In this document: positions 1 through 64,000 of the stretch, one piece after another | How positions within the stretch are numbered: the first letter of the stretch is position 1 | How the letters are laid out: each line of letters begins with the position of its first letter | Assembly: GCF_900112185.1 (NCBI RefSeq) | Contig: NZ_FOKP01000011.1 | Location: 1-64,000, forward strand | Length of the DNA stretch: 64,000 nucleotides | Direction of reading: 5' to 3' | DNA from: Allobosea sp. CRIB-10 | Lineage (GTDB): Bacteria > Pseudomonadota > Alphaproteobacteria > Rhizobiales > Beijerinckiaceae | The notes under the pieces: generated by a model | What the model saw: only the letters and a program-made list of their open reading frames with translations | Told to the model about the DNA's origin: nothing | The model's database searches: none | Position numbers and translations under genes: made by a program

Positions 1-35
1 TCCTTGAATTCCGGTGCAAATCTCTGCGAACTCAT
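1..35 (-). CDS. IS3-family transposase OrfA, N-terminal fragment (runs off the window)
   Basis: Only eleven complete codons are inside the window. They read MSSQRFAPEFK, the usual opening of an IS3-family OrfA, a helix-turn-helix protein that works with OrfB in transposition. The start is fixed by AGGAGG six bases upstream of the ATG at 35. Nothing can be said about whether the gene is intact. Confidence 0.75.
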   Translation of the reverse strand, partial: MSSQRFAPEFK

Positions 36-170
36 GACCAACCTCCTATGCTCAAAGGATAGGTCGGCGATGTCTAACGGACCGGGGGCAGTCCAATTAG
101 CTTAACTGAGCGTCCACAGAACCGGCAGCAGGCCAAACGAAACGGCTTCCGGCGAAGCCGGGGCGGTTCA
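1..170 (-). mobile_element. IS3-family insertion sequence, left end (truncated by window)
   Basis: Read on the minus strand, the segment starts at 170 with TGAACCGCCCCGG, a typical IS3-family terminal inverted repeat. It runs through about 135 bases of non-coding leader to a strong ribosome site (AGGAGG, 47-42) and the start of a transposase OrfA at 35. The rest of the element lies beyond base 1. Its outer end abuts an IS5-family transposase remnant, so it appears to have inserted into or beside an older element. The family call rests on the terminal repeat and the first residues of OrfA; the subgroup cannot be decided. Confidence 0.8.
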
Positions 171-171
171 G

Positions 172-345
172 TTCAATCGATTCAAACTTCTATCGCCACG
201 TAATCTCGTTGAGCGCTTCTTCTGCAAGCTCCAACACTTCCGAAGCATCGCAACTCACCACGACAAGCTCGCAAGGAATCTCCTCATAGTCGTCGCCCTC
301 GAATCAGCCGAGTCTCGATGCGCGCTGATGAGTCCACCACCTAGC
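172..345 (+). pseudogene. IS5-family transposase, C-terminal remnant
   Basis: The frame from 172 encodes the conserved tail of IS5/IS427-type transposases, including PRNLVERFFCKLQHFR followed by HHDKLARNLL; the VERFF glutamate belongs to the DDE active site. The N-terminal part is missing because the IS3 element ends at 170. Downstream the frame runs on without the usual stop, so the tail has decayed as well. The stretch from here to 612 holds no other recognisable gene. Non-functional relic. Confidence 0.75.
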
Positions 346-612
346 CCGCTAAGCGAATTCCGCTCCCTAGATCCTGTCCCGTTGCGGGGTCGCCTCCGAG
401 GCCGGCGATCATTTGTGATCGATTCTGCATCCTGCGGCTCCCACTCGCTCTCGGTTTCGACCGGCAGTCGCTCTGCTCGGGTGGCCGGCCCGTCGCATTG
501 CTTTGCCTCTTCCTTCTGAAATTAACTTTCTGGTAAGAGGTTCAGGGTTCCTTGCCGGAGACGATGGCTGCCGCCCGCGGCAACCGACATCCCGTAATCA
601 GGAGGTCGCCGC

Positions 613-1524
613 ATGAAGCGGGCCGTGATCGCTGCCGATGCCGTTCGTTCTCTCGATAGGAGCCGCCACGGCCGCAAGGCGATCCCGCTTCTGATCTGCC
701 TGGCCGCGCCGGCGCTGGCCGCGTGCAGCACGGCTCCGGTCCAGACCGCTTCGACGACGACTGCCGGTCCCGCGACAACGACGAAGCAGACCCACGAGAT
801 TCGCAAGCGCGCCATCGAACTGGCCAAGGCTGACCCGCGCGAAAAGGAATGCCTCGTCCGCGCGATGTATTTCGAATCGAACCGGTCGAGCGAGCAGGGA
901 TTGCTCGGTGTCGGCACGGTCGTGATGAACCGGGTCGGGGCCCCGCGCTATCCCGAGACGATCTGCGGCGTCGTCGGCGCGCCGCGCCAGTTCGCTCCTG
1001 GCGTGCTGACCCGCCAGATGGTGGCGCGTGACCTGCCGAAGGCCGAGGCCGCCGCCGAAGCGATCCTCGCCGGCCGGCGCAACGAGGCAGTCGGCAACGC
1101 CAAGCATTTTCACATGGCCGGCCTGCGCTTCTCCTATGCCAACATGCATTATGTGACGGTGGCCGGGGGCAACGCGTTCTATGTCAAGGGCGAGCGCCCC
1201 GAGCGCCGCCGCATCGAGGAGCCGAGCTATCAGCTCGCCGCGGTCTCCACGCCGGCTCCGCTGGCCAGCTCCGCCTCCACCGGATCGACCTCCTTCGCCA
1301 ACGCGCCGCTGGCTTTCGCGCCGGAGACGCCCGCTGCTGCCACGCCCGCCGGCCCGGCCACGCATCTCATCGGCAAGGTGACGCTGCCGCCCAGCCGTCC
1401 CTTCGACCTCGACATGCCCAAGAAGCTCGCGAAGACCTTCGTCGCGCCGCCGAAGAACGATGCTCGTCTCGCTGCGCTTATGCCCCCTGCCCGCGGTCTC
1501 CGCGGCAGCATACCGCTCGACTGA
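613..1524 (+). CDS. SleB-type cell wall hydrolase, lipoprotein
   Basis: 303 residues. The N-terminus has a basic stretch, a hydrophobic segment and a lipobox ending at Cys38 (LAAC), which predicts a lipid-anchored envelope protein. Residues about 75-185 form a Hydrolase_2 (SleB/CwlJ) domain with the expected acidic residue in AMYFESN (Glu88) and the motif VVMNRVGAPRYPETICGVV. This family cleaves peptidoglycan; in non-sporulating Alphaproteobacteria its role is probably wall remodelling. The C-terminal 120 residues are low-complexity Ala/Pro/Ser. AGGAGG at 600-605 supports the start. The family is clear, the substrate is inferred. Confidence 0.85.
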   Translation: MKRAVIAADAVRSLDRSRHGRKAIPLLICLAAPALAACSTAPVQTASTTTAGPATTTKQTHEIRKRAIELAKADPREKECLVRAMYFESNRSSEQGLLGVGTVVMNRVGAPRYPETICGVVGAPRQFAPGVLTRQMVARDLPKAEAAAEAILAGRRNEAVGNAKHFHMAGLRFSYANMHYVTVAGGNAFYVKGERPERRRIEEPSYQLAAVSTPAPLASSASTGSTSFANAPLAFAPETPAAATPAGPATHLIGKVTLPPSRPFDLDMPKKLAKTFVAPPKNDARLAALMPPARGLRGSIPLD

Positions 1525-1717
1525 ACCGCCCGAAATTACGGGCGCGCCGCTGATGCATCGCCCGCGCGGTGGGGGCTAAGCTGCTCGCGCGGCAGGGATG
1601 GCGACGCGCGACGCCGTCATCCGAAATGACCTCGTTCCAGGCGCCCGGCTTCTTTCGCGGGGCCCTGCGGCATGAACGCCGCTTCCAGCCAGTGGCGCGC
1701 GGCGCTAGATTGGCTCC

Positions 1718-1897
1718 ATGAGCGCACCCTCGCAGATCGACACGCAGGATGTAGCGGCCCAGCCGTCCCGTCTCGGTGTCTGGCTGCTCGCTGGCGGCTT
1801 CGGCTTGCTGCTTCTCGCCGGCCTGCTGCTCTGGTGGCGCGAGGGGGACCGGCTGTTCGCCGACGGGCTGATCGCTGCGCTCCTCGCCTGTTTCTGA
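1718..1897 (+). CDS. Small single-span membrane protein upstream of sco
   Basis: 59 residues. A polar N-terminus (MSAPSQIDTQD) is followed by one strongly hydrophobic segment (about residues 23-41), a WWREGD turn and a second, weaker hydrophobic stretch at the C-terminus. The gene ends 32 bases before the sco start on the same strand, so co-transcription is likely. A role in cytochrome oxidase copper delivery would fit the neighbour, but no family is recognised. The start codon lacks a strong ribosome site, so expression is not certain. Confidence 0.6.
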   Translation: MSAPSQIDTQDVAAQPSRLGVWLLAGGFGLLLLAGLLLWWREGDRLFADGLIAALLACF

Positions 1898-1929
1898 GCG
1901 GTGTGTCGTCCGCGATCGAGGATTTTTCC

Positions 1930-2523
1930 GTGAACCGCCGCCTGCTCCTGCCTCTTGCCGTCTTCCTGCTCGGCGCCGTTGCGCTCGCCGCCGCCGCCTT
2001 CCTCACCTTCGCGCCGGCCTCGCGCTCGGGCGGGCAGAGCCTCGCTTCCAGCGTCGGCGGTCCGTTCGCACTCACGACAGCCGAAGGCAAGACCTTGACC
2101 GACAAGGATCTGCGCGGCGCGCCGTTCCTGGTCTTCTTCGGCTTCACCCATTGTCCGGACATCTGCCCGACCAAGCTGTTCGAGATCTCGGAGGTGCTGC
2201 GCGCTGCCGGTGCCAAGGGCGACAAGCTCAAGGCGCTGTTCGTCACGGTCGACCCGGAGCGCGACACCGCCGAGACGATGAAGAGCTATCTCGGCTCCTT
2301 CGATCCGCGCATCGTCGGGCTGACCGGCGATCGCGCCGCGATCGACGCCGCGGTCAAGGCCTACCGCGCCTATGCCCGCAAGGTGCCGCTCAAGGATGGC
2401 GACTACACCATGGATCACACCGCCCTGGTCTATCTGATGGACAAGAACGGCGGCTTCGTCGGCGCCTTCAACATCGAGCGCCCGCCGGCGGAAGCGGCGC
2501 AGGAGTGGCTGCGGCATCTGTGA
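1930..2523 (+). CDS. SCO1/SenC family copper chaperone
   Basis: 197 residues. An N-terminal membrane anchor (residues 5-28) is followed by a periplasmic thioredoxin-fold domain. The copper ligands are visible: Cys75 and Cys79 in FTHCPDICPTK and His163 in MDHTALVYLMD. Family members deliver copper to the CuA site of cytochrome c oxidase. I chose the GTG at 1930 because a GAGGA ribosome site lies eight bases upstream and the membrane anchor begins there. A GTG at 1903 in the same frame is the alternative. Confidence 0.9.
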   Translation: MNRRLLLPLAVFLLGAVALAAAAFLTFAPASRSGGQSLASSVGGPFALTTAEGKTLTDKDLRGAPFLVFFGFTHCPDICPTKLFEISEVLRAAGAKGDKLKALFVTVDPERDTAETMKSYLGSFDPRIVGLTGDRAAIDAAVKAYRAYARKVPLKDGDYTMDHTALVYLMDKNGGFVGAFNIERPPAEAAQEWLRHL

Positions 2524-2536
2524 GCGTCATGCCCGG

Positions 2537-3186
2537 CTACTCGGCGGCTCTTGGTGCAAGATCGCGATAGCGGGAGGAGCGCGCCAGCCCGTGCGCCGTC
2601 TTGTGCCAGCCGAAGCGGTTGTCGAGATAGTCGTAGAGCGCCAGCCATCCGGCGAGCGAGGTGGCGAGATAGTAGAGCGGGAGCAGCCACAGCCGGCGTC
2701 GCAGGTCCGGCGCGCGGCGTCGCGAGGCACCGAGCGCCGGGAGCAGGAACATTGTCAGAAGGCCGCAGCCGGCGAGGCCGAGCGATATCGCCGAGAAGCA
2801 GGTTTCCCATGGCGTGGTGGGCGACAACAGCGAGCCTGCGAACATTGCTGCCCCTGTCGTAACGACAAGGAGCGGCAAGAGCAGCGTCCCCAACAGAGAG
2901 CCCAGCGTCAGAACCAGGAACGCCAGGGTCGCCGCGAGCCCGGCTTCGCGAGCCAGCCGGTCCGGGCGCTGCATATGGCTGATCAGCGTTTGCAGGTAGC
3001 CCTTCAACCAGCGCCTGCGCTGTTTCAGCCATGCCCGCAGATCGGGCGGCGCCTCTTCCAGCGTGTGGCTGGGTAGATCGGCCATGTACCCGCCGGCGCG
3101 GATGAGGCGGAAGCCGATATCCGCATCCTCCGTGACGTTCCATGGATCCCAGCCTCCGACGCGCCGCAGCGCATCCGTGCGGAAAT
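2537..3186 (-). pseudogene. Membrane glycosyltransferase family 2, C-terminal half (split by transposon)
   Basis: This is the 3' part of the gene whose 5' part lies at 5891-7141. It opens with FRTDALRRVGGWDPWN, which joins exactly to the last codons of the other half if the transposon and one copy of its target site are removed. It carries the second catalytic Asp in TEDADIG and the QRRRW motif of processive GT2 synthases, then four to five membrane spans. No start codon of its own is evident, so the protein is almost certainly lost. Confidence 0.85.
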
Positions 3187-3210
3187 GCGGCATTAGGTAG
3201 CAAAAACATG
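3187..3210 (+). repeat. Left terminal inverted repeat of the IS1595-family transposon
   Basis: Matches the right end (5869-5890, inverted) at all but one of 22 positions. It is preceded directly by the target duplication GCGGAAAT. Confidence 0.9.
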
Positions 3211-3342
3211 AAGGCGTAAAAAAGCGCTCCAATCACGAAATAGGACGCGACCTTGACGGCTTGCTCCATCTCCAGATTTCGTCCAAAATTTTCCTGTACA
3301 TCCGAATTGGATCGCGCTATCTCCGAAATTCGGAGGAAAGTG

Positions 3343-3825
3343 ATGAGCTACCTGACGGACGAGATCGCGGACGTGCAGCGCCGCCTGGAAGCCATCGACC
3401 AGGCTATCCAGACGCGTGTCAGGAAAATTCAGGACGACGCCACGACCGCGATCGTTCAGGCCATGCGGGATAGCGATGATGAGAAGACTGGTTTGCGCGT
3501 CAAGCTCGCGCACCTGATCGCCGCGGCTGGAGGATCAAGCCCGGTCGAACGGCCCAAGACCATCGAGGCCGATGCTTCCCTGGGCGCCGCGCCTTCCCCC
3601 CGGCGAACCGCTGGCGAGACCATCTTGGAGGAGTTGGCGAAGCAGGGTCCGCTTTCATCCAACGCCCTCGATAAGGCAGTAATGGCCGAGGGGTGGTCGA
3701 AATTCGCTGCCGAGAAGGCCAAGGTCGTTCAGAAGAAGAACGGCTGGATCATCAATGAGAAGAGGATCTGGACATTGACCCCCGAGGGGCAATCGAAGGT
3801 TTCAGGGACGCGATCAGAGCCCTGA
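3343..3825 (+). CDS. Transposon passenger protein: coiled coil plus winged-helix-like domain
   Basis: 160 residues. The start at 3343 is set by GGAGG at 3332-3336; longer readings of the frame lack such a site. Residues about 3-65 are heptad-rich and charged (EIADVQRRLEAIDQAIQ), predicting a coiled coil. A variable Pro/Ala linker follows. The last 65 residues (GETILEELAKQGPLSS through KNGWIINEKRIWTLTPEG) read like a small winged-helix DNA-binding domain with its beta wing. It is not a known transposition gene. The second passenger of this transposon has the same layout. No function assigned. Confidence 0.7.
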   Translation: MSYLTDEIADVQRRLEAIDQAIQTRVRKIQDDATTAIVQAMRDSDDEKTGLRVKLAHLIAAAGGSSPVERPKTIEADASLGAAPSPRRTAGETILEELAKQGPLSSNALDKAVMAEGWSKFAAEKAKVVQKKNGWIINEKRIWTLTPEGQSKVSGTRSEP

Positions 3826-3830
3826 AAAGA

Positions 3831-3864
3831 AAGAACGGCGCCGATTGGGATCGACGCCGTTCTT
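3831..3864 (+). terminator. Hairpin between passenger gene 1 and the tRNA-like gene
   Basis: A perfect 10-bp stem, AAGAACGGCG against CGCCGTTCTT, with a 14-base loop. It starts five bases after the stop codon of the upstream gene. It lacks a long T-run, so termination may be partial; it could also mark the 5' processing boundary of the tRNA-like gene, which begins four bases further on. Confidence 0.55.
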
Positions 3865-3867
3865 CAT

Positions 3868-3940
3868 GCGGACGTAGCTTAAGGTTTAGAGCAAGTAGAT
3901 TCCCAACTACCCAGTGCGGGTTCGAGTCCCGTCGTCCGCT
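3868..3940 (+). tRNA. tRNA-Gly(CCC)-like gene carried by the transposon
   Basis: Folds as a full cloverleaf. The acceptor stem is GCGGACG with CGTCCGC (7 bp, 3868-3874 and 3933-3939). The D stem is GCTT/GAGC with GG in the loop. The T arm is GCGGG-TTCGAGT-CCCGT. The discriminator base is U73, a tRNA-Gly identity element together with C35 and C36. The anticodon region reads ATTCCCAA between GTAG and CTAC. This gives CCC (3902-3904) in an eight-base loop closed by only four pairs, with an A-C mismatch where the fifth pair should be. CCA is not encoded exactly (TCCC follows). It is either a decaying tRNA or a variant with an expanded loop, like known +1 frameshift suppressors of tRNA-Gly. Confidence 0.75.
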
Positions 3941-3989
3941 CCCAATCCTCGATCCCTTGATCGCATAGATTCACAGCCTCCGATGCCTG

Positions 3990-4226
3990 TCAAGAGTCGG
4001 TCCGCTCGATACCCTTGGGAGAGCCGTTCGAGGCGAAAATCAGCCGAAGACCGGCATTTTCCAAGGCCGAAGCGAGCGCACGTGCATTGTTGGCTATCGG
4101 ACTACGCCGTTGTTTTTCGAAATCCCGCACCGTGGACAACGATACGCCTGCTGCGGTTGCGAGGTCTTCTTGCTTCCAGTCGAGCCAGGCCCTCGCAGCT
4201 CGGCACTGTTCCGGAGATATGATCAC
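3990..4226 (-). CDS. XRE-family helix-turn-helix regulator (transposon passenger)
   Basis: 78 residues from the GTG at 4226. The helix-turn-helix spans about residues 12-60: CRAARAWLDWKQEDLATAAG, then VSLSTVRDFEKQRRSPIANN, close to the short XRE regulators common in this order. The tail (ENAGLRLIF) forms the usual last strand. In-frame starts at 4235 and at a TTG (4244) just after AAGGAAG are possible; I prefer 4226 because family members begin MI-x-PEQCRAAR. It is divergent from the transposase gene and may repress transposition; that is inference from position. Confidence 0.75.
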   Translation of the reverse strand: MIISPEQCRAARAWLDWKQEDLATAAGVSLSTVRDFEKQRRSPIANNARALASALENAGLRLIFASNGSPKGIERTDS

Positions 4227-4327
4227 TATGGCCACTGAGGACAACTTCCTTAACCAACGTCAACGCCTATCGTTGACGATTCGAATGCCAACACTCATAG
4301 CTAAGGCCAACGATGGGCGTTGGTCAA

Positions 4328-5350
4328 ATGGGATCGAGGGGAAGCGAAAGTAGTGAACCTAAGGGGCAGCATTTCCTGCTCTCGGCTGCCGCACGTCGGT
4401 TATCGCTCGCCCAGATCGCTCGTTTAGACGACGATGACGCTTATGCTCTATTCTGCGGCATCCGCTGGTGCGACACCGAAGGCGAGCCGGTTTGCCCGCA
4501 CTGCGGTTGCTTGGCCATCTATCGGCACGAAAGCCGCAGGATCTTCACTTGCAAGGCTTGCGACAAGCAGTTCAGTGTCACATCGGGCACGATCTTCCAT
4601 TCACGCAAGATGGCCGTACGCGACCTGCTTATGGCGATCGCGATCTTCACGAACAGCGTGAAGGGTCACTCGGCCCTTCACCTATCTCGGGACCTCAACG
4701 TCCAATATAAGACGGCCTTCGTCTTGGCCCATAAGCTGCGCGAAGCGTTGGGCTACGAGACGACTACCAGAACCGCTAGCGGCGTGGTCGAAGTCGACGG
4801 CGCCTATTTCGGCGGTTACATCAAGCCCACGAATTGGGCCGAGAACCGGAAGGACCGACGCCTCGCCAAGAACCAGAACGGCAAGCGGCGCGTGGTCGTC
4901 ATCATGCGCGAGCGGGGCGGCCGAACGCTCCCGTTCGTGGTCAAGCATGAAGCTGAGTCCGTGCCGATCCTGGCCGATCGCATCCGACCTGGCAGCGTGG
5001 TCCATGCGGACGAGGCTCGGTCCTGGGATCCTCTCTACTATGCAGGCCTAGATGTTCTGCGGATCGATCACACGACAGCGTACTCGGACGGAGAAGCCTG
5101 CACGAACGGCGCCGAGTCGTTCTTCTCGCGGTTGCGCCGCGCTGAGATCGGTATGCATCACCACATCGCCGGACCTTACCTCGCGGATTACGCGAACGAG
5201 ATGGCATGGCGCGAGGACGCGCGAAGGATCGATGCCGCGACGCAGTTCCTCTTGATCGGCTTGGCTGCCTTGACGCATCCTCCCTCGCCTCGGTGGAAGG
5301 GATATTGGCAGAACGGCCCTGGAGCACGTCAGTCGGCGACGCCGTTCTGA
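4328..5350 (+). CDS. IS1595-family transposase (ISXO2-like)
   Basis: About 340 residues. An N-terminal zinc ribbon (CPHCG then CKACDKQF) is followed by the IS1595 catalytic domain. The acidic residues are visible in VVEVDGAYFGG and VVHADEA, and the third position is the Asn of CTNGAESFFSRLRR, as expected for this family. No frameshift is present, so the enzyme may be active. The start is uncertain (4313 or 4328; no clear ribosome site). The last 22 bases overlap the convergent passenger gene. Confidence 0.93.
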   Translation: MGSRGSESSEPKGQHFLLSAAARRLSLAQIARLDDDDAYALFCGIRWCDTEGEPVCPHCGCLAIYRHESRRIFTCKACDKQFSVTSGTIFHSRKMAVRDLLMAIAIFTNSVKGHSALHLSRDLNVQYKTAFVLAHKLREALGYETTTRTASGVVEVDGAYFGGYIKPTNWAENRKDRRLAKNQNGKRRVVVIMRERGGRTLPFVVKHEAESVPILADRIRPGSVVHADEARSWDPLYYAGLDVLRIDHTTAYSDGEACTNGAESFFSRLRRAEIGMHHHIAGPYLADYANEMAWREDARRIDAATQFLLIGLAALTHPPSPRWKGYWQNGPGARQSATPF

Positions 5351-5826
5351 TCCGGCTCCGCGGCATCGGATCTACCCGTCCGCCGTGACCAGGCGAGATT
5401 TCCGAATTTGTCGACCGAGGAGCGCACGCGACCTGCATCGCGATGCACTCGAAGAGCCTTCGATACCCGTCTGGTAATCTCGGAGATCATCCGCCGGTCA
5501 CGGACGTCATCTCCGCGCAGCGCGATGATGGCCTGAGCCAACTCGCGTGAGGTCATTGGTCCATCGGCATCTCTCAGCTCCCGGATTAGGCTTCTCGCGA
5601 GCTCCCCCTGCCCGAAGATCACTTCCCTCTTTTGACGTGGCATGGCCGCGTCCAGGTCGCCCTTATGTCCTAGAACACACAGTGTCCGATCCAGGGCTAG
5701 GAGATCATTTTTGATCTCTGCCAGACGGTCACGGATGCGCTCGGCTTCATGGAACATGTCGGCACGCTTCCGGATCAATCCGGAAATCGTGTGGTCGTAG
5801 GGCTTTCCCGTCTCTTCGCTCATCAC
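5329..5826 (-). CDS. Second transposon passenger protein: coiled coil plus winged-helix-like domain
   Basis: 165 residues. The N-terminal half has a heptad-like helix (FHEAERIRDRLAEIKNDLLAL). The C-terminal half resembles a winged helix (ELARSLIRELRDADGPMTSR ... RVRSSVDKFGNLAWSRR). The same order of parts occurs in the passenger gene at the other end, though the sequences are not obviously alignable by eye. It sits between the transposase and the right terminal repeat and converges on the transposase with a 22-bp overlap. Function unknown; a role in target choice or host-gene control is conceivable but not shown. Confidence 0.65.
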   Translation of the reverse strand: MMSEETGKPYDHTISGLIRKRADMFHEAERIRDRLAEIKNDLLALDRTLCVLGHKGDLDAAMPRQKREVIFGQGELARSLIRELRDADGPMTSRELAQAIIALRGDDVRDRRMISEITRRVSKALRVHRDAGRVRSSVDKFGNLAWSRRTGRSDAAEPDQNGVAD

Positions 5827-5868
5827 GGAAGTATGGCCCAGGCTATCAGGACGATAAATGGACCATCA

Positions 5869-5890
5869 CATGTCTTTGCTACCTAATGCC
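5869..5890 (-). repeat. Right terminal inverted repeat of the IS1595-family transposon
   Basis: Inverted copy of 3187-3210 with one mismatch. It is followed directly by GCGGAAAT, the second copy of the target duplication (5891-5898). Confidence 0.9.
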
Positions 5891-7141
5891 GCGGAAATGG
5901 TTGGAGGTGCCGCCGAGCATGATCGGCAGGCCGCAGGCCAGCAGACCGGGATTAAGCACGTCGAACAGCCCGGCATATTCCAGGGCGAAGCAGCCGCTGA
6001 TCCAGCTATCGCCGGGGTTGTCGATGACGAGATGCGCCTGCAGGCAGACGAGCTCGGCGTCCGAGCGCAGGAAGCGCGCCGCCGCCAGGCGTAGCTGGCG
6101 CGGATCGGGAACATCCTCGGCGTCGAAGATGGTGAACAGCTCGCCGCGCGCTTCGGCCAGCGCGACGTTGAGCGCGCGCGGCTTGGTCTGCGGGGCGCCG
6201 CGCGGCACGATCACGACATTCATGAAGGGCGGAAGTGTGCGGGCAGCAAGGGTGCGCCGCAGGTTCCAGTCGATCTCTTCGACGAGGATGCGGATGTCGA
6301 GCTTGGCGGCGGGATAGTCGAGCGCCGCGAGCGCCTTGATCAGCTGGTCGAGGACTGCTTCCTCCCCGAAGATCGGCACGGCGACGGTATAGACCGGCAG
6401 GCGACTGTCATCGATCTGCCAGCGGTGGTCTTGCCACAAGTCGGCCACTGGCTTCTCGGCCAGAGCCGCGAAGCGCAGGATCACGACGCCGAAGAATAGG
6501 GGACCGAGCGCGAGGCCAAGGGCGGTCAAGGTCGCGAGCGGCGACAACGTGCCGAACCAGGACAGCACCCCGACCAGCAGGCCGGCGAGGCATTTCTGCA
6601 GCCAGTTGCTTCCGGTTCGAGCGCTGAACCGCCGCAGTCCTGCCTCGTCGGTCCAAGCCGCTCTGTGAGCCAGCACGGCTGCATTGCTGCGTCGCAGCTC
6701 GGTTGCCAGCGCCGAAGGCGTCAGCATGACGATATCGCTTCGGCCAAAAGGCTTCGCCGCCAGAAAACGTCGCAATGCGGATCCGGGCGGCGGAGCCACG
6801 GCGAAGCGTAGAGGATTTCCGGGCCGCATATGCGTGGCGGCCACGCCCTCCCGCAGGATCGCCGCGATGTCGCCGCCCGGCTGCAACGATGGCGCGCGCG
6901 GCTGGAAGCGCAGGTCGAGCTCGGCAGCCAGCGCCCGGTAGAATTGCTCTTCAGTGACAAGGCCGGAGGCGATGACCTGACGGCTCGGCGACACGCTGAT
7001 CCGCTCAGCGAGCCGGGCGGCCTCCCGCAATTCTGCGGGCGGCACACCATGATCGGCGAGGAAGGCGATCTCGGCGGGCAGGCCGAGCATGCGCACCGCG
7101 GTGGCGTCGGCGCGCGGCCAAGCTAAGGCTTCCATCCCCAT
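5891..7141 (-). pseudogene. Membrane glycosyltransferase family 2, N-terminal half (split by transposon)
   Basis: 416 codons up to the insertion. Residues about 40-90 resemble the small N-terminal domain of type II secretion ATPases (MshEN-like; SRQVIASGLVTEEQFYRAL), a known fusion partner of GT2 enzymes. Two membrane spans lie near 183-225. The GT2 domain follows, with VAVPIFGEE, VEEID and the DxD-type metal site IFDAED (residues 340-343). The intact enzyme (about 630 residues with the half at 2537-3186) would be a processive polysaccharide synthase of the cellulose-synthase-like group. The insertion separates the DxD motif from TED and QRRRW. The start at 7141 (or 7135) is the first that leaves the whole domain in frame. 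Confidence 0.85.
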
Positions 7142-7299
7142 CCCCCAGGGGTCGCAGCTGAGCGCTCCCGCAGCCGGCAGCAACTTATGGTTGCTTAACG
7201 GCACGTCAGAGTCGAGTCGTGCAAGAGAGATCGGCGTATTGTCGCTTCGACAAGGCGGCGCCGTCAGCTTCGGGGAGGGGCGAAATAGCCACTCCAGAT

Positions 7300-7315
7300 C
7301 ATTTGCATACAAATG
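7300..7315. promoter_or_regulatory. Palindromic operator candidate, copy 1
   Basis: CATTTGCATACAAATG is a perfect palindrome with 6-bp arms around CATA. It lies in the 543-bp gap between the divergent glycosyltransferase remnant (starts 7141) and the ABC importer (starts 7685). A near copy is at 7601. The core TTGTATGCAA on the other strand resembles GntR-type sites, but no such regulator is in the window. Confidence 0.5.
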
Positions 7316-7600
7316 AGGCGAACCTGCCGTTTCCCACAGCAGTGCTCGAACTGCCGACGATATCGCGAGTCCGGAGCGGCCTGGCCCGTGCTCGATGCCA
7401 AGCGGCGATAGAACCTGTGGTCTATCCAAATCCTTCATTTCCCGACGAATCTGCGTGGAGCGGCAGAGTCCGAGTGCCATTTCATTTCGCGGTTGCGAAC
7501 GGGTTCCGGCGCGATAGTCTCGCTTCCCTGCTGCGGTCCGCAGCTTGCAGCGCGTCGATCTCAAATCGCTTGACAAGCTTGAAATCCGTTGAGATCGTTG

Positions 7601-7615
7601 TTTGCATACAAATGA
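7601..7615. promoter_or_regulatory. Palindromic operator candidate, copy 2, in front of the ABC importer
   Basis: TTTGCATACAAATGA repeats the core of the site at 7300, 301 bp away. It is 70 bases upstream of the binding-protein start. A TTGACA box lies just before it (7570-7575), without a good -10 at normal distance. Two matching sites around one promoter fit repression by looping or by a dimer pair; this is inference. The rest of 7142-7684 shows no gene. Confidence 0.5.
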
Positions 7616-7684
7616 AATTTGAACGCGAACGTCTGGCCTGCTGCAACGATAAAGATCGGCGGCGTGGCACATTGGGAGAGTGAC

Positions 7685-8674
7685 ATGACCGCTTGGCTTG
7701 GCCTGACTTCGTTCAACCGTCTCGCGGCCCTCGCCGCTGCGGCCGTCCTCACCGTGCAGGCGCCGGCACGCGCCGAGGAGATCTCCGTCACGCAATGGGG
7801 CGCCAGCATGTATGGCGCGCCTTACGCCGTGGCGATGGAGAAGGGCCTGTTCAAGCAGGCCGGCATCGACATCACCGGTATCATCGGCTCGGGCGGCGGC
7901 GGCACCACGGTGCGCAACATCCTCGCCAGCACGACGCCCTATGGCGAGGTCGCGGTCTCGGCCGCGCTCGCAGCCAAGGCGCAGGGCCTCGACCTGATCA
8001 TCGTCAACACCGGCACGCGCAGCGTCGCCGAAGCCTCGATGGTCGTGATGCCGAACTCCGATGTGAAGAGCGTCGAGGACCTCGCCGGCAAGAAGGTGGC
8101 GATCACCTCGCCGAAATCGGTCTCCGAGATGCTGCTGCTGATGGTGCTGCGCGAGAAGGGCGTCGACCAAGGCAAGGTCCAGCGCGTCGCGGCCGGCGGC
8201 TATGTCCCGGCGCTGACCATGCTCGAGCAGAACGCCGTCGTCGGCTCGGTGCTGATCGAGCCGCTCTCGATCATCCGCAAGGACAAGTACCGCACGCTCT
8301 ACAAGGCCGGCGACATCCTGAAGCCGATGACGACCTCGGTCGGCATCACCACGCGCAAGTTCGCGCAGGAGAACCCGGAGAAGCTCAAGGCGATCATCGC
8401 CGGCCGCCGTGCCGGCGTGCAGGCGATCTACAAGGATCCGGCCGAGACGGCCAAGATCATCGAGAAGCTCTACAAGCTCGACGCGCCGATCGCCAAGGAA
8501 GCGGTCGACAACATGATCCCGCCGAAGATGTGGAGCGAGGGCGAGTTCAACGTCGCCGAGCTCAACCGCATGGTCGAGGGCCTCAAGCTGATCGGCGAGA
8601 TCAAGGCCGATGTCGACTGGTCGACCGTGCTCGACAAGACCTATCTGCCCGCCGACCTCCAGGCGAAGCAATGA
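7685..8674 (+). CDS. ABC transporter substrate-binding protein (NMT1/THI5-like)
   Basis: 329 residues. A signal peptide runs to about residue 30 (cleavage after APARAEE). The body is a periplasmic type II binding fold of the NitT/TauT class (ISVTQWGASMYGAPYAVAME, then GLFKQAGIDITGIIGSGGGG). Ligands of this class include taurine, sulfonates, nitrate, pyrimidine precursors and riboflavin; the sequence does not decide. First gene of a four-gene operon: its stop overlaps the ATPase start (ATGA). The ATG at 7685 follows GGGAGAG. Confidence 0.85.
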   Translation: MTAWLGLTSFNRLAALAAAAVLTVQAPARAEEISVTQWGASMYGAPYAVAMEKGLFKQAGIDITGIIGSGGGGTTVRNILASTTPYGEVAVSAALAAKAQGLDLIIVNTGTRSVAEASMVVMPNSDVKSVEDLAGKKVAITSPKSVSEMLLLMVLREKGVDQGKVQRVAAGGYVPALTMLEQNAVVGSVLIEPLSIIRKDKYRTLYKAGDILKPMTTSVGITTRKFAQENPEKLKAIIAGRRAGVQAIYKDPAETAKIIEKLYKLDAPIAKEAVDNMIPPKMWSEGEFNVAELNRMVEGLKLIGEIKADVDWSTVLDKTYLPADLQAKQ

Positions 8675-9513
8675 GCGCGGCGTCGGGGGCCAAGGTCGTG
8701 CCGCTCGCGCCCCAGTCCGCAATGGCCCCGGCCCATGCCAGGCTGCGCGGCGTCACCCGGGTCTTCGAGCTGCCGAAATCGACCCTGCATGCGCTCGGCC
8801 CGGTCGATCTCGATCTGGCGAAGGGCGAGTTCTTCTCGGTGGTCGGCCCGTCCGGCTGCGGCAAGTCGACCCTGCTCGACATTCTCGCCGGCCTCAGCGC
8901 CCCGCAATCCGGCACGGCCGAGTTCGAGGGCAAGCCGATCCAGGGCGTGCCTGATGGCGTCGGCGTCGTCTTCCAGGAGGACGCCTCCTTCCCCTGGCTC
9001 AATGTCCGCGACAATGTCGCCTTCGGCCTGCGCCGCGCCGGAGTCGACCCGGCCGAGATCAACCGCCGCGTCGACTACGCCGTCGGCTTCATGGGGCTGA
9101 AAGACTTTGCGGCGTCCTATCCGGCCCAGCTCTCCGGCGGCATGCGCCAGCGCGTCTGCATCGCCCGCACTCTGGTGATGCAGCCGCGCCTGATCCTGCT
9201 CGACGAGCCCTTCGGCGCGCTCGACCAGCAGACGCGCCTGCTGATGGGCGACGAATTGCTGCGGCTCTGGCGCGAGACCTCGGCGACGATCCTGCTGATC
9301 ACCCACGCCCTGGATGAGGCCGCCATGCTCTCGGACCGGGTCGGCGTGATGTCGACCAGGCCCGGCACCTTCATCGATTTCGTCGAGACCGGCTGGGAGA
9401 AGGATCGCGACAGCCGCGTCGTCTCGACCCCGCATTTCGGCGACATCACCGCTCGTCTCTGGGAAAAACTCCGGATCGAGGCGCTGAAGATCATGTCGGC
9501 CGGGAAGGGCTGA
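8671..9513 (+). CDS. ABC transporter ATP-binding protein (NitT/TauT type)
   Basis: 280 residues. Walker A is GPSGCGKST, the Q-loop is VVFQEDASFPW, the signature is LSGGMRQRV, Walker B is LILLDEPFGALD and the switch His is in LLITHALDEA. The FPWLNVRDNV stretch is typical of the TauB/SsuB/NrtD group. The start overlaps the binding-protein stop by four bases, and the next permease begins three bases after its stop. It powers import by the two permeases that follow. Confidence 0.93.
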   Translation: MSAASGAKVVPLAPQSAMAPAHARLRGVTRVFELPKSTLHALGPVDLDLAKGEFFSVVGPSGCGKSTLLDILAGLSAPQSGTAEFEGKPIQGVPDGVGVVFQEDASFPWLNVRDNVAFGLRRAGVDPAEINRRVDYAVGFMGLKDFAASYPAQLSGGMRQRVCIARTLVMQPRLILLDEPFGALDQQTRLLMGDELLRLWRETSATILLITHALDEAAMLSDRVGVMSTRPGTFIDFVETGWEKDRDSRVVSTPHFGDITARLWEKLRIEALKIMSAGKG

Positions 9514-9516
9514 GCC

Positions 9517-10263
9517 ATGTCCGAGAAGCTGCTGCGGGTCATCGTCGTCGTCGCGATGATCCTGCTGGTGGAACTGCTCTGCCGCATCGGCGTCATCCCG
9601 CGGGTGGTGATGATCGCCCCGTCCGACATGGTTGTCGAGCTCGGCAAGATCCTCGCCTCCGGCCAGTTCTCGGCCGACATCCGGATCACCTTCACCAATA
9701 TCGCGATCTCGACGGTGCTCTCGGTGCTGCTCGGCTTCGCCGCCGGCGTGGTCATCTACTCGCTGCCGAGCCTGCGCGACGCGATCGAGCCGCTGCTGGC
9801 GAGCTATTACGCCGTCCCGACCTTCGTCTTCTATCCGATCTTCATCACCCTGTTCGGAGTCGGCTCGGCCTCGATCATCGCCATCGCCGTGCTGCTCGCC
9901 ATCGTCTCGATGGTCACCGCGACGCTGAACGGGCTCGACCGCATCCCCCGCGTGCTGCGCAAGACCGGCCAGATCTACCGAATGTCCCGGGCCAGGACCG
10001 CGCTCCTGATCGAATTGCCGGCGGCGACGCCCTATCTCTTCACCGGTGTGAAGCTCTCGGTCGCCTATTCCTTCATCGGCGTGATCGCCTCTGAGTTCAT
10101 CCTGTCGGGTGCCGGCATCGGCTATGCCATCGCCTATGCCTACAACCTGTTCGAGAACGGGCACATGTACGCGCTGATGCTGCTCGTCCTGATCGTCGTC
10201 ACCGTCGTCAACACCTTCCTCAACATGATCGACCGGCGCCTCCAGGCGCGCCGGCAGCGGTGA
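9517..10263 (+). CDS. ABC transporter permease 1 (NitT/TauT type)
   Basis: 248 residues, about six membrane spans. The cytoplasmic EAA loop is visible in ATLNGLDRIPRVLRKTGQIY followed by RMSRARTALLIELPAATPYL. It pairs with the second permease five bases downstream. Having two permease genes instead of one suggests a heterodimeric channel. Confidence 0.9.
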   Translation: MSEKLLRVIVVVAMILLVELLCRIGVIPRVVMIAPSDMVVELGKILASGQFSADIRITFTNIAISTVLSVLLGFAAGVVIYSLPSLRDAIEPLLASYYAVPTFVFYPIFITLFGVGSASIIAIAVLLAIVSMVTATLNGLDRIPRVLRKTGQIYRMSRARTALLIELPAATPYLFTGVKLSVAYSFIGVIASEFILSGAGIGYAIAYAYNLFENGHMYALMLLVLIVVTVVNTFLNMIDRRLQARRQR

Positions 10264-10267
10264 GGCC

Positions 10268-11011
10268 ATGACAGCTCTCATGCCACGCTCCGCCGGCACG
10301 CTCCTCGTCCTCCTCGCTTTGCTCGTGCTCTGGCAGGGCTTGCATCTGCTGGTCGGCGCCTCCTCGCTGGCTTCGCCCGTGCAGACGGTCGGCAAGCTCG
10401 CCTCGCTGCTCGCCACCGGCGAGTTCTGGCTCAACATCTCCGAGACGATGCGGGCCTTCGTCGCGGCCTTCGCGATCTCGCTTTGCGGCGGTATCGCGCT
10501 CGGCATCGTGCTCGGCGTGCGCAAGCTCGCCGGCAACGTCGCCGAGCCGATCCTGACGACGCTCTATTCGATCCCCAAAGTCGTGCTCTATCCCTTGGTG
10601 CTGCTCTGCTTCGGCCTCGGCATCTCCGCCAAGATCGCCTTCGGCGTGATGCATGGGCTGATCCCGATCACGCTGTTCTCGATGAACGCGATCCGCCAGA
10701 TGAAGCCGGTCTATCGCCGCATCTCGCAGGTGATGCGGCTCTCGCCCGCGCAGAACGCCTTCACCGTGATCATGCCGGCGATCCTGCCCGAAATCATCTC
10801 CGGCGTTCGGCTCGGTTTCTCGCTGACGCTGCTCGGCGTGTTGATCGGCGAGATGTTCGCCTCGCAGCGCGGTCTCGGCTTTCTGCTGACCAGCGCGATC
10901 AATCTCGGCCAGATCGACACGATCATGGCGATCGCCTTGCTGCTCACCGTCTTCGCCGTCACCTGCAACGCATTGATGATGCGCTTTGACCGGCGCCTGA
11001 CGCACCGCTGA
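10268..11011 (+). CDS. ABC transporter permease 2 (NitT/TauT type)
   Basis: 247 residues, about six spans. The EAA-like loop lies in NAIRQMKPVYRRISQVMRLS followed by PAQNAFTVIMPAILPEI. It is similar in layout to permease 1, consistent with an old duplication. Last gene of the operon; no terminator hairpin is obvious behind it. Confidence 0.9.
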   Translation: MTALMPRSAGTLLVLLALLVLWQGLHLLVGASSLASPVQTVGKLASLLATGEFWLNISETMRAFVAAFAISLCGGIALGIVLGVRKLAGNVAEPILTTLYSIPKVVLYPLVLLCFGLGISAKIAFGVMHGLIPITLFSMNAIRQMKPVYRRISQVMRLSPAQNAFTVIMPAILPEIISGVRLGFSLTLLGVLIGEMFASQRGLGFLLTSAINLGQIDTIMAIALLLTVFAVTCNALMMRFDRRLTHR

Positions 11012-11106
11012 AGCTCGTTCGAGTGCTTGCGCGGACTGCGCCGCTCATGCAGGTTGCAGCCGACTTGCTCCGCTCGCCGCGGGTTGCGCCCTGCATTGGA
11101 AAAACC

Positions 11107-11376
11107 ATGAACCTCTACCGTTTCGGCGTCGCCGCCGTCTTCGTCGCCCTGCTGGGCGGCTGCGTCTCGCGGGAGGAGCCGATCGTGACCTCCGAGCCTG
11201 CTCCGGTGATGCGGACCCGTGTGGTGCGGAATGCGCCGCCGCCGGATCGCGGCGATCTCGACCTCGGGCTGCCGCCGGCGCGCGAGGGCGGGCCGGCCTA
11301 TGTCCGCTCCGGCGTCAGCAGCGCGCCTCGGCAAGGCGAGCTTTATGGCGGCGGCACGCTGCCGCAGGGCTTCTGA
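11107..11376 (+). CDS. Small lipoprotein of unknown function
   Basis: 89 residues. Basic N-terminus, hydrophobic stretch, then a lipobox ending in LLGGC (Cys19), so a lipid-anchored envelope protein. The mature part is short, rich in Pro, Arg and Gly, and matches no family I know. It sits between the importer operon and the convergent gyrB. A GGAAA site lies just upstream of the ATG. Whether it belongs to the importer is not clear (95-bp gap). Confidence 0.7.
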   Translation: MNLYRFGVAAVFVALLGGCVSREEPIVTSEPAPVMRTRVVRNAPPPDRGDLDLGLPPAREGGPAYVRSGVSSAPRQGELYGGGTLPQGF

Positions 11377-11411
11377 AGCCTCGCGCCAGCGGATCACCAG
11401 CATTCTCCTCG

Positions 11412-11508
11412 TCATGGTCGGGCTTGGCCGACCATTCGCGTCGTCACGCCGTCGATCGAATGCGGTGTTCAAGCCGTGGATGCTCGCCACGAGGACGAGC
11501 ATGACGGA
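11412..11508. repeat. REP-like intergenic repeat (two hairpins)
   Basis: Two short palindromes, ATGGTCGG/CCGACCAT (11414-11435) and TGCTCG/CGAGCA (11481-11501), are arranged as in the repetitive extragenic palindromes common in this order. It lies between convergent genes and may end transcription on both sides. Confidence 0.6.
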
Positions 11509-11535
11509 GCGGGAGTAATACGCTCTCCGATCCGC

Positions 11536-14007
<2,472 letters not shown>

Positions 14008-14089
14008 TCAACTTGATTCGGCTTACGAATATAAGCGCTGAGGATGGCTTTTTCACGTGCGCACGCACGCGTACGCGAGAGCGGCGGAT

Positions 14090-15928
14090 TTAGCCAGGGA
14101 ATGTCGCGATCGCATCGAGGAAAATCTCGCCGTACTGGGCGAGCTTGCGCTCGCCGACGCCTTCGATCGCGCGCATCTGATCGAGGCCGAGCGGGCGCTC
14201 GCGCGCCATGGCGATCAGCGTCCGGTCGGTGAAGATGATATAGGCCGCGACGCCTTCCTCGCGAGCGATGGTCAGGCGCAGCTGGCGCAGATGTTCGAAC
14301 AGTGCCGCTGTGTCGCCGTCGAGCCCGTCGGCGCGCGCCGCATCCCGCTGACCACGGCGCGAGCGCCGCTCGGCGAGCGGATCGACCCGCAAGGCGATCG
14401 GCTCGCGGCCGAACAGGATGTCCTCGCCCTTCTCCGTCAGGCGGAAGCCGCCATGCTCGACGCTGGCCTCGGCCAGCGCACCGGCGGCGAAGAGCTTGCG
14501 GGTCAGCGCCATCCAGGCGCCTTTCGGCTTGTCGACGCCGACGCCGAAGGTCTTCAGCCCATCATGGTTCTGGCGCCGGATCGCCTCGGTCGCCGTGCCG
14601 GTGAGGATATCCGCGAGATGGCCGGCGCCGTAGCGCTGGCCGGAGCGGATCACCGCCGAGAGCAGTTTGCGCGCATCGAGGGTGGCGTCCGAGAGCTCGG
14701 GTGCGGCGGGGCCGCAGAGATCGCAGCGGAACTGCGCCTCTCCATGCCGGCAGGGTGGCACCTGCTCGCCGAAATAGGACAGCAGCGCCGAACGCCGGCA
14801 CAAAGCCGATTCGCAGAGATCGATCATCGCATTGAGGCGCGTGTGCTCGATCCTGCGGCGCTCGTCGTCGATCTGTTTCTCGTCAATCTGGCGCCGGCGC
14901 AACGCCATGTCGTCGACGCCGTAGAGCGTCAGCGTGTCCGCCGGCAGCCCGTCGCGCCCGGCACGGCCGATCTCCTGGTAGTAGGCCTCGATCGAGCCGG
15001 GCATGTCGGCATGGACGACGAAGCGGACATCCGGCTTGTTGATGCCCATGCCGAAGGCGATGGTGGCGCAGACGACGACGCCGTCCTCCTGCAGGAAGAT
15101 ATCCTGGTTGCGGTTGCGCTCGGCCTGCTCCAGCCCGGCATGGTAGGGATAGGCCTTCCAGCCCTTCTCGCTCAGGCCCTGCGCCAGCCGCTCGGTGCGA
15201 CCGCGCGAGGAGCAGTAGACGATCCCCGAGCCGCCGCGATGGACCTTCAGGAAGTCGTCGATCTGCCGGCGCGGCTGCTCCTTCGGCGCGAAGGAAAGCT
15301 TCAGGTTCGGCCGGTCGAAGGAATGGATCACCAGCTTCGGCGGCTGCGGGAAAAGCTGCTGGGCGATGTCGGCCTGGGTTTGGCGGTCGGCGGTCGCGGT
15401 CAGCGCCGTCACCGGCACGTCGCCGAGCGCCTCGCGCACCTTCGAGAGCAACCGGTACTCCGGCCGGAAGTCATGACCCCATTGCGAGACGCAATGCGCT
15501 TCGTCGATGGCGAGCCGGGTGACGCCGAGCCGGCGCAGACGGGCGACCAGTCCTTCGCCCGCCAGCCGCTCGGGCGAGACGAAGAGCAGGCGCAGCTCCC
15601 CGGAATTGAGCTTGTCCCAGGCCTGCGCCGCCTCGGCCTCGCTGTTCATCGAGTTGAGCGAGGCGGCGGAGACGCCGGCCCGCACCAATTGCCCGACCTG
15701 GTCGCGCATCAGCGCGATCAAGGGCGAAACCACCAGCGTCAGCCCGCCCGCGACCAGCGCCGGCAGCTGGTAGCACATCGACTTGCCCGAGCCGGTCGGC
15801 ATCACCGCGAAGACGTCGCGGCCGGCCAGAGCGGCCTCGATCACCTCCCATTGCCCGGGGCGGAAATCGTCATAGCCGAAGACCGACTTCAGGATCGCGC
15901 GGGCTTCTGATTCACGGGGCGACGACAT
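14090..15928 (-). CDS. recQ: ATP-dependent DNA helicase RecQ
   Basis: 612 residues from the ATG at 15928. Superfamily 2 motifs: FRPGQWEVI, Walker A MPTGSGKSM, DEAH in IDEAHCVSQWGHDFRPEY, and motif VI QEIGRAGRDG. A Cys-rich zinc region (CESALCRRSALLSYFGE ... CDLC), a winged-helix domain and a C-terminal HRDC domain follow (about residues 530-605). It unwinds DNA 3'-5' in recombination repair. In-frame codons upstream of 15928 lack helicase similarity, so they were left out. Confidence 0.96.
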   Translation of the reverse strand: MSSPRESEARAILKSVFGYDDFRPGQWEVIEAALAGRDVFAVMPTGSGKSMCYQLPALVAGGLTLVVSPLIALMRDQVGQLVRAGVSAASLNSMNSEAEAAQAWDKLNSGELRLLFVSPERLAGEGLVARLRRLGVTRLAIDEAHCVSQWGHDFRPEYRLLSKVREALGDVPVTALTATADRQTQADIAQQLFPQPPKLVIHSFDRPNLKLSFAPKEQPRRQIDDFLKVHRGGSGIVYCSSRGRTERLAQGLSEKGWKAYPYHAGLEQAERNRNQDIFLQEDGVVVCATIAFGMGINKPDVRFVVHADMPGSIEAYYQEIGRAGRDGLPADTLTLYGVDDMALRRRQIDEKQIDDERRRIEHTRLNAMIDLCESALCRRSALLSYFGEQVPPCRHGEAQFRCDLCGPAAPELSDATLDARKLLSAVIRSGQRYGAGHLADILTGTATEAIRRQNHDGLKTFGVGVDKPKGAWMALTRKLFAAGALAEASVEHGGFRLTEKGEDILFGREPIALRVDPLAERRSRRGQRDAARADGLDGDTAALFEHLRQLRLTIAREEGVAAYIIFTDRTLIAMARERPLGLDQMRAIEGVGERKLAQYGEIFLDAIATFPG

Positions 15929-16054
15929 CAGGCGGATGTGCCGGATTCGGCAAGCGATGGCCAGCCATCGCGCGATTCCATCCCCGGTTCGCGCAAGCCG
16001 GCTTGATCGGCCGCGGGCCGTGCCCCACGCTGCGACGGCCCGGCAAGGAGAGCC

Positions 16055-16573
16055 ATGATGCGCCTGCCCCTGACTGCCGCCATCTGCTGCCTTGCCGCCC
16101 TTGCGCAAGCCCGGCCGCTCGAGCGCGAATTGCCGCCGGCGCGGGCCGCCTGCTGGGAGCGGACCTATGACGCCGAACACCTCGCCAGCCATCCCCGACA
16201 GAAGGTCGCACGGATCCGGCTGGTGCATCTGCCGCAGAACTGGTCCGAAACCGGCCAGGGCGGTTTCTATGTCGCGCTCTATCTCAACCTGCGCCAGCGG
16301 GTGAAGGCCGGTCAGAGCTTCGACTATCAGCTCGGCGGTATCTGCAAGGCGGCCGGGCAGGGCTTGCGCTGCGTGCCGGAATGGGAGGCCGGCAGCTGGC
16401 GGATCGAGCGCGGCCCGAACGGGGCGCTCGACATCCGCAATGGCGGCATCATCGCCAATCCCAACCCTTACGATGCCGAGGAGATCGCGGACGGTGCCGT
16501 TCGCATTCCGGCGAAGCCGGATGACGGGCTCTGGCGCCTGTCTCCGGCGAGCGGCCCGTGCGGAATGGAATAG
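16055..16573 (+). CDS. Secreted/periplasmic protein of unknown function
   Basis: 172 residues with a signal peptide (MMRLPLTAAICCLAALAQA) and a strong AAGGAG site. The mature part contains three to four Cys and looks like a small beta-rich domain (VARIRLVHLPQNWSET, GGFYVALYLNLRQRV). It is divergent from recQ and convergent with the FMN reductase, three bases apart. No family recognised. Confidence 0.75.
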   Translation: MMRLPLTAAICCLAALAQARPLERELPPARAACWERTYDAEHLASHPRQKVARIRLVHLPQNWSETGQGGFYVALYLNLRQRVKAGQSFDYQLGGICKAAGQGLRCVPEWEAGSWRIERGPNGALDIRNGGIIANPNPYDAEEIADGAVRIPAKPDDGLWRLSPASGPCGME

Positions 16574-16576
16574 CCG

Positions 16577-17137
16577 CTAGGGATGGAGCGCCGCGACCTT
16601 CACCAGCCGCGCCACCATCTTGTCGCGCAGGCCCTTGAGGCGCTTGTCGGTGAAGTCGCCATCTTCGCCATAGGCCTTGTCGGCGCCGGAAACGGCCAGC
16701 ATCTCCGGCACCAGCAGCGCGCCGAAGCCGAGCTCGAGCACGCTCCGCAATTGGGTCAGGCAGCGATAGGTGCCGAGATTGCCGGCCGAGGCGCCGCCGA
16801 TGGCGACGGTCTTCTCGCGCAGGCCGGGGCCGCCGGAGCGGACGATGCTGATCCAGTCGAGCGCGTTCTTCAGTGCGGGCGGATAGCCGGAATTGTATTC
16901 GGGACTGGCGATGAACAGCCCGTCATGCGCGTCGACCAGCGCCGCCAGCGCCTTGGCCTCGGCGGGGGGCTCGTTGTCATAGGCACGCGCGTCGATCAGC
17001 GGCAGCGGGTAGTCGCCGAGCGATATCTGCGTCACCTCGGCCCCCGCCGCCTGGAGATTCCCGGCGATCAGGGTCGCGAGCCTTGTGTTCATCGAGCCCG
17101 GGCGCCAGGAGCCGGCGAAGACGAGGATTTTTGGCAT
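16577..17137 (-). CDS. NADPH-dependent FMN reductase family protein
   Basis: 186 residues of flavodoxin-like fold: the FMN phosphate loop is VFAGSWRPGSMNTRLA, and ASPEYNSGYPPALKNALDW is the family signature. Members reduce FMN or quinones with NAD(P)H. I chose the ATG at 17137 because GGAG sits five bases upstream; a GTG two codons earlier is possible. It could supply reduced flavin to the monooxygenase at 56707, but the genes are 40 kb apart. Confidence 0.88.
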   Translation of the reverse strand: MPKILVFAGSWRPGSMNTRLATLIAGNLQAAGAEVTQISLGDYPLPLIDARAYDNEPPAEAKALAALVDAHDGLFIASPEYNSGYPPALKNALDWISIVRSGGPGLREKTVAIGGASAGNLGTYRCLTQLRSVLELGFGALLVPEMLAVSGADKAYGEDGDFTDKRLKGLRDKMVARLVKVAALHP

Positions 17138-17223
17138 GGTCACTCCGACAGCGCGGCCGGCGAGCAGCCCGGCCTTCTCATAGCGCGATGTCGGAGAGAT
17201 GCAGGCTTGCCGTCAAGCCTGCG

Positions 17224-18024
17224 TCACGGCTTGGCGCGGCGATAGACCCAGACGCGCGCCGGCGGGATGTTGCGCAGCACCCAGTCGGAGACCTGCGCCT
17301 TGAGGCCGGAGCCCTTGCGTGGCACCGGCGAGATCACCGCATAGGTGAACTGGATGAAGGGCGCGCCGGGCTTGAGCACCTTGGCGAAGGCGTCCTGCAC
17401 CAGTTCGGTCCGCTCGGCCGGAGGCTTGTTGAACAGCGGCAGCGAGGATACGACCGCGCTCGCCTTCTCGGTGAGGTGCCCGGAGAGCGTGGTCGAGAGC
17501 GCATAGGCATCGCCCTCGATGACCGTCGCGCGCGGAAAGCGGCGGCGCAGCAGCTCGCAGAATTCCGGGCTGTATTCGACCAGGATGAGGCGGCCTTCGT
17601 CGATGCCGCGCTCGATCAGCGCCTCGGTGACCGGCCCGGTGCCGGGGCCGATCTCGACCACCGGCCCTTCGGCCTGCGGGTCGACATAGGATGCCATGCG
17701 CTTCGCCAGGAACGGGCTCGACGGCGCGACCGCACCGGTGCGCCCGGGCGAATCGATCCAGGACTTGAGGAAGCGGGCGTCGTCGCCGAAGCGGGCCTTG
17801 GCTTCGTCGGCCGCCTTGCGCACATGCGATTTCAGCTTGCCGGCAGTGTTGCGGACCTCGTCCTCGACCTTGTAGCGCGCCGCCGCGACGCGAAGCCGCG
17901 CTTCCGCCACGCTGTCGGCGAAGTCCGCAGCCGTCAGGCGCACCTCATGCTCCAGCCGCGCCGCGACGGAGGAGCGCCCGAAGCGAGTGGTGCGCAAGCG
18001 CTGACCGGAAGCGGAATGGGCCAT
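17224..18024 (-). CDS. PmtA-like phospholipid N-methyltransferase
   Basis: 266 residues. The C-terminal 190 residues are a class I methyltransferase: motif I VVEIGPGTGPVTEAL, the acidic end of strand 2 (LILVEYSPEF) and VVSSLPLFNKPP. The last motif and the tail (FIQFTYAVISPVP) match rhizobial phosphatidylethanolamine N-methyltransferases, which make phosphatidylcholine. The first 70 residues are an extra, Arg- and Ala-rich helical region. The start at 18024 has GAGG upstream. The exact lipid substrate is inferred from family resemblance. Confidence 0.75.
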   Translation of the reverse strand: MAHSASGQRLRTTRFGRSSVAARLEHEVRLTAADFADSVAEARLRVAAARYKVEDEVRNTAGKLKSHVRKAADEAKARFGDDARFLKSWIDSPGRTGAVAPSSPFLAKRMASYVDPQAEGPVVEIGPGTGPVTEALIERGIDEGRLILVEYSPEFCELLRRRFPRATVIEGDAYALSTTLSGHLTEKASAVVSSLPLFNKPPAERTELVQDAFAKVLKPGAPFIQFTYAVISPVPRKGSGLKAQVSDWVLRNIPPARVWVYRRAKP

Positions 18025-18159
18025 CCAGAACCTCGAAGCGGCCAGGCGAAAAGCCCGCACCGGAGCGACATGACAATGCTGTGACGTTACGCCGCTGTCA
18101 TATGGGGTCAAGAGCGGGCCGAATCCAGCAATTTCTTGCGAGCGCGGCTGCGTTGTCGT

Positions 18160-18921
18160 TCAGATCAGCGGGCGCGGATGCAATTCGCTGTCGAAGAGCA
18201 GGGCCATGCGTTCGGTCAGGCGCGGGTTATGGATGGTCAGCCGGCCGCGCGTCAGCGAGAACATCCCGGCTTTTCGCAGGCGAGCCCAGGTCTTGCTGGT
18301 GTGGACCAGCGACAGGCCGAGCGCGTCGGCGAGCTGCTGTTGCGTCAACGGAAAGGCGAAGCTGTTCTCGGCGACGAGGCCGAGCGCCTCGGCCCTTCGA
18401 TAGAGCGAGATCACCAGCGCCGCGATCCGCTCCTGCGCATTGCGCTGGCCGACTGAGGTCAGATTCTCGTCGATTAGGCATTCCTCGCGCGAGCCGAGCC
18501 AGGCGAGCTCATAGGCGAGCGCCGGCATTCGCCCGAAGAGTTCATAGGTGCGCCGACGCGGGAAGACGCAGAGCTCGACCTCGGTCAACGCCTCGATGCC
18601 GTGCTGCGATGCGCTGAGCAGCGAGGCCTGCAGGCCGACGAGATCGCCCGGCAGCAGGAAGTTGAGGATTTGGCGTCGCCCGTCCGGCAGCGATTTGTAG
18701 CGGAAGGCCCAGCCCGAGAAGAGCGTGTAGAGCTCGGCATCCTCCTGGCCGGGATGGATGATGTCGCTGCCCGCCGGCAGCTGCCGGTGATCGAGTTTCA
18801 TCGCCTGGATGAAGCGGATCTCCTCGTCGGATTTGTCCTTGAACGCCGGCATCAGGCGCAAGGGGCAGGCAAGGCAGGACGGGCTGCGGTGGTTGCGATG
18901 ATTGCTCGATGAAACGATCAC
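18160..18921 (-). CDS. Crp/Fnr-family transcriptional regulator
   Basis: 253 residues. Near the N-terminus are two Cys (SCLACPLR) but not the four-Cys cluster of true Fnr, so oxygen sensing by an iron-sulfur cluster is unlikely. The cyclic-nucleotide-like barrel spans about 40-150. A C-terminal Crp-type winged helix follows (LTQQQLADALGLSLVHTSKT as recognition region). The GTG start at 18921 is six bases after AAGGAG. It is divergent from the ABC exporter at 19044, a candidate target. Confidence 0.88.
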   Translation of the reverse strand: MIVSSSNHRNHRSPSCLACPLRLMPAFKDKSDEEIRFIQAMKLDHRQLPAGSDIIHPGQEDAELYTLFSGWAFRYKSLPDGRRQILNFLLPGDLVGLQASLLSASQHGIEALTEVELCVFPRRRTYELFGRMPALAYELAWLGSREECLIDENLTSVGQRNAQERIAALVISLYRRAEALGLVAENSFAFPLTQQQLADALGLSLVHTSKTWARLRKAGMFSLTRGRLTIHNPRLTERMALLFDSELHPRPLI

Positions 18922-19043
18922 GCATGGCTCCTTCACCCGCCGGAACTCGCGGCGAATGCTTGCGTTTTGTGTGTGGCGCGAAATCTGCCGCTTAGCAATC
19001 GCGCTTCGCCCCGGCATAGCAGATCGGCTTTGGAGGCCGCCGC

Positions 19044-20855
19044 ATGAAATCACACGCCTCCGGGTTGCGGCGTTCGCGCCTGCGCCAGTTCTTTCGCGTG
19101 GCCCTGCGTTTCTGGCGGGGCGAGAGCCGGCTGCGCGCCTGGGGGCTTACTGTCGCGGTCCTGCTCTTCGTCGCGGCTCAGCTTGGCGCCGCCGTCGGTG
19201 TCAATAGCTGGAACCGCCTCTTCTTTGACGCGCTGGAGAAGCGCGATCTCGACAAGATCTGGGCGGTGGTCGGCTGGCTGCCGCTGATCGTCGCGGCATC
19301 GGCGGCGTCGTTGTCCTGCCTGGTGATCAGCCGGATGCTGCTGCAGATGCGCTGGCGGGAATGGCTGACGCATCGTCTCGCCGGCTGGTGGATCGCCGAC
19401 CAGCGCTATTACCGGATGCAGTTCGTCGCGCGCGAGCAGAGCGCGCCCGAGTACCGCATCGCCGAGGATGTGCGCCTCGCGATCGAGCCATTGGTCGAGT
19501 TCGCGATCGGGCTGCTCAGCGCCTTCGTCACGGCGGTGACCTTCGCCGCGATCCTCTGGCAGGTCGCAGGGGCGGCGCGTTTCACCCTCGGCGGGACCGA
19601 GATCGTGATCCCCAGCTACATGGCGCTCGCCGCGATCGTCTATGCGGTCGTCGCCTCGCTCGCAGCCTATTTCGCCGGCCGGCCGCTGGTGCCGCGCATC
19701 GCCGCCAAGAACGAGGCCGAGGCGCAGTTCCGCGCCGAGATGACGCGGTTGCGGGAGAATGCCGAGAGCATTGCCCTGATCAAGGGCGATGCCGACGAGC
19801 GCGATTCGGTCGGCGAGAATTATGGCCGCGTCGTCGGCGCCTGGCTGAAGGTGATCCGGCAGCAGGGCGTCATTGCCATCGTCCTCAACACCAATGGCGC
19901 GCTGTTCCCGATTGTGCCGCTGCTGCTGATCGCGCCCAAATATCTCTCCGGCGAGATCACCTTGGGCGCGGTGATGCAGGTCGTCGCGGCCTTCAGCGCG
20001 GTGCAGGCGGCGCTGATCTGGTTCGTCGACAACTTCGTCCGGTTGGCCGAGTGGTTCGCCTCGGTGCGGCGCGTCGACGAGCTGGCGGAAGCGCTGGAGG
20101 CGCTCGATGTCGGTACCATCATGGAAGGAGAGACGCGGATCGAGCTGGGGGAGAGCGAGGACGACAGCATCCATATCGCCGATCTCTCGATCGCCCACCT
20201 CAATGGGCGAATCGTCATCGCCGACGCGTCGATCGTGATCTCGGCCGGCGAAAAGGTGCTGATCGCCGGCGAGAGCGGTTCGGGCAAGAGCACCCTGATC
20301 CGGGCCATCGCAGGCCTCTGGCCCTGGGGCGCGGGCTCGATCAAGCTGCCGCCGGGCAAGCGCATCGCCTTCGTGCCGCAGAAGCCCTATCTGCCGATCG
20401 GCACGCTGCGCGACGTGCTGCTCTACCCGGAAGCCGAGAGCCGCGTCGACGACGAGGCCGTCAGGGACGCGCTGAAGCGCTGCGGCCTCGCTTCGCTCGG
20501 CCAACGGCTCGACGAGGAGGAGCGGTGGGACCAGACCCTCTCCGGCGGCGAGCGTCAGCGCGTCGCCTTTGCGCGGCTGCTGATCCAGAAGCCGGACATC
20601 ATCATCATGGACGAGGCGACCTCGGCGCTCGACGAGGCCAGCCAGGACTCTCTGCTCGGGCTGATCGAGAGCGAGCTCTCCTATGCGACGATCATCAGTG
20701 TCGGTCATCGACCGGGCCTCGAGGATTTCCACGAGCGCAAGATCACCTTCGAGAAGCGCGAGGCCGGCGCGCATCTGACCTCAAAGCGCCTGACGCGGTC
20801 GCTCTGGCGACTGTTCCGCCGCCGGGAGGCCGCCAATGATCGCTCGGCCGCCTGA
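19044..20855 (+). CDS. ABC transporter, fused permease/ATPase (BclA/SbmA-BacA-like)
   Basis: 603 residues. The first 340 form an SbmA/BacA-type membrane domain with about six spans (NSWNRLFFDALEKRDLDKIW and RWREWLTHRLAGWWI are hallmarks). The remainder is a nucleotide-binding domain with Walker A GESGSGKST, signature LSGGERQR and Walker B IIIMDEATSALDEAS. Relatives take up or export peptides and very-long-chain acyl compounds. In rhizobia the fused form (BclA) protects against plant peptides. Substrate here unknown. Confidence 0.9.
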   Translation: MKSHASGLRRSRLRQFFRVALRFWRGESRLRAWGLTVAVLLFVAAQLGAAVGVNSWNRLFFDALEKRDLDKIWAVVGWLPLIVAASAASLSCLVISRMLLQMRWREWLTHRLAGWWIADQRYYRMQFVAREQSAPEYRIAEDVRLAIEPLVEFAIGLLSAFVTAVTFAAILWQVAGAARFTLGGTEIVIPSYMALAAIVYAVVASLAAYFAGRPLVPRIAAKNEAEAQFRAEMTRLRENAESIALIKGDADERDSVGENYGRVVGAWLKVIRQQGVIAIVLNTNGALFPIVPLLLIAPKYLSGEITLGAVMQVVAAFSAVQAALIWFVDNFVRLAEWFASVRRVDELAEALEALDVGTIMEGETRIELGESEDDSIHIADLSIAHLNGRIVIADASIVISAGEKVLIAGESGSGKSTLIRAIAGLWPWGAGSIKLPPGKRIAFVPQKPYLPIGTLRDVLLYPEAESRVDDEAVRDALKRCGLASLGQRLDEEERWDQTLSGGERQRVAFARLLIQKPDIIIMDEATSALDEASQDSLLGLIESELSYATIISVGHRPGLEDFHERKITFEKREAGAHLTSKRLTRSLWRLFRRREAANDRSAA

Positions 20856-20891
20856 AAAAGAATCGGGATCGCAGCGATTTCCGCGCAAACC

Positions 20892-20916
20892 GGAACAATC
20901 CCTGGCCAGACGGGTT
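20892..20916 (+). promoter_or_regulatory. EcfG-type promoter candidate before the small secreted protein
   Basis: GGAAC at 20892-20896, then 16 bases, then GGTT at 20913-20916. The consensus of the general stress sigma factor EcfG is GGAAC-N16/17-CGTT, so one base differs. It is 52 bases upstream of the start codon at 20968. Confidence 0.5.
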
Positions 20917-20967
20917 GAGAAGCCGTTCCGCCTTTCAAGAGCGATCACACGAACCGGGAGAGCGAAG

Positions 20968-21243
20968 ATGACGACCGCCAGCCTTGCCCCCTTCAAGCGC
21001 GCTGCCACCTTCTTCGGCGGCATGGCGCTGGTCGTGACCGCGCTGACCATGGGCGCTTCCTTCCAGAACGGCGTCGGCGAGAGCTCGGAAGCCGTCGCGC
21101 AGGCCAAGCTCCAGCGCGGCGCGCCGGTCGATGTCCAGTTCGCGGCGGTCAACCCGGCCGAGATGCGCCGCGACCTTGCTCACCGCGTGGTGCCGACCTC
21201 ACAGCGCGAGGCCAGCCTGAGGGGCAACACGGTCCTGCGCTGA
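20968..21243 (+). CDS. Small secreted protein, unknown
   Basis: 91 residues. A hydrophobic segment near the N-terminus (FFGGMALVVTALTMGASF) suggests a signal peptide or anchor; the remainder is polar and basic with no known domain. GGGAGA precedes the ATG. It is a single transcription unit with an EcfG-like promoter in front and a strong terminator behind, which hints at a stress-induced product. Confidence 0.65.
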   Translation: MTTASLAPFKRAATFFGGMALVVTALTMGASFQNGVGESSEAVAQAKLQRGAPVDVQFAAVNPAEMRRDLAHRVVPTSQREASLRGNTVLR

Positions 21244-21302
21244 GCCGGGCAACGGCCGGAACCCGACCGTCTTTCGCGCGTATTAGATCTGTCCGATCAG
21301 CA

Positions 21303-21325
21303 AGGCCGCCGCGAGGCGGCTTTTT
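21303..21325 (+). terminator. Rho-independent terminator
   Basis: GCCGCC-gcga-GGCGGC followed by TTTTT, 60 bases after the stop of the small secreted protein. Confidence 0.88.
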
Positions 21326-21357
21326 GCCGTGACGACCTGACGAGGCTGGGGACGACG

Positions 21358-22230
21358 ATGTATTTGCGCATCCGACACGCGACGACCTATCGCTACGCCC
21401 TGCCGGTGCAGTTCGGTCCGCACCGGCTGATGCTGCGCCCGCGCGATTCCTTCGATCTGCGCGTGATCGACACGGCGATCACGATCTCACCGCAGGCCAA
21501 TCTGCGCTGGATGCACGATGCCTATGGCAATCCGGTCGCCATGGCGACCTTCGCCGGCACGTCGGACACGCTCGACATCGTCAGCGAGCTCACTGTCCAG
21601 CGCTTCGGCTCGGCACTGCCGCGCACGAGGGTCGAGCCCGACATCGAGAGTTTCGAGATCAGCTACACGCCGGCGGAGCGCGCCGTGCTGCAGCCCTATC
21701 TCGATCTCGCCGCGGCCGATAACGGCGGGGCCCTCGACGCCTGGCTGCAGGAGTTCAGGGCGCGGCTGAACGGCGGCCATCTCCTGCGGGCTCTGGCACG
21801 CGAGATCAGCACCGGCCTGACCTATGCCGTCCGCTATGATGAGGGCACCCAGCACCCGCTCGACACCTTGCAGATGGGGACGGGCTCCTGCCGCGACTAT
21901 GCCTGGCTGTTCATCGAGCTGGCGCGCCGGCTCGGCTTCGCTGCGCGTTTCGTCACCGGCTACATCCACGACCGCTCCCTGGAGGCCGGGGGCATCACAT
22001 CCGTCGTTGGACTGACCCATGCCTGGGCTGAGGTCTTCATTCCCAATGACGGTTGGGTCGAGTTCGATCCGACCAACAATCTCGTCGCCGACCGGCAATT
22101 GCTGCGCGTCGCGGTCGCGCGGGTGCCGGAGGACGCCTCGCCGGTCTCGGGCTCTTACATCGGCCCCGCCGGCGCTTTCGTCGGGCTCGGTGTCGGCGTC
22201 GAGATCACGCCGGCCGAAGGACTGGGCTGA
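21358..22230 (+). CDS. Transglutaminase-like family protein
   Basis: 290 residues. An N-terminal beta domain of the bacterial transglutaminase-associated type (MYLRIRHATTYRY) is followed by the papain-like core with the catalytic triad visible: Cys in GSCRDYAW, His in THAWAEVF, Asp in FDPTNN. Such proteins are often cytosolic peptidases or amidases rather than cross-linkers. The 3' end overlaps the convergent histidine kinase by 76 bases. Confidence 0.9.
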   Translation: MYLRIRHATTYRYALPVQFGPHRLMLRPRDSFDLRVIDTAITISPQANLRWMHDAYGNPVAMATFAGTSDTLDIVSELTVQRFGSALPRTRVEPDIESFEISYTPAERAVLQPYLDLAAADNGGALDAWLQEFRARLNGGHLLRALAREISTGLTYAVRYDEGTQHPLDTLQMGTGSCRDYAWLFIELARRLGFAARFVTGYIHDRSLEAGGITSVVGLTHAWAEVFIPNDGWVEFDPTNNLVADRQLLRVAVARVPEDASPVSGSYIGPAGAFVGLGVGVEITPAEGLG

Positions 22231-23885
22231 GCCTCGGCCCCCTTGCGCGGAACGCCATGGCTGAGGCGCCAGACGCCGAGGCTGTGGCCCTGCGGGGAGC
22301 TGACTTCGACCGCTTCGATCTGCATCAGCAATCCTGCGAACAGTCGCGGCGGTGCGAGCTGGGTGGTGGCGCGATCCGCCGTGATCGCGACGTCGATGAT
22401 GCCCTCGCCGGCATTCGTGACCGCGAGCTCGAGGCCGATGCCAGGAGCTGCGCGCAACGCCCGGCTGACGACGTCGACGATCAGGAAGCCGAGCGGGATG
22501 ATCCGGTCGATCGGCAGGGCGGCTTGTGTCTCGATGCGGCTCTCCAGGCGCTGCGTCCGGGCCAGGATCAGGCTCGAGACCATCGCCACGACATCGTCGA
22601 GGAACAGGTCGATCCGCACTGGCTGCATTTCGCCGTCGGCGAGGGTGAAGCGATAGGCGGCGGAGAGGACGTGCACGCGGCATTCGGCGTCGGACAGCGC
22701 CATACGCGCCTCGCCCTGGCGGTCGCGCTTGGCGAGGCCGATATAGCTCTGCACGACCTGCAGGCTGTTCTTGACCCTGTGGTGCAGCTCGCGGACCAGG
22801 AAACGGTTGTCGTCGAGCGCGTGCCTGAGCTTGCTCTGGCGCACCTCCTGCTCGTCGACCATCGCGTTGAAGGCTTCGGCGACGCTGCGGATGTCGCGTG
22901 GCATCTCCTCGGTGAGGGGGACATGAGCGCTGGCCGAGCTCGACCGTGCCCGCGCGGTTTTCTCGATGCTGCGCAGCCAACGCACGCAGTGCTGATCGAT
23001 CGCCTTCATATAGACGAGACCGAGCAGGGTCAGTGTCAGCAGCGGTGCGAGCAAGAGCGCATAGAACTGGGTCTTTGCGGCCTGTTCCGCGGTTCCGTCG
23101 AAGCTGACCACGACATAGAGATCGGGTTCCGCCACCATGCGGGCGGCATAGGTCCGGCTCGGCCCGGCGCGGCTCTGGGCACTCCAGTGCGCCGTCTGCT
23201 CGGGCACGATCTCGGCCTTCGGGAGCCAAGACTGGTCTGACTGCGCGCCGCCGCGCGCAACGACCACATCGCCGCCCCTTCGGAGCAGCGCCGCCATCAT
23301 GCCCTTGTCGCTGCTGCCGAGATCGAAGGTATCGTCGAGCGGGTCCGGCTTGGTGAGCAGAAGCGCGTCGCCCTCGTCGAACTCGCTGTAGATGGCAAGA
23401 TAAGAGCGGCGGGCGATCGTCACCTGATCGTAGCGGGCGTTGGTGAATTCCGTACCGACCCAGAGCTTGATCGGAGCGCGCCCCGCGAGCCGGCTAGCCA
23501 CCGCGGCGAGTTCGCCGGGCGGAATGCTGGCGTCGATGCCGCCGATACAGTCTGGCCGCCCGGAAACCCGCAGCTGAAACGCCTCATAGCTCGAGACTGC
23601 AGCGAGCGCCTTCTCGGCGATCCGGCCGCAGGCATCGGGCGACGGGGACACCGCCCGTATGGTCGCGGCGCCGACGACCAGCGAGCGCAACGCGCCGCGA
23701 TACCAGACGCGGGTGCGCACGGCGAAGTCGTCGGCCGCGCGCATCTGCGCGGTCTCGATCGCCTCGAAGACGGTGCGATAGGTCGCGACCGCCGCCGCCG
23801 CCGTGAGGCAGGCGATCGGCAGGACGATCGCGATCATCAATGCCAGGAGGCGTCCGCGGACCGTCCTGAACAGCGAGAGAGCCAT
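22155..23885 (-). CDS. HisKA_2-type sensor histidine kinase with degenerate ATP-binding domain
   Basis: 576 residues. Membrane spans at about 12-34 and 275-295 enclose a periplasmic sensor region of 240 residues; a HAMP-like linker follows. The phosphoacceptor region is intact (RELHHRVKNSLQVVQSYIGL, His near 368). The catalytic part is not: the N-box expected as ELVTNA reads LIVDVVSRAL, and no DxGxG follows. Its ATG overlaps the ecfG stop (TGATG), so it is the third gene of the nepR-ecfG operon. This is where PhyR-controlling kinases are usually encoded. It may act as phosphatase or phosphotransfer partner rather than kinase. Confidence 0.85.
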   Translation of the reverse strand: MALSLFRTVRGRLLALMIAIVLPIACLTAAAAVATYRTVFEAIETAQMRAADDFAVRTRVWYRGALRSLVVGAATIRAVSPSPDACGRIAEKALAAVSSYEAFQLRVSGRPDCIGGIDASIPPGELAAVASRLAGRAPIKLWVGTEFTNARYDQVTIARRSYLAIYSEFDEGDALLLTKPDPLDDTFDLGSSDKGMMAALLRRGGDVVVARGGAQSDQSWLPKAEIVPEQTAHWSAQSRAGPSRTYAARMVAEPDLYVVVSFDGTAEQAAKTQFYALLLAPLLTLTLLGLVYMKAIDQHCVRWLRSIEKTARARSSSASAHVPLTEEMPRDIRSVAEAFNAMVDEQEVRQSKLRHALDDNRFLVRELHHRVKNSLQVVQSYIGLAKRDRQGEARMALSDAECRVHVLSAAYRFTLADGEMQPVRIDLFLDDVVAMVSSLILARTQRLESRIETQAALPIDRIIPLGFLIVDVVSRALRAAPGIGLELAVTNAGEGIIDVAITADRATTQLAPPRLFAGLLMQIEAVEVSSPQGHSLGVWRLSHGVPRKGAEAQPSPSAGVISTPTPSPTKAPAGPM

Positions 23886-24445
23886 CAGCTGCCGACGGTT
23901 TCGGGTCCGGCGCGCTGCACGGCCGCGGTGATCCGGCGATCGGGGCCGAGATCGTCGACGCCGCCAATGGACAGAAGCTCCGCCAGTTTTGAACGCGCCC
24001 GGTTGACGCGGCTCTTGATCGTGCCGATCGCGACGCCGCAGATTTCGGCCGTCTCCTCATAGGAGAGCCCGGTGGCGCCGACCATGATCAGCACCTCGCG
24101 CTGCTCCTCCGGGAGTTTCGCCAGGGCCTTGCGGAAATCGGCGAGGTCGAGATGGCTCTCCTGGTTGCCATGGGTGGCGAGCCGGTCGGCATAGGTGCCT
24201 TCGCTGTCCTGCACCTCGCGCCCGCGCTTGCGGTAGAGCGAGTAATAGGTGTTGCGCAGGATGGTGAAGAGCCAGGCCCGCAGGCTGGTGCCGGGCTGGA
24301 ACTTGTCGGCATTGCCCCAGGCCTTGAGCAGCGTGTCCTGGACCAGATCGTCGGCGAGCTGCATCGAGCCCGACAGCGACGCCGCGAAAGCGCGCAGGTT
24401 CGGGATCTCGGCGATGAGCCCGTCCTTGAAGTCAACCGCGCTCAT
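23885..24445 (-). CDS. ecfG: General stress response sigma factor EcfG
   Basis: 186 residues. Region 2 (DDLVQDTLLKAWGNADKFQP) and region 4 (LPEEQREVLIMVGATGLSYE, then IKSRVNRARSKL) are those of ECF group 15 sigma factors. It directs transcription from GGAAC-N16/17-CGTT promoters, five candidates of which lie in this window. It is held by NepR until phosphorylated PhyR takes NepR away. The ATG at 24445 is inside the end of nepR (14-bp overlap), so translation is probably coupled. Confidence 0.95.
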   Translation of the reverse strand: MSAVDFKDGLIAEIPNLRAFAASLSGSMQLADDLVQDTLLKAWGNADKFQPGTSLRAWLFTILRNTYYSLYRKRGREVQDSEGTYADRLATHGNQESHLDLADFRKALAKLPEEQREVLIMVGATGLSYEETAEICGVAIGTIKSRVNRARSKLAELLSIGGVDDLGPDRRITAAVQRAGPETVGS

Positions 24446-24656
24446 CGGCACCGCCCTCGGCCTTCAGCCGCCGTTCGGTATCTTCGAGCTGGGCCAGCAG
24501 CACCAGGAAGCGATCGGGGACCGGCGCGTTGACGAGGTCGTCGTAATGCGCCTTTAGGGACCTGCCGATCGACTCCTGCACGCGCGGGTCGAGCACCATC
24601 TCGTCGTCCGGTTCGGCTCGTGCCGCTTCGGGCGGATCGGCATTCATCAGATTCAT
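24432..24656 (-). CDS. nepR: Anti-sigma factor NepR
   Basis: 74 residues. The core (QESIGRSLKAHYDDLVNAPV, then PDRFLVLLAQLED) is the NepR helix pair that binds EcfG or PhyR. The start at 24656 was chosen for the GAGG just upstream; ATGs at 24671 and 24647 are alternatives. First gene of the nepR-ecfG-kinase operon, about 115 bases behind an EcfG promoter, hence a feedback loop. Confidence 0.93.
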   Translation of the reverse strand: MNLMNADPPEAARAEPDDEMVLDPRVQESIGRSLKAHYDDLVNAPVPDRFLVLLAQLEDTERRLKAEGGADERG

Positions 24657-24771
24657 GATCCCTCGCTCCATCGGCGCGCCGCCATTTTGCCGGTCACGCC
24701 AAACCACATGTCGCACGCTCCTCGAGACGCTCACGCGCGACTGCCCGAAACGCACCTTCATTCGGCCCAAT

Positions 24772-24796
24772 AACGAGACCGAAGGCAAAAGGTTCC
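24772..24796 (-). promoter_or_regulatory. EcfG promoter of the nepR-ecfG-kinase operon
   Basis: On the minus strand GGAAC (24796-24792), 16 bases, CGTT (24775-24772): an exact match to the EcfG consensus. Autoregulation of this operon is well known in Alphaproteobacteria. The rest of the gap (24657-24965) serves the divergent phyR, for which I see no EcfG site. Confidence 0.85.
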
Positions 24797-24965
24797 GTCG
24801 GGGATAAAAAATAATTTTCTTGTCATAACAGGGACTTGAGTGCTTTTCTCCGACAACTTTGGTCAGAGTCGGATCCTGTCGATCCGCCTCTCAATTCTGG
24901 ATAGGGCCCGACCCGATCAGCTTACACCGAAAGCCGATCGGGCCTGACTCGTGGGGGATAGCACC

Positions 24966-25760
24966 ATGTCGATCGCCACCGAAATCGCGCCGCATTTGCC
25001 GTATCTGCGCCGTTTCGCCCGAGCATTGAGTGGCACCCAGGCTGGCGGCGACGCCTATGTCGTCGCGACGCTGGAGGCGCTGATCGCCGATCCCGGCACC
25101 TTCCCGCGTGAGCTCGGCCCGCGGGTCGGCCTCTACCGCCTGTTCCTGCAGATGTGGTCGTCCGTCGGGCTCAACACCCAGGCCTCGGCGCCGGAGGCCG
25201 AACGCTCCGCCGCCGAGCGCAATCTCGATGCGCTGACGCCGCGCTCGCGCCAGGCCTTCCTGCTGCGGACGGTCGAAGGTTTCTCCATCGAGGAGGTCGC
25301 GCAGATCATGAACATCTCCAGCAGCGATGCAGCCGCCCTCGTGCAGACCGCCGGCCAGGAGATCGCCGAGCAGGTCGCCACCGACGTGCTGATCATCGAG
25401 GACGAGCCGATCATCGCCCTCGACATCGAGACCATGGTCGAGGAGCTCGGCCACAAGGTCACTGGTGTCGCCAGGACGCATCGCGAGGCGATCGCGCTGG
25501 TCGCCAAGAAGCGCCCCGGACTGGTCCTCGCCGACATCCAGCTGGCCGACGGCAGCTCCGGCCTCGAGGCGGTCAACGAGATCCTCGAGGCGATCGAGGT
25601 CCCGGTGATCTTCATCACCGCCTACCCCGAGCGCCTGCTCACCGGCGATCGGCCGGAGCCGGCCTTCCTGATCACCAAGCCGTTCCAGCCGGAAGCGGTG
25701 AAGGCGGCGATCAGCCAGGCGCTGTTCTTCGACCGGCGCGCCGGGCGCAAGGCCGCCTGA
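24966..25760 (+). CDS. phyR: General stress response regulator PhyR
   Basis: 264 residues. The N-terminal 130 mimic an ECF sigma factor (regions 2 and 4) but lack promoter-binding residues; the C-terminal receiver holds Glu145/Asp146 and the phosphoacceptor Asp190 (LVLADIQLADG). When phosphorylated, the sigma-like part binds NepR and frees EcfG. It is divergent from the nepR operon. The ATG at 24966 follows GGGGGA; a GTG at 24951 in frame is less likely. Confidence 0.96.
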   Translation: MSIATEIAPHLPYLRRFARALSGTQAGGDAYVVATLEALIADPGTFPRELGPRVGLYRLFLQMWSSVGLNTQASAPEAERSAAERNLDALTPRSRQAFLLRTVEGFSIEEVAQIMNISSSDAAALVQTAGQEIAEQVATDVLIIEDEPIIALDIETMVEELGHKVTGVARTHREAIALVAKKRPGLVLADIQLADGSSGLEAVNEILEAIEVPVIFITAYPERLLTGDRPEPAFLITKPFQPEAVKAAISQALFFDRRAGRKAA

Positions 25761-25779
25761 CGCCGCGTCGCGGTGACCG

Positions 25780-25805
25780 GGAACAAATCGGCCATCCCTC
25801 GCGTT
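25780..25805 (+). promoter_or_regulatory. EcfG promoter in front of a 23-residue peptide gene
   Basis: GGAAC (25780-25784), 17 bases, CGTT (25802-25805), an exact consensus match just behind the phyR stop. A transcript would start near 25812, giving a leader of under 30 bases before the AAGGAG site of the small gene at 25839. Confidence 0.75.
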
Positions 25806-25838
25806 GCCCCGGCCCGGGCGATGCGAAGGAGATCGGTC

Positions 25839-25910
25839 ATGTCCATGGCTCTGCTGGCGGCGCTGATCGTCGCGGCCTCGCTGACGGTCCTGTTCACGGC
25901 TGTCGGCTGA
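25839..25910 (+). CDS. 23-residue single-span membrane peptide
   Basis: MSMALLAALIVAASLTVLFT followed by AVG: one hydrophobic helix with almost no polar flank. AAGGAG lies eight bases upstream of the ATG. The gene sits between an EcfG promoter and the extensin-like gene, four bases before the latter's start, so it could be a stress-induced membrane peptide or a leader coupling translation of the next gene. Too short for family assignment. Confidence 0.55.
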   Translation: MSMALLAALIVAASLTVLFTAVG

Positions 25911-25914
25911 CGGC

Positions 25915-26700
25915 ATGCGGCAATGCCAGTCTCTTCGGCGAGGCTGCTGGGCAGCGGTCATCGCTGCCATCGGGCTTGCCGGCGCCGGCGAAGCCTGGGG
26001 CCGTGACTCAGGGTCGGTGGTGACGCCCTTGCCCCCGCCCCGGCCGGCCTCCTTGCAGGCTCCCACTCTGCCGCCGGCGGCTCCGTCGGCCGCGGACAGG
26101 CCTGCGCCCGTGATGGAAGGCAGCGCCTGCCTCCGGCGTCTGGCGGCTGTGGCCGGGAACGAGATTCGCCCGGTCGCGCCTTTGGCGAAGCCGGAGCCGG
26201 AAGGCTGCCAGGTGGTCGATCCTGTGGTCGTCGCGGCGTTGGCGGTCCGCACCCCTGCAGGTCCGGGGCAGGTCAGGTTGCTCCCGCCACCAACGGTGAG
26301 CTGCGAAATGGCGCGCGCGGTCTCGCTCTGGCTGGACACGAGCCTGCAACCCCTGGCGCGCGGCGTGTTCGAGCGCGAGCTGACGGCGCTGCGCGTCGGA
26401 GGCGGGCACGAGTGCCGCCGGCGCAATCGTCAGACGCAAGGGTCGATGAGCGAGCACGCGACGGGGCAAGCTCTCGATATCTTCGCCTTCCAGCTCGGCG
26501 AGGAAAAACAGGGTGGGTTGGAGGTGTCCGTGGAGCGGCCCAATGGCCTGGAGCATACGCGGTTTCTGGAGGCGGTGCGCCAATCAGCCTGCGGCGCGTT
26601 CATGACGGTGCTCGGTCCCGGCTCGGACGCGGCCCACGCCAATCATCTCCATGTCGATATCCAGCAGCGCCGCGCGGCATCGAGCCGCTTCTGTCAATGA
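25915..26700 (+). CDS. Extensin-like C-terminal domain protein
   Basis: 261 residues. Signal peptide (to about residue 29), a Pro-rich linker, then the extensin-like domain: CEMARAVSLWL, CRRRNRQTQGSMSEHATGQA and DAAHANHLHVDI. The SEHATGQALDI and HLHVD motifs resemble the metal site of D,D-peptidase-like folds, so a peptidoglycan role is plausible. Probably co-transcribed with the 23-residue gene. Confidence 0.85.
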   Translation: MRQCQSLRRGCWAAVIAAIGLAGAGEAWGRDSGSVVTPLPPPRPASLQAPTLPPAAPSAADRPAPVMEGSACLRRLAAVAGNEIRPVAPLAKPEPEGCQVVDPVVVAALAVRTPAGPGQVRLLPPPTVSCEMARAVSLWLDTSLQPLARGVFERELTALRVGGGHECRRRNRQTQGSMSEHATGQALDIFAFQLGEEKQGGLEVSVERPNGLEHTRFLEAVRQSACGAFMTVLGPGSDAAHANHLHVDIQQRRAASSRFCQ

Positions 26701-26713
26701 CGCCGGCGGTGCC

Positions 26714-26956
26714 CTATGACGCGATCGTGAAGGCGCTGTCCGGCGAATCCGACTGCGCCACGACCGGAGGCGGACGCCTCCCGCTCGACCAGCTCTCGCG
26801 CCGGCGGGCAAGCTCGGCCAATGCCGAATCGTGGTCGAAACCCTCGCGCAGAAGTTGTTCGAGCTCCCAGAATGGCGGAAGATCGCGCGCCAGCGTAGGG
26901 GTTGGGAAGATGCGCACCGGGTCGGTCCGTCCTTGCTTAGGCATTTGCGCGTCCAC
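26714..26956 (-). CDS. Hypothetical protein, 80 residues
   Basis: Reads FPTPTLARDLPPFWELEQLL followed by a charged helix (SALAELARRRES) and a Ser/Pro-rich tail. No signal peptide or domain is visible. It is convergent with the extensin-like gene, 14 bases apart. The start is a GTG at 26956 or an ATG at 26944. Composition is protein-like and no better frame overlaps it, but it could be spurious. Confidence 0.45.
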   Translation of the reverse strand: MDAQMPKQGRTDPVRIFPTPTLARDLPPFWELEQLLREGFDHDSALAELARRRESWSSGRRPPPVVAQSDSPDSAFTIAS

Positions 26957-27125
26957 TGTTCCGTTCCCGTCAACGCAAGCACCGGATTGAGGTTCCGGAT
27001 TATTTGGGAACTATGGAGCGATTGCGGCGCTTTGGTGCGGTTTCGAGGCGGGGCGAGGGCTGTTCCGCGGAAGCGGTACCGAGCCTTCGGCGGGCGGGCG
27101 GTCGAAACAGGGGCAGGAGAAGGTG

Positions 27126-27587
27126 ATGAGACGTTTGATCGCAATGATCGTCCTGGCGGCTGGACCCAGCCTCCACGCTGCGCCCGTCCTGGCGCAGAGC
27201 GGCGCGCCGGCCGGACGCCTGACCTGCACGATCGGCGCCGGCCTCGCCCAGGCCGTCGCGACCCAGAAGCCGCTCGAATGCCGCTTCCGGCCGCGGCGCG
27301 GGCCGCTGCAGACCTATTCCGGCGTGATTCGCGGCTTTGCCCTCGACGCCAAGACGGTCGGCCGCAGCCTGCTCGCCTGGCGCGTCTACGGCCCCTATGC
27401 GCGTGCTCCGCTCGGGGTGCTCGCCGGGGCTTATGCCCGCAAGCAGGGCGAGGTCGCATTGACCGGCAGCCATGATGGCGATGTCCGGCTGGCGCCCCGG
27501 GCCCTGCCCTTGCAGCGCGGCGCCAATGTCGCGCTCGGCGTCACCGCTTTCGAGTTAAGCCTTATTCGCTCCCCACGCCGGCGTTGA
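27126..27587 (+). CDS. DUF992 family secreted protein
   Basis: 153 residues. Signal peptide (MRRLIAMIVLAAGPSLHAAP), then the DUF992 domain: LTCTIGAGLAQAVATQKPLE and CRFRPRRGPLQTYSGVIRGF with a pair of Cys, then GVLAGAYARKQGEV. Function unknown; the family is restricted mostly to Hyphomicrobiales. GGAGAAGG precedes the ATG. Confidence 0.82.
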   Translation: MRRLIAMIVLAAGPSLHAAPVLAQSGAPAGRLTCTIGAGLAQAVATQKPLECRFRPRRGPLQTYSGVIRGFALDAKTVGRSLLAWRVYGPYARAPLGVLAGAYARKQGEVALTGSHDGDVRLAPRALPLQRGANVALGVTAFELSLIRSPRRR

Positions 27588-27673
27588 TCGGCGCTAGCTT
27601 ACGCTTTCCTAACCATATCCAGCCAATTTGAATTGAATTCGAAAGGTTTGAGGCGGACAATCCGGCTCAGAAC

Positions 27674-27699
27674 GGAACAAGGCCGACCAAGCGGGCGTT
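27674..27699 (+). promoter_or_regulatory. EcfG promoter before the single-domain response regulator
   Basis: GGAAC (27674-27678), 17 bases, CGTT (27696-27699), an exact consensus match 67 bases upstream of the start at 27766. Confidence 0.75.
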
Positions 27700-27765
27700 G
27701 AACAGGCTCACGAGCAGGTAACTGACTTGGGGCGTGTCGTGAAGTTGGAAGGTGATCTGGGGCTC

Positions 27766-28125
27766 ATGTCCGGTATTCGGATCCTCATCGTCGAGGACGA
27801 CCCCTTCATTGCGATGGATATCGAGAGCGCCGTGAGCGAGGAGCTCGGCGACGATGCTGAGTTGATCGTGGTCGAATCGGTGTCGCAGGCGCGTCGCGCC
27901 GCCGATCAGCCGCTCGACTGCGCCTTGCTCGATATCGATGTCGTCGGCGGCAAGACTTTCGGCGTCGCCGCAAGCCTGCGTGCCAAAGGCACGCCGCTGG
28001 TGTTCGTCTCAGGATCCGCGCCGAGCGAGGTACCCCCCGAATTGCGCGACGTGCGCTTCGTGCGCAAGCCGTTCTCGGCCGACGAGCTCGGCCGCTTCGT
28101 CTCCAAGGTCGTCAACAAGGACTGA
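27766..28125 (+). CDS. Single-domain response regulator
   Basis: 119 residues, receiver domain only: acidic pair in VEDDPF, phosphoacceptor Asp in CALLDIDVVGG, Ser/Thr in FVSGSAP and Lys in FVRKPF. With no output domain it must act through partner proteins. It is convergent with the CHASE3 kinase, eight bases apart. In other Alphaproteobacteria such regulators shuttle phosphate in the PhyR pathway, which fits its EcfG promoter. The start could be upstream at a GTG. Confidence 0.88.
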   Translation: MSGIRILIVEDDPFIAMDIESAVSEELGDDAELIVVESVSQARRAADQPLDCALLDIDVVGGKTFGVAASLRAKGTPLVFVSGSAPSEVPPELRDVRFVRKPFSADELGRFVSKVVNKD

Positions 28126-28133
28126 CGCGCGGG

Positions 28134-29522
28134 CTATTCCGCTGCGTCCTCTTCCGGGGGCTGTTCCCGTTTCGGGAAGGTGACGGCGACGCGGGTGCCA
28201 GGCCGCACCGAATCGGGCGACAGCGGCGTAACCTCCATCGTTGCCCGCATGCTGCGCAGCAGGGCGTTGATCACGGACTTGCCCAGCCCCGCCGTCTGCT
28301 GGTCTTCCGGCATGCCGATGCCGTCATCCTCGATGGACAGGACGAGATTCTCGTCGGGCGTGCGCGCCAGACGGATGGTGATCTTGCCGGCGGCGCCATC
28401 GGGAAAGGCGTGCTTGATGGCATTGGTCACCAGCTCGTTGATCACCACGACGAAGGAGACCGCGTCACGCCCAGGCAGGCGGATCGCGTCCATCGCCAGC
28501 GCGATCTCGATCGGCCGGCCTTCCGCCGCCTTGCAAATCTCGGCCAGCAGATCCTCCAGATAGGGCCGGGCCTCGATCTCGTCGGCCTCGATATCGAGCC
28601 GCAGGCGGCGCTGCCCCGCGGCGATCGCCTGGATGCGCGACTGCGCCTGGGCCAGCGCCTGCTTGACCGCCGGCTCGCGCGTCTGCCGGCTCTGGACGTT
28701 GAGCAGGGCCGAGACCATCGCCAGATTGTTGCCGACGCGGTGGTTGACGTCGCGGAGCAGCGCCTCGATGCGCAAACGCTCGTTTTCGAGCTGGAGCGTG
28801 CGCTCGGCGACCTTCCGTTCCAGCTCGGCATTGGAGCTCGACAGCGAGATCGCGCGCCGATAGCGGACCCGCAATTGCAGCCAGGCCACGAAGCACAGGC
28901 CGGCGAGCGCGATCAGGATACCGATGCTGGCGAAGATGCGGCGGCGCGCTTCCCGGCGGCTGCTGGTGGTGACGCGATGATTCTCCTCCAGCTGGATCGC
29001 GCCGACGACATCGCGCAGTTCTTGGGTGAGGCGGTTGCCAGGCCCCTGCGCCACGAGCTTGATCGCTTCGTTGCGCTGGCCGGCGCGCATCAGCGCAATG
29101 GTCTCGGCCATTTCGCCGAGCTTGCGCACCGTAATGGCACGGGCGCGCTGCACGCGCTCGGCTTGCGTCGGGCTGGCTGCGACGAGACGTTCGATCAGAT
29201 CGAGGCTCGGCACGAGTTCAGTGCGCCGTTCGTTGTAAGGTTCGAGATAGTGCTCGTCGCCGGTCAGGAGGAAGCCGCGCTGCCCGGTTTCCGCGTCGAG
29301 GAGATTGCCGAGAAAGCGTTCGCTGCGTTCGCGGATGTCGATCGAGCGCGAGACCAGCCGCGAGGCTTCGTCGGCCTGCATGTTGATCCAGGTGGCGATC
29401 AGCACCGCGACCATCACCACGGCGATCGCGATCGCCGCCGAGGAGGCGGTGTAAAGGCGCGTCCCGAGCAAGGGCAGTCCCGGCAACAGCCAGCGTGGAC
29501 GGAGCTTCAGCTGGGCATTCAT
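28134..29522 (-). CDS. CHASE3 sensor histidine kinase (HisKA_2 type)
   Basis: 462 residues. Two membrane spans (about 28-47 and 197-215) flank a CHASE3 periplasmic helix bundle (ERFLGNLLDAETGQRGFLLT). A coiled linker and the HisKA_2 region follow (LLRDVNHRVGNNLAMVSALL, His in NHRV), then an intact ATP-binding domain with ELVTNAIKHAF and DDGIGMP. It is the type of kinase that feeds PhyR, in contrast to the decayed kinase at 22155. Confidence 0.92.
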   Translation of the reverse strand: MNAQLKLRPRWLLPGLPLLGTRLYTASSAAIAIAVVMVAVLIATWINMQADEASRLVSRSIDIRERSERFLGNLLDAETGQRGFLLTGDEHYLEPYNERRTELVPSLDLIERLVAASPTQAERVQRARAITVRKLGEMAETIALMRAGQRNEAIKLVAQGPGNRLTQELRDVVGAIQLEENHRVTTSSRREARRRIFASIGILIALAGLCFVAWLQLRVRYRRAISLSSSNAELERKVAERTLQLENERLRIEALLRDVNHRVGNNLAMVSALLNVQSRQTREPAVKQALAQAQSRIQAIAAGQRRLRLDIEADEIEARPYLEDLLAEICKAAEGRPIEIALAMDAIRLPGRDAVSFVVVINELVTNAIKHAFPDGAAGKITIRLARTPDENLVLSIEDDGIGMPEDQQTAGLGKSVINALLRSMRATMEVTPLSPDSVRPGTRVAVTFPKREQPPEEDAAE

Positions 29523-29623
29523 CGCCGCCTTGAATAGACGGTGAAAACCGATCGCCCAAGGTAAAAAGACACATCGGCGCGAACCGGCCCCGGAAAATGA
29601 AGCCGGATTAGGCGATATTGGAC

Positions 29624-30043
29624 TTATGTTTCAGCGTCGTCGTCGCCTTGCGAGAATTGTCGTCCCAGAATGAGCCCAAGCAGCACGACGCCGCCGACCA
29701 GCCCGGTGCGCCAGCCGAATTTGCGATTGCCGACCAGCGTGGCCGCGATCGGCGCGGCGGCGACCGCGGCGGCCAGGCGCCGGTCCGGCCGCGGCCGGCT
29801 CTTCACATAGAGCGCGATGCCGAGCATGAGTAGCGCGGCGGCGAGCAGCCCGCCGGCGATCGACAGGCTGGCGGCGATCGCTCCGTAATGCAGCGTCAGC
29901 AGCGTATGCAGCGCGTCGAGCCCGTAGCCGACGGCGCCGGCCGCCAGCACGCCCGCCAGCAGATAGAGCACGACGACCGTGAGGTTGCGGCGCACGACGC
30001 CGCCGACCTCGCGCGTGACCAGACCGGTCAGCCCCCCGAGCAT
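29624..30043 (-). CDS. Holin-like/phage-holin-superfamily membrane protein
   Basis: 139 residues. Three hydrophobic segments (about 22-43, 56-78 and 110-126), with a cluster of Asp and Glu at the C-terminus. It follows the YqjD-like gene on the same strand (three bases after its stop), a common pair in stress regulons. Members are annotated as holin-like but lysis is not implied. Confidence 0.7.
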   Translation of the reverse strand: MLGGLTGLVTREVGGVVRRNLTVVVLYLLAGVLAAGAVGYGLDALHTLLTLHYGAIAASLSIAGGLLAAALLMLGIALYVKSRPRPDRRLAAAVAAAPIAATLVGNRKFGWRTGLVGGVVLLGLILGRQFSQGDDDAET

Positions 30044-30046
30044 GGT

Positions 30047-30409
30047 TCAGCGCGCCGACAGGAAGCCGACGAACAGCCCGACCGCGGCTGCCAGGCCGAG
30101 CGCCCGCAGGGGCCGCTCGCGGATTTCGCGGATAATCAGCTCTTCGAGGTCGCTCGCCTGCTCGCGCGCGATCGCGGCCATACGGTCGGTGTCGACGCCG
30201 ACCGATCTGAGCTTTTCGCTGACGGTCGCGGCGAGGTCCTCGGCGCCGCGGGTGAGGCTGGCCTCGATCTCGTCGGCCTCGTCCTTGACGCGGCGGCCGG
30301 CGCGGCGGGCGCGCTCTGCGGTGTCGGAGGCGGCATCGGCGACTTCGTCCTTGGCGCGTTTGACCGAGGCCGCGGCCTGTCGCTTTGCGGTGGAACTGGT
30401 TGCGGCCAT
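30047..30409 (-). CDS. DUF883/YqjD-ElaB-like membrane-anchored protein
   Basis: 120 residues: an Ala/Lys/Arg-rich amphipathic helix over the first 95 residues, then one C-terminal span (RALGLAAAVGLFVGFLSAR). E. coli relatives bind ribosomes at the membrane in stationary phase. GGAGG lies six bases upstream of the ATG at 30409. An EcfG promoter is 61 bases upstream. Confidence 0.8.
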   Translation of the reverse strand: MAATSSTAKRQAAASVKRAKDEVADAASDTAERARRAGRRVKDEADEIEASLTRGAEDLAATVSEKLRSVGVDTDRMAAIAREQASDLEELIIREIRERPLRALGLAAAVGLFVGFLSAR

Positions 30410-30469
30410 AAAACGCCTCCTTGGTGCCGGCAATGAACGATGCCATGCGGAGCGCATGGCGCAAAGCTC

Positions 30470-30494
30470 AACGCCTCAGCAATCGGACGGTTCC
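30470..30494 (-). promoter_or_regulatory. EcfG promoter of the YqjD-like/holin-like operon
   Basis: Minus strand GGAAC (30494-30490), 16 bases, CGTT (30473-30470), an exact consensus match. It lies between the operon and the end of polA. Confidence 0.78.
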
Positions 30495-30505
30495 CGGCCG
30501 TAAGG

Positions 30506-33500
30506 TTAGTGTGCCTCGTCCCAGTTGTCGGCGGCGCGCGCGTCGACCACCAGCGGCACCTTGAGCTGCACCGCCGGCTGCGGCGCCTCGACCATGACCT
30601 TGCGGATCACCGGCAATGCCGCCTCGACCTGCGCCTCCGGCACCTCGAAGACCAGCTCGTCATGCACCTGCAGCAGCATGCGCGCGTCGAGCTTCGCGGC
30701 GGCGAGCGCATCCTCCATCCGGATCATGGCGCGGCGGATAATGTCGGAGGCCGAGCCCTGGATCGGCGCGTTGATCGCCTGGCGCTCGACGAAGGCCCGC
30801 TCCGATGGGTTCTTCGAGGCGACCGCCGGGAAATGGCAGACGCGGCCGAAGATCGTCTCGACCGCGCCCTTGGCACGCACCGTGGTGCGGGCCTGGTCCA
30901 TATAGTCGCGGATGCCGGGGAAGCGCTCGAAATACTTTCGGATATAGGCGCTGGCCTCCTCGCGCGAGATGCCGAGCTGGTTGGCGAGGCCGAAGGCCGA
31001 GATGCCGTAGATGATGCCGAAATTGATCGCCTTGGCGCGCCGGCGCACCTCGCTCGGCATGCCCGCGACCGGCACGCCGAACATCTCGGACGCCGTCATC
31101 GCATGGATGTCGACGCCGTCGGCGAAGGCCTGCCGGAGCTGCGGGATGTCGGCCATGTGCGCGAGAATGCGCAACTCGATCTGGCTGTAGTCGGCCGAGA
31201 CCAGCTTGTTGCCCTTCTCGGCGACGAAGGCGGTCCTGATCTTGCGGCCGGCCTCGGTGCGGATCGGGATGTTCTGCAGATTCGGTTCGGAGGAGGAGAG
31301 CCGGCCGGTGGTGGTCGCAGCCAGGGCGTAGGAGGTGTGGACCCGGTGCGTCTGCGGATTCACGTAAGTAGGCAGCGAGTCGGTATAGGTCGATTTCAGC
31401 TTGGCGAGCTGGCGCCAGTCGAGGATGCGGGCGGGCAGCTCATTGCCCTGCTCGGCGAGGTCTTCGAGCACGCCGGCGCCGGTCGCCCATTGCCCGGTCG
31501 CGGTCTTCTTGGCGCCGGGCAGGCCCATCTTGCCGAACAGGATGTCGCCGAGCTGCTTGGGGCTGCCGATGGTGAACTTCTCGCCGGCGAGCGTGTGGAT
31601 CTCGTCCTCGAGCCGCGCCAGCGACTGGGCGAATTCGCCTGACAGTCGCGACAGGATCTGCCGGTCGATTGAGATGCCCCTGCGCTCCATCCTGACCAGC
31701 ACCGGCACGAGCGGGCGCTCCAACGTCTCGTAGACCGTGGTCTTGCGCTCCGGCACCAGCCGCGGCTTTAGGGCCAGCCAGAGCCTGAGTGTGACGTCGG
31801 CATCCTCGGCGGCATAGGCGGTCGCCTTGTCGAGCGGCACCTTGTCGAAGGTGACCTGGCTCTTGCCGGTGCCGGCGACCTCCGAATAGGCGATCGGCTT
31901 GTGGCCGAGATGAAGTTCCGAGAGCCGGTCCATGCCCTGTCCGCCATTGCCGGCGTCGAGGGCATAGGAGATCAGCATGGTGTCGTCGATCGGGCCGACT
32001 TCGACGCCGTGCCGGTTGAACACGGCGATGTCGTATTTGAGGTTCTGCCCGATCTTGAGCACGCCGGGGTCGGCGAGCAGCGGCTTCAGCTCGGCCAGCG
32101 CCTGGTCGAGCGGGATCTGGCCTTCGAGCAGGCCGGAATCGAACAGCCCGTCGCCGGCCCGGTGCTGCAGCGGGATATAGCAGGCCTTGCCCGGCGCGAC
32201 CGCGAGCGAGATGCCGATCAGGTCGGCCTGCATCACGTCGAGCGAATTGGTCTCGGTGTCGAGCGCGACCTGGCCGGCCTCATAAGCCCAGCCGATCCAG
32301 CGTGAGAGGTCGGCGACAGTGCGGACGCATTCGTAAGCCGCATGATCGATCTTGACCGCGAGCGCTGCGTCCTTGCGGGAGGCAGCGAGATCGGCCGGCC
32401 GAAGCCAGCCATCGGCGGCAGGAGATGTCGCCGGCGCGGCGCCGTTCGCGGCGGGGGCAGCCGTGGCGGTCTCGCTGGCACCGGCAACCGGAGCATCGGT
32501 CTCGGCATAGAGCGCCTTGAGCTCGGCGGCCCGGGCGCCGCCCGGGGCGAGATCGGGATCGGCATCGATCGCGCCGACATCGGCCTCATAGGCCTCGGCC
32601 GCGCGCTTGGTGATGGTGGTGAACTCCATCGCCTTGAGGAAGGCGATGAGTTTGGCCGGATCGGGCTGGTTCAGCGTCAGTTCGCCGACGGGCGTCTCGA
32701 CGGGGACATCCTCGACCAGCGTGACCAGCTTGTGCGAGATGCGGACCTTCTCGACCACTTCGGGATTGGTCAGCGTCTCCCGGCGCTTGGGCTGCTTGAT
32801 CTCGCCGGCGCGCTTCAGCAGCGTGTCGAGGTCGCCGTATTCGCCGATCAGCTGCGCCGCCGTCTTGATGCCGATGCCGGGCGCGCCCGGAACATTGTCG
32901 GTCGCGTCGCCGGCGAGCGCCTGGACGTCGGTGACCTTGTCGGGCGTGACGCCGAAATACTCGACCACTTCGGGCTCGCCGATGCGGCGCTCCGGCCGGA
33001 AGCCCGCGCCCTTCTTGGCGTCGCCGGAGGCCGGGTCGTACATGGCGACGCCCGGCCGCACCAGCTGCATCAGGTCCTTGTCGGCCGAGACGATCAGCAC
33101 GTCGGCGCCGGCCTCGCGTGCCTGCCTGGCATAGGTCGCGATCAGGTCGTCGGCCTCGTAGATGTCCTGCTCGACCGGGATCAGCCCGAAGGCGCGCACC
33201 GCGTCGCGCATCAGCGGGAATTGCGGGATCAGGTCCGGCGGCGGGTCTGAGCGGTTGCCCTTATAGGCCGGGTAGATTTCCTTGCGGAACGAGTTCTCGC
33301 TCTTGTCGAAGACGATGGCGAGATGGGTCGGCTTCACCCCGAGCACGCCCTCGCGCACGAACTGGAACAGCTTCGTCGCGAACAATCGGACCGCGCCGGA
33401 GGGCAGCCCGTCCGAGCGGGCATTGTATTTCCGGTCCTGGTTGATCGACTGGAAATAGGCGCGGAAGATGAAGTTCGAGCCATCGACCAGGAAGAGGTGG

Positions 33501-33535
33501 TCGCCGGGCTTGAGCTGTGAGGCCGGGTTCGTCAT
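30506..33535 (-). CDS. polA: DNA polymerase I
   Basis: 1009 residues. N-terminal 5'-3' exonuclease ([34 protein letters not shown]), a 3'-5' exonuclease domain with its acidic residues ([22 protein letters not shown]) and the family A polymerase ([41 protein letters not shown]). It fills gaps and removes RNA primers. An Ala/Pro linker of about 50 residues follows the first domain. Start at 33535; a GTG or ATG at 33547 is possible. Confidence 0.97.
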
Positions 33536-33616
33536 GGGCGGGACCATAGGGCGGAGGACCGGGATGGTCTATTGTGCAAGCAGCAGTGCCCGCAAGAAGC
33601 TGTCAGGAGGAAATCG

Positions 33617-34282
33617 ATGAACGCCTATGTCACCATGCCGCTCGCCTTCCAGGGCCTGCCCGAGGAGGAGATGAAGGCGCAGGCGCTCAAATTTTTGGAG
33701 ACGATGCGCAAGCGCCGCACGGTGCGCGATTATTCCGACAGGCCGGTGCCGCGCGAGGTGGTCGAGGCGGCGGTCGCGACGGCCGGCACGGCGCCGTCCG
33801 GCGCCAACCAGCAGCCCTGGACCTTCGTCTGCATCTCCGATCCCGAGCTCAAGAAGAAGATTCGCGAAGGCGCCGAGGAAGAAGAGCGCGCCTTCTATGC
33901 AGGCCGCGCCGGCGAGGAATGGCTCGGTGCACTCGCCCATCTCGGCACCGACGAGCACAAGCCCTTCCTCGACACCGCGCCCTGGCTGATCGCGATCTTC
34001 GCCCAGCGCTGGGGCTATGACGCGGATGGCCGCAAGGTGAAGCACTATTACGTGCCGGAGTCGGTCGGCATCGCCGCCGGCTTCCTGATCGCCTCGCTGC
34101 ATCAGGCGGGCCTCGCCACGCTGACGCATACGCCGGCGCCGATGAACTTCCTCAACGAGCTTTGCGGCCGACCCGACAATGAAAAGGCGCTGATCCTGCT
34201 CGTCGTCGGCTATCCCGCCGAGGGCTGCGTCGTCCCGGCGATCGGCAAGAAGCCGCTGGACGAGATCGCCAGCTTCCTCTGA
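33617..34282 (+). CDS. Nitroreductase family protein
   Basis: 221 residues. FMN-binding fold: [13 protein letters not shown] near the N-terminus, PSGANQQPW, and [20 protein letters not shown] near the C-terminus. It is closest in pattern to the BluB/iodotyrosine-deiodinase-like branch. AGGAGG at 33606 sets the start. Divergent from polA; substrate unknown. Confidence 0.88.
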
Positions 34283-34359
34283 GCTGTTGCCGCACTTGAG
34301 CAATCGCGCCGGCCATGGCTGATGTAGCAGTCTTGGCCGGCGGGAGATTCGTTCACGTC

Positions 34360-35094
34360 ATGCAGACCAGTTCGCCGCCGATCCGCCGGGCCATGGTGCT
34401 CGCCGCCGGGCTCGGCAAGCGCATGCGCCCGATCACCGACACCATGCCGAAGCCGCTGGTTGCGATCGCCGGCAAGACCATGCTCGACCATGCACTCGAC
34501 CGGCTGGCCGGAGCTGGCGTTGCGGACGCCGTGGTCAATGTCCACTACCTCGCCGAGCAGATCGAGGCGCGTGTCGCCGGCCGCACCAGCCCGCGCATCA
34601 CCGTCTCGGATGAGCGCGACGTCCTGCTCGAAACCGGCGGCGGCGTGAAGAAGGCGCTGCCGCTGCTCGGCGCCGAGCCCTTCTTCCATATCAACTCGGA
34701 TTCGCTCTGGAGCGAGCGCGGAGCGTCGAACCTTTCCGCCATGGCCGCGGCCTGGGATGCCGCGCGCATGGACATGCTGCTCCTGCTCGCCGAGCGAGAG
34801 AGCAGCGTCGGCTTCGACGGCGCCGGCGATTTCTTCCGCGACGAGGCCGGCCGGCTTGCGCGGCGTGGGCAGGCTGCGAGCGCGCCTTACGTCTATGCCG
34901 GCGTCGCCATCATCAAGCCGGAGCTCTTCGCCGACACGCCGGAGGGACCGTTCTCGCTGAACCTGCTGTTCGACCGCTGCATCGCCAGCGGAACCCTGTT
35001 CGGCCATCTGCTCGATGGGCGCTGGCTGCATGTCGGCACGCCCGAGGCGATCCCGCTGGCGGAGCAGGCCTACGCCGCCCATCAGGGCGGGTGA
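34360..35094 (+). CDS. Nucleotidyltransferase, MurU-like (N-acetylmuramate-1-phosphate uridylyltransferase)
   Basis: 244 residues. The NTP-transferase signature is AMVLAAGLGKRMRPITDTMP and KPLV; the metal-binding Asp lies in INSDSLW. In this order such a gene precedes addB in a set with a kinase (amgK) that feeds cell-wall sugar salvage; here the six-base gap to addB is kept but the kinase is not found. The start at 34360 is the first ATG before the signature; an earlier one at 34315 would add 15 residues unlike the family. Confidence 0.82.
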   Translation: MQTSSPPIRRAMVLAAGLGKRMRPITDTMPKPLVAIAGKTMLDHALDRLAGAGVADAVVNVHYLAEQIEARVAGRTSPRITVSDERDVLLETGGGVKKALPLLGAEPFFHINSDSLWSERGASNLSAMAAAWDAARMDMLLLLAERESSVGFDGAGDFFRDEAGRLARRGQAASAPYVYAGVAIIKPELFADTPEGPFSLNLLFDRCIASGTLFGHLLDGRWLHVGTPEAIPLAEQAYAAHQGG

Positions 35095-35100
35095 GCGGCG

Positions 35101-38100
35101 ATGGCCGGGCTCAACCTGTTCAGCATCCCGGCCGGCGCGCCCTTCCTTTCGGTGCTGGCGCAGGCGCTTATCGCCGGCCGCTTCGGCCGGGCCTATGATC
35201 CAGGCGATCCCGCCGCGCTCTCGCGCACCACGCTCTATCTGCCGACGCAGCGCGCAGCGCGGGCCTTCGGCACCATCATGTCGGAAAAGCTCGGCGGGCG
35301 GCCGCTGCTCCTGCCGCGCATCGTCCCGCTCGGCGATGTCGACGAGGCCGAGACCGCGCTGATCGCCGGCGCCGGCGATGCGCTGGCGCTGCAGCGCCTC
35401 GCGCCGATCGACCCCTTACGCCGTCGCTTCATCCTGACGACGCTGATCTCGGCCTGGGGCCGCACCGCCAACCGGCAACATCTGAAGCTCGATCCGGCCG
35501 AGCCCTCGCTGATGCCGGCGACCTTGGCCGAGGCCTGGGGGCTTGCCGGCGACCTCGCTCATCTGCTCGACCAGCTGCAGACCGAAGGCATCTCGCCGGC
35601 ACGATTGAAGGGGTTGGATGCCGCCCGCTTCGACGAGATCTGGCAGTTCAACGCGCGTTTCCTCGACATCATCGCGCAAGCCTGGCCTGCGATTCTCGAA
35701 CAGCGGGCCGAATGCGATCCGGCCGAGTTCCGCAACCGCATGCTCGCGGCCGAGCGCGAGCGCCTGCTCGCCGGCGATTTCCACGGGCCGGTGATCGCGG
35801 CCGGATCGACCGGCACGGTGCCGGCGACGGCGCGCCTGCTCGCCGCGCTCGCCCGCGCCCCGAACGGCGCCGTCGTGCTGCCCGATCTCGACGAGGCGCT
35901 CTCGGAGCAGGGCTGGCGCGCCATCGTCCAGGAACCGGCGCCGTCCCACCCGCAGGCGGCGCTGCATCGACTGCTCGACGAGATCGGTGCGAACCGGGAC
36001 GAGGTCATCACCCTTGCCGAGCCCTCACCCGGGCTGGAAACACGCCGCGACCTGCTGCGCCGTGCCCTGCTGCCGGCCTCGATCACGGATGACTGGGCCG
36101 GCGCTGCGCCCCTAGCTGCCGGGGCGCTCGACGGGCTGCGTATCGTCGAGGCGGCAGATGAACGCGAGGAGGCGCTGGTCGCGGCGCTCGCCCTGCGTGA
36201 GGCACTGGAAGAGCCAAATGCCCGTGCCGCCCTGATTACCCCCGATCGCGGCCTTGCCGAGCGCGTCGCTGTCGAGCTCCGGCGCTGGGGCATCCAGGCC
36301 GATGATTCCGCCGGCATGCCGCTCGGCCGCTGGCCGGCCGGCGCCCTGCTGCGGCTGGCGCTCAATGCGGTCGAGGGCGACCTCTCGCCGGCGAGCCTCG
36401 TCGCACTGCTGGCGCATCCGCTCTGCCGCCTGGGCCTGGCCGAGCCCCGCCTGCGGCAAGGCGCGGCGACGCTGGAGATCGGCTGCTGGCGCGGCGAGCC
36501 GGTCAGCCCCGGTTTCCCCGGCCTGCGCCGCGCCTTCGAGGCGCTGCCGGAGCTGCGCAAGGCGACCTATGCGCCGCGCCCGCGCCGCAAGCTCACGGAC
36601 GAGGATGTCGGCGCGGCCGAAGAGGTGCTGGCGGCGCTGGAAGATGCGCTCGCGCCGCTCGTCGCGGCCTTGGCCGGCCCAGCACCGGAACTGCGCGAGA
36701 TCGCGGCGCAGGCCCGTCGCGCGGTCGAGACGCTGAGCGGCGACGAGGCCGGTGCGATCCTCGCCTGGCGCGGGCCGGATGGCGAGGCGCTTGCCAAGCT
36801 CTTCGACGATCTCGATGCCGCCCTGCCGGAGGCACCCGGCGAGGGTCGCGCCCGCGACTGGATTGCCATTCTCGAAGGCTTGATCGGCGAGCGGGTCGTG
36901 CAGCGCCGCGATCCCGGCCATCCACGGGTCAAGATCTGGGGCCTGCTCGAAGCCCGCCTGCTCGAAGCCGAGCATGTCGTGCTCGGCGGGCTGATCGAGA
37001 GCGTCTGGCCGCCGGCCACCGAGACCGATTCCTTCATCAACCGGCCGATGCGGGCCGAGCTCGGCCTCTCGCCGCCGGAACGGCGCATCGGCCAGACGGC
37101 GCATGACTTCGTCGCGGCGGCGCTCGCCGGCAAGGTGACGCTGACCCGCGCCCGCAAGGCCGGCGAGGCCGAGACGATCCCCTCGCGCTTCTGGCAGCGG
37201 CTCAAGGCGGTGGCGCCGCCCGAAGCCTGGCACGCGGCCGAGGCGCGCGGGCGCGAGCTCACCGCCTGGGCCGGGCTGCTCGGCAAACCGGCCAATCTCC
37301 TGCCGGTTCCGCGGCCAAAGCCTTATCCGGCGGCGCATCTCCAGCCGAAACGGCTCAGCGTCACCGAGGTCGAGACGCTCTATCGCGATCCCTATGCGGT
37401 CTATGCCCGCAAGATCCTTAGGCTCGACGCCCTGCCGGAGCTGGTCGAGGATCCCGGCGCGACCGATCGCGGCTCGCTGCTGCACGACATCGTCGGCAGC
37501 TTTGCCGAGACCTATCCCGAGCAGGTGCCGGCCGGCGCCCTCGGCAGCCTGATCGAGATCGGCGAGCGCTTCTTCCGCGCCTATGAGGAGACGCCGGAGG
37601 TGCGCGCCTTCTGGTGGCCGCGCTTCCTGCTGATCGCACAGAACTTCCTCGGCTGGGAGGAGAGGCGCCGGCCGGGGCTCGCCCGCGTCGCGGTCGAGCG
37701 CGATACGCAAGGCGAATTTCCGCTGATCGATGGCTCCTCGATCCTGCTGACCGGCCGGGCCGATCGCGTCGAGATTACGCGCGATGGCACGCTGCGCATC
37801 ATCGATTTCAAGACCGGCGCGCCGCCGAGCGACGAGCAGGTCCGCCTCGGTTTCGCCCCGCAATTGACGCTGGAGGCCGAGCTCGCTTTGCGCCACGGTT
37901 TTTCGCCGGACATCCTGCCCGGCCCGGTCGAGGCGCTGATGTATCTGCGGCTCAACCATGATCAGAAGAGCTGGGAGAAGGACAAGAAGCTGTCGTTCAA
38001 GGACGAGGCGCAGGCCGACGTCACCGCCCGCCATCTCGTCCAGTTGCTCGACCATCTTTCGGTGCTGCGCGCCGGCCGCGAGCCCTGGCTCTCGCGCCGG

Positions 38101-38205
38101 GCGCCGGCCTACATCAAATACGCCAGCCCCTATGACCAGCTCGCCCGGGTCAAGGAATGGTCGGCCGCGCCCGATCTTGGCGGCGATGCCGGAGACGAGG
38201 CATGA
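35101..38205 (+). CDS. addB: Double-strand break repair protein AddB
   Basis: 1034 residues, the alphaproteobacterial AddB size. It carries a helicase-like fold without a functional Walker A and a C-terminal PD-(D/E)xK nuclease (GRADRVEITRDGTLRIIDFK). With AddA it resects broken ends for RecA loading, the counterpart of RecBCD. It starts six bases after the nucleotidyltransferase gene. The four-Cys iron-sulfur site found in Bacillus AddB is not evident. Confidence 0.95.
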   Translation: MAGLNLFSIPAGAPFLSVLAQALIAGRFGRAYDPGDPAALSRTTLYLPTQRAARAFGTIMSEKLGGRPLLLPRIVPLGDVDEAETALIAGAGDALALQRLAPIDPLRRRFILTTLISAWGRTANRQHLKLDPAEPSLMPATLAEAWGLAGDLAHLLDQLQTEGISPARLKGLDAARFDEIWQFNARFLDIIAQAWPAILEQRAECDPAEFRNRMLAAERERLLAGDFHGPVIAAGSTGTVPATARLLAALARAPNGAVVLPDLDEALSEQGWRAIVQEPAPSHPQAALHRLLDEIGANRDEVITLAEPSPGLETRRDLLRRALLPASITDDWAGAAPLAAGALDGLRIVEAADEREEALVAALALREALEEPNARAALITPDRGLAERVAVELRRWGIQADDSAGMPLGRWPAGALLRLALNAVEGDLSPASLVALLAHPLCRLGLAEPRLRQGAATLEIGCWRGEPVSPGFPGLRRAFEALPELRKATYAPRPRRKLTDEDVGAAEEVLAALEDALAPLVAALAGPAPELREIAAQARRAVETLSGDEAGAILAWRGPDGEALAKLFDDLDAALPEAPGEGRARDWIAILEGLIGERVVQRRDPGHPRVKIWGLLEARLLEAEHVVLGGLIESVWPPATETDSFINRPMRAELGLSPPERRIGQTAHDFVAAALAGKVTLTRARKAGEAETIPSRFWQRLKAVAPPEAWHAAEARGRELTAWAGLLGKPANLLPVPRPKPYPAAHLQPKRLSVTEVETLYRDPYAVYARKILRLDALPELVEDPGATDRGSLLHDIVGSFAETYPEQVPAGALGSLIEIGERFFRAYEETPEVRAFWWPRFLLIAQNFLGWEERRRPGLARVAVERDTQGEFPLIDGSSILLTGRADRVEITRDGTLRIIDFKTGAPPSDEQVRLGFAPQLTLEAELALRHGFSPDILPGPVEALMYLRLNHDQKSWEKDKKLSFKDEAQADVTARHLVQLLDHLSVLRAGREPWLSRRAPAYIKYASPYDQLARVKEWSAAPDLGGDAGDEA

Positions 38206-38261
38206 GGGCGAGGGGCGTGAACCGATCTCAATATCTCGACCTTGCCGAAAGGGCTCGGGAG

Positions 38262-38363
38262 CCCTCTCCCGGAACGGGGGAGGGTTGGGAGGGGGCAGAG
38301 CCGACGCTGATTGATCATGGCGCCGGCCCCCTCTCCATCTCTCCCCCGTTCCGGGAGAGAGGG
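38262..38363. repeat. Long imperfect palindrome between addB and addA
   Basis: The left arm (38262-38296, CCCTCTCCCGGAACGGGGGA and on) and right arm (38326-38363) are inverted copies with a few mismatches and a 30-base middle. It looks like a REP/MITE-type repeat and would form a long hairpin in the mRNA of the addBA operon. The gap 38206-38398 holds no gene. Confidence 0.75.
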
Positions 38364-38398
38364 CCTGTTGCGGTTCCGGAGCTGCGTCGAGGCAAGCC

Positions 38399-41300
38399 AT
38401 GACCCCGGCCGGCTGGACCATTCCCGAGCAGACGCGGCGCAACCAGGCGCTGGCGGCCGAGCCTGAGCTCAGCGCCTGGGTCTCGGCCAATGCCGGCTCG
38501 GGCAAGACCCATGTGCTGGTCAATCGCGTGCTGCGCCTGCTGCTCGACGGCGTCGCGCCCGGCCGGATGCTCTGCATCACCTATACCAAGGCCGCCGCCG
38601 CCAACATGTCGAACCGGGTCTTCCGGGCGCTCTCGGTCTGGGCGGTGGCCTCCGACTCGGTGCTCTGGGCGGCTTTGTCGGCGCTGACCGGCCAATTGCC
38701 GGCGGCGAGCGACATCAGCAGGGCGCGGCGCCTGTTCGCGCAGGCGCTGGAGACACCGGGCGGCCTCAAGATCGAGACGATCCACGCCTTCTGCACCCGC
38801 GTGCTGCAGAGCGCGCCCTTCGAGGCCAATGTCCCGCCGCGCTTCGAGGTTGCCGACGACCTCGCCCAGGACGAGCTGATGCGCGATGCCAGGCGCGATC
38901 TGCTCGCTGCCGCCGTGGCTTATCCGGAAGGGCCGCAGGCGCGGGCGCTGCGTTTCATGGCCGAGCATGCCGCGCAGGACACTTTTGACCAGATCATGCG
39001 CGAGGCGCTGCACCAGCGCGCCGTGTTCAGCGATGCCGAAGGCCGAGCGCGGCGGCCGGAAGAGATCGTCGCCGGGCTCAGCGCCTTCCTCGGCATCGCA
39101 GCGGAACTGACGGCGGAAACGGTGCGCGAGCACTTCCAGCGCGACCTGACTGTTGTCCCCGACCTCGATCGGCTCATCGCCGCCTTCGAGGCCGGCAGCG
39201 CGACGCGCGTCAAGGCAGCCGCCGCGATCCGGCTCGCGCTCTCGGACGCCCCCGGCATCGATCCCGTCGCCGCCTGCCGCGCCGGCCTGCTCACGGCCGA
39301 AGGCAACGTCGCCCAGCATGTCCGCGGCAAGGGCAACAGCGCCCTGCCGGCCGATCTCGACGCGGCGCTCGATGCGCTCGCCGCCTGTCTGACCGCCGCC
39401 ATCGACCAGCTCAACGCCATCACCGTGCGCGAGCGCAGCGCGGCGCTGGCCGTGCTGGTCACGCATATCCTTTCCGCCTATCGCCGCCTGAAGGCGCAGC
39501 GCTCGCTGCTCGATTATGACGACCTGATCGCGAAGACCCGCTCCTTGCTCGACCGGGTCGATCCGGCCTGGGCGCTCTACAAGCTCGATGCCGGCATCGA
39601 CCACATCCTGCTCGACGAAGCCCAGGACACCAGCGAGGCGCAATGGGCGATCCTGCGTCGCCTTTCCGAGGAGTTCTCGGCCGGAGAGGGCGCGCGCGAG
39701 CAGGTGCGGCCGCGCACCGTCTTCGTCGTTGGCGACGAGAAGCAGTCGATCTACGGCTTCCAGGGCGCGGCTCCCGCCCATTTCAGCGAGGAAAGACGGT
39801 TGCTCGGTCGGCGCCTCCAGGACGCCGGGCAGCGCTTCGAGCCGATCAGCCTCACGACCTCCTTCCGCTCGGCGCCCGACATCATGCGTGCCGTCGATGC
39901 GGTGTTCGCGCCGCAGGAGCACTGGCGCGGCCTCGTCTTCGACGGCGGCGCCGGGCCCGAGCGCCACGACACGGTCAGGCGCGCCTCGATCGGCGCGGTC
40001 GATCTCTGGCCGGTCTCGGCCGACGATGCCGGCGACAAGCCCGATGCCTGGACCGCGCCGGTCGATGCGCCCGAGCGGCGCTCCGGCCTGGTCAAGCTCG
40101 CCGCCCGCATCGCCGATGTGCTGAAGCGCTGGAGCGAGGCTGGCCGCGACGATATCGGCCGCCCTTTCAAGCCGGGCGACGTGATGATCCTGCTGCGCCA
40201 GCGCGGCGCGCTGTTCGAGGCGATCGTCAAGGCGCTGAAGGATCGCGAAGTGCCGGTTGCCGGCCGCGACCGCCTGACGCTCGCCGACCATCCGGCGGTC
40301 GAGGACCTCGTCGCGCTCGGGCGCGCCATCCTGCTGCCGCAGAACGATCTCTCGCTGGCGATCACGCTGAAGACGCCGCTCTTCGGCCTCGACGACGAAG
40401 ACCTGATGCGGCTCGCGCCGGAGCGGAAGGGCTCGCTGCGCGAGGCGTTCCGGCAGGCCGCCCAGACCGAGCCGCGCTATGCCGCGATCGAGGCGCGCCT
40501 GACCGAACTCGCCGAGGAGGCCGGCCGCTGCGGCCCGTTCCGCTTCTTCGCAAACTTGCTAGGCCCCAGTGGCGGCCGCAATCTCGCTCTCGCCCGGCTC
40601 GGCCCGGAAGCGGGCGATGCGCTCGATGCCTTCCTGAGCGCCGCGCTCGACCATGAGCGGCGCTATGGCCCCTCGCTCGCCGGTTTCCTGCACCATATCG
40701 GCGCGGTCGCGACGCAGGTTAAGCGCGATCTCTCGGCCAGCGCCGGCGAGGTCCGGGTGATGACGGTGCACGGCTCGAAGGGGCTGGAGGCGCCGGTCGT
40801 CATCCTCGCCGATCTCGGCCTCGCCCCTGGCGAGCGGCGTTTGCCGAAGCTGATGGCGGTCGCGCCGCCGCGCGGCGCGCAGGTGCCGGTCTGGCCGAGC
40901 AAGCGGGCCGACGACCCCGCGGCGATGCGGCGCGCCAAGGACGCTATCGTCGCGCAGATGGTCGAGGAGCATCACCGCCTGCTCTATGTCGCGCTGACCC
41001 GCGCCGAGGAGCGCCTGATCCTCTGCGGCGTGCAGGCCAAGGGCGAGGCGCCGGAGGGCTCCTGGTACGCCATGGCAGAGCTCGGCCTCGCCGGTTCCGA
41101 GCCCTGGCTGCGCGATGTTCCGGCGCCGGATGGCGACGGCGAGGTCCGCCGCTTCATGGTCTCGCAGCCAGGAGAGGCGGCCGCCGAGGAAACCATCGCA
41201 ATACGGGCTGCGGCGGTGCTGCCGGACTGGCTTGCCCGCCCCGCACCGGAGGAGTCCGAGCCGGCGCCGCCCTTGCGCCCGTCGAGCGCGTTGTCGGCTG

Positions 41301-41878
41301 CCGATGCGCAGGAGCGTCCGCATGACGGGCCATTCCTCGCCAATGCCGCCGCGGCCGGCCGGCTTGCGCATCTGTTGCTGCAGGTCCTTCCCGAGGTGCC
41401 GCCGGAACGACGCGCCAGTACTGCGCGGGCGCTGGCGGAGGCGCGTGGCGGCTCGCTGCCGGAGGAGCGTCGCACCAGGATCGTCGACGACGCGCTCGCG
41501 CTGATCGCAGCGCCGGAGTTCGGCGGGTTGTTCGGCCCGGGCAGCCTGGCCGAGGTGCCGCTGGCCGGCGAGATCACGTTGGCGGATGGCGGCCGGCGCC
41601 CGGTGCAGGGCCGGATCGACCGGCTCGCCGTCGGCGATCGCGAAGTGCTGATCGCCGATTTCAAGACGGCAGCCCGCCCGCCACAGGACGCCGCTGCATT
41701 GCCGACTTCGACCTTGGCGCAGCTCGCGGTCTATCGCCGGCTGATCGGCGAGATCTATCCCGGCCGGCGCGTCCGCGCGGTCGCGATCTACACGGCGAGC
41801 CTGAAGCCGCTCGAGCCGTCGCCGGAACTGCTCGACGCAGCTCTGGCGAAAATGGCCACTCCGTCATTGCGAGCGTAG
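38399..41878 (+). CDS. addA: Double-strand break repair helicase AddA
   Basis: 1159 residues. UvrD-type helicase with Walker A ANAGSGKTHVL, motif II LLDEAQDTSEAQW, motif III GDEKQSIYGFQGA and motif VI YVALTRAEERL. A C-terminal PD-(D/E)xK nuclease follows (VQGRIDRLAVGDREVLIADF). It drives the AddAB complex along DNA with ATP. The last five codons and the stop lie inside a REP repeat that begins at 41862. Confidence 0.96.
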   Translation: MTPAGWTIPEQTRRNQALAAEPELSAWVSANAGSGKTHVLVNRVLRLLLDGVAPGRMLCITYTKAAAANMSNRVFRALSVWAVASDSVLWAALSALTGQLPAASDISRARRLFAQALETPGGLKIETIHAFCTRVLQSAPFEANVPPRFEVADDLAQDELMRDARRDLLAAAVAYPEGPQARALRFMAEHAAQDTFDQIMREALHQRAVFSDAEGRARRPEEIVAGLSAFLGIAAELTAETVREHFQRDLTVVPDLDRLIAAFEAGSATRVKAAAAIRLALSDAPGIDPVAACRAGLLTAEGNVAQHVRGKGNSALPADLDAALDALAACLTAAIDQLNAITVRERSAALAVLVTHILSAYRRLKAQRSLLDYDDLIAKTRSLLDRVDPAWALYKLDAGIDHILLDEAQDTSEAQWAILRRLSEEFSAGEGAREQVRPRTVFVVGDEKQSIYGFQGAAPAHFSEERRLLGRRLQDAGQRFEPISLTTSFRSAPDIMRAVDAVFAPQEHWRGLVFDGGAGPERHDTVRRASIGAVDLWPVSADDAGDKPDAWTAPVDAPERRSGLVKLAARIADVLKRWSEAGRDDIGRPFKPGDVMILLRQRGALFEAIVKALKDREVPVAGRDRLTLADHPAVEDLVALGRAILLPQNDLSLAITLKTPLFGLDDEDLMRLAPERKGSLREAFRQAAQTEPRYAAIEARLTELAEEAGRCGPFRFFANLLGPSGGRNLALARLGPEAGDALDAFLSAALDHERRYGPSLAGFLHHIGAVATQVKRDLSASAGEVRVMTVHGSKGLEAPVVILADLGLAPGERRLPKLMAVAPPRGAQVPVWPSKRADDPAAMRRAKDAIVAQMVEEHHRLLYVALTRAEERLILCGVQAKGEAPEGSWYAMAELGLAGSEPWLRDVPAPDGDGEVRRFMVSQPGEAAAEETIAIRAAAVLPDWLARPAPEESEPAPPLRPSSALSAADAQERPHDGPFLANAAAAGRLAHLLLQVLPEVPPERRASTARALAEARGGSLPEERRTRIVDDALALIAAPEFGGLFGPGSLAEVPLAGEITLADGGRRPVQGRIDRLAVGDREVLIADFKTAARPPQDAAALPTSTLAQLAVYRRLIGEIYPGRRVRAVAIYTASLKPLEPSPELLDAALAKMATPSLRA

Positions 41879-41947
41879 CGAAGCAATCCAGGAGGTTTGC
41901 GCCACGTCCGCTGGATTGCGTCGTCGCGACGCTCCTCGCAATGACGA
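41862..41947. repeat. REP-type palindromic repeat overlapping the end of addA
   Basis: The arms CGTCATTGCGAGCG...AAGCAATCCAG and CTGGATTGCG...CTCGCAATGACG are inverted copies. This repeat type is widespread in Hyphomicrobiales. It supplies the last addA codons (Pro-Ser-Leu-Arg-Ala) and the stop codon. Confidence 0.8.
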
Positions 41948-42095
41948 CAAGGGCCGCGACCTATCATCAGTGGAAGCACGGCTGCCCCGCTTCACCGGAG
42001 GGTGAGCCAGCCTTGACCCTGCGGCTGCCCGTTCATAGCTTCAGCGACGAATGGCGGCGTTGTTGCCGCACTGAGAATCGAAAGGCGAAAAAGCC

Positions 42096-42416
42096 ATGGC
42101 GACGACCAAAGTGACCGATGCGAGCTTCGAAGCCGACGTGCTGAAGTCCGCTGAGCCGGTGGTGGTGGACTTCTGGGCCGAGTGGTGCGGCCCCTGCCGG
42201 ATGATCGGCCCGGCCCTCGAGGAGATCGCCGGCGAGCTCGACGGCAAGGTCAAGATCGTCAAGATGAACGTCGACGAGAACCAGCAGATCCCGGCTCAGT
42301 TCGGCATCCGCTCGATCCCGACGCTGATGCTGTTCAAGGACGGCAAGCTGGCGTCGCAGAAGGTCGGCGCCGCCCCCAAGAGCGACCTGTCGCGCTGGAT
42401 TTCGGCCGCGGTCTGA
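42096..42416 (+). CDS. trxA: Thioredoxin
   Basis: 106 residues with the redox site [10 protein letters not shown], the buried Asp and cis-Pro (RSIPTLMLF). It reduces disulfides in the cytoplasm. Follows addA, as in related genomes; the two are separated by the REP repeat and 150 bases. A strong terminator follows. Confidence 0.97.
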
Positions 42417-42434
42417 TCCGACGGTCGCAGAATC

Positions 42435-42469
42435 AAGAAGGCCCGCCCTCGTCGAGGGCGGGCCTTCTT
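42435..42469. terminator. Bidirectional terminator between trxA and the DoxX gene
   Basis: A perfect 16-bp stem (AAGAAGGCCCGCCCTC against its complement) with a 3-base loop; A and T runs at the base let it work for both convergent genes. Confidence 0.9.
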
Positions 42470-42489
42470 CGTTTCAGACTATGCGCGGG

Positions 42490-42885
42490 TCACTTCGAGC
42501 GGTTGTCGAGCGCCCAGGCGCCGGGGCCGGCGAAGACCAGGTAGAAGAAGACGAAGCAGAACAGCAGCGCAGGCTCGCCGCCGTTCAGGAGCGGATAGAA
42601 GCTCTTCGGGCCGTGGGCGATCCAGTAGGCGAACGCCATCAAGCCCGAGAGGATGAAGGCGACAGGCCGGGTGAGGAAGCCGATGGCGATCAGCGCGCCA
42701 CCGACGACTTCGAGGACAGCGGCGTACCAGGTGAGAGCAAAGGCGGCCGGCATGCCCCAGGACGGAGGCTGCGGAAAGCCGAACAGCTTCTGGGTGCCGT
42801 GCGTCAGGAACGTCAGCGCGGTGACGACGCGCAGCAGCGCGAGCGCCTGCGGCGCATAGCGATTCAGGGAGTTGAGAGCCTGCAT
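42490..42885 (-). CDS. DoxX family membrane protein
   Basis: 131 residues, four membrane spans; RVVTALTFLTHGTQKLFGFP and ALTWYAAVLEVVGGALIAIG are the DoxX signatures. Relatives act in redox or thiol-linked complexes at the membrane. Convergent with trxA. The 312 bases between its start and the next gene at 43198 hold no further gene that I can see. Confidence 0.9.
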   Translation of the reverse strand: MQALNSLNRYAPQALALLRVVTALTFLTHGTQKLFGFPQPPSWGMPAAFALTWYAAVLEVVGGALIAIGFLTRPVAFILSGLMAFAYWIAHGPKSFYPLLNGGEPALLFCFVFFYLVFAGPGAWALDNRSK

Positions 42886-43197
42886 GGGCGGGTTGCCTTC
42901 CGTCCGGTTTCGAATTGGAAAAATTTGCTAAGTGATTGGCTTTGCTGGCGAAGAAGTCTGCTTCATCACTCCGCGCTTGTCCCTGTGCAAGGAAGCTCGA
43001 TCAAGTCACGTTTTCGTTTGCAGTGCAGCAAAACCGCCGCGCGGCAAATCCGCAACAGCGACGGGCTTCGTTCACCATCGCGGACAATTCGCCGGAATCG
43101 GGCTTAACCACCCCTTAAAAGCGCCATGTTTGAATCCTGTCTGGGAAATCGCCGGGCTGCGGATCGCAGGGCGGCGGCGGGGCCTGAACGGGGCGGG

Positions 43198-45351
43198 ATG
43201 AACGACCGGTCGAAACGAGGCGGTGAGCGGCGCGAGCCGTCCTTCGAGCGTGCGCGCGACGATTACGAGCGCGACGACGGCGATCTGCGCCTGTCGGCCG
43301 AGGACCGCCCCTATCGCGGAGGAGCAAACCGGGTGGCACCGCGCCAGCAACCGCGCCGCCAGCAGAACGAGCGCAGCAACAAGGGTGGCCGCAAGCCGCG
43401 CCGCAAGCGCGGCTCCTTCCTCGGCCGCATCTTCTACTGGGGCGTCGTCATGGGGCTGTGGGCGGTGCTCGCCGTCGGCGGCGTCGTCGCCTATCACGCC
43501 GCGCAATTGCCGCCGATCGACCAGCTCACCGTGCCGAAGCGGCCGCCGAACATCGCGATCCTCGCGGCCGACGGCTCGCTGCTCGCCAATCGCGGCGAGA
43601 CCGGCGGGCGCACCATCACGATCGGCGAGGTGCCGCCCTATCTGCCGAAGGCCTTCGTCGCGATCGAGGACCGGCGCTTCTACGACCATTTCGGCATCGA
43701 TCCGATCGGCCTGACCCGCGCCGTCGTCAACAATGTGACCAAGCGCGGCGGCGTGCAGGGCGGCTCGACCCTGACCCAGCAGCTCGCCAAGAACCTGTTC
43801 CTGACCCAGGAGCGCACGGCCGCGCGCAAGATCCAGGAGGCGATCCTCTCGCTCTGGCTGGAGCGGACCTACAGCAAGGACCAGATCCTCGAGCTCTATC
43901 TCAACCGCGTCTATTTCGGCTCGGGCGCTTATGGCGTCGAGGCGGCGGCGCAGCGCTATTTCAACAAGTCGGCGCGTTCGGTCACGATCGCCGAGGCGGC
44001 GATGCTGGCCGGCCTCGTCCAGGCGCCCTCGCGCCTTGCGCCCAATCGCAATCCCGAGGCGGCCGAGAAGCGCGCCCAGCTGGTGATCTCGGCGATGGCC
44101 GAGCAGGGGCTGATCTCGCAATCGGCGGCCAAGACCGCGCTCGGCGCGCCGGCCGAGGTGCCGGAGCGCGTCGGGGCCGGCTCGGTCAACTACGCCGCCG
44201 ACTATGTCATGGACGTGCTCGACGACTTCATCGGCGCGATCGAGGGCGACGTCACCGTGCTGACCACGATCGACACCAGGCTGCAGAGCTCGGCCGAGAC
44301 GATCCTGGTCGAGGGGCTCGCGGCGCAGGGCGCCAAGCTCAACGCCTCGCAGGGTGCGGTGGTCTCGCTGGCGCCGGACGGGGCGATCCGCGCTTTGATC
44401 GGCGGGCGCGACTACACCAAGAGCCAGTTCAACCGCGCCACGGCCGCGCATCGCCAGCCGGGCTCGTCCTTCAAGCCTTTCGTCTATCTCACCGCGCTCG
44501 AGAAGGGCCTGACGCCGGATACGATCCGCGACGATTCGCCGGTCTCGATCAAGGGCTGGGAGCCGGAGAACTATTCGCGGACCTTCCGCGGCCCGGTCAC
44601 GCTGCAGACCGCCTTCGCCCATTCGCTCAACACGGTCGTGGCGCGCCTGATCCAGGAGGTGACGCCGCGCGAGGTCGTGCGCACGGCCCAGCGCCTCGGC
44701 ATCAACTCGTCGCTGCAGGCTAATCCGTCGCTGTCGCTCGGCACATCCGAGGTGACGCCGCTGGAAATGACCGCCGCCTATGCGACCTTCGCCAATGGCG
44801 GCCAGTCGGTGCTCCCCTATGTCATCCGCGAGGTCAAATCGACCAACGGCAAGCTCGTCTACGCCCGCAAGGCCAACAATTTCGGCCCGGTGATCCAGCC
44901 GCAGACGCTCTCGATGATGAATTCCATGTTCCACGCGGTGATGACCGGCGGCACCGGCAGCAAGGTCAACATTCCCGGCTGGGAGGTCGGCGGCAAGTCG
45001 GGCACGACGCAGGACTACCGTGACGCCTGGTTCGTCGGCTTCACCGGGCGCCTCGTCACGGCGGTCTGGGTCGGCAATGACGACAATTCGACGATGAAGC
45101 GCGTCACCGGCGCCGGCCTGCCGGCCGAGATCTGGGGCAAATACATGAAGGCGGCCCATGCGGGCCAGCAGCCGGTGCAATTGCCGGGCGGGCTCTGGCA
45201 ATCGGCGCCGAAGTCGATCTTCGATGGCGGCGAGCCGGTCGCGGGCGTCGCGCCCTCGCCGCGCAACCAGCAGGCCGCCTCGGGCGACCGCGCCTGGACG
45301 CCCCCGGCGCCGCAGGAGAAGAACTTCTTCGAGCGCTTGTTCGGCGGCTGA
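43198..45351 (+). CDS. Class A penicillin-binding protein (PBP1A family)
   Basis: 717 residues. A basic, disordered cytoplasmic head (about 70 residues), one membrane anchor, the glycosyltransferase domain (AIEDRRFYDHFGIDPIGLTR, GGSTLTQQLAKN) and the transpeptidase with SxxK in PGSSFKP, SxN in HSLNTV and KSGTT. It polymerises and cross-links peptidoglycan on the periplasmic side. ATG at 43198 chosen; an upstream ATG at 43126 lacks a ribosome site. Confidence 0.94.
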   Translation: MNDRSKRGGERREPSFERARDDYERDDGDLRLSAEDRPYRGGANRVAPRQQPRRQQNERSNKGGRKPRRKRGSFLGRIFYWGVVMGLWAVLAVGGVVAYHAAQLPPIDQLTVPKRPPNIAILAADGSLLANRGETGGRTITIGEVPPYLPKAFVAIEDRRFYDHFGIDPIGLTRAVVNNVTKRGGVQGGSTLTQQLAKNLFLTQERTAARKIQEAILSLWLERTYSKDQILELYLNRVYFGSGAYGVEAAAQRYFNKSARSVTIAEAAMLAGLVQAPSRLAPNRNPEAAEKRAQLVISAMAEQGLISQSAAKTALGAPAEVPERVGAGSVNYAADYVMDVLDDFIGAIEGDVTVLTTIDTRLQSSAETILVEGLAAQGAKLNASQGAVVSLAPDGAIRALIGGRDYTKSQFNRATAAHRQPGSSFKPFVYLTALEKGLTPDTIRDDSPVSIKGWEPENYSRTFRGPVTLQTAFAHSLNTVVARLIQEVTPREVVRTAQRLGINSSLQANPSLSLGTSEVTPLEMTAAYATFANGGQSVLPYVIREVKSTNGKLVYARKANNFGPVIQPQTLSMMNSMFHAVMTGGTGSKVNIPGWEVGGKSGTTQDYRDAWFVGFTGRLVTAVWVGNDDNSTMKRVTGAGLPAEIWGKYMKAAHAGQQPVQLPGGLWQSAPKSIFDGGEPVAGVAPSPRNQQAASGDRAWTPPAPQEKNFFERLFGG

Positions 45352-45355
45352 CGCC

Positions 45356-47866
45356 TTACGTCCCGCGCGGCTTGGCGCGGGTCGTCGGCGCCGCCGCGGC
45401 GGGATCGTCGGGCCAGGGATGGCGCGGATAGCGCCCTTTCATCTCGCTTTTCACCGCAGCCCAGGAGCCCTGCCAGAAGCCGGGCAGATCGCGGGTCACC
45501 TGGATCGGCCGCTGCGCCGGCGAGAGCAACTCCAGCACCAGCGGCACCCGCCCGCCGGCGAGCGAAGGGTGTTGCGCCAGCCCGTAGAGCTCCTGCACGC
45601 GGACCGAGATCGTCGGTCCCGCCTCGGCGCCATAGTCGACGGCGAGTTGCGAGCCGGTCGGCGCCGTAAAATGCGTCGGTGCCTCCACGTCGAGCCGCCG
45701 CTTCAGCTCCCAGGGCAGCAGGGTCGACAGCGCCGCGTCGAGATCGCCCGGCGTGATTGCCGCGATCGAACTGCGCCCGACAATATGCGGCGCGAGCCAG
45801 TCCGCGGCCGTCTCGGTGAGGCCGGTATCGGAGAGATCGGGCCAGCCGGCATCCGCACCCTCCGCCGCACGCAGAAAAGCGACGCGCTCGCGCAATTGCG
45901 CCTGTGCTTTGCTCCAGGGCAGCGTCTCGATGCCGATGGTGGCAATGCCCCTCGCCAGAACCTCCGCATTCTCCTGGGACGACCCGACCGGCAAAGGCCG
46001 CTCGGCCAGCACCAGCGAGCCGTATTTCCGGGCGGCGCGAGCCCGCAATGCCCTTGCCTGCCGGTCGAACACGGTCTCGTTGCGCTCGGACAGGCCGATC
46101 CGGATCAGCCCGGAAGCGGCGAGCGCCGCGATTTCGGCCTCGCTGATTGCGACGGCGCTGAGGATGCGGGCCTGCTGGGCGCTTCCGGTCATCTCGCCGA
46201 TGACGAGATAGGGCTCGCGCCCCAGCCTCTGGCCGGGTTCGAGTGCCGCGCCACGGCCATTGGCGAGCAGATACTGCCCGGAGCCGGGCTGGCGTGCCTT
46301 GGCGACGCGGTCGGGGAAGGCGAGACCGAGCAGGAAGCCGAGCGAGAGCAGCTGCTCCGCGCCAGCCTTCACCTTGCTCGCCGCTTGCCTCGCCCAGCCT
46401 TCGGCGAGGCGGCGCATGTCGCCGGCGCGGCCGCCGCGCTCGCGCCCGAAGCGCTCCAGCCGCTCGGAAAGATCGATCGCATCGCCGCCAAGCCCGCGCT
46501 CGACGAGCAATGCCGCCAGCAAGGCCGCCGGCTCGGCCTGGCGGTGATGCGCTGCGCCGACGACCATATGCGCCAGCCGCGGCGGCAGCGGCAGGCCCTG
46601 CAGCGCCTTGCCGTCTTCGGTGATCCGCCCGTCCGGACCCAGCGCATCGAGGTCGCCCAGCAGCGCCCGCGCCTCCTTCAGCGCCGGTGCCGGCGGCGGA
46701 TCGAGGAAGGCGAGCGTGGTCGGATCGGAGACGCCCCAGGCAGCGCAGTCGAGCAGGAGCGGAGCAAGGTCGGCCGAGAGGATTTCGGGCCGGGCGAAGG
46801 CGTCGAGCGCGCCGTTCGCCGCTTCCTCCCAGAGCCGGTAGCAGATGCCGGGCTCGGTACGCCCCGCGCGGCCGCGGCGTTGGTCGCAGGCCGCCCGGCT
46901 GGCGCGCTGGGTGACGAGGCGGGTGACGCCGATATCGGGCTCGTAGAGCGGCACGCGGGCAAGCCCGGAATCGATCACGACCCGCACGCCCTCGATCGTC
47001 AGCGAGGTCTCGGCGATCGAGGTCGCCAGCACGACCTTGCGCCTGCCCTTCGGCGCCGGCAGCACGGCGCGGTCCTGCTCGGCCTGGTCGAGCGCGCCAT
47101 AGAGCGGCGCGATCTCGATGGCGGGATCGCGGATTTTCTCACGCAGCCGCTCCTCGACGCGCCGGATCTCACCCTGGCCGGGCAGGAAGACCAGCAGGGA
47201 ACCGGCCTGCTCGTTCAGCGCCTGCAGCACGGCCTCGCTGATCTGGTCCTCGATCCGCTTCAGCGGGTCGCGGCCGAGATAGCGCGTCTCCACGGGATAA
47301 GCGCGGCCCTCGCTCTCGATCACCTCGGCATCGCCGAGGAGCCTGGCGACGCGCGCGCCGTCGAGCGTCGCCGACATCACCAGGATGCGCAGGTCCTCGC
47401 GCAGGCCGGCCTGTGCGTCGAGCGCCAGCGCCAGCCCGAGATCGGCATCGAGCGAGCGCTCGTGGAACTCGTCGAACAGCACGGCGGCGATGCCGTCGAG
47501 CGCAGGATCGTCGAGGATCATCCTTGCGAAGACGCCTTCGGTGACGACCTCGATTCGCGTCTTCGGCCCGATCTTCGAGCCGAGCCGGACGCGCAGGCCG
47601 ACCGTCTCGCCGACGCGCTCGCCTAGCGTCTGCGCCATGCGATTGGCCGCGCCGCGCGCCGCCAGCCGCCGCGGCTCCAGCACGATCAGCTTGCCGCCCT
47701 TGCCACCATTTTGCGCCCAGGGCTCGTCGAGCAGCGCGAGCGGCACGCGCGTCGTCTTGCCGGCGCCGGGCGGGGCGACCAGCACGGCGTTCGGCTTCTC
47801 GCGCAGGGAAGCGGCGAGAGCGTCGAGAACCGCGTCGATCGGGAGGGCTGTGTCGAAGGCGCGCAT
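45356..47866 (-). CDS. hrpB: ATP-dependent helicase HrpB
   Basis: 836 residues. DEAH-box motifs: APPGAGKTTRVPLALLD, LEPRRLAARGAANRMAQTLG, DEFHER and QRRGRAGRTEPG. C-terminal HA2 and HrpB-specific domains follow. Cellular role poorly known; relatives touch RNA. Convergent with the PBP gene (four bases). Confidence 0.95.
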   Translation of the reverse strand: MRAFDTALPIDAVLDALAASLREKPNAVLVAPPGAGKTTRVPLALLDEPWAQNGGKGGKLIVLEPRRLAARGAANRMAQTLGERVGETVGLRVRLGSKIGPKTRIEVVTEGVFARMILDDPALDGIAAVLFDEFHERSLDADLGLALALDAQAGLREDLRILVMSATLDGARVARLLGDAEVIESEGRAYPVETRYLGRDPLKRIEDQISEAVLQALNEQAGSLLVFLPGQGEIRRVEERLREKIRDPAIEIAPLYGALDQAEQDRAVLPAPKGRRKVVLATSIAETSLTIEGVRVVIDSGLARVPLYEPDIGVTRLVTQRASRAACDQRRGRAGRTEPGICYRLWEEAANGALDAFARPEILSADLAPLLLDCAAWGVSDPTTLAFLDPPPAPALKEARALLGDLDALGPDGRITEDGKALQGLPLPPRLAHMVVGAAHHRQAEPAALLAALLVERGLGGDAIDLSERLERFGRERGGRAGDMRRLAEGWARQAASKVKAGAEQLLSLGFLLGLAFPDRVAKARQPGSGQYLLANGRGAALEPGQRLGREPYLVIGEMTGSAQQARILSAVAISEAEIAALAASGLIRIGLSERNETVFDRQARALRARAARKYGSLVLAERPLPVGSSQENAEVLARGIATIGIETLPWSKAQAQLRERVAFLRAAEGADAGWPDLSDTGLTETAADWLAPHIVGRSSIAAITPGDLDAALSTLLPWELKRRLDVEAPTHFTAPTGSQLAVDYGAEAGPTISVRVQELYGLAQHPSLAGGRVPLVLELLSPAQRPIQVTRDLPGFWQGSWAAVKSEMKGRYPRHPWPDDPAAAAPTTRAKPRGT

Positions 47867-47909
47867 GCGCCTGCGATGTGGCGCAGGCGGCGGCGCGGTG
47901 CAAGTCGGC

Positions 47910-48698
47910 TCAGGCCGCCTGCCGCAATCCGACCTCGAACGGCGTCATGCTGACCGCGCCGGCCTTGACCGAAACCAGCGTGTTGCAGGGCAGGGCCTGC
48001 CAGCAGTCACGGGCGGCGTCGACCGGCTCGGAGGCGATCACCACCGCATCGCCGCGATCGCAGACATAGAGCGTCGGCGGCTTCGGATCGGATGACCAGC
48101 GCACAGCATGGATCGTCTCGCCATCGGCGAGGGCGGCGGCGCAGCGCAGGGGTTCCCTGACGCCGGTCTCCTGCATCAGCGCGAGCGCGTCGCCGAGCGC
48201 ACCCGCCAACGCGTCGCCCGGCGCGGCGCCCTCGGCGATGCGCGCCAGCGCCAGCAGGAACAGGGCTTCGGAATCGGTGGTGCCGACGCGGGCGTCATAG
48301 AGCGCATCGGGGATCAGGCTTTCGAGCCTACGCTTGATCACGGCATAGCCGCCGATCTGGCCGTTATGCATGAAGAGATGCCGGCCATGGACGAAGGGGT
48401 GGCAGTTCGCCCGCGTCGAGGCCGTGCCGGTGGCGGCGCGCACATGCGCGAAGAACAGATGCGAGCGCACAAGGCGGGCGATCGAGAGCAGGTTCTCGTC
48501 CGACCAGGCCGGCCTGATCTCGCGGTACTGGCCGGGCTCGGCCCGCTCGCCATACCAGCCGACGCCGAAGCCGTCGCCATTGGTGCCGGTCTTGGCCTCC
48601 TCAGCGTGCAGCGACTGGTGGATCAGCGAATGGCAGGGCGAGGCGATGAAGTCCTCGAGGAAGACCGGAGCGCCGGCATAGGCGAGGAAACGGCACAT
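47910..48698 (-). CDS. Class II glutamine amidotransferase (YafJ/EgtC-like)
   Basis: 262 residues. It begins Met-Cys, the catalytic Cys after removal of Met, followed by RFLAYAGAPVFLEDF; HVRAATGTAS and HNGQIGGYA complete the Ntn-hydrolase glutaminase site. Members hydrolyse gamma-glutamyl compounds. It is not linked here to ergothioneine genes. Confidence 0.9.
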   Translation of the reverse strand: MCRFLAYAGAPVFLEDFIASPCHSLIHQSLHAEEAKTGTNGDGFGVGWYGERAEPGQYREIRPAWSDENLLSIARLVRSHLFFAHVRAATGTASTRANCHPFVHGRHLFMHNGQIGGYAVIKRRLESLIPDALYDARVGTTDSEALFLLALARIAEGAAPGDALAGALGDALALMQETGVREPLRCAAALADGETIHAVRWSSDPKPPTLYVCDRGDAVVIASEPVDAARDCWQALPCNTLVSVKAGAVSMTPFEVGLRQAA

Positions 48699-48877
48699 GG
48701 TGGTCCCGAATCAGCCGCGGGCGAGATGCCGCAGGAGAAGATTATTCCATGAGAATGAATGCCGGCATAATGGTGGCGATAGCCCGGTTGTCGCTCCCAT
48801 GGCCTTGCTATAACCGTCGCTGGAATGGGGTTAGGACGACGTCCCGCGGCAAGCGGGCAGGCAAAGGGGCTGATTTG

Positions 48878-50290
48878 ATGCTGATGAAGCTTGCCGGCGT
48901 GGCGGTCCTGTTCGCTCTTGTGCCCCAGGCCGCCTTCGCCGCCGGCGATATCGGCGGCGCGACCATGGGCGTCGCCTGGGCCCTGCCCTTCGCCGGAATG
49001 CTGCTCTCGATCGCGCTCGGGCCGATCCTATTCCCGCATTTCTGGGAGCTGAACTACGGCAAGTTCGCGGCGTTCTGGGCCGTGCTGGTGGTGGTCCCGC
49101 TCGTCCTGTTCCGTGGCTTCGATCCGGCACTCGGCGCCTTGCTCCACACCGGGCTGCTCGAATACGTCCCTTTCATCATCCTGCTCTTCGCGCTGTTCAC
49201 CATTGCCGGCGGCATTCTGATCACCGGCAATCTGCATGGCACGCCGCTGACGAACACCGTGCTCCTTGCGATCGGGACGCTGATGGCGAGCTTCGTCGGC
49301 ACCACCGGCGCCTCGATCATCATGATCCGCCCGGTCCTGCGGGCGAATGACGACCGGCGCTTCAACGTCCATGTCGTCGTCTTCTTCATTTTCCTGGTCT
49401 CGAACATCGGCGGATCGCTGACGCCGCTCGGCGACCCGCCGCTCTTCCTCGGTTTCCTGCGCGGCGTCTCCTTCTTCTGGACCACGACGCATCTGCTGCC
49501 GGAGACGCTGTTCGCGGTCGCCGTCCTGCTCGCTCTGTTCTACGCGCTCGACAGCTGGTTCTTCCGCAAGGAGGAGAATTTCCCGCCGCTGCGCGACCCG
49601 ACGCCGGACCGGGCGATCAAGCTGTTCGGCAAGGTCAACATCCTGCTGCTCGGCGGCGTCATCCTCGCCATCCTGATGTCGGCGAACTGGAAGCCGGGCG
49701 TCGTCTTCGACATCCATGGCGTCCATGTCGAACTGCAGAACGTCGTGCGCGACCTTGTGCTGCTTGGGCTGGCAGGACTGTCGCTCGTGCTGACGCCGAA
49801 GCCGGTGCGCGCCGGCAACGAGTTCAGCTGGGGGCCGATCAAGGAGGTCGCCAAGCTCTTCGCCGGCATCTTCGCCTGCATCATTCCGGTGCTGGCGATG
49901 CTGCAGGCCGGCCGGAACGGCGCCTTCGCGCCGCTGGTCGCCCTCGTCAGCAATCCTGACGGCAGTGCCAACAACGTCGCCTATTTCTGGCTGACCGGCG
50001 GCCTGTCGTCCTTCCTCGACAATGCGCCGACCTATCTGGTCTTCTTCGAGCTCGCCGGTGGCAATGCGCAGGCTTTGATGACGACCGGTGCCCTGACGCT
50101 GACCGCGATCTCGGCCGGCGCCGTGTTCATGGGCGCCAACACCTATATCGGCAACGCGCCGAACTTCATGGTCTACGCCATCGCCAAGGACCGGAAGGTC
50201 GCGATGCCGAGCTTTTTCGGCTACATGCTCTGGTCGGGTGCGATCCTGGTCCCGCTCTTCCTGCTGCAAACGCTGATCTTCTTTCGCTGA
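48878..50290 (+). CDS. Sodium:proton antiporter of the CitMHS/NhaD superfamily
   Basis: 470 residues, about 11-12 membrane spans. Conserved stretches are GTTGASIIMIRPVLRAN and NIGGSLTPLGDPPLFLGFLR in the first half and GGLSSFLDNAPTYLVFFELA in the second, the usual inverted-repeat pair of ion transporters. The ATG at 48878 follows a purine-rich leader; an ATG at 48749 would add a non-hydrophobic tail unlike relatives. Confidence 0.85.
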   Translation: MLMKLAGVAVLFALVPQAAFAAGDIGGATMGVAWALPFAGMLLSIALGPILFPHFWELNYGKFAAFWAVLVVVPLVLFRGFDPALGALLHTGLLEYVPFIILLFALFTIAGGILITGNLHGTPLTNTVLLAIGTLMASFVGTTGASIIMIRPVLRANDDRRFNVHVVVFFIFLVSNIGGSLTPLGDPPLFLGFLRGVSFFWTTTHLLPETLFAVAVLLALFYALDSWFFRKEENFPPLRDPTPDRAIKLFGKVNILLLGGVILAILMSANWKPGVVFDIHGVHVELQNVVRDLVLLGLAGLSLVLTPKPVRAGNEFSWGPIKEVAKLFAGIFACIIPVLAMLQAGRNGAFAPLVALVSNPDGSANNVAYFWLTGGLSSFLDNAPTYLVFFELAGGNAQALMTTGALTLTAISAGAVFMGANTYIGNAPNFMVYAIAKDRKVAMPSFFGYMLWSGAILVPLFLLQTLIFFR

Positions 50291-50360
50291 GGCGCGCGGC
50301 CAACGGCATGGACACTGGTCGGATGCGCGCCTAAACGGGCGGCGTCCGAAGGAAGCCCCG

Positions 50361-51557
50361 ATGCCCCTGCGCCCCGATACGCTGGCGATGACCGCCGTCC
50401 TCGCCATGCTGACGGCGCTCGGCCCGCTGTCTACCGATTTCTATCTGCCCTCGCTGCCCGAGATCGCACGGGTGATGGGCACCGACTTCGCCGGCGCGCA
50501 GGCGACGCTCTCGGCCTTCCTGTTCGGCTATGCCGCCGGCCAGATCATCTGGGGCCCGCTCTCGGACCGGCTCGGCCGCAAGCCGGTGCTGATGATCGGG
50601 CTCGGCCTGTTCATTCTGACGACGCTCGCCTGCGCCTTCGCGCCCTCGATCGAGGCGCTGATCGGTGCCCGTTTCGCCCAGGCGCTCGGCGCCTCCGGGC
50701 CGATCGTGCTCGGCCGCGCCATGGTGCGCGATCTCTATGAGGGGCCGCGCGCCGGCCGCGAGCTCGCCCGCATGGGCATGATCATGGGGCTGGTGCCGGC
50801 GATCGCGCCGGTGCTCGGCGGCCTGCTGCAAAATGCCTTCGGCTGGCGCTCGACCTTCCTGGCGTCGCTGGTCTTCGCGCTCGCCATGCTCGCCATCATC
50901 GTGACGATCATGCCGGAGACGCTGCGCCAGCGCTCGCCGGACGGCCTGTCGCTTCCCGCGATCCTGCGCGGCTACCGGTTGCTGCTTCGGAACCGCGCCT
51001 ATCGGGTCTATGTCGCCCTGACCTCGCTGGCCTATGCCGGCCTCTTCGCCTTCATCTCCGGCTCGTCCTATGTGCTGATGGGGGTCTACGGCCTGTCGGC
51101 GCCGGCCTATGGCCTGTCCTTCGGCTGCGCCGTGCTCGGCTTCATCCTCGGCACGATCATCGCGCAGCGCCTTGTCGGTCGCCGCGGCCTCGACGGTGTG
51201 ATCGGGCTCGGCGTGATCTGCCTTGCCGCTGGCGGCCTCGCCATGCTGGCCGGCATCGCCACCGGTTTTGGCGGAGCGGCCGGCGTGGTCGGGCCGATGG
51301 CGCTCTATGCCTGCGGCGTCGGCCTGACCATGCCGCAGGCGCAGGCCTCGGCGATGATGCCTTTCCCGGACCGGGCCGGCGCGGCCTCGTCCCTGACCGG
51401 CCTGTGCCAGATGCTGCTCGCGGCCTGCGTCGGCCTGCTGGTCGGCCATCTGCTCAAGGGCAGCGCGCTGCCGCTTCCGATCGTGATGTCGCTGATCGGC
51501 GTAACGACGCTGATCCTCTTCCATGCCAGCGCAGCGATTCGCGCCGGCAAGGTCTGA
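50361..51557 (+). CDS. Bcr/CflA-family multidrug efflux MFS transporter
   Basis: 398 residues, 12 membrane spans. LTALGPLSTDFYLPSLPEIA opens the protein and GYAAGQIIWGPLSDRLGRKP is the loop 2-3 motif of the Bcr/CflA group. It exports drugs against protons across the inner membrane. Follows the antiporter by 70 bases, possibly not in the same operon. It ends three bases before the convergent DUF1194 gene. Confidence 0.92.
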   Translation: MPLRPDTLAMTAVLAMLTALGPLSTDFYLPSLPEIARVMGTDFAGAQATLSAFLFGYAAGQIIWGPLSDRLGRKPVLMIGLGLFILTTLACAFAPSIEALIGARFAQALGASGPIVLGRAMVRDLYEGPRAGRELARMGMIMGLVPAIAPVLGGLLQNAFGWRSTFLASLVFALAMLAIIVTIMPETLRQRSPDGLSLPAILRGYRLLLRNRAYRVYVALTSLAYAGLFAFISGSSYVLMGVYGLSAPAYGLSFGCAVLGFILGTIIAQRLVGRRGLDGVIGLGVICLAAGGLAMLAGIATGFGGAAGVVGPMALYACGVGLTMPQAQASAMMPFPDRAGAASSLTGLCQMLLAACVGLLVGHLLKGSALPLPIVMSLIGVTTLILFHASAAIRAGKV

Positions 51558-51560
51558 GCG

Positions 51561-52376
51561 TCAGTTTCCCATCCGGTCGCGCCATTGCCGCTCGCCCTGC
51601 ATGCAGGAGACGCGCTGTCCCTTGGCCTGCGCGTTCTGGATCAGGGTCTCAGGCCCCGCAGGCATCTCGGCGATCTCGCGCACCAGCTTGGTCCTGGTCG
51701 CGTCGACGAACTGATGGCGCTCGCGGATCGGAATGACGAAGGCGCCGACGCCGGTCACGACGCAGTCCTCGTAGTAGACGTCGAGATTGTCGATGTCGAA
51801 ATAGCTCGCCTGCTTCAGCATCACCGGCAGCCCGTTGATGGCGATGCCTTTGTCGCGGGCAGCGTCGCGGGCGGCCGTCACCGGGCGCCCGTCATTGTTG
51901 GCGCCGTCGCCGGAGATGTCGATGACGCGGCGCATCGGCGTGACATTGCTGGCTTCGAGCAGCGAGACGGCGAGGTCGATCGCGCCGGAGATCGAGGTGC
52001 GCCGCCCCCGTCGCGTCGGCGCTTCGCCGAGTTCCTCGGCGAAGGCGATCGCCGATTGCGGGGTCTCGATGATCGTCCAGGGGCGGACGATGTGCTGGAA
52101 GTCGCCGCCCGCCCATTCGAAATAGGTGACGGCGATCTTGCCGATCGCGCCTTTTGCGATGGCTTCGTGCAGCTGCTTCGAGCGGAAGGCCTCGATATAG
52201 CCGTTGCGCTGCAGAGCGAGCTCGTCGAGATCCATCGAATAGGAGACATCGACCGCCAGCACGAGCGCGACGTCGACCTCCTCGGGTGGCGTCGCCGCTT
52301 GCTGGGCATCGGGCGCCGAGGCGGGCCAAGCGCCAGCGGCAGCAAGACAAAAGAGACCGAACAGCCAGCGCCGCAT
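51561..52376 (-). CDS. DUF1194 domain (von Willebrand A-like) secreted protein
   Basis: 271 residues. Signal peptide (MRRWLFGLFCLAAAGAWPAS), then a VWA-like domain with a MIDAS motif (LAVDVSYSMD) and DISGDGANNDG as second metal loop. DUF1194 proteins occur in Alphaproteobacteria without known role. The ATG at 52376 is five bases after GGAGG. Confidence 0.85.
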   Translation of the reverse strand: MRRWLFGLFCLAAAGAWPASAPDAQQAATPPEEVDVALVLAVDVSYSMDLDELALQRNGYIEAFRSKQLHEAIAKGAIGKIAVTYFEWAGGDFQHIVRPWTIIETPQSAIAFAEELGEAPTRRGRRTSISGAIDLAVSLLEASNVTPMRRVIDISGDGANNDGRPVTAARDAARDKGIAINGLPVMLKQASYFDIDNLDVYYEDCVVTGVGAFVIPIRERHQFVDATRTKLVREIAEMPAGPETLIQNAQAKGQRVSCMQGERQWRDRMGN

Positions 52377-52558
52377 CGAAACCTCCGTCATCTGTCGTCG
52401 AAGCGTGACGCCGAAAGAAGACGGGTTTCGGGCGAAGGCAGGCTTCAAACGAATGTCATTGAAGTCTGCGCCCGGTTTCGATTCGCGCAAAGCACGAAAA
52501 CGCGAGTATCAGTCGCAAAAATGGGCATCGGTCTGCGCGAGCCGTTAGCTCGCAGGGA

Positions 52559-53233
52559 TTAGTCGCGCCGGCGATCCTCGACGATGGCGAGCGCGGCCTG
52601 GAAGGCTTCCTCGACGCCGAGCGCTGAGGTGTCGAGCTGCACCGCATCCTCCGCCGCCTTAAGCGGCGCGTCGCCGCGGCCCGAATCCCTGGCGTCGCGG
52701 CGGCGGATATCGGCCAGGATGCCGTCGAAGGTGGCGGTCTCGCCCCGCCCCGCCAGCTCCTTGTGCCGGCGCGCGGCGCGGACTTCCGGCGTCGCGGTGA
52801 CGAAGAGCTTCACGGTCGCGTCCGGGCAGATCACCGTGCCGATGTCGCGCCCGTCGAGTACGGCGCCGCCATCGGCCGCGGCAAAGCGGCGCTGTCGATC
52901 GATCAAAGCGCGCCGGACCGCGGGGATCGCCGCCACCACCGAGGCGGCCTCGCCGATCTCGCGGCCACGCAAGCGCGATTCGTCGATTGCCGTATCGTCG
53001 AAGCCGGCCGCGCTCGCGGCGGCGGCCCCGACATCGTCGAGCGGCTCGCCGGCATCGAGCATGGTGCGGGCGACCATGCGGTAGAGCAGGCCGGTGTCGA
53101 GATAGGGCAGGCCGTAATGCGCGGCGAGCCGGCGCGCCAGCGTGCCCTTGCCGGAGGCGGCCGGCCCGTCGACGGCGATGACCAGCCGGGCGGCCTGCTG
53201 GATCGGAGCGGCTGTCGGCTGGCTTGCTGGCAC
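52559..53233 (-). CDS. cmk: Cytidylate kinase
   Basis: 224 residues. P-loop [49 protein letters not shown]: all CMP kinase signatures. It phosphorylates CMP and dCMP. The usual partners aroA and rpsA are absent on either side. The start codon is probably GTG at 53233. Divergent from the TIGR02300 gene. Confidence 0.94.
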
Positions 53234-53426
53234 GATTCCCGTCTTTCTTCAGTGCTATCGAGAAGGCAGAGTTCTAAAGCACGGGGTGCGCCGATGCGAA
53301 GCGGTTTTACAGCCGATGCCGCAGGCTCGCGCCGCGACCAAATCAATATTTGACAGGGACGCTTTGCCCGACTAACGGACGCCCCTGCTTTTTATGAACT
53401 CTGTCCGAACTTGAAGGTCCGACGCC

Positions 53427-53828
53427 GTGGCGAAACCGGAACTTGGTACCAAGCGCGTTTGCCCGGTCACGGGCCGCAAATTCTACGATCTCGACAAGGA
53501 TCCGATCGTCTCGCCCTATACCGGTCAGTCCTATCCGCGCTCGCTGTTCGAGCCGCAGGCCAAGGCTGCCGCTCCGGCGCCGAAGCCGGCGGATGACGAG
53601 GACGAGACTGAGGCCGCCGACGGCGCGGTCGAGCTCGTCTCGCTCGACGACGCCGATGCCGAGGCTGCCGAGAAGGAGCCGGTGGTCACCAGCGACGACG
53701 ACATCGAGATCGAGGATGACGGCGTCGCCGGCGATGACGACGACACCTTCCTGGAAGAGGACGAGGAAGGCGACGACGACGTCTCCGACCTGATCGATGG
53801 CGACATCGAGGGCGACGAGGACGTCTGA
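53427..53828 (+). CDS. TIGR02300 family protein (FYDLN-type, acidic tail)
   Basis: 133 residues. The N-terminal 45 form a compact domain (MAKPELGTKRVCPVTGRKFY, then DLDKDPIVSPYTG). The rest is an Asp/Glu-rich tail with more than half acidic residues. Conserved in Alphaproteobacteria next to aroA/cmk and tRNA-Ala; function unknown. The start is GTG. Confidence 0.9.
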   Translation: MAKPELGTKRVCPVTGRKFYDLDKDPIVSPYTGQSYPRSLFEPQAKAAAPAPKPADDEDETEAADGAVELVSLDDADAEAAEKEPVVTSDDDIEIEDDGVAGDDDDTFLEEDEEGDDDVSDLIDGDIEGDEDV

Positions 53829-53893
53829 GCGGCGCCAAAGTCGGGTCGGATCGCGCTCCTGAAAAAAGCGCGACGATAACGTGACATCAGTGC

Positions 53894-53922
53894 TTGTGTC
53901 TTGGCGCAAGCTTGCCTATAGA
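53894..53922 (+). promoter_or_regulatory. Promoter of tRNA-Ala
   Basis: TTGTGT (53894-53899), 17 bases, TATAGA (53917-53922), about 95 bases upstream of the mature tRNA start. A housekeeping sigma pattern. Confidence 0.6.
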
Positions 53923-54017
53923 GCGCTTCGTCGCTGCGGCGACGAGCGCAGACCGCCTCGAAAGAGCCTTCGGTCAGCGACGATTTCCCGGCCTTTCCCC
54001 AAGAAGGCCGGTCAAGT

Positions 54018-54093
<76 letters not shown>

Positions 54094-54210
54094 AATCCTC
54101 CCCGAGTGGGAAGCCTCATTAATCTGAATAGGGTAGCCGGAGTGGGCGCTGAAGTGCGTACCCGCTTGCGAACCCATTCGCGTACCCGGCGGCGTCTCCT
54201 CAACAACTGC

Positions 54211-54237
54211 AAAAAAGGGGCGCCTGAAGCGCCCCCC
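54211..54237 (-). terminator. Rho-independent terminator of the DGQHR-like gene
   Basis: On the minus strand GGGGCGC-ttcag-GCGCCCC followed by six Ts, 21 bases after the stop codon at 54258. Confidence 0.88.
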
Positions 54238-54257
54238 TTGTCGGCTCTCGAGAAGAT

Positions 54258-55442
54258 CTAGGCGAAGATGTCCGCTTTCGCCTTCAGGGTGCCCTCCCGT
54301 AGGGCTCGATACACCAGCGAGCCGGTCTCTTTTGGACCGCCCAGGGTGATGGTACCGGACTGGCTCCGTTTGGCGCCCACTGTCAGCCAGTGCTCGCCGC
54401 GCGTCCAATCGACAGTTGCGAGCTTCGCCGCCGCAACACGCGCAAACGCGGTCTCGAGGTCGGCGGGCTGTACGTCGTTCTCGAACTTATCGCCTGCCAA
54501 GCCAGTGTACGCGTCGTGACCGAGCGCGCCGATAGCGCACCACACCGAGGGGGAGGAGGCGAAGGTCTGCGCCCGCTCCTCTGGCAGAATAGCTCCGTTC
54601 AAAGCGTCTACCGCCGCCTTGAACCAAATCACCGACGCGGTCCGCATGGGTTCAACGAGACCATCGTCGATTGCGACCGGCTTCGTCTGGTTCTGGATGC
54701 CGTTGATCCCCTCCATGAAGCACACGACGCTGGCGCGGAGCGCGGAGATGGTCACCACCTCCTGATCATGGGCGCTGAGCTGCCGCTTCTGCCGGTTCAC
54801 CTTGCCCGTCAACTGGGACACCTGACGTTCGACATACTTGGCCAGTTGGGTCGCGTCATCGCGGTTGTCCATGCCGATGGCGAGGCTGGTGGTCACCTTG
54901 ACACCGAGGCGGTTGCAGTCGGCGAAAATCTGCTCTGCGGCGGCCAGCGGCGTCGCATGCTTGATCACCACCTTGATCTTCTCCTTGTCGAAGAGACCCG
55001 GCTCCAAGCCATCCGCGAGGTTGCGAGCGGTTGTCTGCGTGTCGCCATCGATAGCGACGAACTTGAGTTCATGCGGCACTAGTGCCCACGCGAAGCCGCT
55101 GTTCGCATCGACTTCGACCCGCAGCTCCTTCGCGGTGTATAAGACAATCTGGGGCGTGAACCCCTCGCGGGTCTTGACCATCTCGATCATGTAGCGCGCG
55201 TACTGCTCGACGTTCTTCCGCTTCGCGCCTGTGACGAGTCGCTGGACCTGGGCGCGGAGGTGGGCTGTCCCTGCCAGCTCGGGATTGTACTTCGCGAGTT
55301 GCCCTTCGAGCCGACGTGGATCAGGCACCAGCGCCTTGAAGAGGCCGTGGGTAAGGACGCCCTGAAATTCCGTTGGGCTGACGACGTTGCCGAAAATGGG
55401 GAAGCCCTCGTGGAGAGGGGGGTCAGGCAGAGTGACTTGCAT
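54258..55442 (-). CDS. DndB/DGQHR-domain-like protein, orphan
   Basis: 394 residues. The middle carries FVAIDGDTQTTARNLA (residues 128-142), matching the DGQHR site of the DndB family with an altered motif (DGDTQ), followed by AEQIFADCNRLGVKV (169-183), the second conserved block. DndB regulates DNA phosphorothioation, yet no dndA, C, D or E genes are here. AAGGAG seven bases upstream fixes the ATG at 55442. A terminator follows, so it is a single-gene unit. It lies just behind tRNA-Ala, a usual site for acquired DNA. The family call is by motif only. Confidence 0.65.
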   Translation of the reverse strand: MQVTLPDPPLHEGFPIFGNVVSPTEFQGVLTHGLFKALVPDPRRLEGQLAKYNPELAGTAHLRAQVQRLVTGAKRKNVEQYARYMIEMVKTREGFTPQIVLYTAKELRVEVDANSGFAWALVPHELKFVAIDGDTQTTARNLADGLEPGLFDKEKIKVVIKHATPLAAAEQIFADCNRLGVKVTTSLAIGMDNRDDATQLAKYVERQVSQLTGKVNRQKRQLSAHDQEVVTISALRASVVCFMEGINGIQNQTKPVAIDDGLVEPMRTASVIWFKAAVDALNGAILPEERAQTFASSPSVWCAIGALGHDAYTGLAGDKFENDVQPADLETAFARVAAAKLATVDWTRGEHWLTVGAKRSQSGTITLGGPKETGSLVYRALREGTLKAKADIFA

Positions 55443-55531
55443 ACGGGTGCTCCTTTGGCACGGCTTGAACCGCGACGCCGGAAGAACTAGCTTAGACCTA
55501 CCGACCCCGGCTTTGCTGAGCTGGGGAAGGG

Positions 55532-55601
55532 TGGTGGAGATGGAGGGACTTGCACCCTCGGGGCGTCGGCTGGACAACCTGGCCCCGCACTTGCCATCCC
55601 C
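55532..55601 (-). other. tRNA-like element with unusual central part
   Basis: On the minus strand: GGGGATG pairs with CATCTCC (7 bp, G3-U70 included), followed by A and CCA. A T arm GAGGG-TGCAAGT-CCCTC precedes the 3' strand. Between acceptor and T arm there are only 35 bases instead of about 41. They fold as one helix (GGGGC/GCCCC), not as D and anticodon arms. So it keeps an Ala-like acceptor minihelix but no readable anticodon. It could be a tRNA relic, a tmRNA-like remnant or a mimic. It lies 90 bases upstream of the DGQHR-like start. Confidence 0.5.
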
Positions 55602-55636
55602 AGATCACAGAACTCGTGAGGCTAGTCCTTGCGTCG

Positions 55637-55668
55637 CACCCGCTCTCGACCTCGAGGGCGGGTGTTTT
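55637..55668 (+). terminator. Rho-independent terminator of an unassigned plus-strand transcript
   Basis: A 13-bp stem CACCCGCTCTCGA/TCGAGGGCGGGTG (one G-T pair) followed by TTTT. No plus-strand gene ends here, so it may close a small RNA or an antisense transcript from 55443-55636. Confidence 0.6.
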
Positions 55669-56080
55669 CGTTCGTAGCACCCCTCGACCTGGGTACAAGC
55701 CCTCGAGTGGCACTTTATCGTCTAGAGTGGTAACTCGACTAACTCGAGGATTTACCTGAGTTGCAGGAAGGAAGGCGCAAGCGGGGTCGCGGCGATTTCG
55801 CGAAAAAATTCGTGGCGCCTCGACGCAGCATGAACGCGCACTTTTCCCCCCGTGCCCCGACCTACGAGCAATGCTGTAACGGAGCATGGCGTACGCCCGC
55901 CGCCGGCCCGATTAGAAGGGCCTTGCATAACCACCAAACGTCCTTTCCCAGACATTCACTGACGACCAGAGCCGGCTCTGCTTGAAGCCGGTTTTCTGTT
56001 TTGTCTTGCGCTGTTCCGCGCCGGGCTTCGTTGCCAGTCGGCCAGCAACATCTTTCACTGAGGCGGTCGCGACCGAGCGC
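55669..56080. other. Intergenic stretch without a recognisable gene
   Basis: Contains several CTCGAG-type repeats near 55690-55750 and a short hairpin CCGGC/GCCGG followed by TTTT near 55977-55998. Open frames here lack ribosome sites and protein-like composition. Less GC-rich than the core genes, consistent with acquired DNA. Confidence 0.5.
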
Positions 56081-56281
56081 TCAACGACATACGGCGCTCT
56101 GTCCGCGCATGGTGCAGGTCGAGGTAAGGCGCTCATCGGCTGACGGTGCGTAGGTCGCCGCGCCATTCGACGGCACATAGGTCGATCCATCGCTTTGCAT
56201 TGGATCGACGCCCGCCGACATGCCGGTGGCGGCACAACCGGCCAACAACATGCAGCACACAGCCACGAAGAATTTTGTCAT
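56081..56281 (-). CDS. Small lipoprotein, unknown
   Basis: 66 residues. MTKFFVAVCCMLLAGCAATG is a lipoprotein signal with Cys16 as the lipidation site. The mature part is Ser/Thr/Tyr-rich with two Cys near the end (STCTMRGQSAVCR). The ATG at 56281 follows GGGAG by eight bases. An open frame continues upstream but the signal peptide marks the true start. Confidence 0.7.
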   Translation of the reverse strand: MTKFFVAVCCMLLAGCAATGMSAGVDPMQSDGSTYVPSNGAATYAPSADERLTSTCTMRGQSAVCR

Positions 56282-56706
56282 AAAGAACTCCCAACCGGCG
56301 TGATCCTGCCGGGATGCCTGAGCGAAGTCACCTGCAGCCCGTCCCATCCGGAGATTTTGATCTGCCCCATTCCCAAGGCGCAGTCTTTGGTCGATGCCTT
56401 GCCGCGTGCACCCTGCCCTCTCTGGCGCGTACGCGTCCACAATGGGAAGGTCCTTTTGAATTTCCGACACAATGAGGGATGATAATCCCATAAAAGCAAT
56501 GGCACTCAATCTGTTTGTTTCAATCCGGGCCCAGGTGCTCCGCCCAGATAGTGGGATAACGGCTGAATAATAATCTCCCGAGCAAACCGTTCTTTTTAAA
56601 AAACACTTCTCTTGACCATATGTGTCACCCAACGCCATCGTAAATGAACGGGGACGCTACTTGCGTACGCCCTCAGATCATTCATTCGCTTCATGCGAGG
56701 TGCGCG
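56282..56706. other. Intergenic stretch upstream of the flavin monooxygenase operon
   Basis: 425 bases without a convincing gene. The last 170 bases are AT-richer and contain TTGACC near 56614, a possible -35 of the operon, but no clear -10. The part near 56300 is the promoter side of the small lipoprotein gene. Confidence 0.5.
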
Positions 56707-58053
56707 ATGTCCAATGCCGGCCGCCAGCTCACGCTCAACCTGTTCATCTATCCCGGCGGCCATCACGAGGCCGCCTGGCGCTATAGGGAGTCGGAACCGG
56801 AGCGGGTACTCGACATCCGCTATTATCAGGAGCTGGCGCGGAAGGCGGAGGCCGCGAAGTTCGATGCGGTCTTCCTCGCCGACGGGCCGTCTTTGGCGGA
56901 GAATGTCCGGTATTCCTCCCGGGTTCGCCTGGAGCCGGTGACCTGGCTGACCGCCATCGCGGCGGCCACCGAGACCATCGGCCTGATCGGCACGGCCTCG
57001 ACCACCTATAACGAGCCCTACAACCTGGCCCGGCTCTTCGCCTCGCTCGATCATATCAGCGGCGGCCGCGCCGGCTGGAACATCGTCACCACAGGCGATG
57101 CCGGGGCCGCCCATAATTTCGGCCTGCCCGAGCATCCGCCGCATGGCGAACGCTATGAGAAGGCCCGCGAATTCCTCGATGTCGTCACCAGGCTCTGGGA
57201 CAGCTGGGAGGACGACGCGCTCGTCGCCGACCCCCGGAGCGGCGTCTTCGCCGATGCCGGCAAAGTCCATCGCATCGACCATGTCGGCAAGCACTACCGG
57301 GTGCGCGGACCCCTCAACGTCTCGCGCTCGCCGCAGGGGAGGCCAGTCTATGTCCAGGCCGGCTCCTCCGAGGATGGCCGCTCCTTCGCGGCGCAGTTCG
57401 CCGAGGCGATCTTCACCGCGCACCAGACGCTTGGAAGCGCGCAGGAGTTCTATGCCGACATCAAGACCCGTGCGGTCGCCCTCGGCCGCCGGCCGGACCA
57501 CCTGCGCATCCTCCCGGGGATCAGCCCCTTCCTCGGCTCGACGCAGGCCGAGGCGAAACGGTTGGAAGAGGAGATCGACGAGCTGATCCAGCCGGCAGCA
57601 TCGCTCGACCAGCTCAAGCGCATGATCGGCGTCGATCTCGGCGGCTATGATCTCGACGGGCCCGTGCCGCGCCAGATCATCGACATCAACGGGCCCAAGG
57701 GATTGGCGAGCCGCTTCCAGCTCGTCGTCGACATCGTCGACCGCGAGAACCCGACGATCCGCCAGCTGATCCGGCGCCTCGCCGGAGCGCGCGGCCATCG
57801 CGTCGTCGTCGGCACGCCCGAGCATGTCGCGAACGAGATCCAGAGCTGGTTCGAGCAGGGCGCGGCCGACGGCTTCAACGTCATGCCGCCCTGGCTGACC
57901 GGCGGCTTCGACAGCTTCGTCGCCGAAGTCGTGCCGATCCTGCGCAAGCGCGGCCTGTTCAGGCAGGATTATTCCGGCACGACGCTGCGCGACCATTACG
58001 GCCTGCCGCGCCCGGACAGCCTCTTCGCCGCGGAGCAGCGCAGGAGCGCCTGA
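56707..58053 (+). CDS. Flavin-dependent monooxygenase, NtaA/SnaA/DszA group (LLM class)
   Basis: 448 residues. LTLNLFIYPGGHHEAAWRYR opens the TIM-barrel; DHISGGRAGWNIVTTGDAGA is the group signature. It uses reduced FMN from a partner reductase to oxidise its substrate; relatives desulfurise sulfones and sulfonates or cleave nitrilotriacetate. It heads an operon with an SsuA/C/B-like importer, so an organosulfur substrate is likely. The ATG at 56707 has GAGG upstream. No reductase (ssuE-type) gene is in the operon. Confidence 0.88.
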   Translation: MSNAGRQLTLNLFIYPGGHHEAAWRYRESEPERVLDIRYYQELARKAEAAKFDAVFLADGPSLAENVRYSSRVRLEPVTWLTAIAAATETIGLIGTASTTYNEPYNLARLFASLDHISGGRAGWNIVTTGDAGAAHNFGLPEHPPHGERYEKAREFLDVVTRLWDSWEDDALVADPRSGVFADAGKVHRIDHVGKHYRVRGPLNVSRSPQGRPVYVQAGSSEDGRSFAAQFAEAIFTAHQTLGSAQEFYADIKTRAVALGRRPDHLRILPGISPFLGSTQAEAKRLEEEIDELIQPAASLDQLKRMIGVDLGGYDLDGPVPRQIIDINGPKGLASRFQLVVDIVDRENPTIRQLIRRLAGARGHRVVVGTPEHVANEIQSWFEQGAADGFNVMPPWLTGGFDSFVAEVVPILRKRGLFRQDYSGTTLRDHYGLPRPDSLFAAEQRRSA

Positions 58054-58142
58054 AGCGCCGGGCTTCGCACCGACCTTCCCCATGCGTGATGCGACGCGGG
58101 CTTAGCCCGTGGACGAGGACGCATGCCCATCGAGGACACCAG

Positions 58143-59156
58143 ATGAAGCTGACCTATCTTCTGCCACTCGCCGCTGCATTGCTGGCCGGACCCGCCGCCG
58201 CCCAGCCCCTGCCGGAGAGCGCGCCGCTTCCCGAGCGCGTTCCGCCGGGCACGACCCTGGTGATCGGCGATCCGCAGACACGGGTGGCGCTCACCTTGTC
58301 GGGCGAGCTCGCCAAGCTGCCCTTCAAGGTCGAATGGGCCAATATTTCCGGCGGTCCGCAGACGATCGAGGCGTTTCGGGCCAAGGCGCTCGACATCGGC
58401 GCGGTCGCCGACATCCCGCCGGTCCACGCGCAATGGACCGGCCTCGACGTCCGGATCGTCGCCGCCAAGTTCCGGCGCGATCCCATCGGCCATCCGATCT
58501 ATGTGATTGCGACGGCGCCCGGCTCCGGCATTGCGAAGCTCGAGGACATCAAGGGCCGCAAGATCGCCTTCAGTCCCGGCCAGGCCCAGGGCGCGCTGGT
58601 GCTGCGCGTGCTGAAGAAGCTGAACCTCCGGCATGACGAAGTCCAGCTCGTCGAACTGCCGAGCGTCGGCGACGCCTATGTCAACGCGCTGGCCAGCAAG
58701 CTGGTCGACGCCGCGCCGATCGCGGAGGCGAACAAGCAGCGCTTCGTCCAGAACTACGAGCGCGACGGCGCCAGGGCCTTGCCGCACGGGCTGCGCGACG
58801 ATCCGGCTTATCTCTATGTGGTCAAGACCTCGCTGGAGGACCCCGGCAAGGCGGCGGCGATCCGCGCCTATGTCCAGGCCTGGGGCCGCGCCACGAAATG
58901 GGTCGAGACCCATCCCGAGGAGTGGATCAAGGGCTACTACGTCAAGGACCAGGGGCTGAAAGCCGATTCCGGCCGCTTCCTGGTCGAATCGAACGGCGAC
59001 CCGGATGTGCCGCTCGACTGGAACGGAGCGATCGAGCGCCAGCAGGAGACGATCGATCTCCTCGCCGCCGAGCTGAAGAAGCCGGTGCTCAAGGCGGCGA
59101 CGCTGTTCGACCGGCGCTTCGAGCAGGTCGCCGGCGCGGCCTATCAGGGAGAATGA
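58143..59156 (+). CDS. ABC transporter substrate-binding protein (SsuA-like)
   Basis: 337 residues. Signal peptide (MKLTYLLPLAAALLAGPAAA), then a type II binding fold with LVIGDPQTRVALTLSGELAK, VADIPPVHAQWTG and IKGRKIAFSPGQAQGALVLR, the aliphatic sulfonate/taurine-type layout. It captures the substrate in the periplasm. The stop overlaps the permease start (ATGA). Confidence 0.85.
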   Translation: MKLTYLLPLAAALLAGPAAAQPLPESAPLPERVPPGTTLVIGDPQTRVALTLSGELAKLPFKVEWANISGGPQTIEAFRAKALDIGAVADIPPVHAQWTGLDVRIVAAKFRRDPIGHPIYVIATAPGSGIAKLEDIKGRKIAFSPGQAQGALVLRVLKKLNLRHDEVQLVELPSVGDAYVNALASKLVDAAPIAEANKQRFVQNYERDGARALPHGLRDDPAYLYVVKTSLEDPGKAAAIRAYVQAWGRATKWVETHPEEWIKGYYVKDQGLKADSGRFLVESNGDPDVPLDWNGAIERQQETIDLLAAELKKPVLKAATLFDRRFEQVAGAAYQGE

Positions 59157-60037
59157 GCATGGCTGATCTCTCGCTCACCGGCGGGCAGGGCGCTCTCGAT
59201 CCCGCCTGGCTCAAGCTCGCCCGCAGCCAGCCTGCTGCCACCGCCGAGACGCCGCGCCGCCGGCGCAAGCTCGGTCCCGGCCGGCCGATCCCCTATGGTG
59301 CCGCGCTCGGCCCGGCCCTGCTGCTGATCCTCTGGAGCATCGGCTCCGCGACCGGTTTCATCGACGACCGCATCCTCTCGGCGCCCTGGACGGTGGCGAC
59401 CACCGGCTGGGAGCTGATCCAGGACGGGCGCCTGCAGGAGAACCTCTGGACCTCGTTCCAGCGCTCATTCTGGGGACTGTTCTGGGGCATCGTCGCCGGC
59501 GCCTCGCTCGGCGTCATCGCCGGCCTCAGCCGCATCGGCGAGTATCTCGTCGACGGCCCGATCCAGATCAAGCGGGCGATTCCCGCGCTCGCTTTGATCC
59601 CGCTGCTGATGCTCTGGTTCGGCATCGGCGAGGGCATGAAGGTCCTGACGATCGCGCTGATCACCTTCGCGCCGATCTATATCCAGACCCATGACGGCCT
59701 GCGCTCGACCGATGCCCGCTTCATCGAGCTGGCAGAGACACTCGACCTCTCCAACGGCCAGTTCCTGCGCCATGTCGTGCTGCCGGCGGCGCTGCCCGGC
59801 TTCCTGCTCGGCCTGCGCTTCGGCGTCACCTATTCCTGGCTGGCGCTGGTCGTGGTCGAGCAGGTCAACGCCACCTCCGGCCTCGGCTACATGATCAACC
59901 TCGCCCGCACCTATGGCCAGACCGAGGTGATCATCCTTTGCCTTGCCGTCTATGCCGCGCTCGGCCTGAGCTCGGACTGGCTCGTCCGCTTCATCACGCG
60001 AAAGGCTCTGCCATGGCGCAAGATTCTGGCCGACTGA
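59153..60037 (+). CDS. ABC transporter permease (SsuC-like)
   Basis: 294 residues. A Pro/Arg-rich head of 45 residues, then about six spans; the EAA loop is THDGLRSTDARFIELAETLD followed by LSNGQFLRHVVLPAALPGFL. GASLGVIAGLSRIGEYLVDG is typical of SsuC/TauC. The start at 59153 overlaps the previous stop; the end overlaps the ATPase by 25 bases. Confidence 0.9.
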   Translation: MSMADLSLTGGQGALDPAWLKLARSQPAATAETPRRRRKLGPGRPIPYGAALGPALLLILWSIGSATGFIDDRILSAPWTVATTGWELIQDGRLQENLWTSFQRSFWGLFWGIVAGASLGVIAGLSRIGEYLVDGPIQIKRAIPALALIPLLMLWFGIGEGMKVLTIALITFAPIYIQTHDGLRSTDARFIELAETLDLSNGQFLRHVVLPAALPGFLLGLRFGVTYSWLALVVVEQVNATSGLGYMINLARTYGQTEVIILCLAVYAALGLSSDWLVRFITRKALPWRKILAD

Positions 60038-60762
60038 CCCAGCCGCCCGTCGTCGCCGTCCGCGGCCTGACCCGCCGCTATGGCGAGCGCACCATCATCG
60101 ACAATGTCGATCTCGACATCGGCCGCGGCGAGTTCGTCGCCTTGCTCGGCCGCTCCGGCTCCGGCAAGAGCACCTTCCTGCGGGCGCTGGCCGGGCTCGA
60201 CCATGGCGTGCCCGGCTCCGGCCGGCTCGGCATGCCCGACGCGGTCTCCGTCGTCTTCCAGGATGCGCGGCTGCTGCCGTGGAAGACCGTCGTCGACAAT
60301 GTCTCGCTCGGGCTGAAGGGGCAAACGCCGCGCGAGCGCGCTCTGCACGCCCTCGCCGAGGTCGAGCTCACGGCTCGGGCAAAGGCCTGGCCGATGCAGC
60401 TCTCCGGCGGCGAGCAGCAGCGCGCCGCGCTGGCCCGCTCGCTGGTGCGCGAGCCGGAGTTGCTCTTGCTCGACGAGCCCTTCGGCGCGCTCGATGCGCT
60501 GACCCGGCTGCGCATGCAGGCGCTCTTGCTCGATCTCTGTGCCCGCCATCGCCCGGCGGTGCTGCTCGTCACCCATGACGTCGACGAAGCGATCCATCTC
60601 GCCCAGCGCGTGCTGGTGCTCGATCAGGGCCGCTTCGTGGTCGACCTCAAGGTCGACCTGCCGTCCGAGGCCGGGCCGCGGCAGCGACGCTTCGCCGAGG
60701 TGCGCAGCGAGTTGCTGAGCAGCCTCGGCGTGACCCCGGAGGAACTGCGCCGCGTCGCCTGA
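60013..60762 (+). CDS. ABC transporter ATP-binding protein (SsuB-like)
   Basis: 249 residues. Walker A LGRSGSGKSTFLRALAG, Q-loop VVFQDARLLPWKTVVDNV, signature LSGGEQQRAALARSL, Walker B LLLLDEPFGALDALT, switch LLVTHDVDEA. The LLPWKTVVDNVSLGL stretch is the SsuB pattern. Last gene of the operon. Confidence 0.93.
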   Translation: MAQDSGRLTQPPVVAVRGLTRRYGERTIIDNVDLDIGRGEFVALLGRSGSGKSTFLRALAGLDHGVPGSGRLGMPDAVSVVFQDARLLPWKTVVDNVSLGLKGQTPRERALHALAEVELTARAKAWPMQLSGGEQQRAALARSLVREPELLLLDEPFGALDALTRLRMQALLLDLCARHRPAVLLVTHDVDEAIHLAQRVLVLDQGRFVVDLKVDLPSEAGPRQRRFAEVRSELLSSLGVTPEELRRVA

Positions 60763-60812
60763 GCGCTCCGGCGCGCGCAGGGCGCGGGAAGCTTGAGTTG
60801 AACGGTCAAAAC

Positions 60813-60842
60813 AAAAAACCGCTGGAGACGAGTCCCCAGCGG
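60813..60842 (-). terminator. Rho-independent terminator of the 27-residue gene
   Basis: On the minus strand CCGCTGG, a 10-base loop and CCAGCGG, followed by six Ts. It lies 16 bases after the stop codon at 60859. Confidence 0.9.
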
Positions 60843-60858
60843 CTAAAGAAGCCCCGAA

Positions 60859-60942
60859 TCAGCGGGGGTAAGACCGATAGTGAGCGCGAACGTATTCCAG
60901 CTTGCCGAAACGAACGCGCGTGTAGTTGGTAACGTAGATCAT
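60859..60942 (-). CDS. 27-residue basic, tyrosine-rich peptide
   Basis: Begins MIYVTNYTRVRFGKLEYVRA and ends HYRSYPR: five Tyr, five Arg, one Lys and one acidic residue, no hydrophobic span. AAGGAG stands six bases before the ATG, the frame is intact and a perfect terminator follows the stop, so this looks like a real single-gene unit. A TATATA box lies about 45 bases upstream (near 60992). No family recognised. It is convergent with the Ssu-like operon. Confidence 0.7.
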   Translation of the reverse strand: MIYVTNYTRVRFGKLEYVRAHYRSYPR

Positions 60943-61066
60943 TGCTGGCTCCTTAGCGGAGCCTTGAACCGGGACTCAGGGTCCTATATACAGAAAACGC
61001 GACTTTGGGCGGACCCCGCCCTCCGCTAGGCTCCTTTCCTGTTGCTCGAAGCGGAACCCGCGAAAC

Positions 61067-61106
61067 CCGACCCGGCATGGTGCTGTAACACCATGTTCCG
61101 GGTCGG
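61067..61106. repeat. 16-bp inverted repeat between two divergent accessory genes
   Basis: CCGACCCGGCATGGTG (61067-61082), 6-base loop, then CACCATG-tt-CCGGGTCGG (61089-61106): 16 pairs with one 2-base bulge. No T-run on either side. It could be an operator, an RNA hairpin or the end of a small mobile segment. The gap 60943-61260 holds no other gene. Confidence 0.65.
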
Positions 61107-61260
61107 ACTCGTTTCACGGGCCGGCCCACTGCCATAGTTCATACGATATGCCTCCCAAGCCGCCAAGCGGATTTTGTGGGAGGAAGTGGGGATTTCCCAC
61201 GGAATGCTCTTTTGTTCGATGGGGGGATGGCGTATGTTGGCTCCAAGGAAGGAGTCCGCC

Positions 61261-61917
61261 ATGACGATTGTCGCAGCGCTCAAGGCTGAGATCGCCGCCT
61301 TAGAAAGGGAACTTTTAGAGAACGTAACCTACCAGCGCCTGCTTGTGGCCAAGCAAATGGTGGCGCTCTACGAACCGCAGGCAACTGCGCTCCGGCCACC
61401 GCTTGTACCGCCTGCTTCACTCACGCCACTCACCGCTCCCCCCAGATTGGCTGATCCGCCACCGCGGCGTGGAAACCCTGAGCGTGCTAGAGCGCTGGAC
61501 GCAGCGCGGCTGTTTTTGGCGAATCGGATAGCCGAACCGACGCCGACCGCGGCGATTTATGACCACATAGTCAGCTTGGGAATTGAGATTGGCGGCAGTG
61601 ACGCACGTAACAACCTGAGCGCCATGCTCTCGAACTCGCCGATATTTCAGTCGCACGGCCGCACAGGCTGGACTCTAACTGCTGCGGCATGGATTGATCA
61701 TCACAGTAGGCCCAGCATGCCGCACGGCTCGACCAATGAACGGGAACTAGAGGCACGCAACTACGACGCACCGCCTCCGCCCCCACCGCCGCCAGTACTG
61801 GTGCAATCAGCCCAGCCGCCACATCCAGTACCCCCGCCGCCTCCGCCCCCAGTACCCGTGCAATCAGCCCAGCCACCACATCCAGTACCCCCGCCGCTCC
61901 CTCCGGTCGAACGGTAG
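61261..61917 (+). CDS. Coiled-coil/winged-helix-like protein with proline-rich repeat tail
   Basis: 218 residues. Residues 1-40 form a charged helix (LKAEIAALERELLENV). Residues about 80-140 resemble a small winged helix (ARLFLANRIAEPTPTAAIYD ... NSPIFQSHGRTGWTL). The tail holds two runs of eight and seven prolines separated by a repeated VQSAQPPHPVP unit. AAGGAG sets the start at 61261. Poly-proline tails are rare in bacteria and bind SH3-like or profilin-like partners in other systems. Function unknown. Confidence 0.75.
   Translation: MTIVAALKAEIAALERELLENVTYQRLLVAKQMVALYEPQATALRPPLVPPASLTPLTAPPRLADPPPRRGNPERARALDAARLFLANRIAEPTPTAAIYDHIVSLGIEIGGSDARNNLSAMLSNSPIFQSHGRTGWTLTAAAWIDHHSRPSMPHGSTNERELEARNYDAPPPPPPPPVLVQSAQPPHPVPPPPPPPVPVQSAQPPHPVPPPLPPVER
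61801..61904 (+). repeat. Tandem repeat, 57-bp unit, inside the proline-rich gene
   Basis: Unit 1 is 61801-61857, unit 2 a partial copy 61858-61904. The first 41 bases of the two units differ at one position (G/A). In-frame, so copy number can change without breaking the gene. Confidence 0.85.
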
Positions 61918-62040
61918 GCGCTGCATCAGCTCACACCTAGCCAACCCACACTAGACACATTCTGGGTGGTGACGAACTTGGTATAGTTGTGTTGGTTTTG
62001 CCGCCAAGCCAAGCGCATATAAACGGCACGGGGAAATGCT

Positions 62041-63249
62041 CTAGCGCTTGATCGCCGGGCAGGCGCTCTGGGCGAGCGGGCGGAAGGCCTGGTCGCCGGG
62101 GATGGTGGCGACGAGGTCGTAGAGGTCCCATTCGCCCTTCGATTCCGCCGGCTTCTTGACCTGGAAGACGTAGAAGTCGTGCACCATGCGCCCGTCTTCG
62201 CGCAGCCTGGCGTTGCGCACGACCTCGTCCTCGATCGGGACCTCCCGCATCTTGGCGATCACGGTCTTGGCCTCGTCCGACTTCGCCGCGACGACCGCCT
62301 TGAGATAGTGCCGGACCGAGGAATAGACGCCGGCCTGGATCGCCGAGGGCACCGCGCCATGCGCCGCCTTGAAGCGCTCCGAGAAGGCGCGGGTGCGCTC
62401 ATCGATGTTCCAGTAGAAGCCCTCGGTCAGGATCGTGCCCTGGGCCGAGGCGAGGCCGACGCTCTTCACGTCCATCGCGGTCAGGAAGAAGGCGACCAGC
62501 TTCTGCTTGCCCTGGCCGATGCCGAAATCGCGGGCCGTCTTGATCCCGGCGACGGTGTCGCCGCCGGCATTGGCGAGCGCGATCAGATCGGCGCCCGAGC
62601 CCTGCGCAGTCAGGAGCTGCGAGGACAGGTCGACCGCCGGGAAGGCGTGCCGGACCGAGCCGACATAAGTGCCGCCCTTGGCGGTGACCAGCGTCTTGGC
62701 ATCGGCCTCAAGCTGGTGGCCGAGCGCATAATCGGCCGTGACCAGATACCATTTGGTGCCGGGCTTGGTCAGGTGGTTGGCGATCCCGGCGACCTGGACA
62801 TAGGTGTCCCACATCCACTGGACGACATGGTCGGGCTGGCAGGCATCGCCGGTCAGGCGCGCCGTACCACCGGGGAACAGTCCGACGCGATTCTTGTCCT
62901 TCAGCAGCGGCGGAATGGCGAGCTGTAGCGAGGCGTTCGACATGTCGGCGAGGGCATCGACGCCCTGCCTGTCGATCCATTCGCGCGCGATCGCCGAGCC
63001 GACATCGGCCTTGTTCTGGTGATCGGCCGACACGATCTCGATCTTCATGCCCTGGCATTCGGCCTTCAGGCAGTCCTCGACCGCCATGCGGGCAGCGGTG
63101 ATCGAGCCCTTGCCGGTGATGTCGGAATAGACGCCGGACATATCCGTCAGCACGCCGATCTTGACCGCGCCGTCCGAGATTTCGGCTGCGGCGGGCAAGG
63201 CGCCGAGCAATGCGGTGATGATGGCGAGCGCCGAGGCCAGACCCTTCAT
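62041..63249 (-). CDS. ABC transporter substrate-binding protein, branched-chain amino acid type
   Basis: 402 residues. Signal peptide (MKGLASALAIITALLGALPA), then a type I binding fold: VKIGVLTDMSGVYSDITGKG, SADHQNKADVGSAIAREWID, WYLVTADYALGHQLE. Ligand unknown; this class also binds aromatic acids and urea. It is 33 bases downstream of the SMP-30 gene on the same strand, so the two are probably one operon, maybe for a sugar acid or lactone-derived compound. Confidence 0.88.
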   Translation of the reverse strand: MKGLASALAIITALLGALPAAAEISDGAVKIGVLTDMSGVYSDITGKGSITAARMAVEDCLKAECQGMKIEIVSADHQNKADVGSAIAREWIDRQGVDALADMSNASLQLAIPPLLKDKNRVGLFPGGTARLTGDACQPDHVVQWMWDTYVQVAGIANHLTKPGTKWYLVTADYALGHQLEADAKTLVTAKGGTYVGSVRHAFPAVDLSSQLLTAQGSGADLIALANAGGDTVAGIKTARDFGIGQGKQKLVAFFLTAMDVKSVGLASAQGTILTEGFYWNIDERTRAFSERFKAAHGAVPSAIQAGVYSSVRHYLKAVVAAKSDEAKTVIAKMREVPIEDEVVRNARLREDGRMVHDFYVFQVKKPAESKGEWDLYDLVATIPGDQAFRPLAQSACPAIKR

Positions 63250-63282
63250 GTGAATTCCTCCCGTGATTGTCGTTTGTCGTTG

Positions 63283-64000
63283 CTAGCGGTCGTGCCAGTG
63301 CGCCATCGGCAGGCCGGCGACCGGTGATCTGAATGAGGGGATGCGGCTGCCGCGCAGGCTGCCGATATGGACGGTACCGAGATCGGGCCCGCCGAAGGTG
63401 ATGCTGGCGAACCAGGGCGCGATCGTGCCGCCGCAGGCGAGCATCAGCTCTGGTGTCGCCTCGTCGCGGGCGAAGGCCGCCATCAGCGCCTTGCCGGTCG
63501 AGCTGCCACGATCGTCGTCGAGCAGGATGCGCAATTCGCCCTCCGGCGTGATCGCGAAGACCCGGTCGAGCATCACATGCGTACCCCAGAGATTGCCATG
63601 GGCGTCGAAGGCGATGCCGTCGATGAAGGCGCCATGGTCGCTCGGGCCGAAGATCTCGCGATCGGTCAGGCTGCCATCGGCCCCAACCAGCAATCGCGTC
63701 ACCCGGCAGGCGCAGGTCTCGGCGACGTAGAGCCATTCCTCGTTGGCATCGAGACGGATCTCGTTGGTGAAGGCGAAGCCATCGGCGACGATGCGCAGGC
63801 GTCCGCCATCATAGAGCGCGACATAGCCGTCGCGGACATTGGGGCTCATCGCCCGCATCCAGTTCCTGGTCCGGGTCGAGATCGTCAGCCAGATCCGGTC
63901 CTTGCTGTCGCGCAGCACGAAATTGACCTTGCCGATCGCCTGCCCGTCGACGCGATCGACCAGCACGCGTGTCTCGCCCGAGCGCGTCATCACCTCCAGC
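63283..64000 (-). CDS. SMP-30/gluconolactonase/LRE family protein, partial (5' end beyond window)
   Basis: At least 238 residues; the frame is open to the window edge, so the N-terminus is missing. Beta-propeller repeats with metal-site residues: GFAFTNEIRLDANEEWLYVA, FIDGIAFDAHGNLWGTHVML. Family members hydrolyse lactones with a divalent metal. Encoded just upstream of the binding protein, suggesting import plus lactone hydrolysis of one substrate. Confidence 0.85.
   Translation of the reverse strand, partial: LEVMTRSGETRVLVDRVDGQAIGKVNFVLRDSKDRIWLTISTRTRNWMRAMSPNVRDGYVALYDGGRLRIVADGFAFTNEIRLDANEEWLYVAETCACRVTRLLVGADGSLTDREIFGPSDHGAFIDGIAFDAHGNLWGTHVMLDRVFAITPEGELRILLDDDRGSSTGKALMAAFARDEATPELMLACGGTIAPWFASITFGGPDLGTVHIGSLRGSRIPSFRSPVAGLPMAHWHDR

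What the first reader, a model, noticed from the sequence alone, without database searches (positions are those of the whole stretch)
3868..3940. A tRNA-Gly(CCC)-like gene with an eight-base anticodon loop travels on an IS1595-family transposon
The sequence shows a full cloverleaf with tRNA-Gly identity bases (C35, C36, U73), placed between a hairpin and an XRE gene inside clear transposon ends. The loop has one extra base (ATTCCCAA) and a four-pair stem. Known +1 frameshift suppressors of tRNA-Gly also have eight-base loops. A mobile tRNA could compensate or alter decoding of GGG codons, or act as a decoy. It may also just be decaying: the fifth stem pair and the CCA are lost.
Basis: partly seen in the sequence, partly recalled or inferred. 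Interest (0 to 1): 0.75.

Follow-up and report, generated by a model that had tools for sequence, protein, structure and literature searches.

The report
Transposon-borne hairpin plus tRNA-like RNA
The odd tRNA on this bacterial transposon belongs to a family of mobile tRNA look-alikes that keep the features by which cells load an amino acid onto a tRNA while their codon-reading parts have changed freely, so jumping genes may be using the cell's tRNA machinery for something other than ordinary protein synthesis.

Summary
The tRNA-Gly-like cloverleaf at 3868-3940 is real (Rfam tRNA 48.2 bits) and lies in an IS1595-family transposon, 3188-5891, with an 8-bp target duplication. It is not a random relic. 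Four related elements (window, L021, L022/L023, L108) keep it 3' of the same ORF and a hairpin. In all four the acceptor and T stems stay fully paired with compensatory changes, and U73, G1-C72 and C2-G71 are invariant, while the D and anticodon arms are rewritten. Related transposons carry Ala-type versions: in 18 distinct sequences, found by a scan that did not ask for it, G3.U70 and A73 are invariant while pairs 5-68, 6-67 and 7-66 each take four pair types. Such elements sit in 24 of 30 transposons with the XRE regulator and 5 of 51 with the other regulator. I read them as aminoacylatable, probably non-decoding tRNA-like RNAs behind a hairpin at the 3' side of exchangeable cargo. Frameshift suppression is not supported; GGG compensation is unlikely, because the host has normal tRNA-Gly for GCC, UCC and CCC. 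A second, Ala-type element lies at 55532-55601. Transcription and charging are untested; function is inferred.

The parts
3180..3187 (.). left copy of 8-bp target duplication CGGAAATG
   Evidence: 8/8 match
3188..3210 (+). left terminal inverted repeat CGGCATTAGGTAGCAAAAACATG
3343..3825 (+). cargo ORF, 160 aa: one long N-terminal helix (2-61) and a C-terminal winged-helix-like domain
   Evidence: ORF; family alignment A1 (28-34% identity); AlphaFold2 from 4 sequences, mean pLDDT 79.6, pTM 0.44; Foldseek: no match at E<=0.001, best regulators are MarR-type winged helices at E about 0.006; no Pfam family above cut-off
3834..3861 (+). hairpin directly 5' of the tRNA-like element, no U-tract
   Evidence: (helix 1, 90.6% of cells paired)
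3868..3940 (+). Gly-type tRNA-like element (U73; CCC follows)
3990..4244 (-). XRE-type HTH regulator, convergent with the tRNA-like element
   Evidence: PF01381 E 1.9e-8
4313..5350 (+). IS1595-family transposase, 345 aa, no stop inside
5329..5826 (-). right-end accessory ORF (165 aa, HTISGLIRKR-type start); homologues recur at the right end of related elements
5869..5891 (-). right terminal inverted repeat CGGCATTAGGTAGCAAAGACATG
5892..5899 (.). right copy of target duplication CGGAAATG
55532..55601 (-). second tRNA-like element in the window, Ala-type (G3.U70, A73, CCA encoded), not in an IS1595 element
   Evidence: R2 46 bits, E 1.5e-4; sequence and fold; no transposon ends found nearby
55637..55664 (-). 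hairpin about 35 nt 5' of the second element
   Evidence: fold; too far for the 20-nt test, where this element scores like controls

Best explanation
The sequence is a Gly-type member of a family of mobile hairpin-plus-tRNA-like elements. It ends the variable left cargo of an IS1595-family transposon: cargo ORF, hairpin, tRNA-like element, then the convergent XRE gene and the transposase. Shown here: the element is conserved in related transposons by position, by paired and covarying acceptor and T stems, and by the determinants for one synthetase (glycine here, alanine in most relatives), while the D and anticodon arms are free to change. Inferred: the RNA is transcribed with the cargo, cut by RNase P between hairpin and tRNA-like part, given CCA and charged by the host synthetase. 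The most likely role (my odds 0.3 within this reading) is a 3'-end device: host tRNA enzymes give the cargo transcript a defined end protected by the hairpin, and the charged tRNA-like part, left attached or released, is stable, as for the 3' tRNA-like structures of plant viruses. It is probably not used for ordinary decoding.
For: Gly group: 12 of 12 acceptor and T pairs kept in 4 of 4 sequences, compensatory changes at 3-70 and 6-67, hairpin pairs covary too; covariation score 0.250 against 0.100 shuffled (4 of 500 as high) and at most 0.067 in slid controls. The ORF is only 28-34% identical to the window's. Ala group: in 18 distinct sequences (12 clusters at 80% identity) 1-72, 2-71 G-C, 3-70 G.U and A73 are 18/18; positions 5, 6 and 7 each take four pair types; only 2 of the other 108 acceptor cells are G.U. 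Determinants for bacterial Gly (U73, G1-C72, C2-G71, G3-C70, C35, C36) and Ala (A73, G2-C71, G3.U70, G4-C69) are from PMC9976931 (passages). Unprompted, the host genes nearest to the two models are tRNA-Gly (R1: GCC, UCC, CCC) and tRNA-Ala (R2: 4 of 4 checked). Position 8 is not U in 18 of 18 Ala-type and in L108. A strong hairpin lies within 20 nt in 23 of 33 elements against 7% of control positions. The base before the element is a pyrimidine in most of those printed. Gly-type elements form one transposase clade, support 0.96.
Against: No transcript, processing or charging data. The scan for Ala-type elements required paired stems, so their pairing is partly by construction; G3.U70 and A73 were not required, though searches gave a bonus for A, U or G followed by CC. 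10 of 33 elements lack a strong hairpin within 20 nt (L103, L105, L107, L181, L183, L184, L185, L188 second copy, window second copy, L029). An ORF resembling the window's cargo in layout lies just upstream in only 12 of 24. Three Ala-type elements (L025, L107, L185) still hold TTGCA, an Ala anticodon, so decoding is not excluded. L022 has A3-U70 and C55; G4-C69 is C-G in 6 of 18 Ala-type. 6 of 30 XRE elements show none. Related tRNA-like sequences are swapped with cargo: transposases 95% identical, tRNA-like parts 47% (L177/L184).
Confidence: 0.55

Rival explanations
1. The charged element acts in trans on translation: a tmRNA-like or decoy aminoacyl RNA that occupies the synthetase, EF-Tu or the ribosome, as a toxin, an addiction device, an antidote to a tRNA-attacking toxin, or an interference with ribosome rescue.
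For: Identity is kept while decoding parts change. The Ala-type part matches the ends of the Rfam tmRNA model with its interior deleted: L025 19.3 bits E 3.3e-6, L184 23.2 bits E 5.2e-8, L190 17.3 bits E 1.5e-5.
Against: All three tmRNA matches are far below the gathering score of 47 and come from searches of 151-241 bases. No tag reading frame was seen. The defence library gave only weak hits to the window cargo protein (DrmD E 0.002). Nothing shows a partner toxin.
Confidence: 0.2
2. The element works as DNA: a junction at which cargo cassettes are exchanged, like integron attC sites or tRNA genes used as attachment sites.
For: Homology between transposons starts at the tRNA-like 5' end (L187/L189 exactly, L025/L185 one base before); cargo and tRNA-like part change together between transposases 94-95% identical; L188 has two tRNA-like elements in tandem.
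Against: G3.U70 is a mismatch-like A.C on the other DNA strand and has no known use in recombination; no integrase was noted in the listed ORFs; in L177/L184 and L024/L025 homology starts 59-127 nt after the element.
Confidence: 0.12
3. A decoding tRNA with an altered anticodon: +1 frameshift suppressor or GGG/GGA reader that serves the transposon.
For: CCC in the lower loop of all four Gly-type elements; 8-base lower loop in 11 of 18 Ala-type folds; 8-base loops occur in frameshift suppressors (recalled). Ser-like L032 has the loop CTTTAAA, which would read UAA.
Against: Loops of 9, 7 and 5 bases in the Gly relatives; position 8 lost in L108 and the Ala type; window ORFs open; no loop complement excess; normal tRNA-Gly set present.
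Confidence: 0.1
4. Captured host tRNA genes or pseudogenes without function, dragged along with cargo.
For: L115 and L121 carry tRNA-like genes near their ends with an imperfect acceptor or odd loop and look like this; L227 is clearly degenerate.
Against: Invariant G3.U70 beside freely changing pairs, and presence in 24 of 30 XRE elements, are not expected of relics.
Confidence: 0.08

Closest known systems
tRNA-Gly / tRNA-Ala genes of the host
   Same: Acceptor and T stems, identity determinants
   Different: Position 8, D and anticodon arms altered; mobile; hairpin directly upstream; CCA usually not encoded
tmRNA tRNA-like domain (RF00023)
   Same: Ala-type members: G3.U70, A73, T arm, reduced middle; sub-threshold matches
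   Different: No tag frame or pseudoknots, about 70 nt in one piece, Gly-type members exist, mobile
3' tRNA-like structures of plant viruses (RF00233 and others; function recalled)
   Same: An aminoacylatable-looking structure 3' of an ORF; weak RF00233 matches (15.0 and 19.6 bits against 40)
   Different: Bacterial DNA transposon, cloverleaf without pseudoknot, Gly/Ala/Ser types, hairpin upstream
IS1595-family elements with passenger genes
   Same: Transposase family, 8-bp duplication, TIRs, passenger genes
   Different: My nine paper searches listed no report of tRNA-like passengers

Membership tests
IS1595 family | IS1595 transposase domain | tested here: met
IS1595 family | inverted ends and 8-bp target duplication | tested here: met
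   8/8 in the window and in 46 of 88 loci examined (L113 repeats L023)
tRNA-Gly (functional decoding tRNA) | cloverleaf above Rfam threshold | tested here: met
tRNA-Gly (functional decoding tRNA) | glycine identity set | tested here: met
   U73, G1-C72, C2-G71, G3-C70 and CC in the loop in the window; set from PMC9976931 passages
tRNA-Gly (functional decoding tRNA) | five-pair anticodon stem with 7-base loop | tested here: not met
tRNA-Gly (functional decoding tRNA) | charged and used by the ribosome | not testable with these tools
   needs RNA work
+1 frameshift suppressor | 8-base loop kept in relatives | tested here: not met
   L021, L022, L108 differ
+1 frameshift suppressor | suppresses a +1 shift | not tested
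   no shifted ORF seen in the window transposon; reporter test needed
tmRNA | Rfam gathering score 47 | tested here: not met
   17.3-23.2 bits in 3 of 3 Ala-type elements tried; no tmRNA hit in the window at the gathering score
3' tRNA-like structure of an mRNA | lies 3' of an ORF on the same strand with aminoacylation determinants | tested here: met
   42 nt after the ORF in the window; 40-48 nt in the three Gly relatives
3' tRNA-like structure of an mRNA | present on the mature mRNA and charged | not testable with these tools
   needs RNA work

The most novel reading that the evidence does not exclude
Bacterial transposons carry a new class of mobile RNA: exchangeable cargo cassettes whose transcripts end in a hairpin and an aminoacylated, non-decoding tRNA-like structure, the first such 3' end in a bacterial mobile element, with alanine, glycine and perhaps serine types.
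Probability: 0.35. Interest if true: 0.9.

Novelty: new variant of a known kind. Interest (0 to 1): 0.78.

Why it matters
If the charged state is what selection keeps, a DNA transposon has evolved its own aminoacylated RNA apart from decoding. That would extend tRNA-like structures beyond tmRNA and RNA viruses to a common class of bacterial transposon, give natural libraries of minimal Ala and Gly substrates, and make it directly testable what such ends do. It also warns that some tRNA genes annotated on insertion sequences, and some 'pseudo-tRNAs', are conserved elements.

Tried and rejected
Frameshift or nonsense suppression as a general use: no shifted ORF in the window, no excess of loop complements on the mRNA strand of 20 transposons (k=6: 68 against 64.4; k=7: 10 against 10.8; k=8: 1 against 1.6; the excess on the other strand is the loop itself). 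Stops inside transposase frames of relatives (7 of 42 rows) were considered and not tied to suppressor anticodons.

ARAGORN at a lowered threshold (second part) gave noise and was not used. Searching the cargo ORF family found relatives in G842 (two) and G996 without a tRNA-like element. R1 in 18 genomes of another family found only the two copies already known. The short DNA query found no other clear copy in 385 genomes of the class (own, plus a 33-base tRNA-like match in G054). Phages: no match. Viral contigs: one distant transposase, no tRNA. The 15 plasmid hits on the transposase were not followed. No promoter evidence.

Rows dropped or not counted: L115 and L121 (tRNA-like genes near transposon ends, not counted as members), a low-scoring G3.U70 row in L105 at 3669 taken as chance, L227 (degenerate). 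Duplicates L113, L179, L180, L158 were left out; L022 and L023 are 99.7% identical and both counted; other duplicates were not searched for. L183 and the first copy in L188 were seen by eye; only the 7 XRE loci without a hit got that inspection, so 23 of 30 is the count without it. L198, L226, L228 and the second window copy came from model R2, built from G3.U70 sequences, so their G3.U70 is not independent evidence. misread ten loci because alignment rows bore the same names; redone. Alignment A5 used wrong coordinates; redone as A6.

Full report
What is there. The window holds an IS1595-family transposon at 3188-5891 with 23-bp inverted ends (one mismatch) and the 8-bp duplication CGGAAATG. 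It interrupts an ORF on the minus strand. Inside are a 160-aa ORF (3343-3825), a hairpin (3834-3861), the tRNA-like gene (3868-3940), a convergent XRE gene, the transposase and a right-end accessory ORF. The genome has one copy. The genus is probably Bosea: L024 (Bosea vaviloviae, contig of 3726 bases) matches contig C70 of G982, labelled same genus; this is inference.

Relatives keep it. Of the 48 loci from the genome-contig scan, the three closest transposases (73-75% identity) each carry an ARAGORN tRNA-Gly about 400-550 bases upstream in the same orientation. A scan for acceptor plus T arm added L108, transposase 57-58% identical. These loci (L113 is L023 again) are also the ones in the first set of 58 elements that hold the window's cargo ORF family (cluster 9: 6 of 6 members, L113 included). 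ORF, hairpin and tRNA-like gene thus go together. All 12 acceptor and T pairs are kept in the four distinct sequences with compensatory changes, and the hairpin covaries too, while the ORF is 28-34% identical to the window's. The D and anticodon arms differ beyond alignment.

A wider family. A scan requiring only a paired acceptor and T arm, plus an upstream hairpin, was run over 58 whole or partial transposons (239 kb) and 324 kb of their flanks. With score at least 16.5 and hairpin at least 9 I count 12 distinct rows inside (13 with L113) and 1 in flanks; the other high flank rows are ordinary host tRNAs. Further scans brought the Ala-type set to 18 distinct sequences. In 18 of 18, pairs 1-72 and 2-71 are G-C, 3-70 is G.U and position 73 is A, while 5-68, 6-67 and 7-66 each show four pair types. 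The scan did not ask for G.U, and G.U is otherwise rare (2 of 108 acceptor cells). G3.U70 with A73 is the alanine determinant and U73, G1-C72, C2-G71 with C35, C36 the glycine one (PMC9976931, passages seen). Six more Ala-type elements, seen by eye or through model R2, also have G3.U70 but are not independent. Two Ser-like ones with G73 and long variable arms (L029, L032) lie in the other transposon type.

Distribution. Typing 86 loci by the gene divergent from the transposase gave 30 XRE, 51 of the other type (called DUF6471 here from memory) and 5 with neither. tRNA-like elements are in 23 of 30 XRE loci by scan, 24 with L183 by eye (17 Ala, 5 Gly, 2 other), and in 5 of 51 of the other type; Fisher P 1.8e-10, not corrected for relatedness or for the extra inspection. 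In the transposase tree the Gly-type loci form one clade (support 0.96); the Ala-type XRE loci group near it with weaker support, mixed with XRE loci that lack the element.

Exchange. Transposases 95% identical (L177/L184) have tRNA-like parts 47% identical, and 94% goes with 51% in L024/L025. Homology resumes 59-127 nt after the element in these pairs, but begins at its 5' end in L187/L189 and one base before it in L025/L185. L188 has two elements in tandem. The element is thus part of the exchangeable cargo side, yet 17 of the 19 elements found in XRE loci outside the Gly clade are Ala-type (with L183).

Why probably not decoding. Position 8 is not U in 18 of 18 Ala-type and in L108. Lower-arm loops vary in size: 8 bases in 11 of 18 Ala-type folds, 8, 9, 7 and 5 in the Gly group. 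The host has tRNA-Gly GCC, UCC and CCC. Against this, three Ala-type loops still hold an Ala anticodon (L025, L107, L185), and the Ser-like genes have normal 7-base loops.

What it does. Retained identity and partly retained C74C75 suggest that the host's tRNA enzymes handle the RNA. A hairpin just 5' (23 of 33 elements against 7% of control positions) fits RNase P cutting between the two, leaving the cargo mRNA with a hairpin end; this is inference. The cargo protein of the window is predicted as one long helix plus a winged helix; Foldseek gave no match at E 0.001 or better. ORFs of similar look by eye lie just upstream in 12 of 24 elements and in three transposase-less remnants (L198, L226, L228); other elements follow unrelated or no clear ORFs. 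The tmRNA-like rival rests on sub-threshold matches.

A second element in the same window. Model R2 found an Ala-type element at 55532-55601 (minus strand; 46 bits) with a hairpin about 35 nt upstream. It lies just 5' of a DndB-domain gene (PF14072, E 5.9e-21), and a tRNA-Ala(GGC) gene lies at 54018-54093. No transposon ends were found there, so the family is not confined to IS1595 elements.

Literature. Nine searches of the open library listed no report of tRNA-like genes on IS1595 elements. I saw listings and abstract starts only, plus passages of PMC9976931; most subscription papers and preprints are not held. Frameshift suppressors, plant-virus tRNA-like ends, RNase P preferences, U8 and attC sites are recalled.

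Noticed in passing
window 55532-55601 (-), 55637-55664 (-), 54258-55445 (-): Second, Ala-type tRNA-like element with a hairpin, directly 5' of a DndB-domain gene and near tRNA-Ala(GGC); not in an IS1595 element.
   Followed up: partly
window 3180-3187; TSDs of L022, L023, L028, L119, L132, L105, L177, L184: Many elements share a target such as CATTTCCG/CACTTTCG; in the window and L177 by eye this lies in a glycosyltransferase-like gene at GGTSNHFRG, suggesting a preferred target.
   Followed up: no
L032:3717-3833 (-): Ser-like gene with long variable arm and loop CTTTAAA, which would read the stop UAA; a 14-bp hairpin lies just 5'.
   Followed up: no
L029:4926-5040: Ser-like gene with 46-nt variable region and loop TTCCTAA just downstream of the transposase.
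   Followed up: no
L188:5515-5589 and 5618-5687: Two Ala-type tRNA-like elements in tandem, 27-30 nt apart, the first with a hairpin.
   Followed up: partly
L198, L226, L228: ORF, hairpin and Ala-type element without a transposase match in the stretches searched for L228 and the wider L229 and L230; transposon-end-like remnants.
   Followed up: partly
rows G189, G468, G706, G455:C8, G413, G760, G702: Transposase frames with one internal stop (TAA, TAG or TGA) in 7 of 42 rows.
   Followed up: no
L105 near 4937: A 361-aa ORF that looks like an IS630-type transposase (by eye) ends 34 nt before the tRNA-like element.
   Followed up: no
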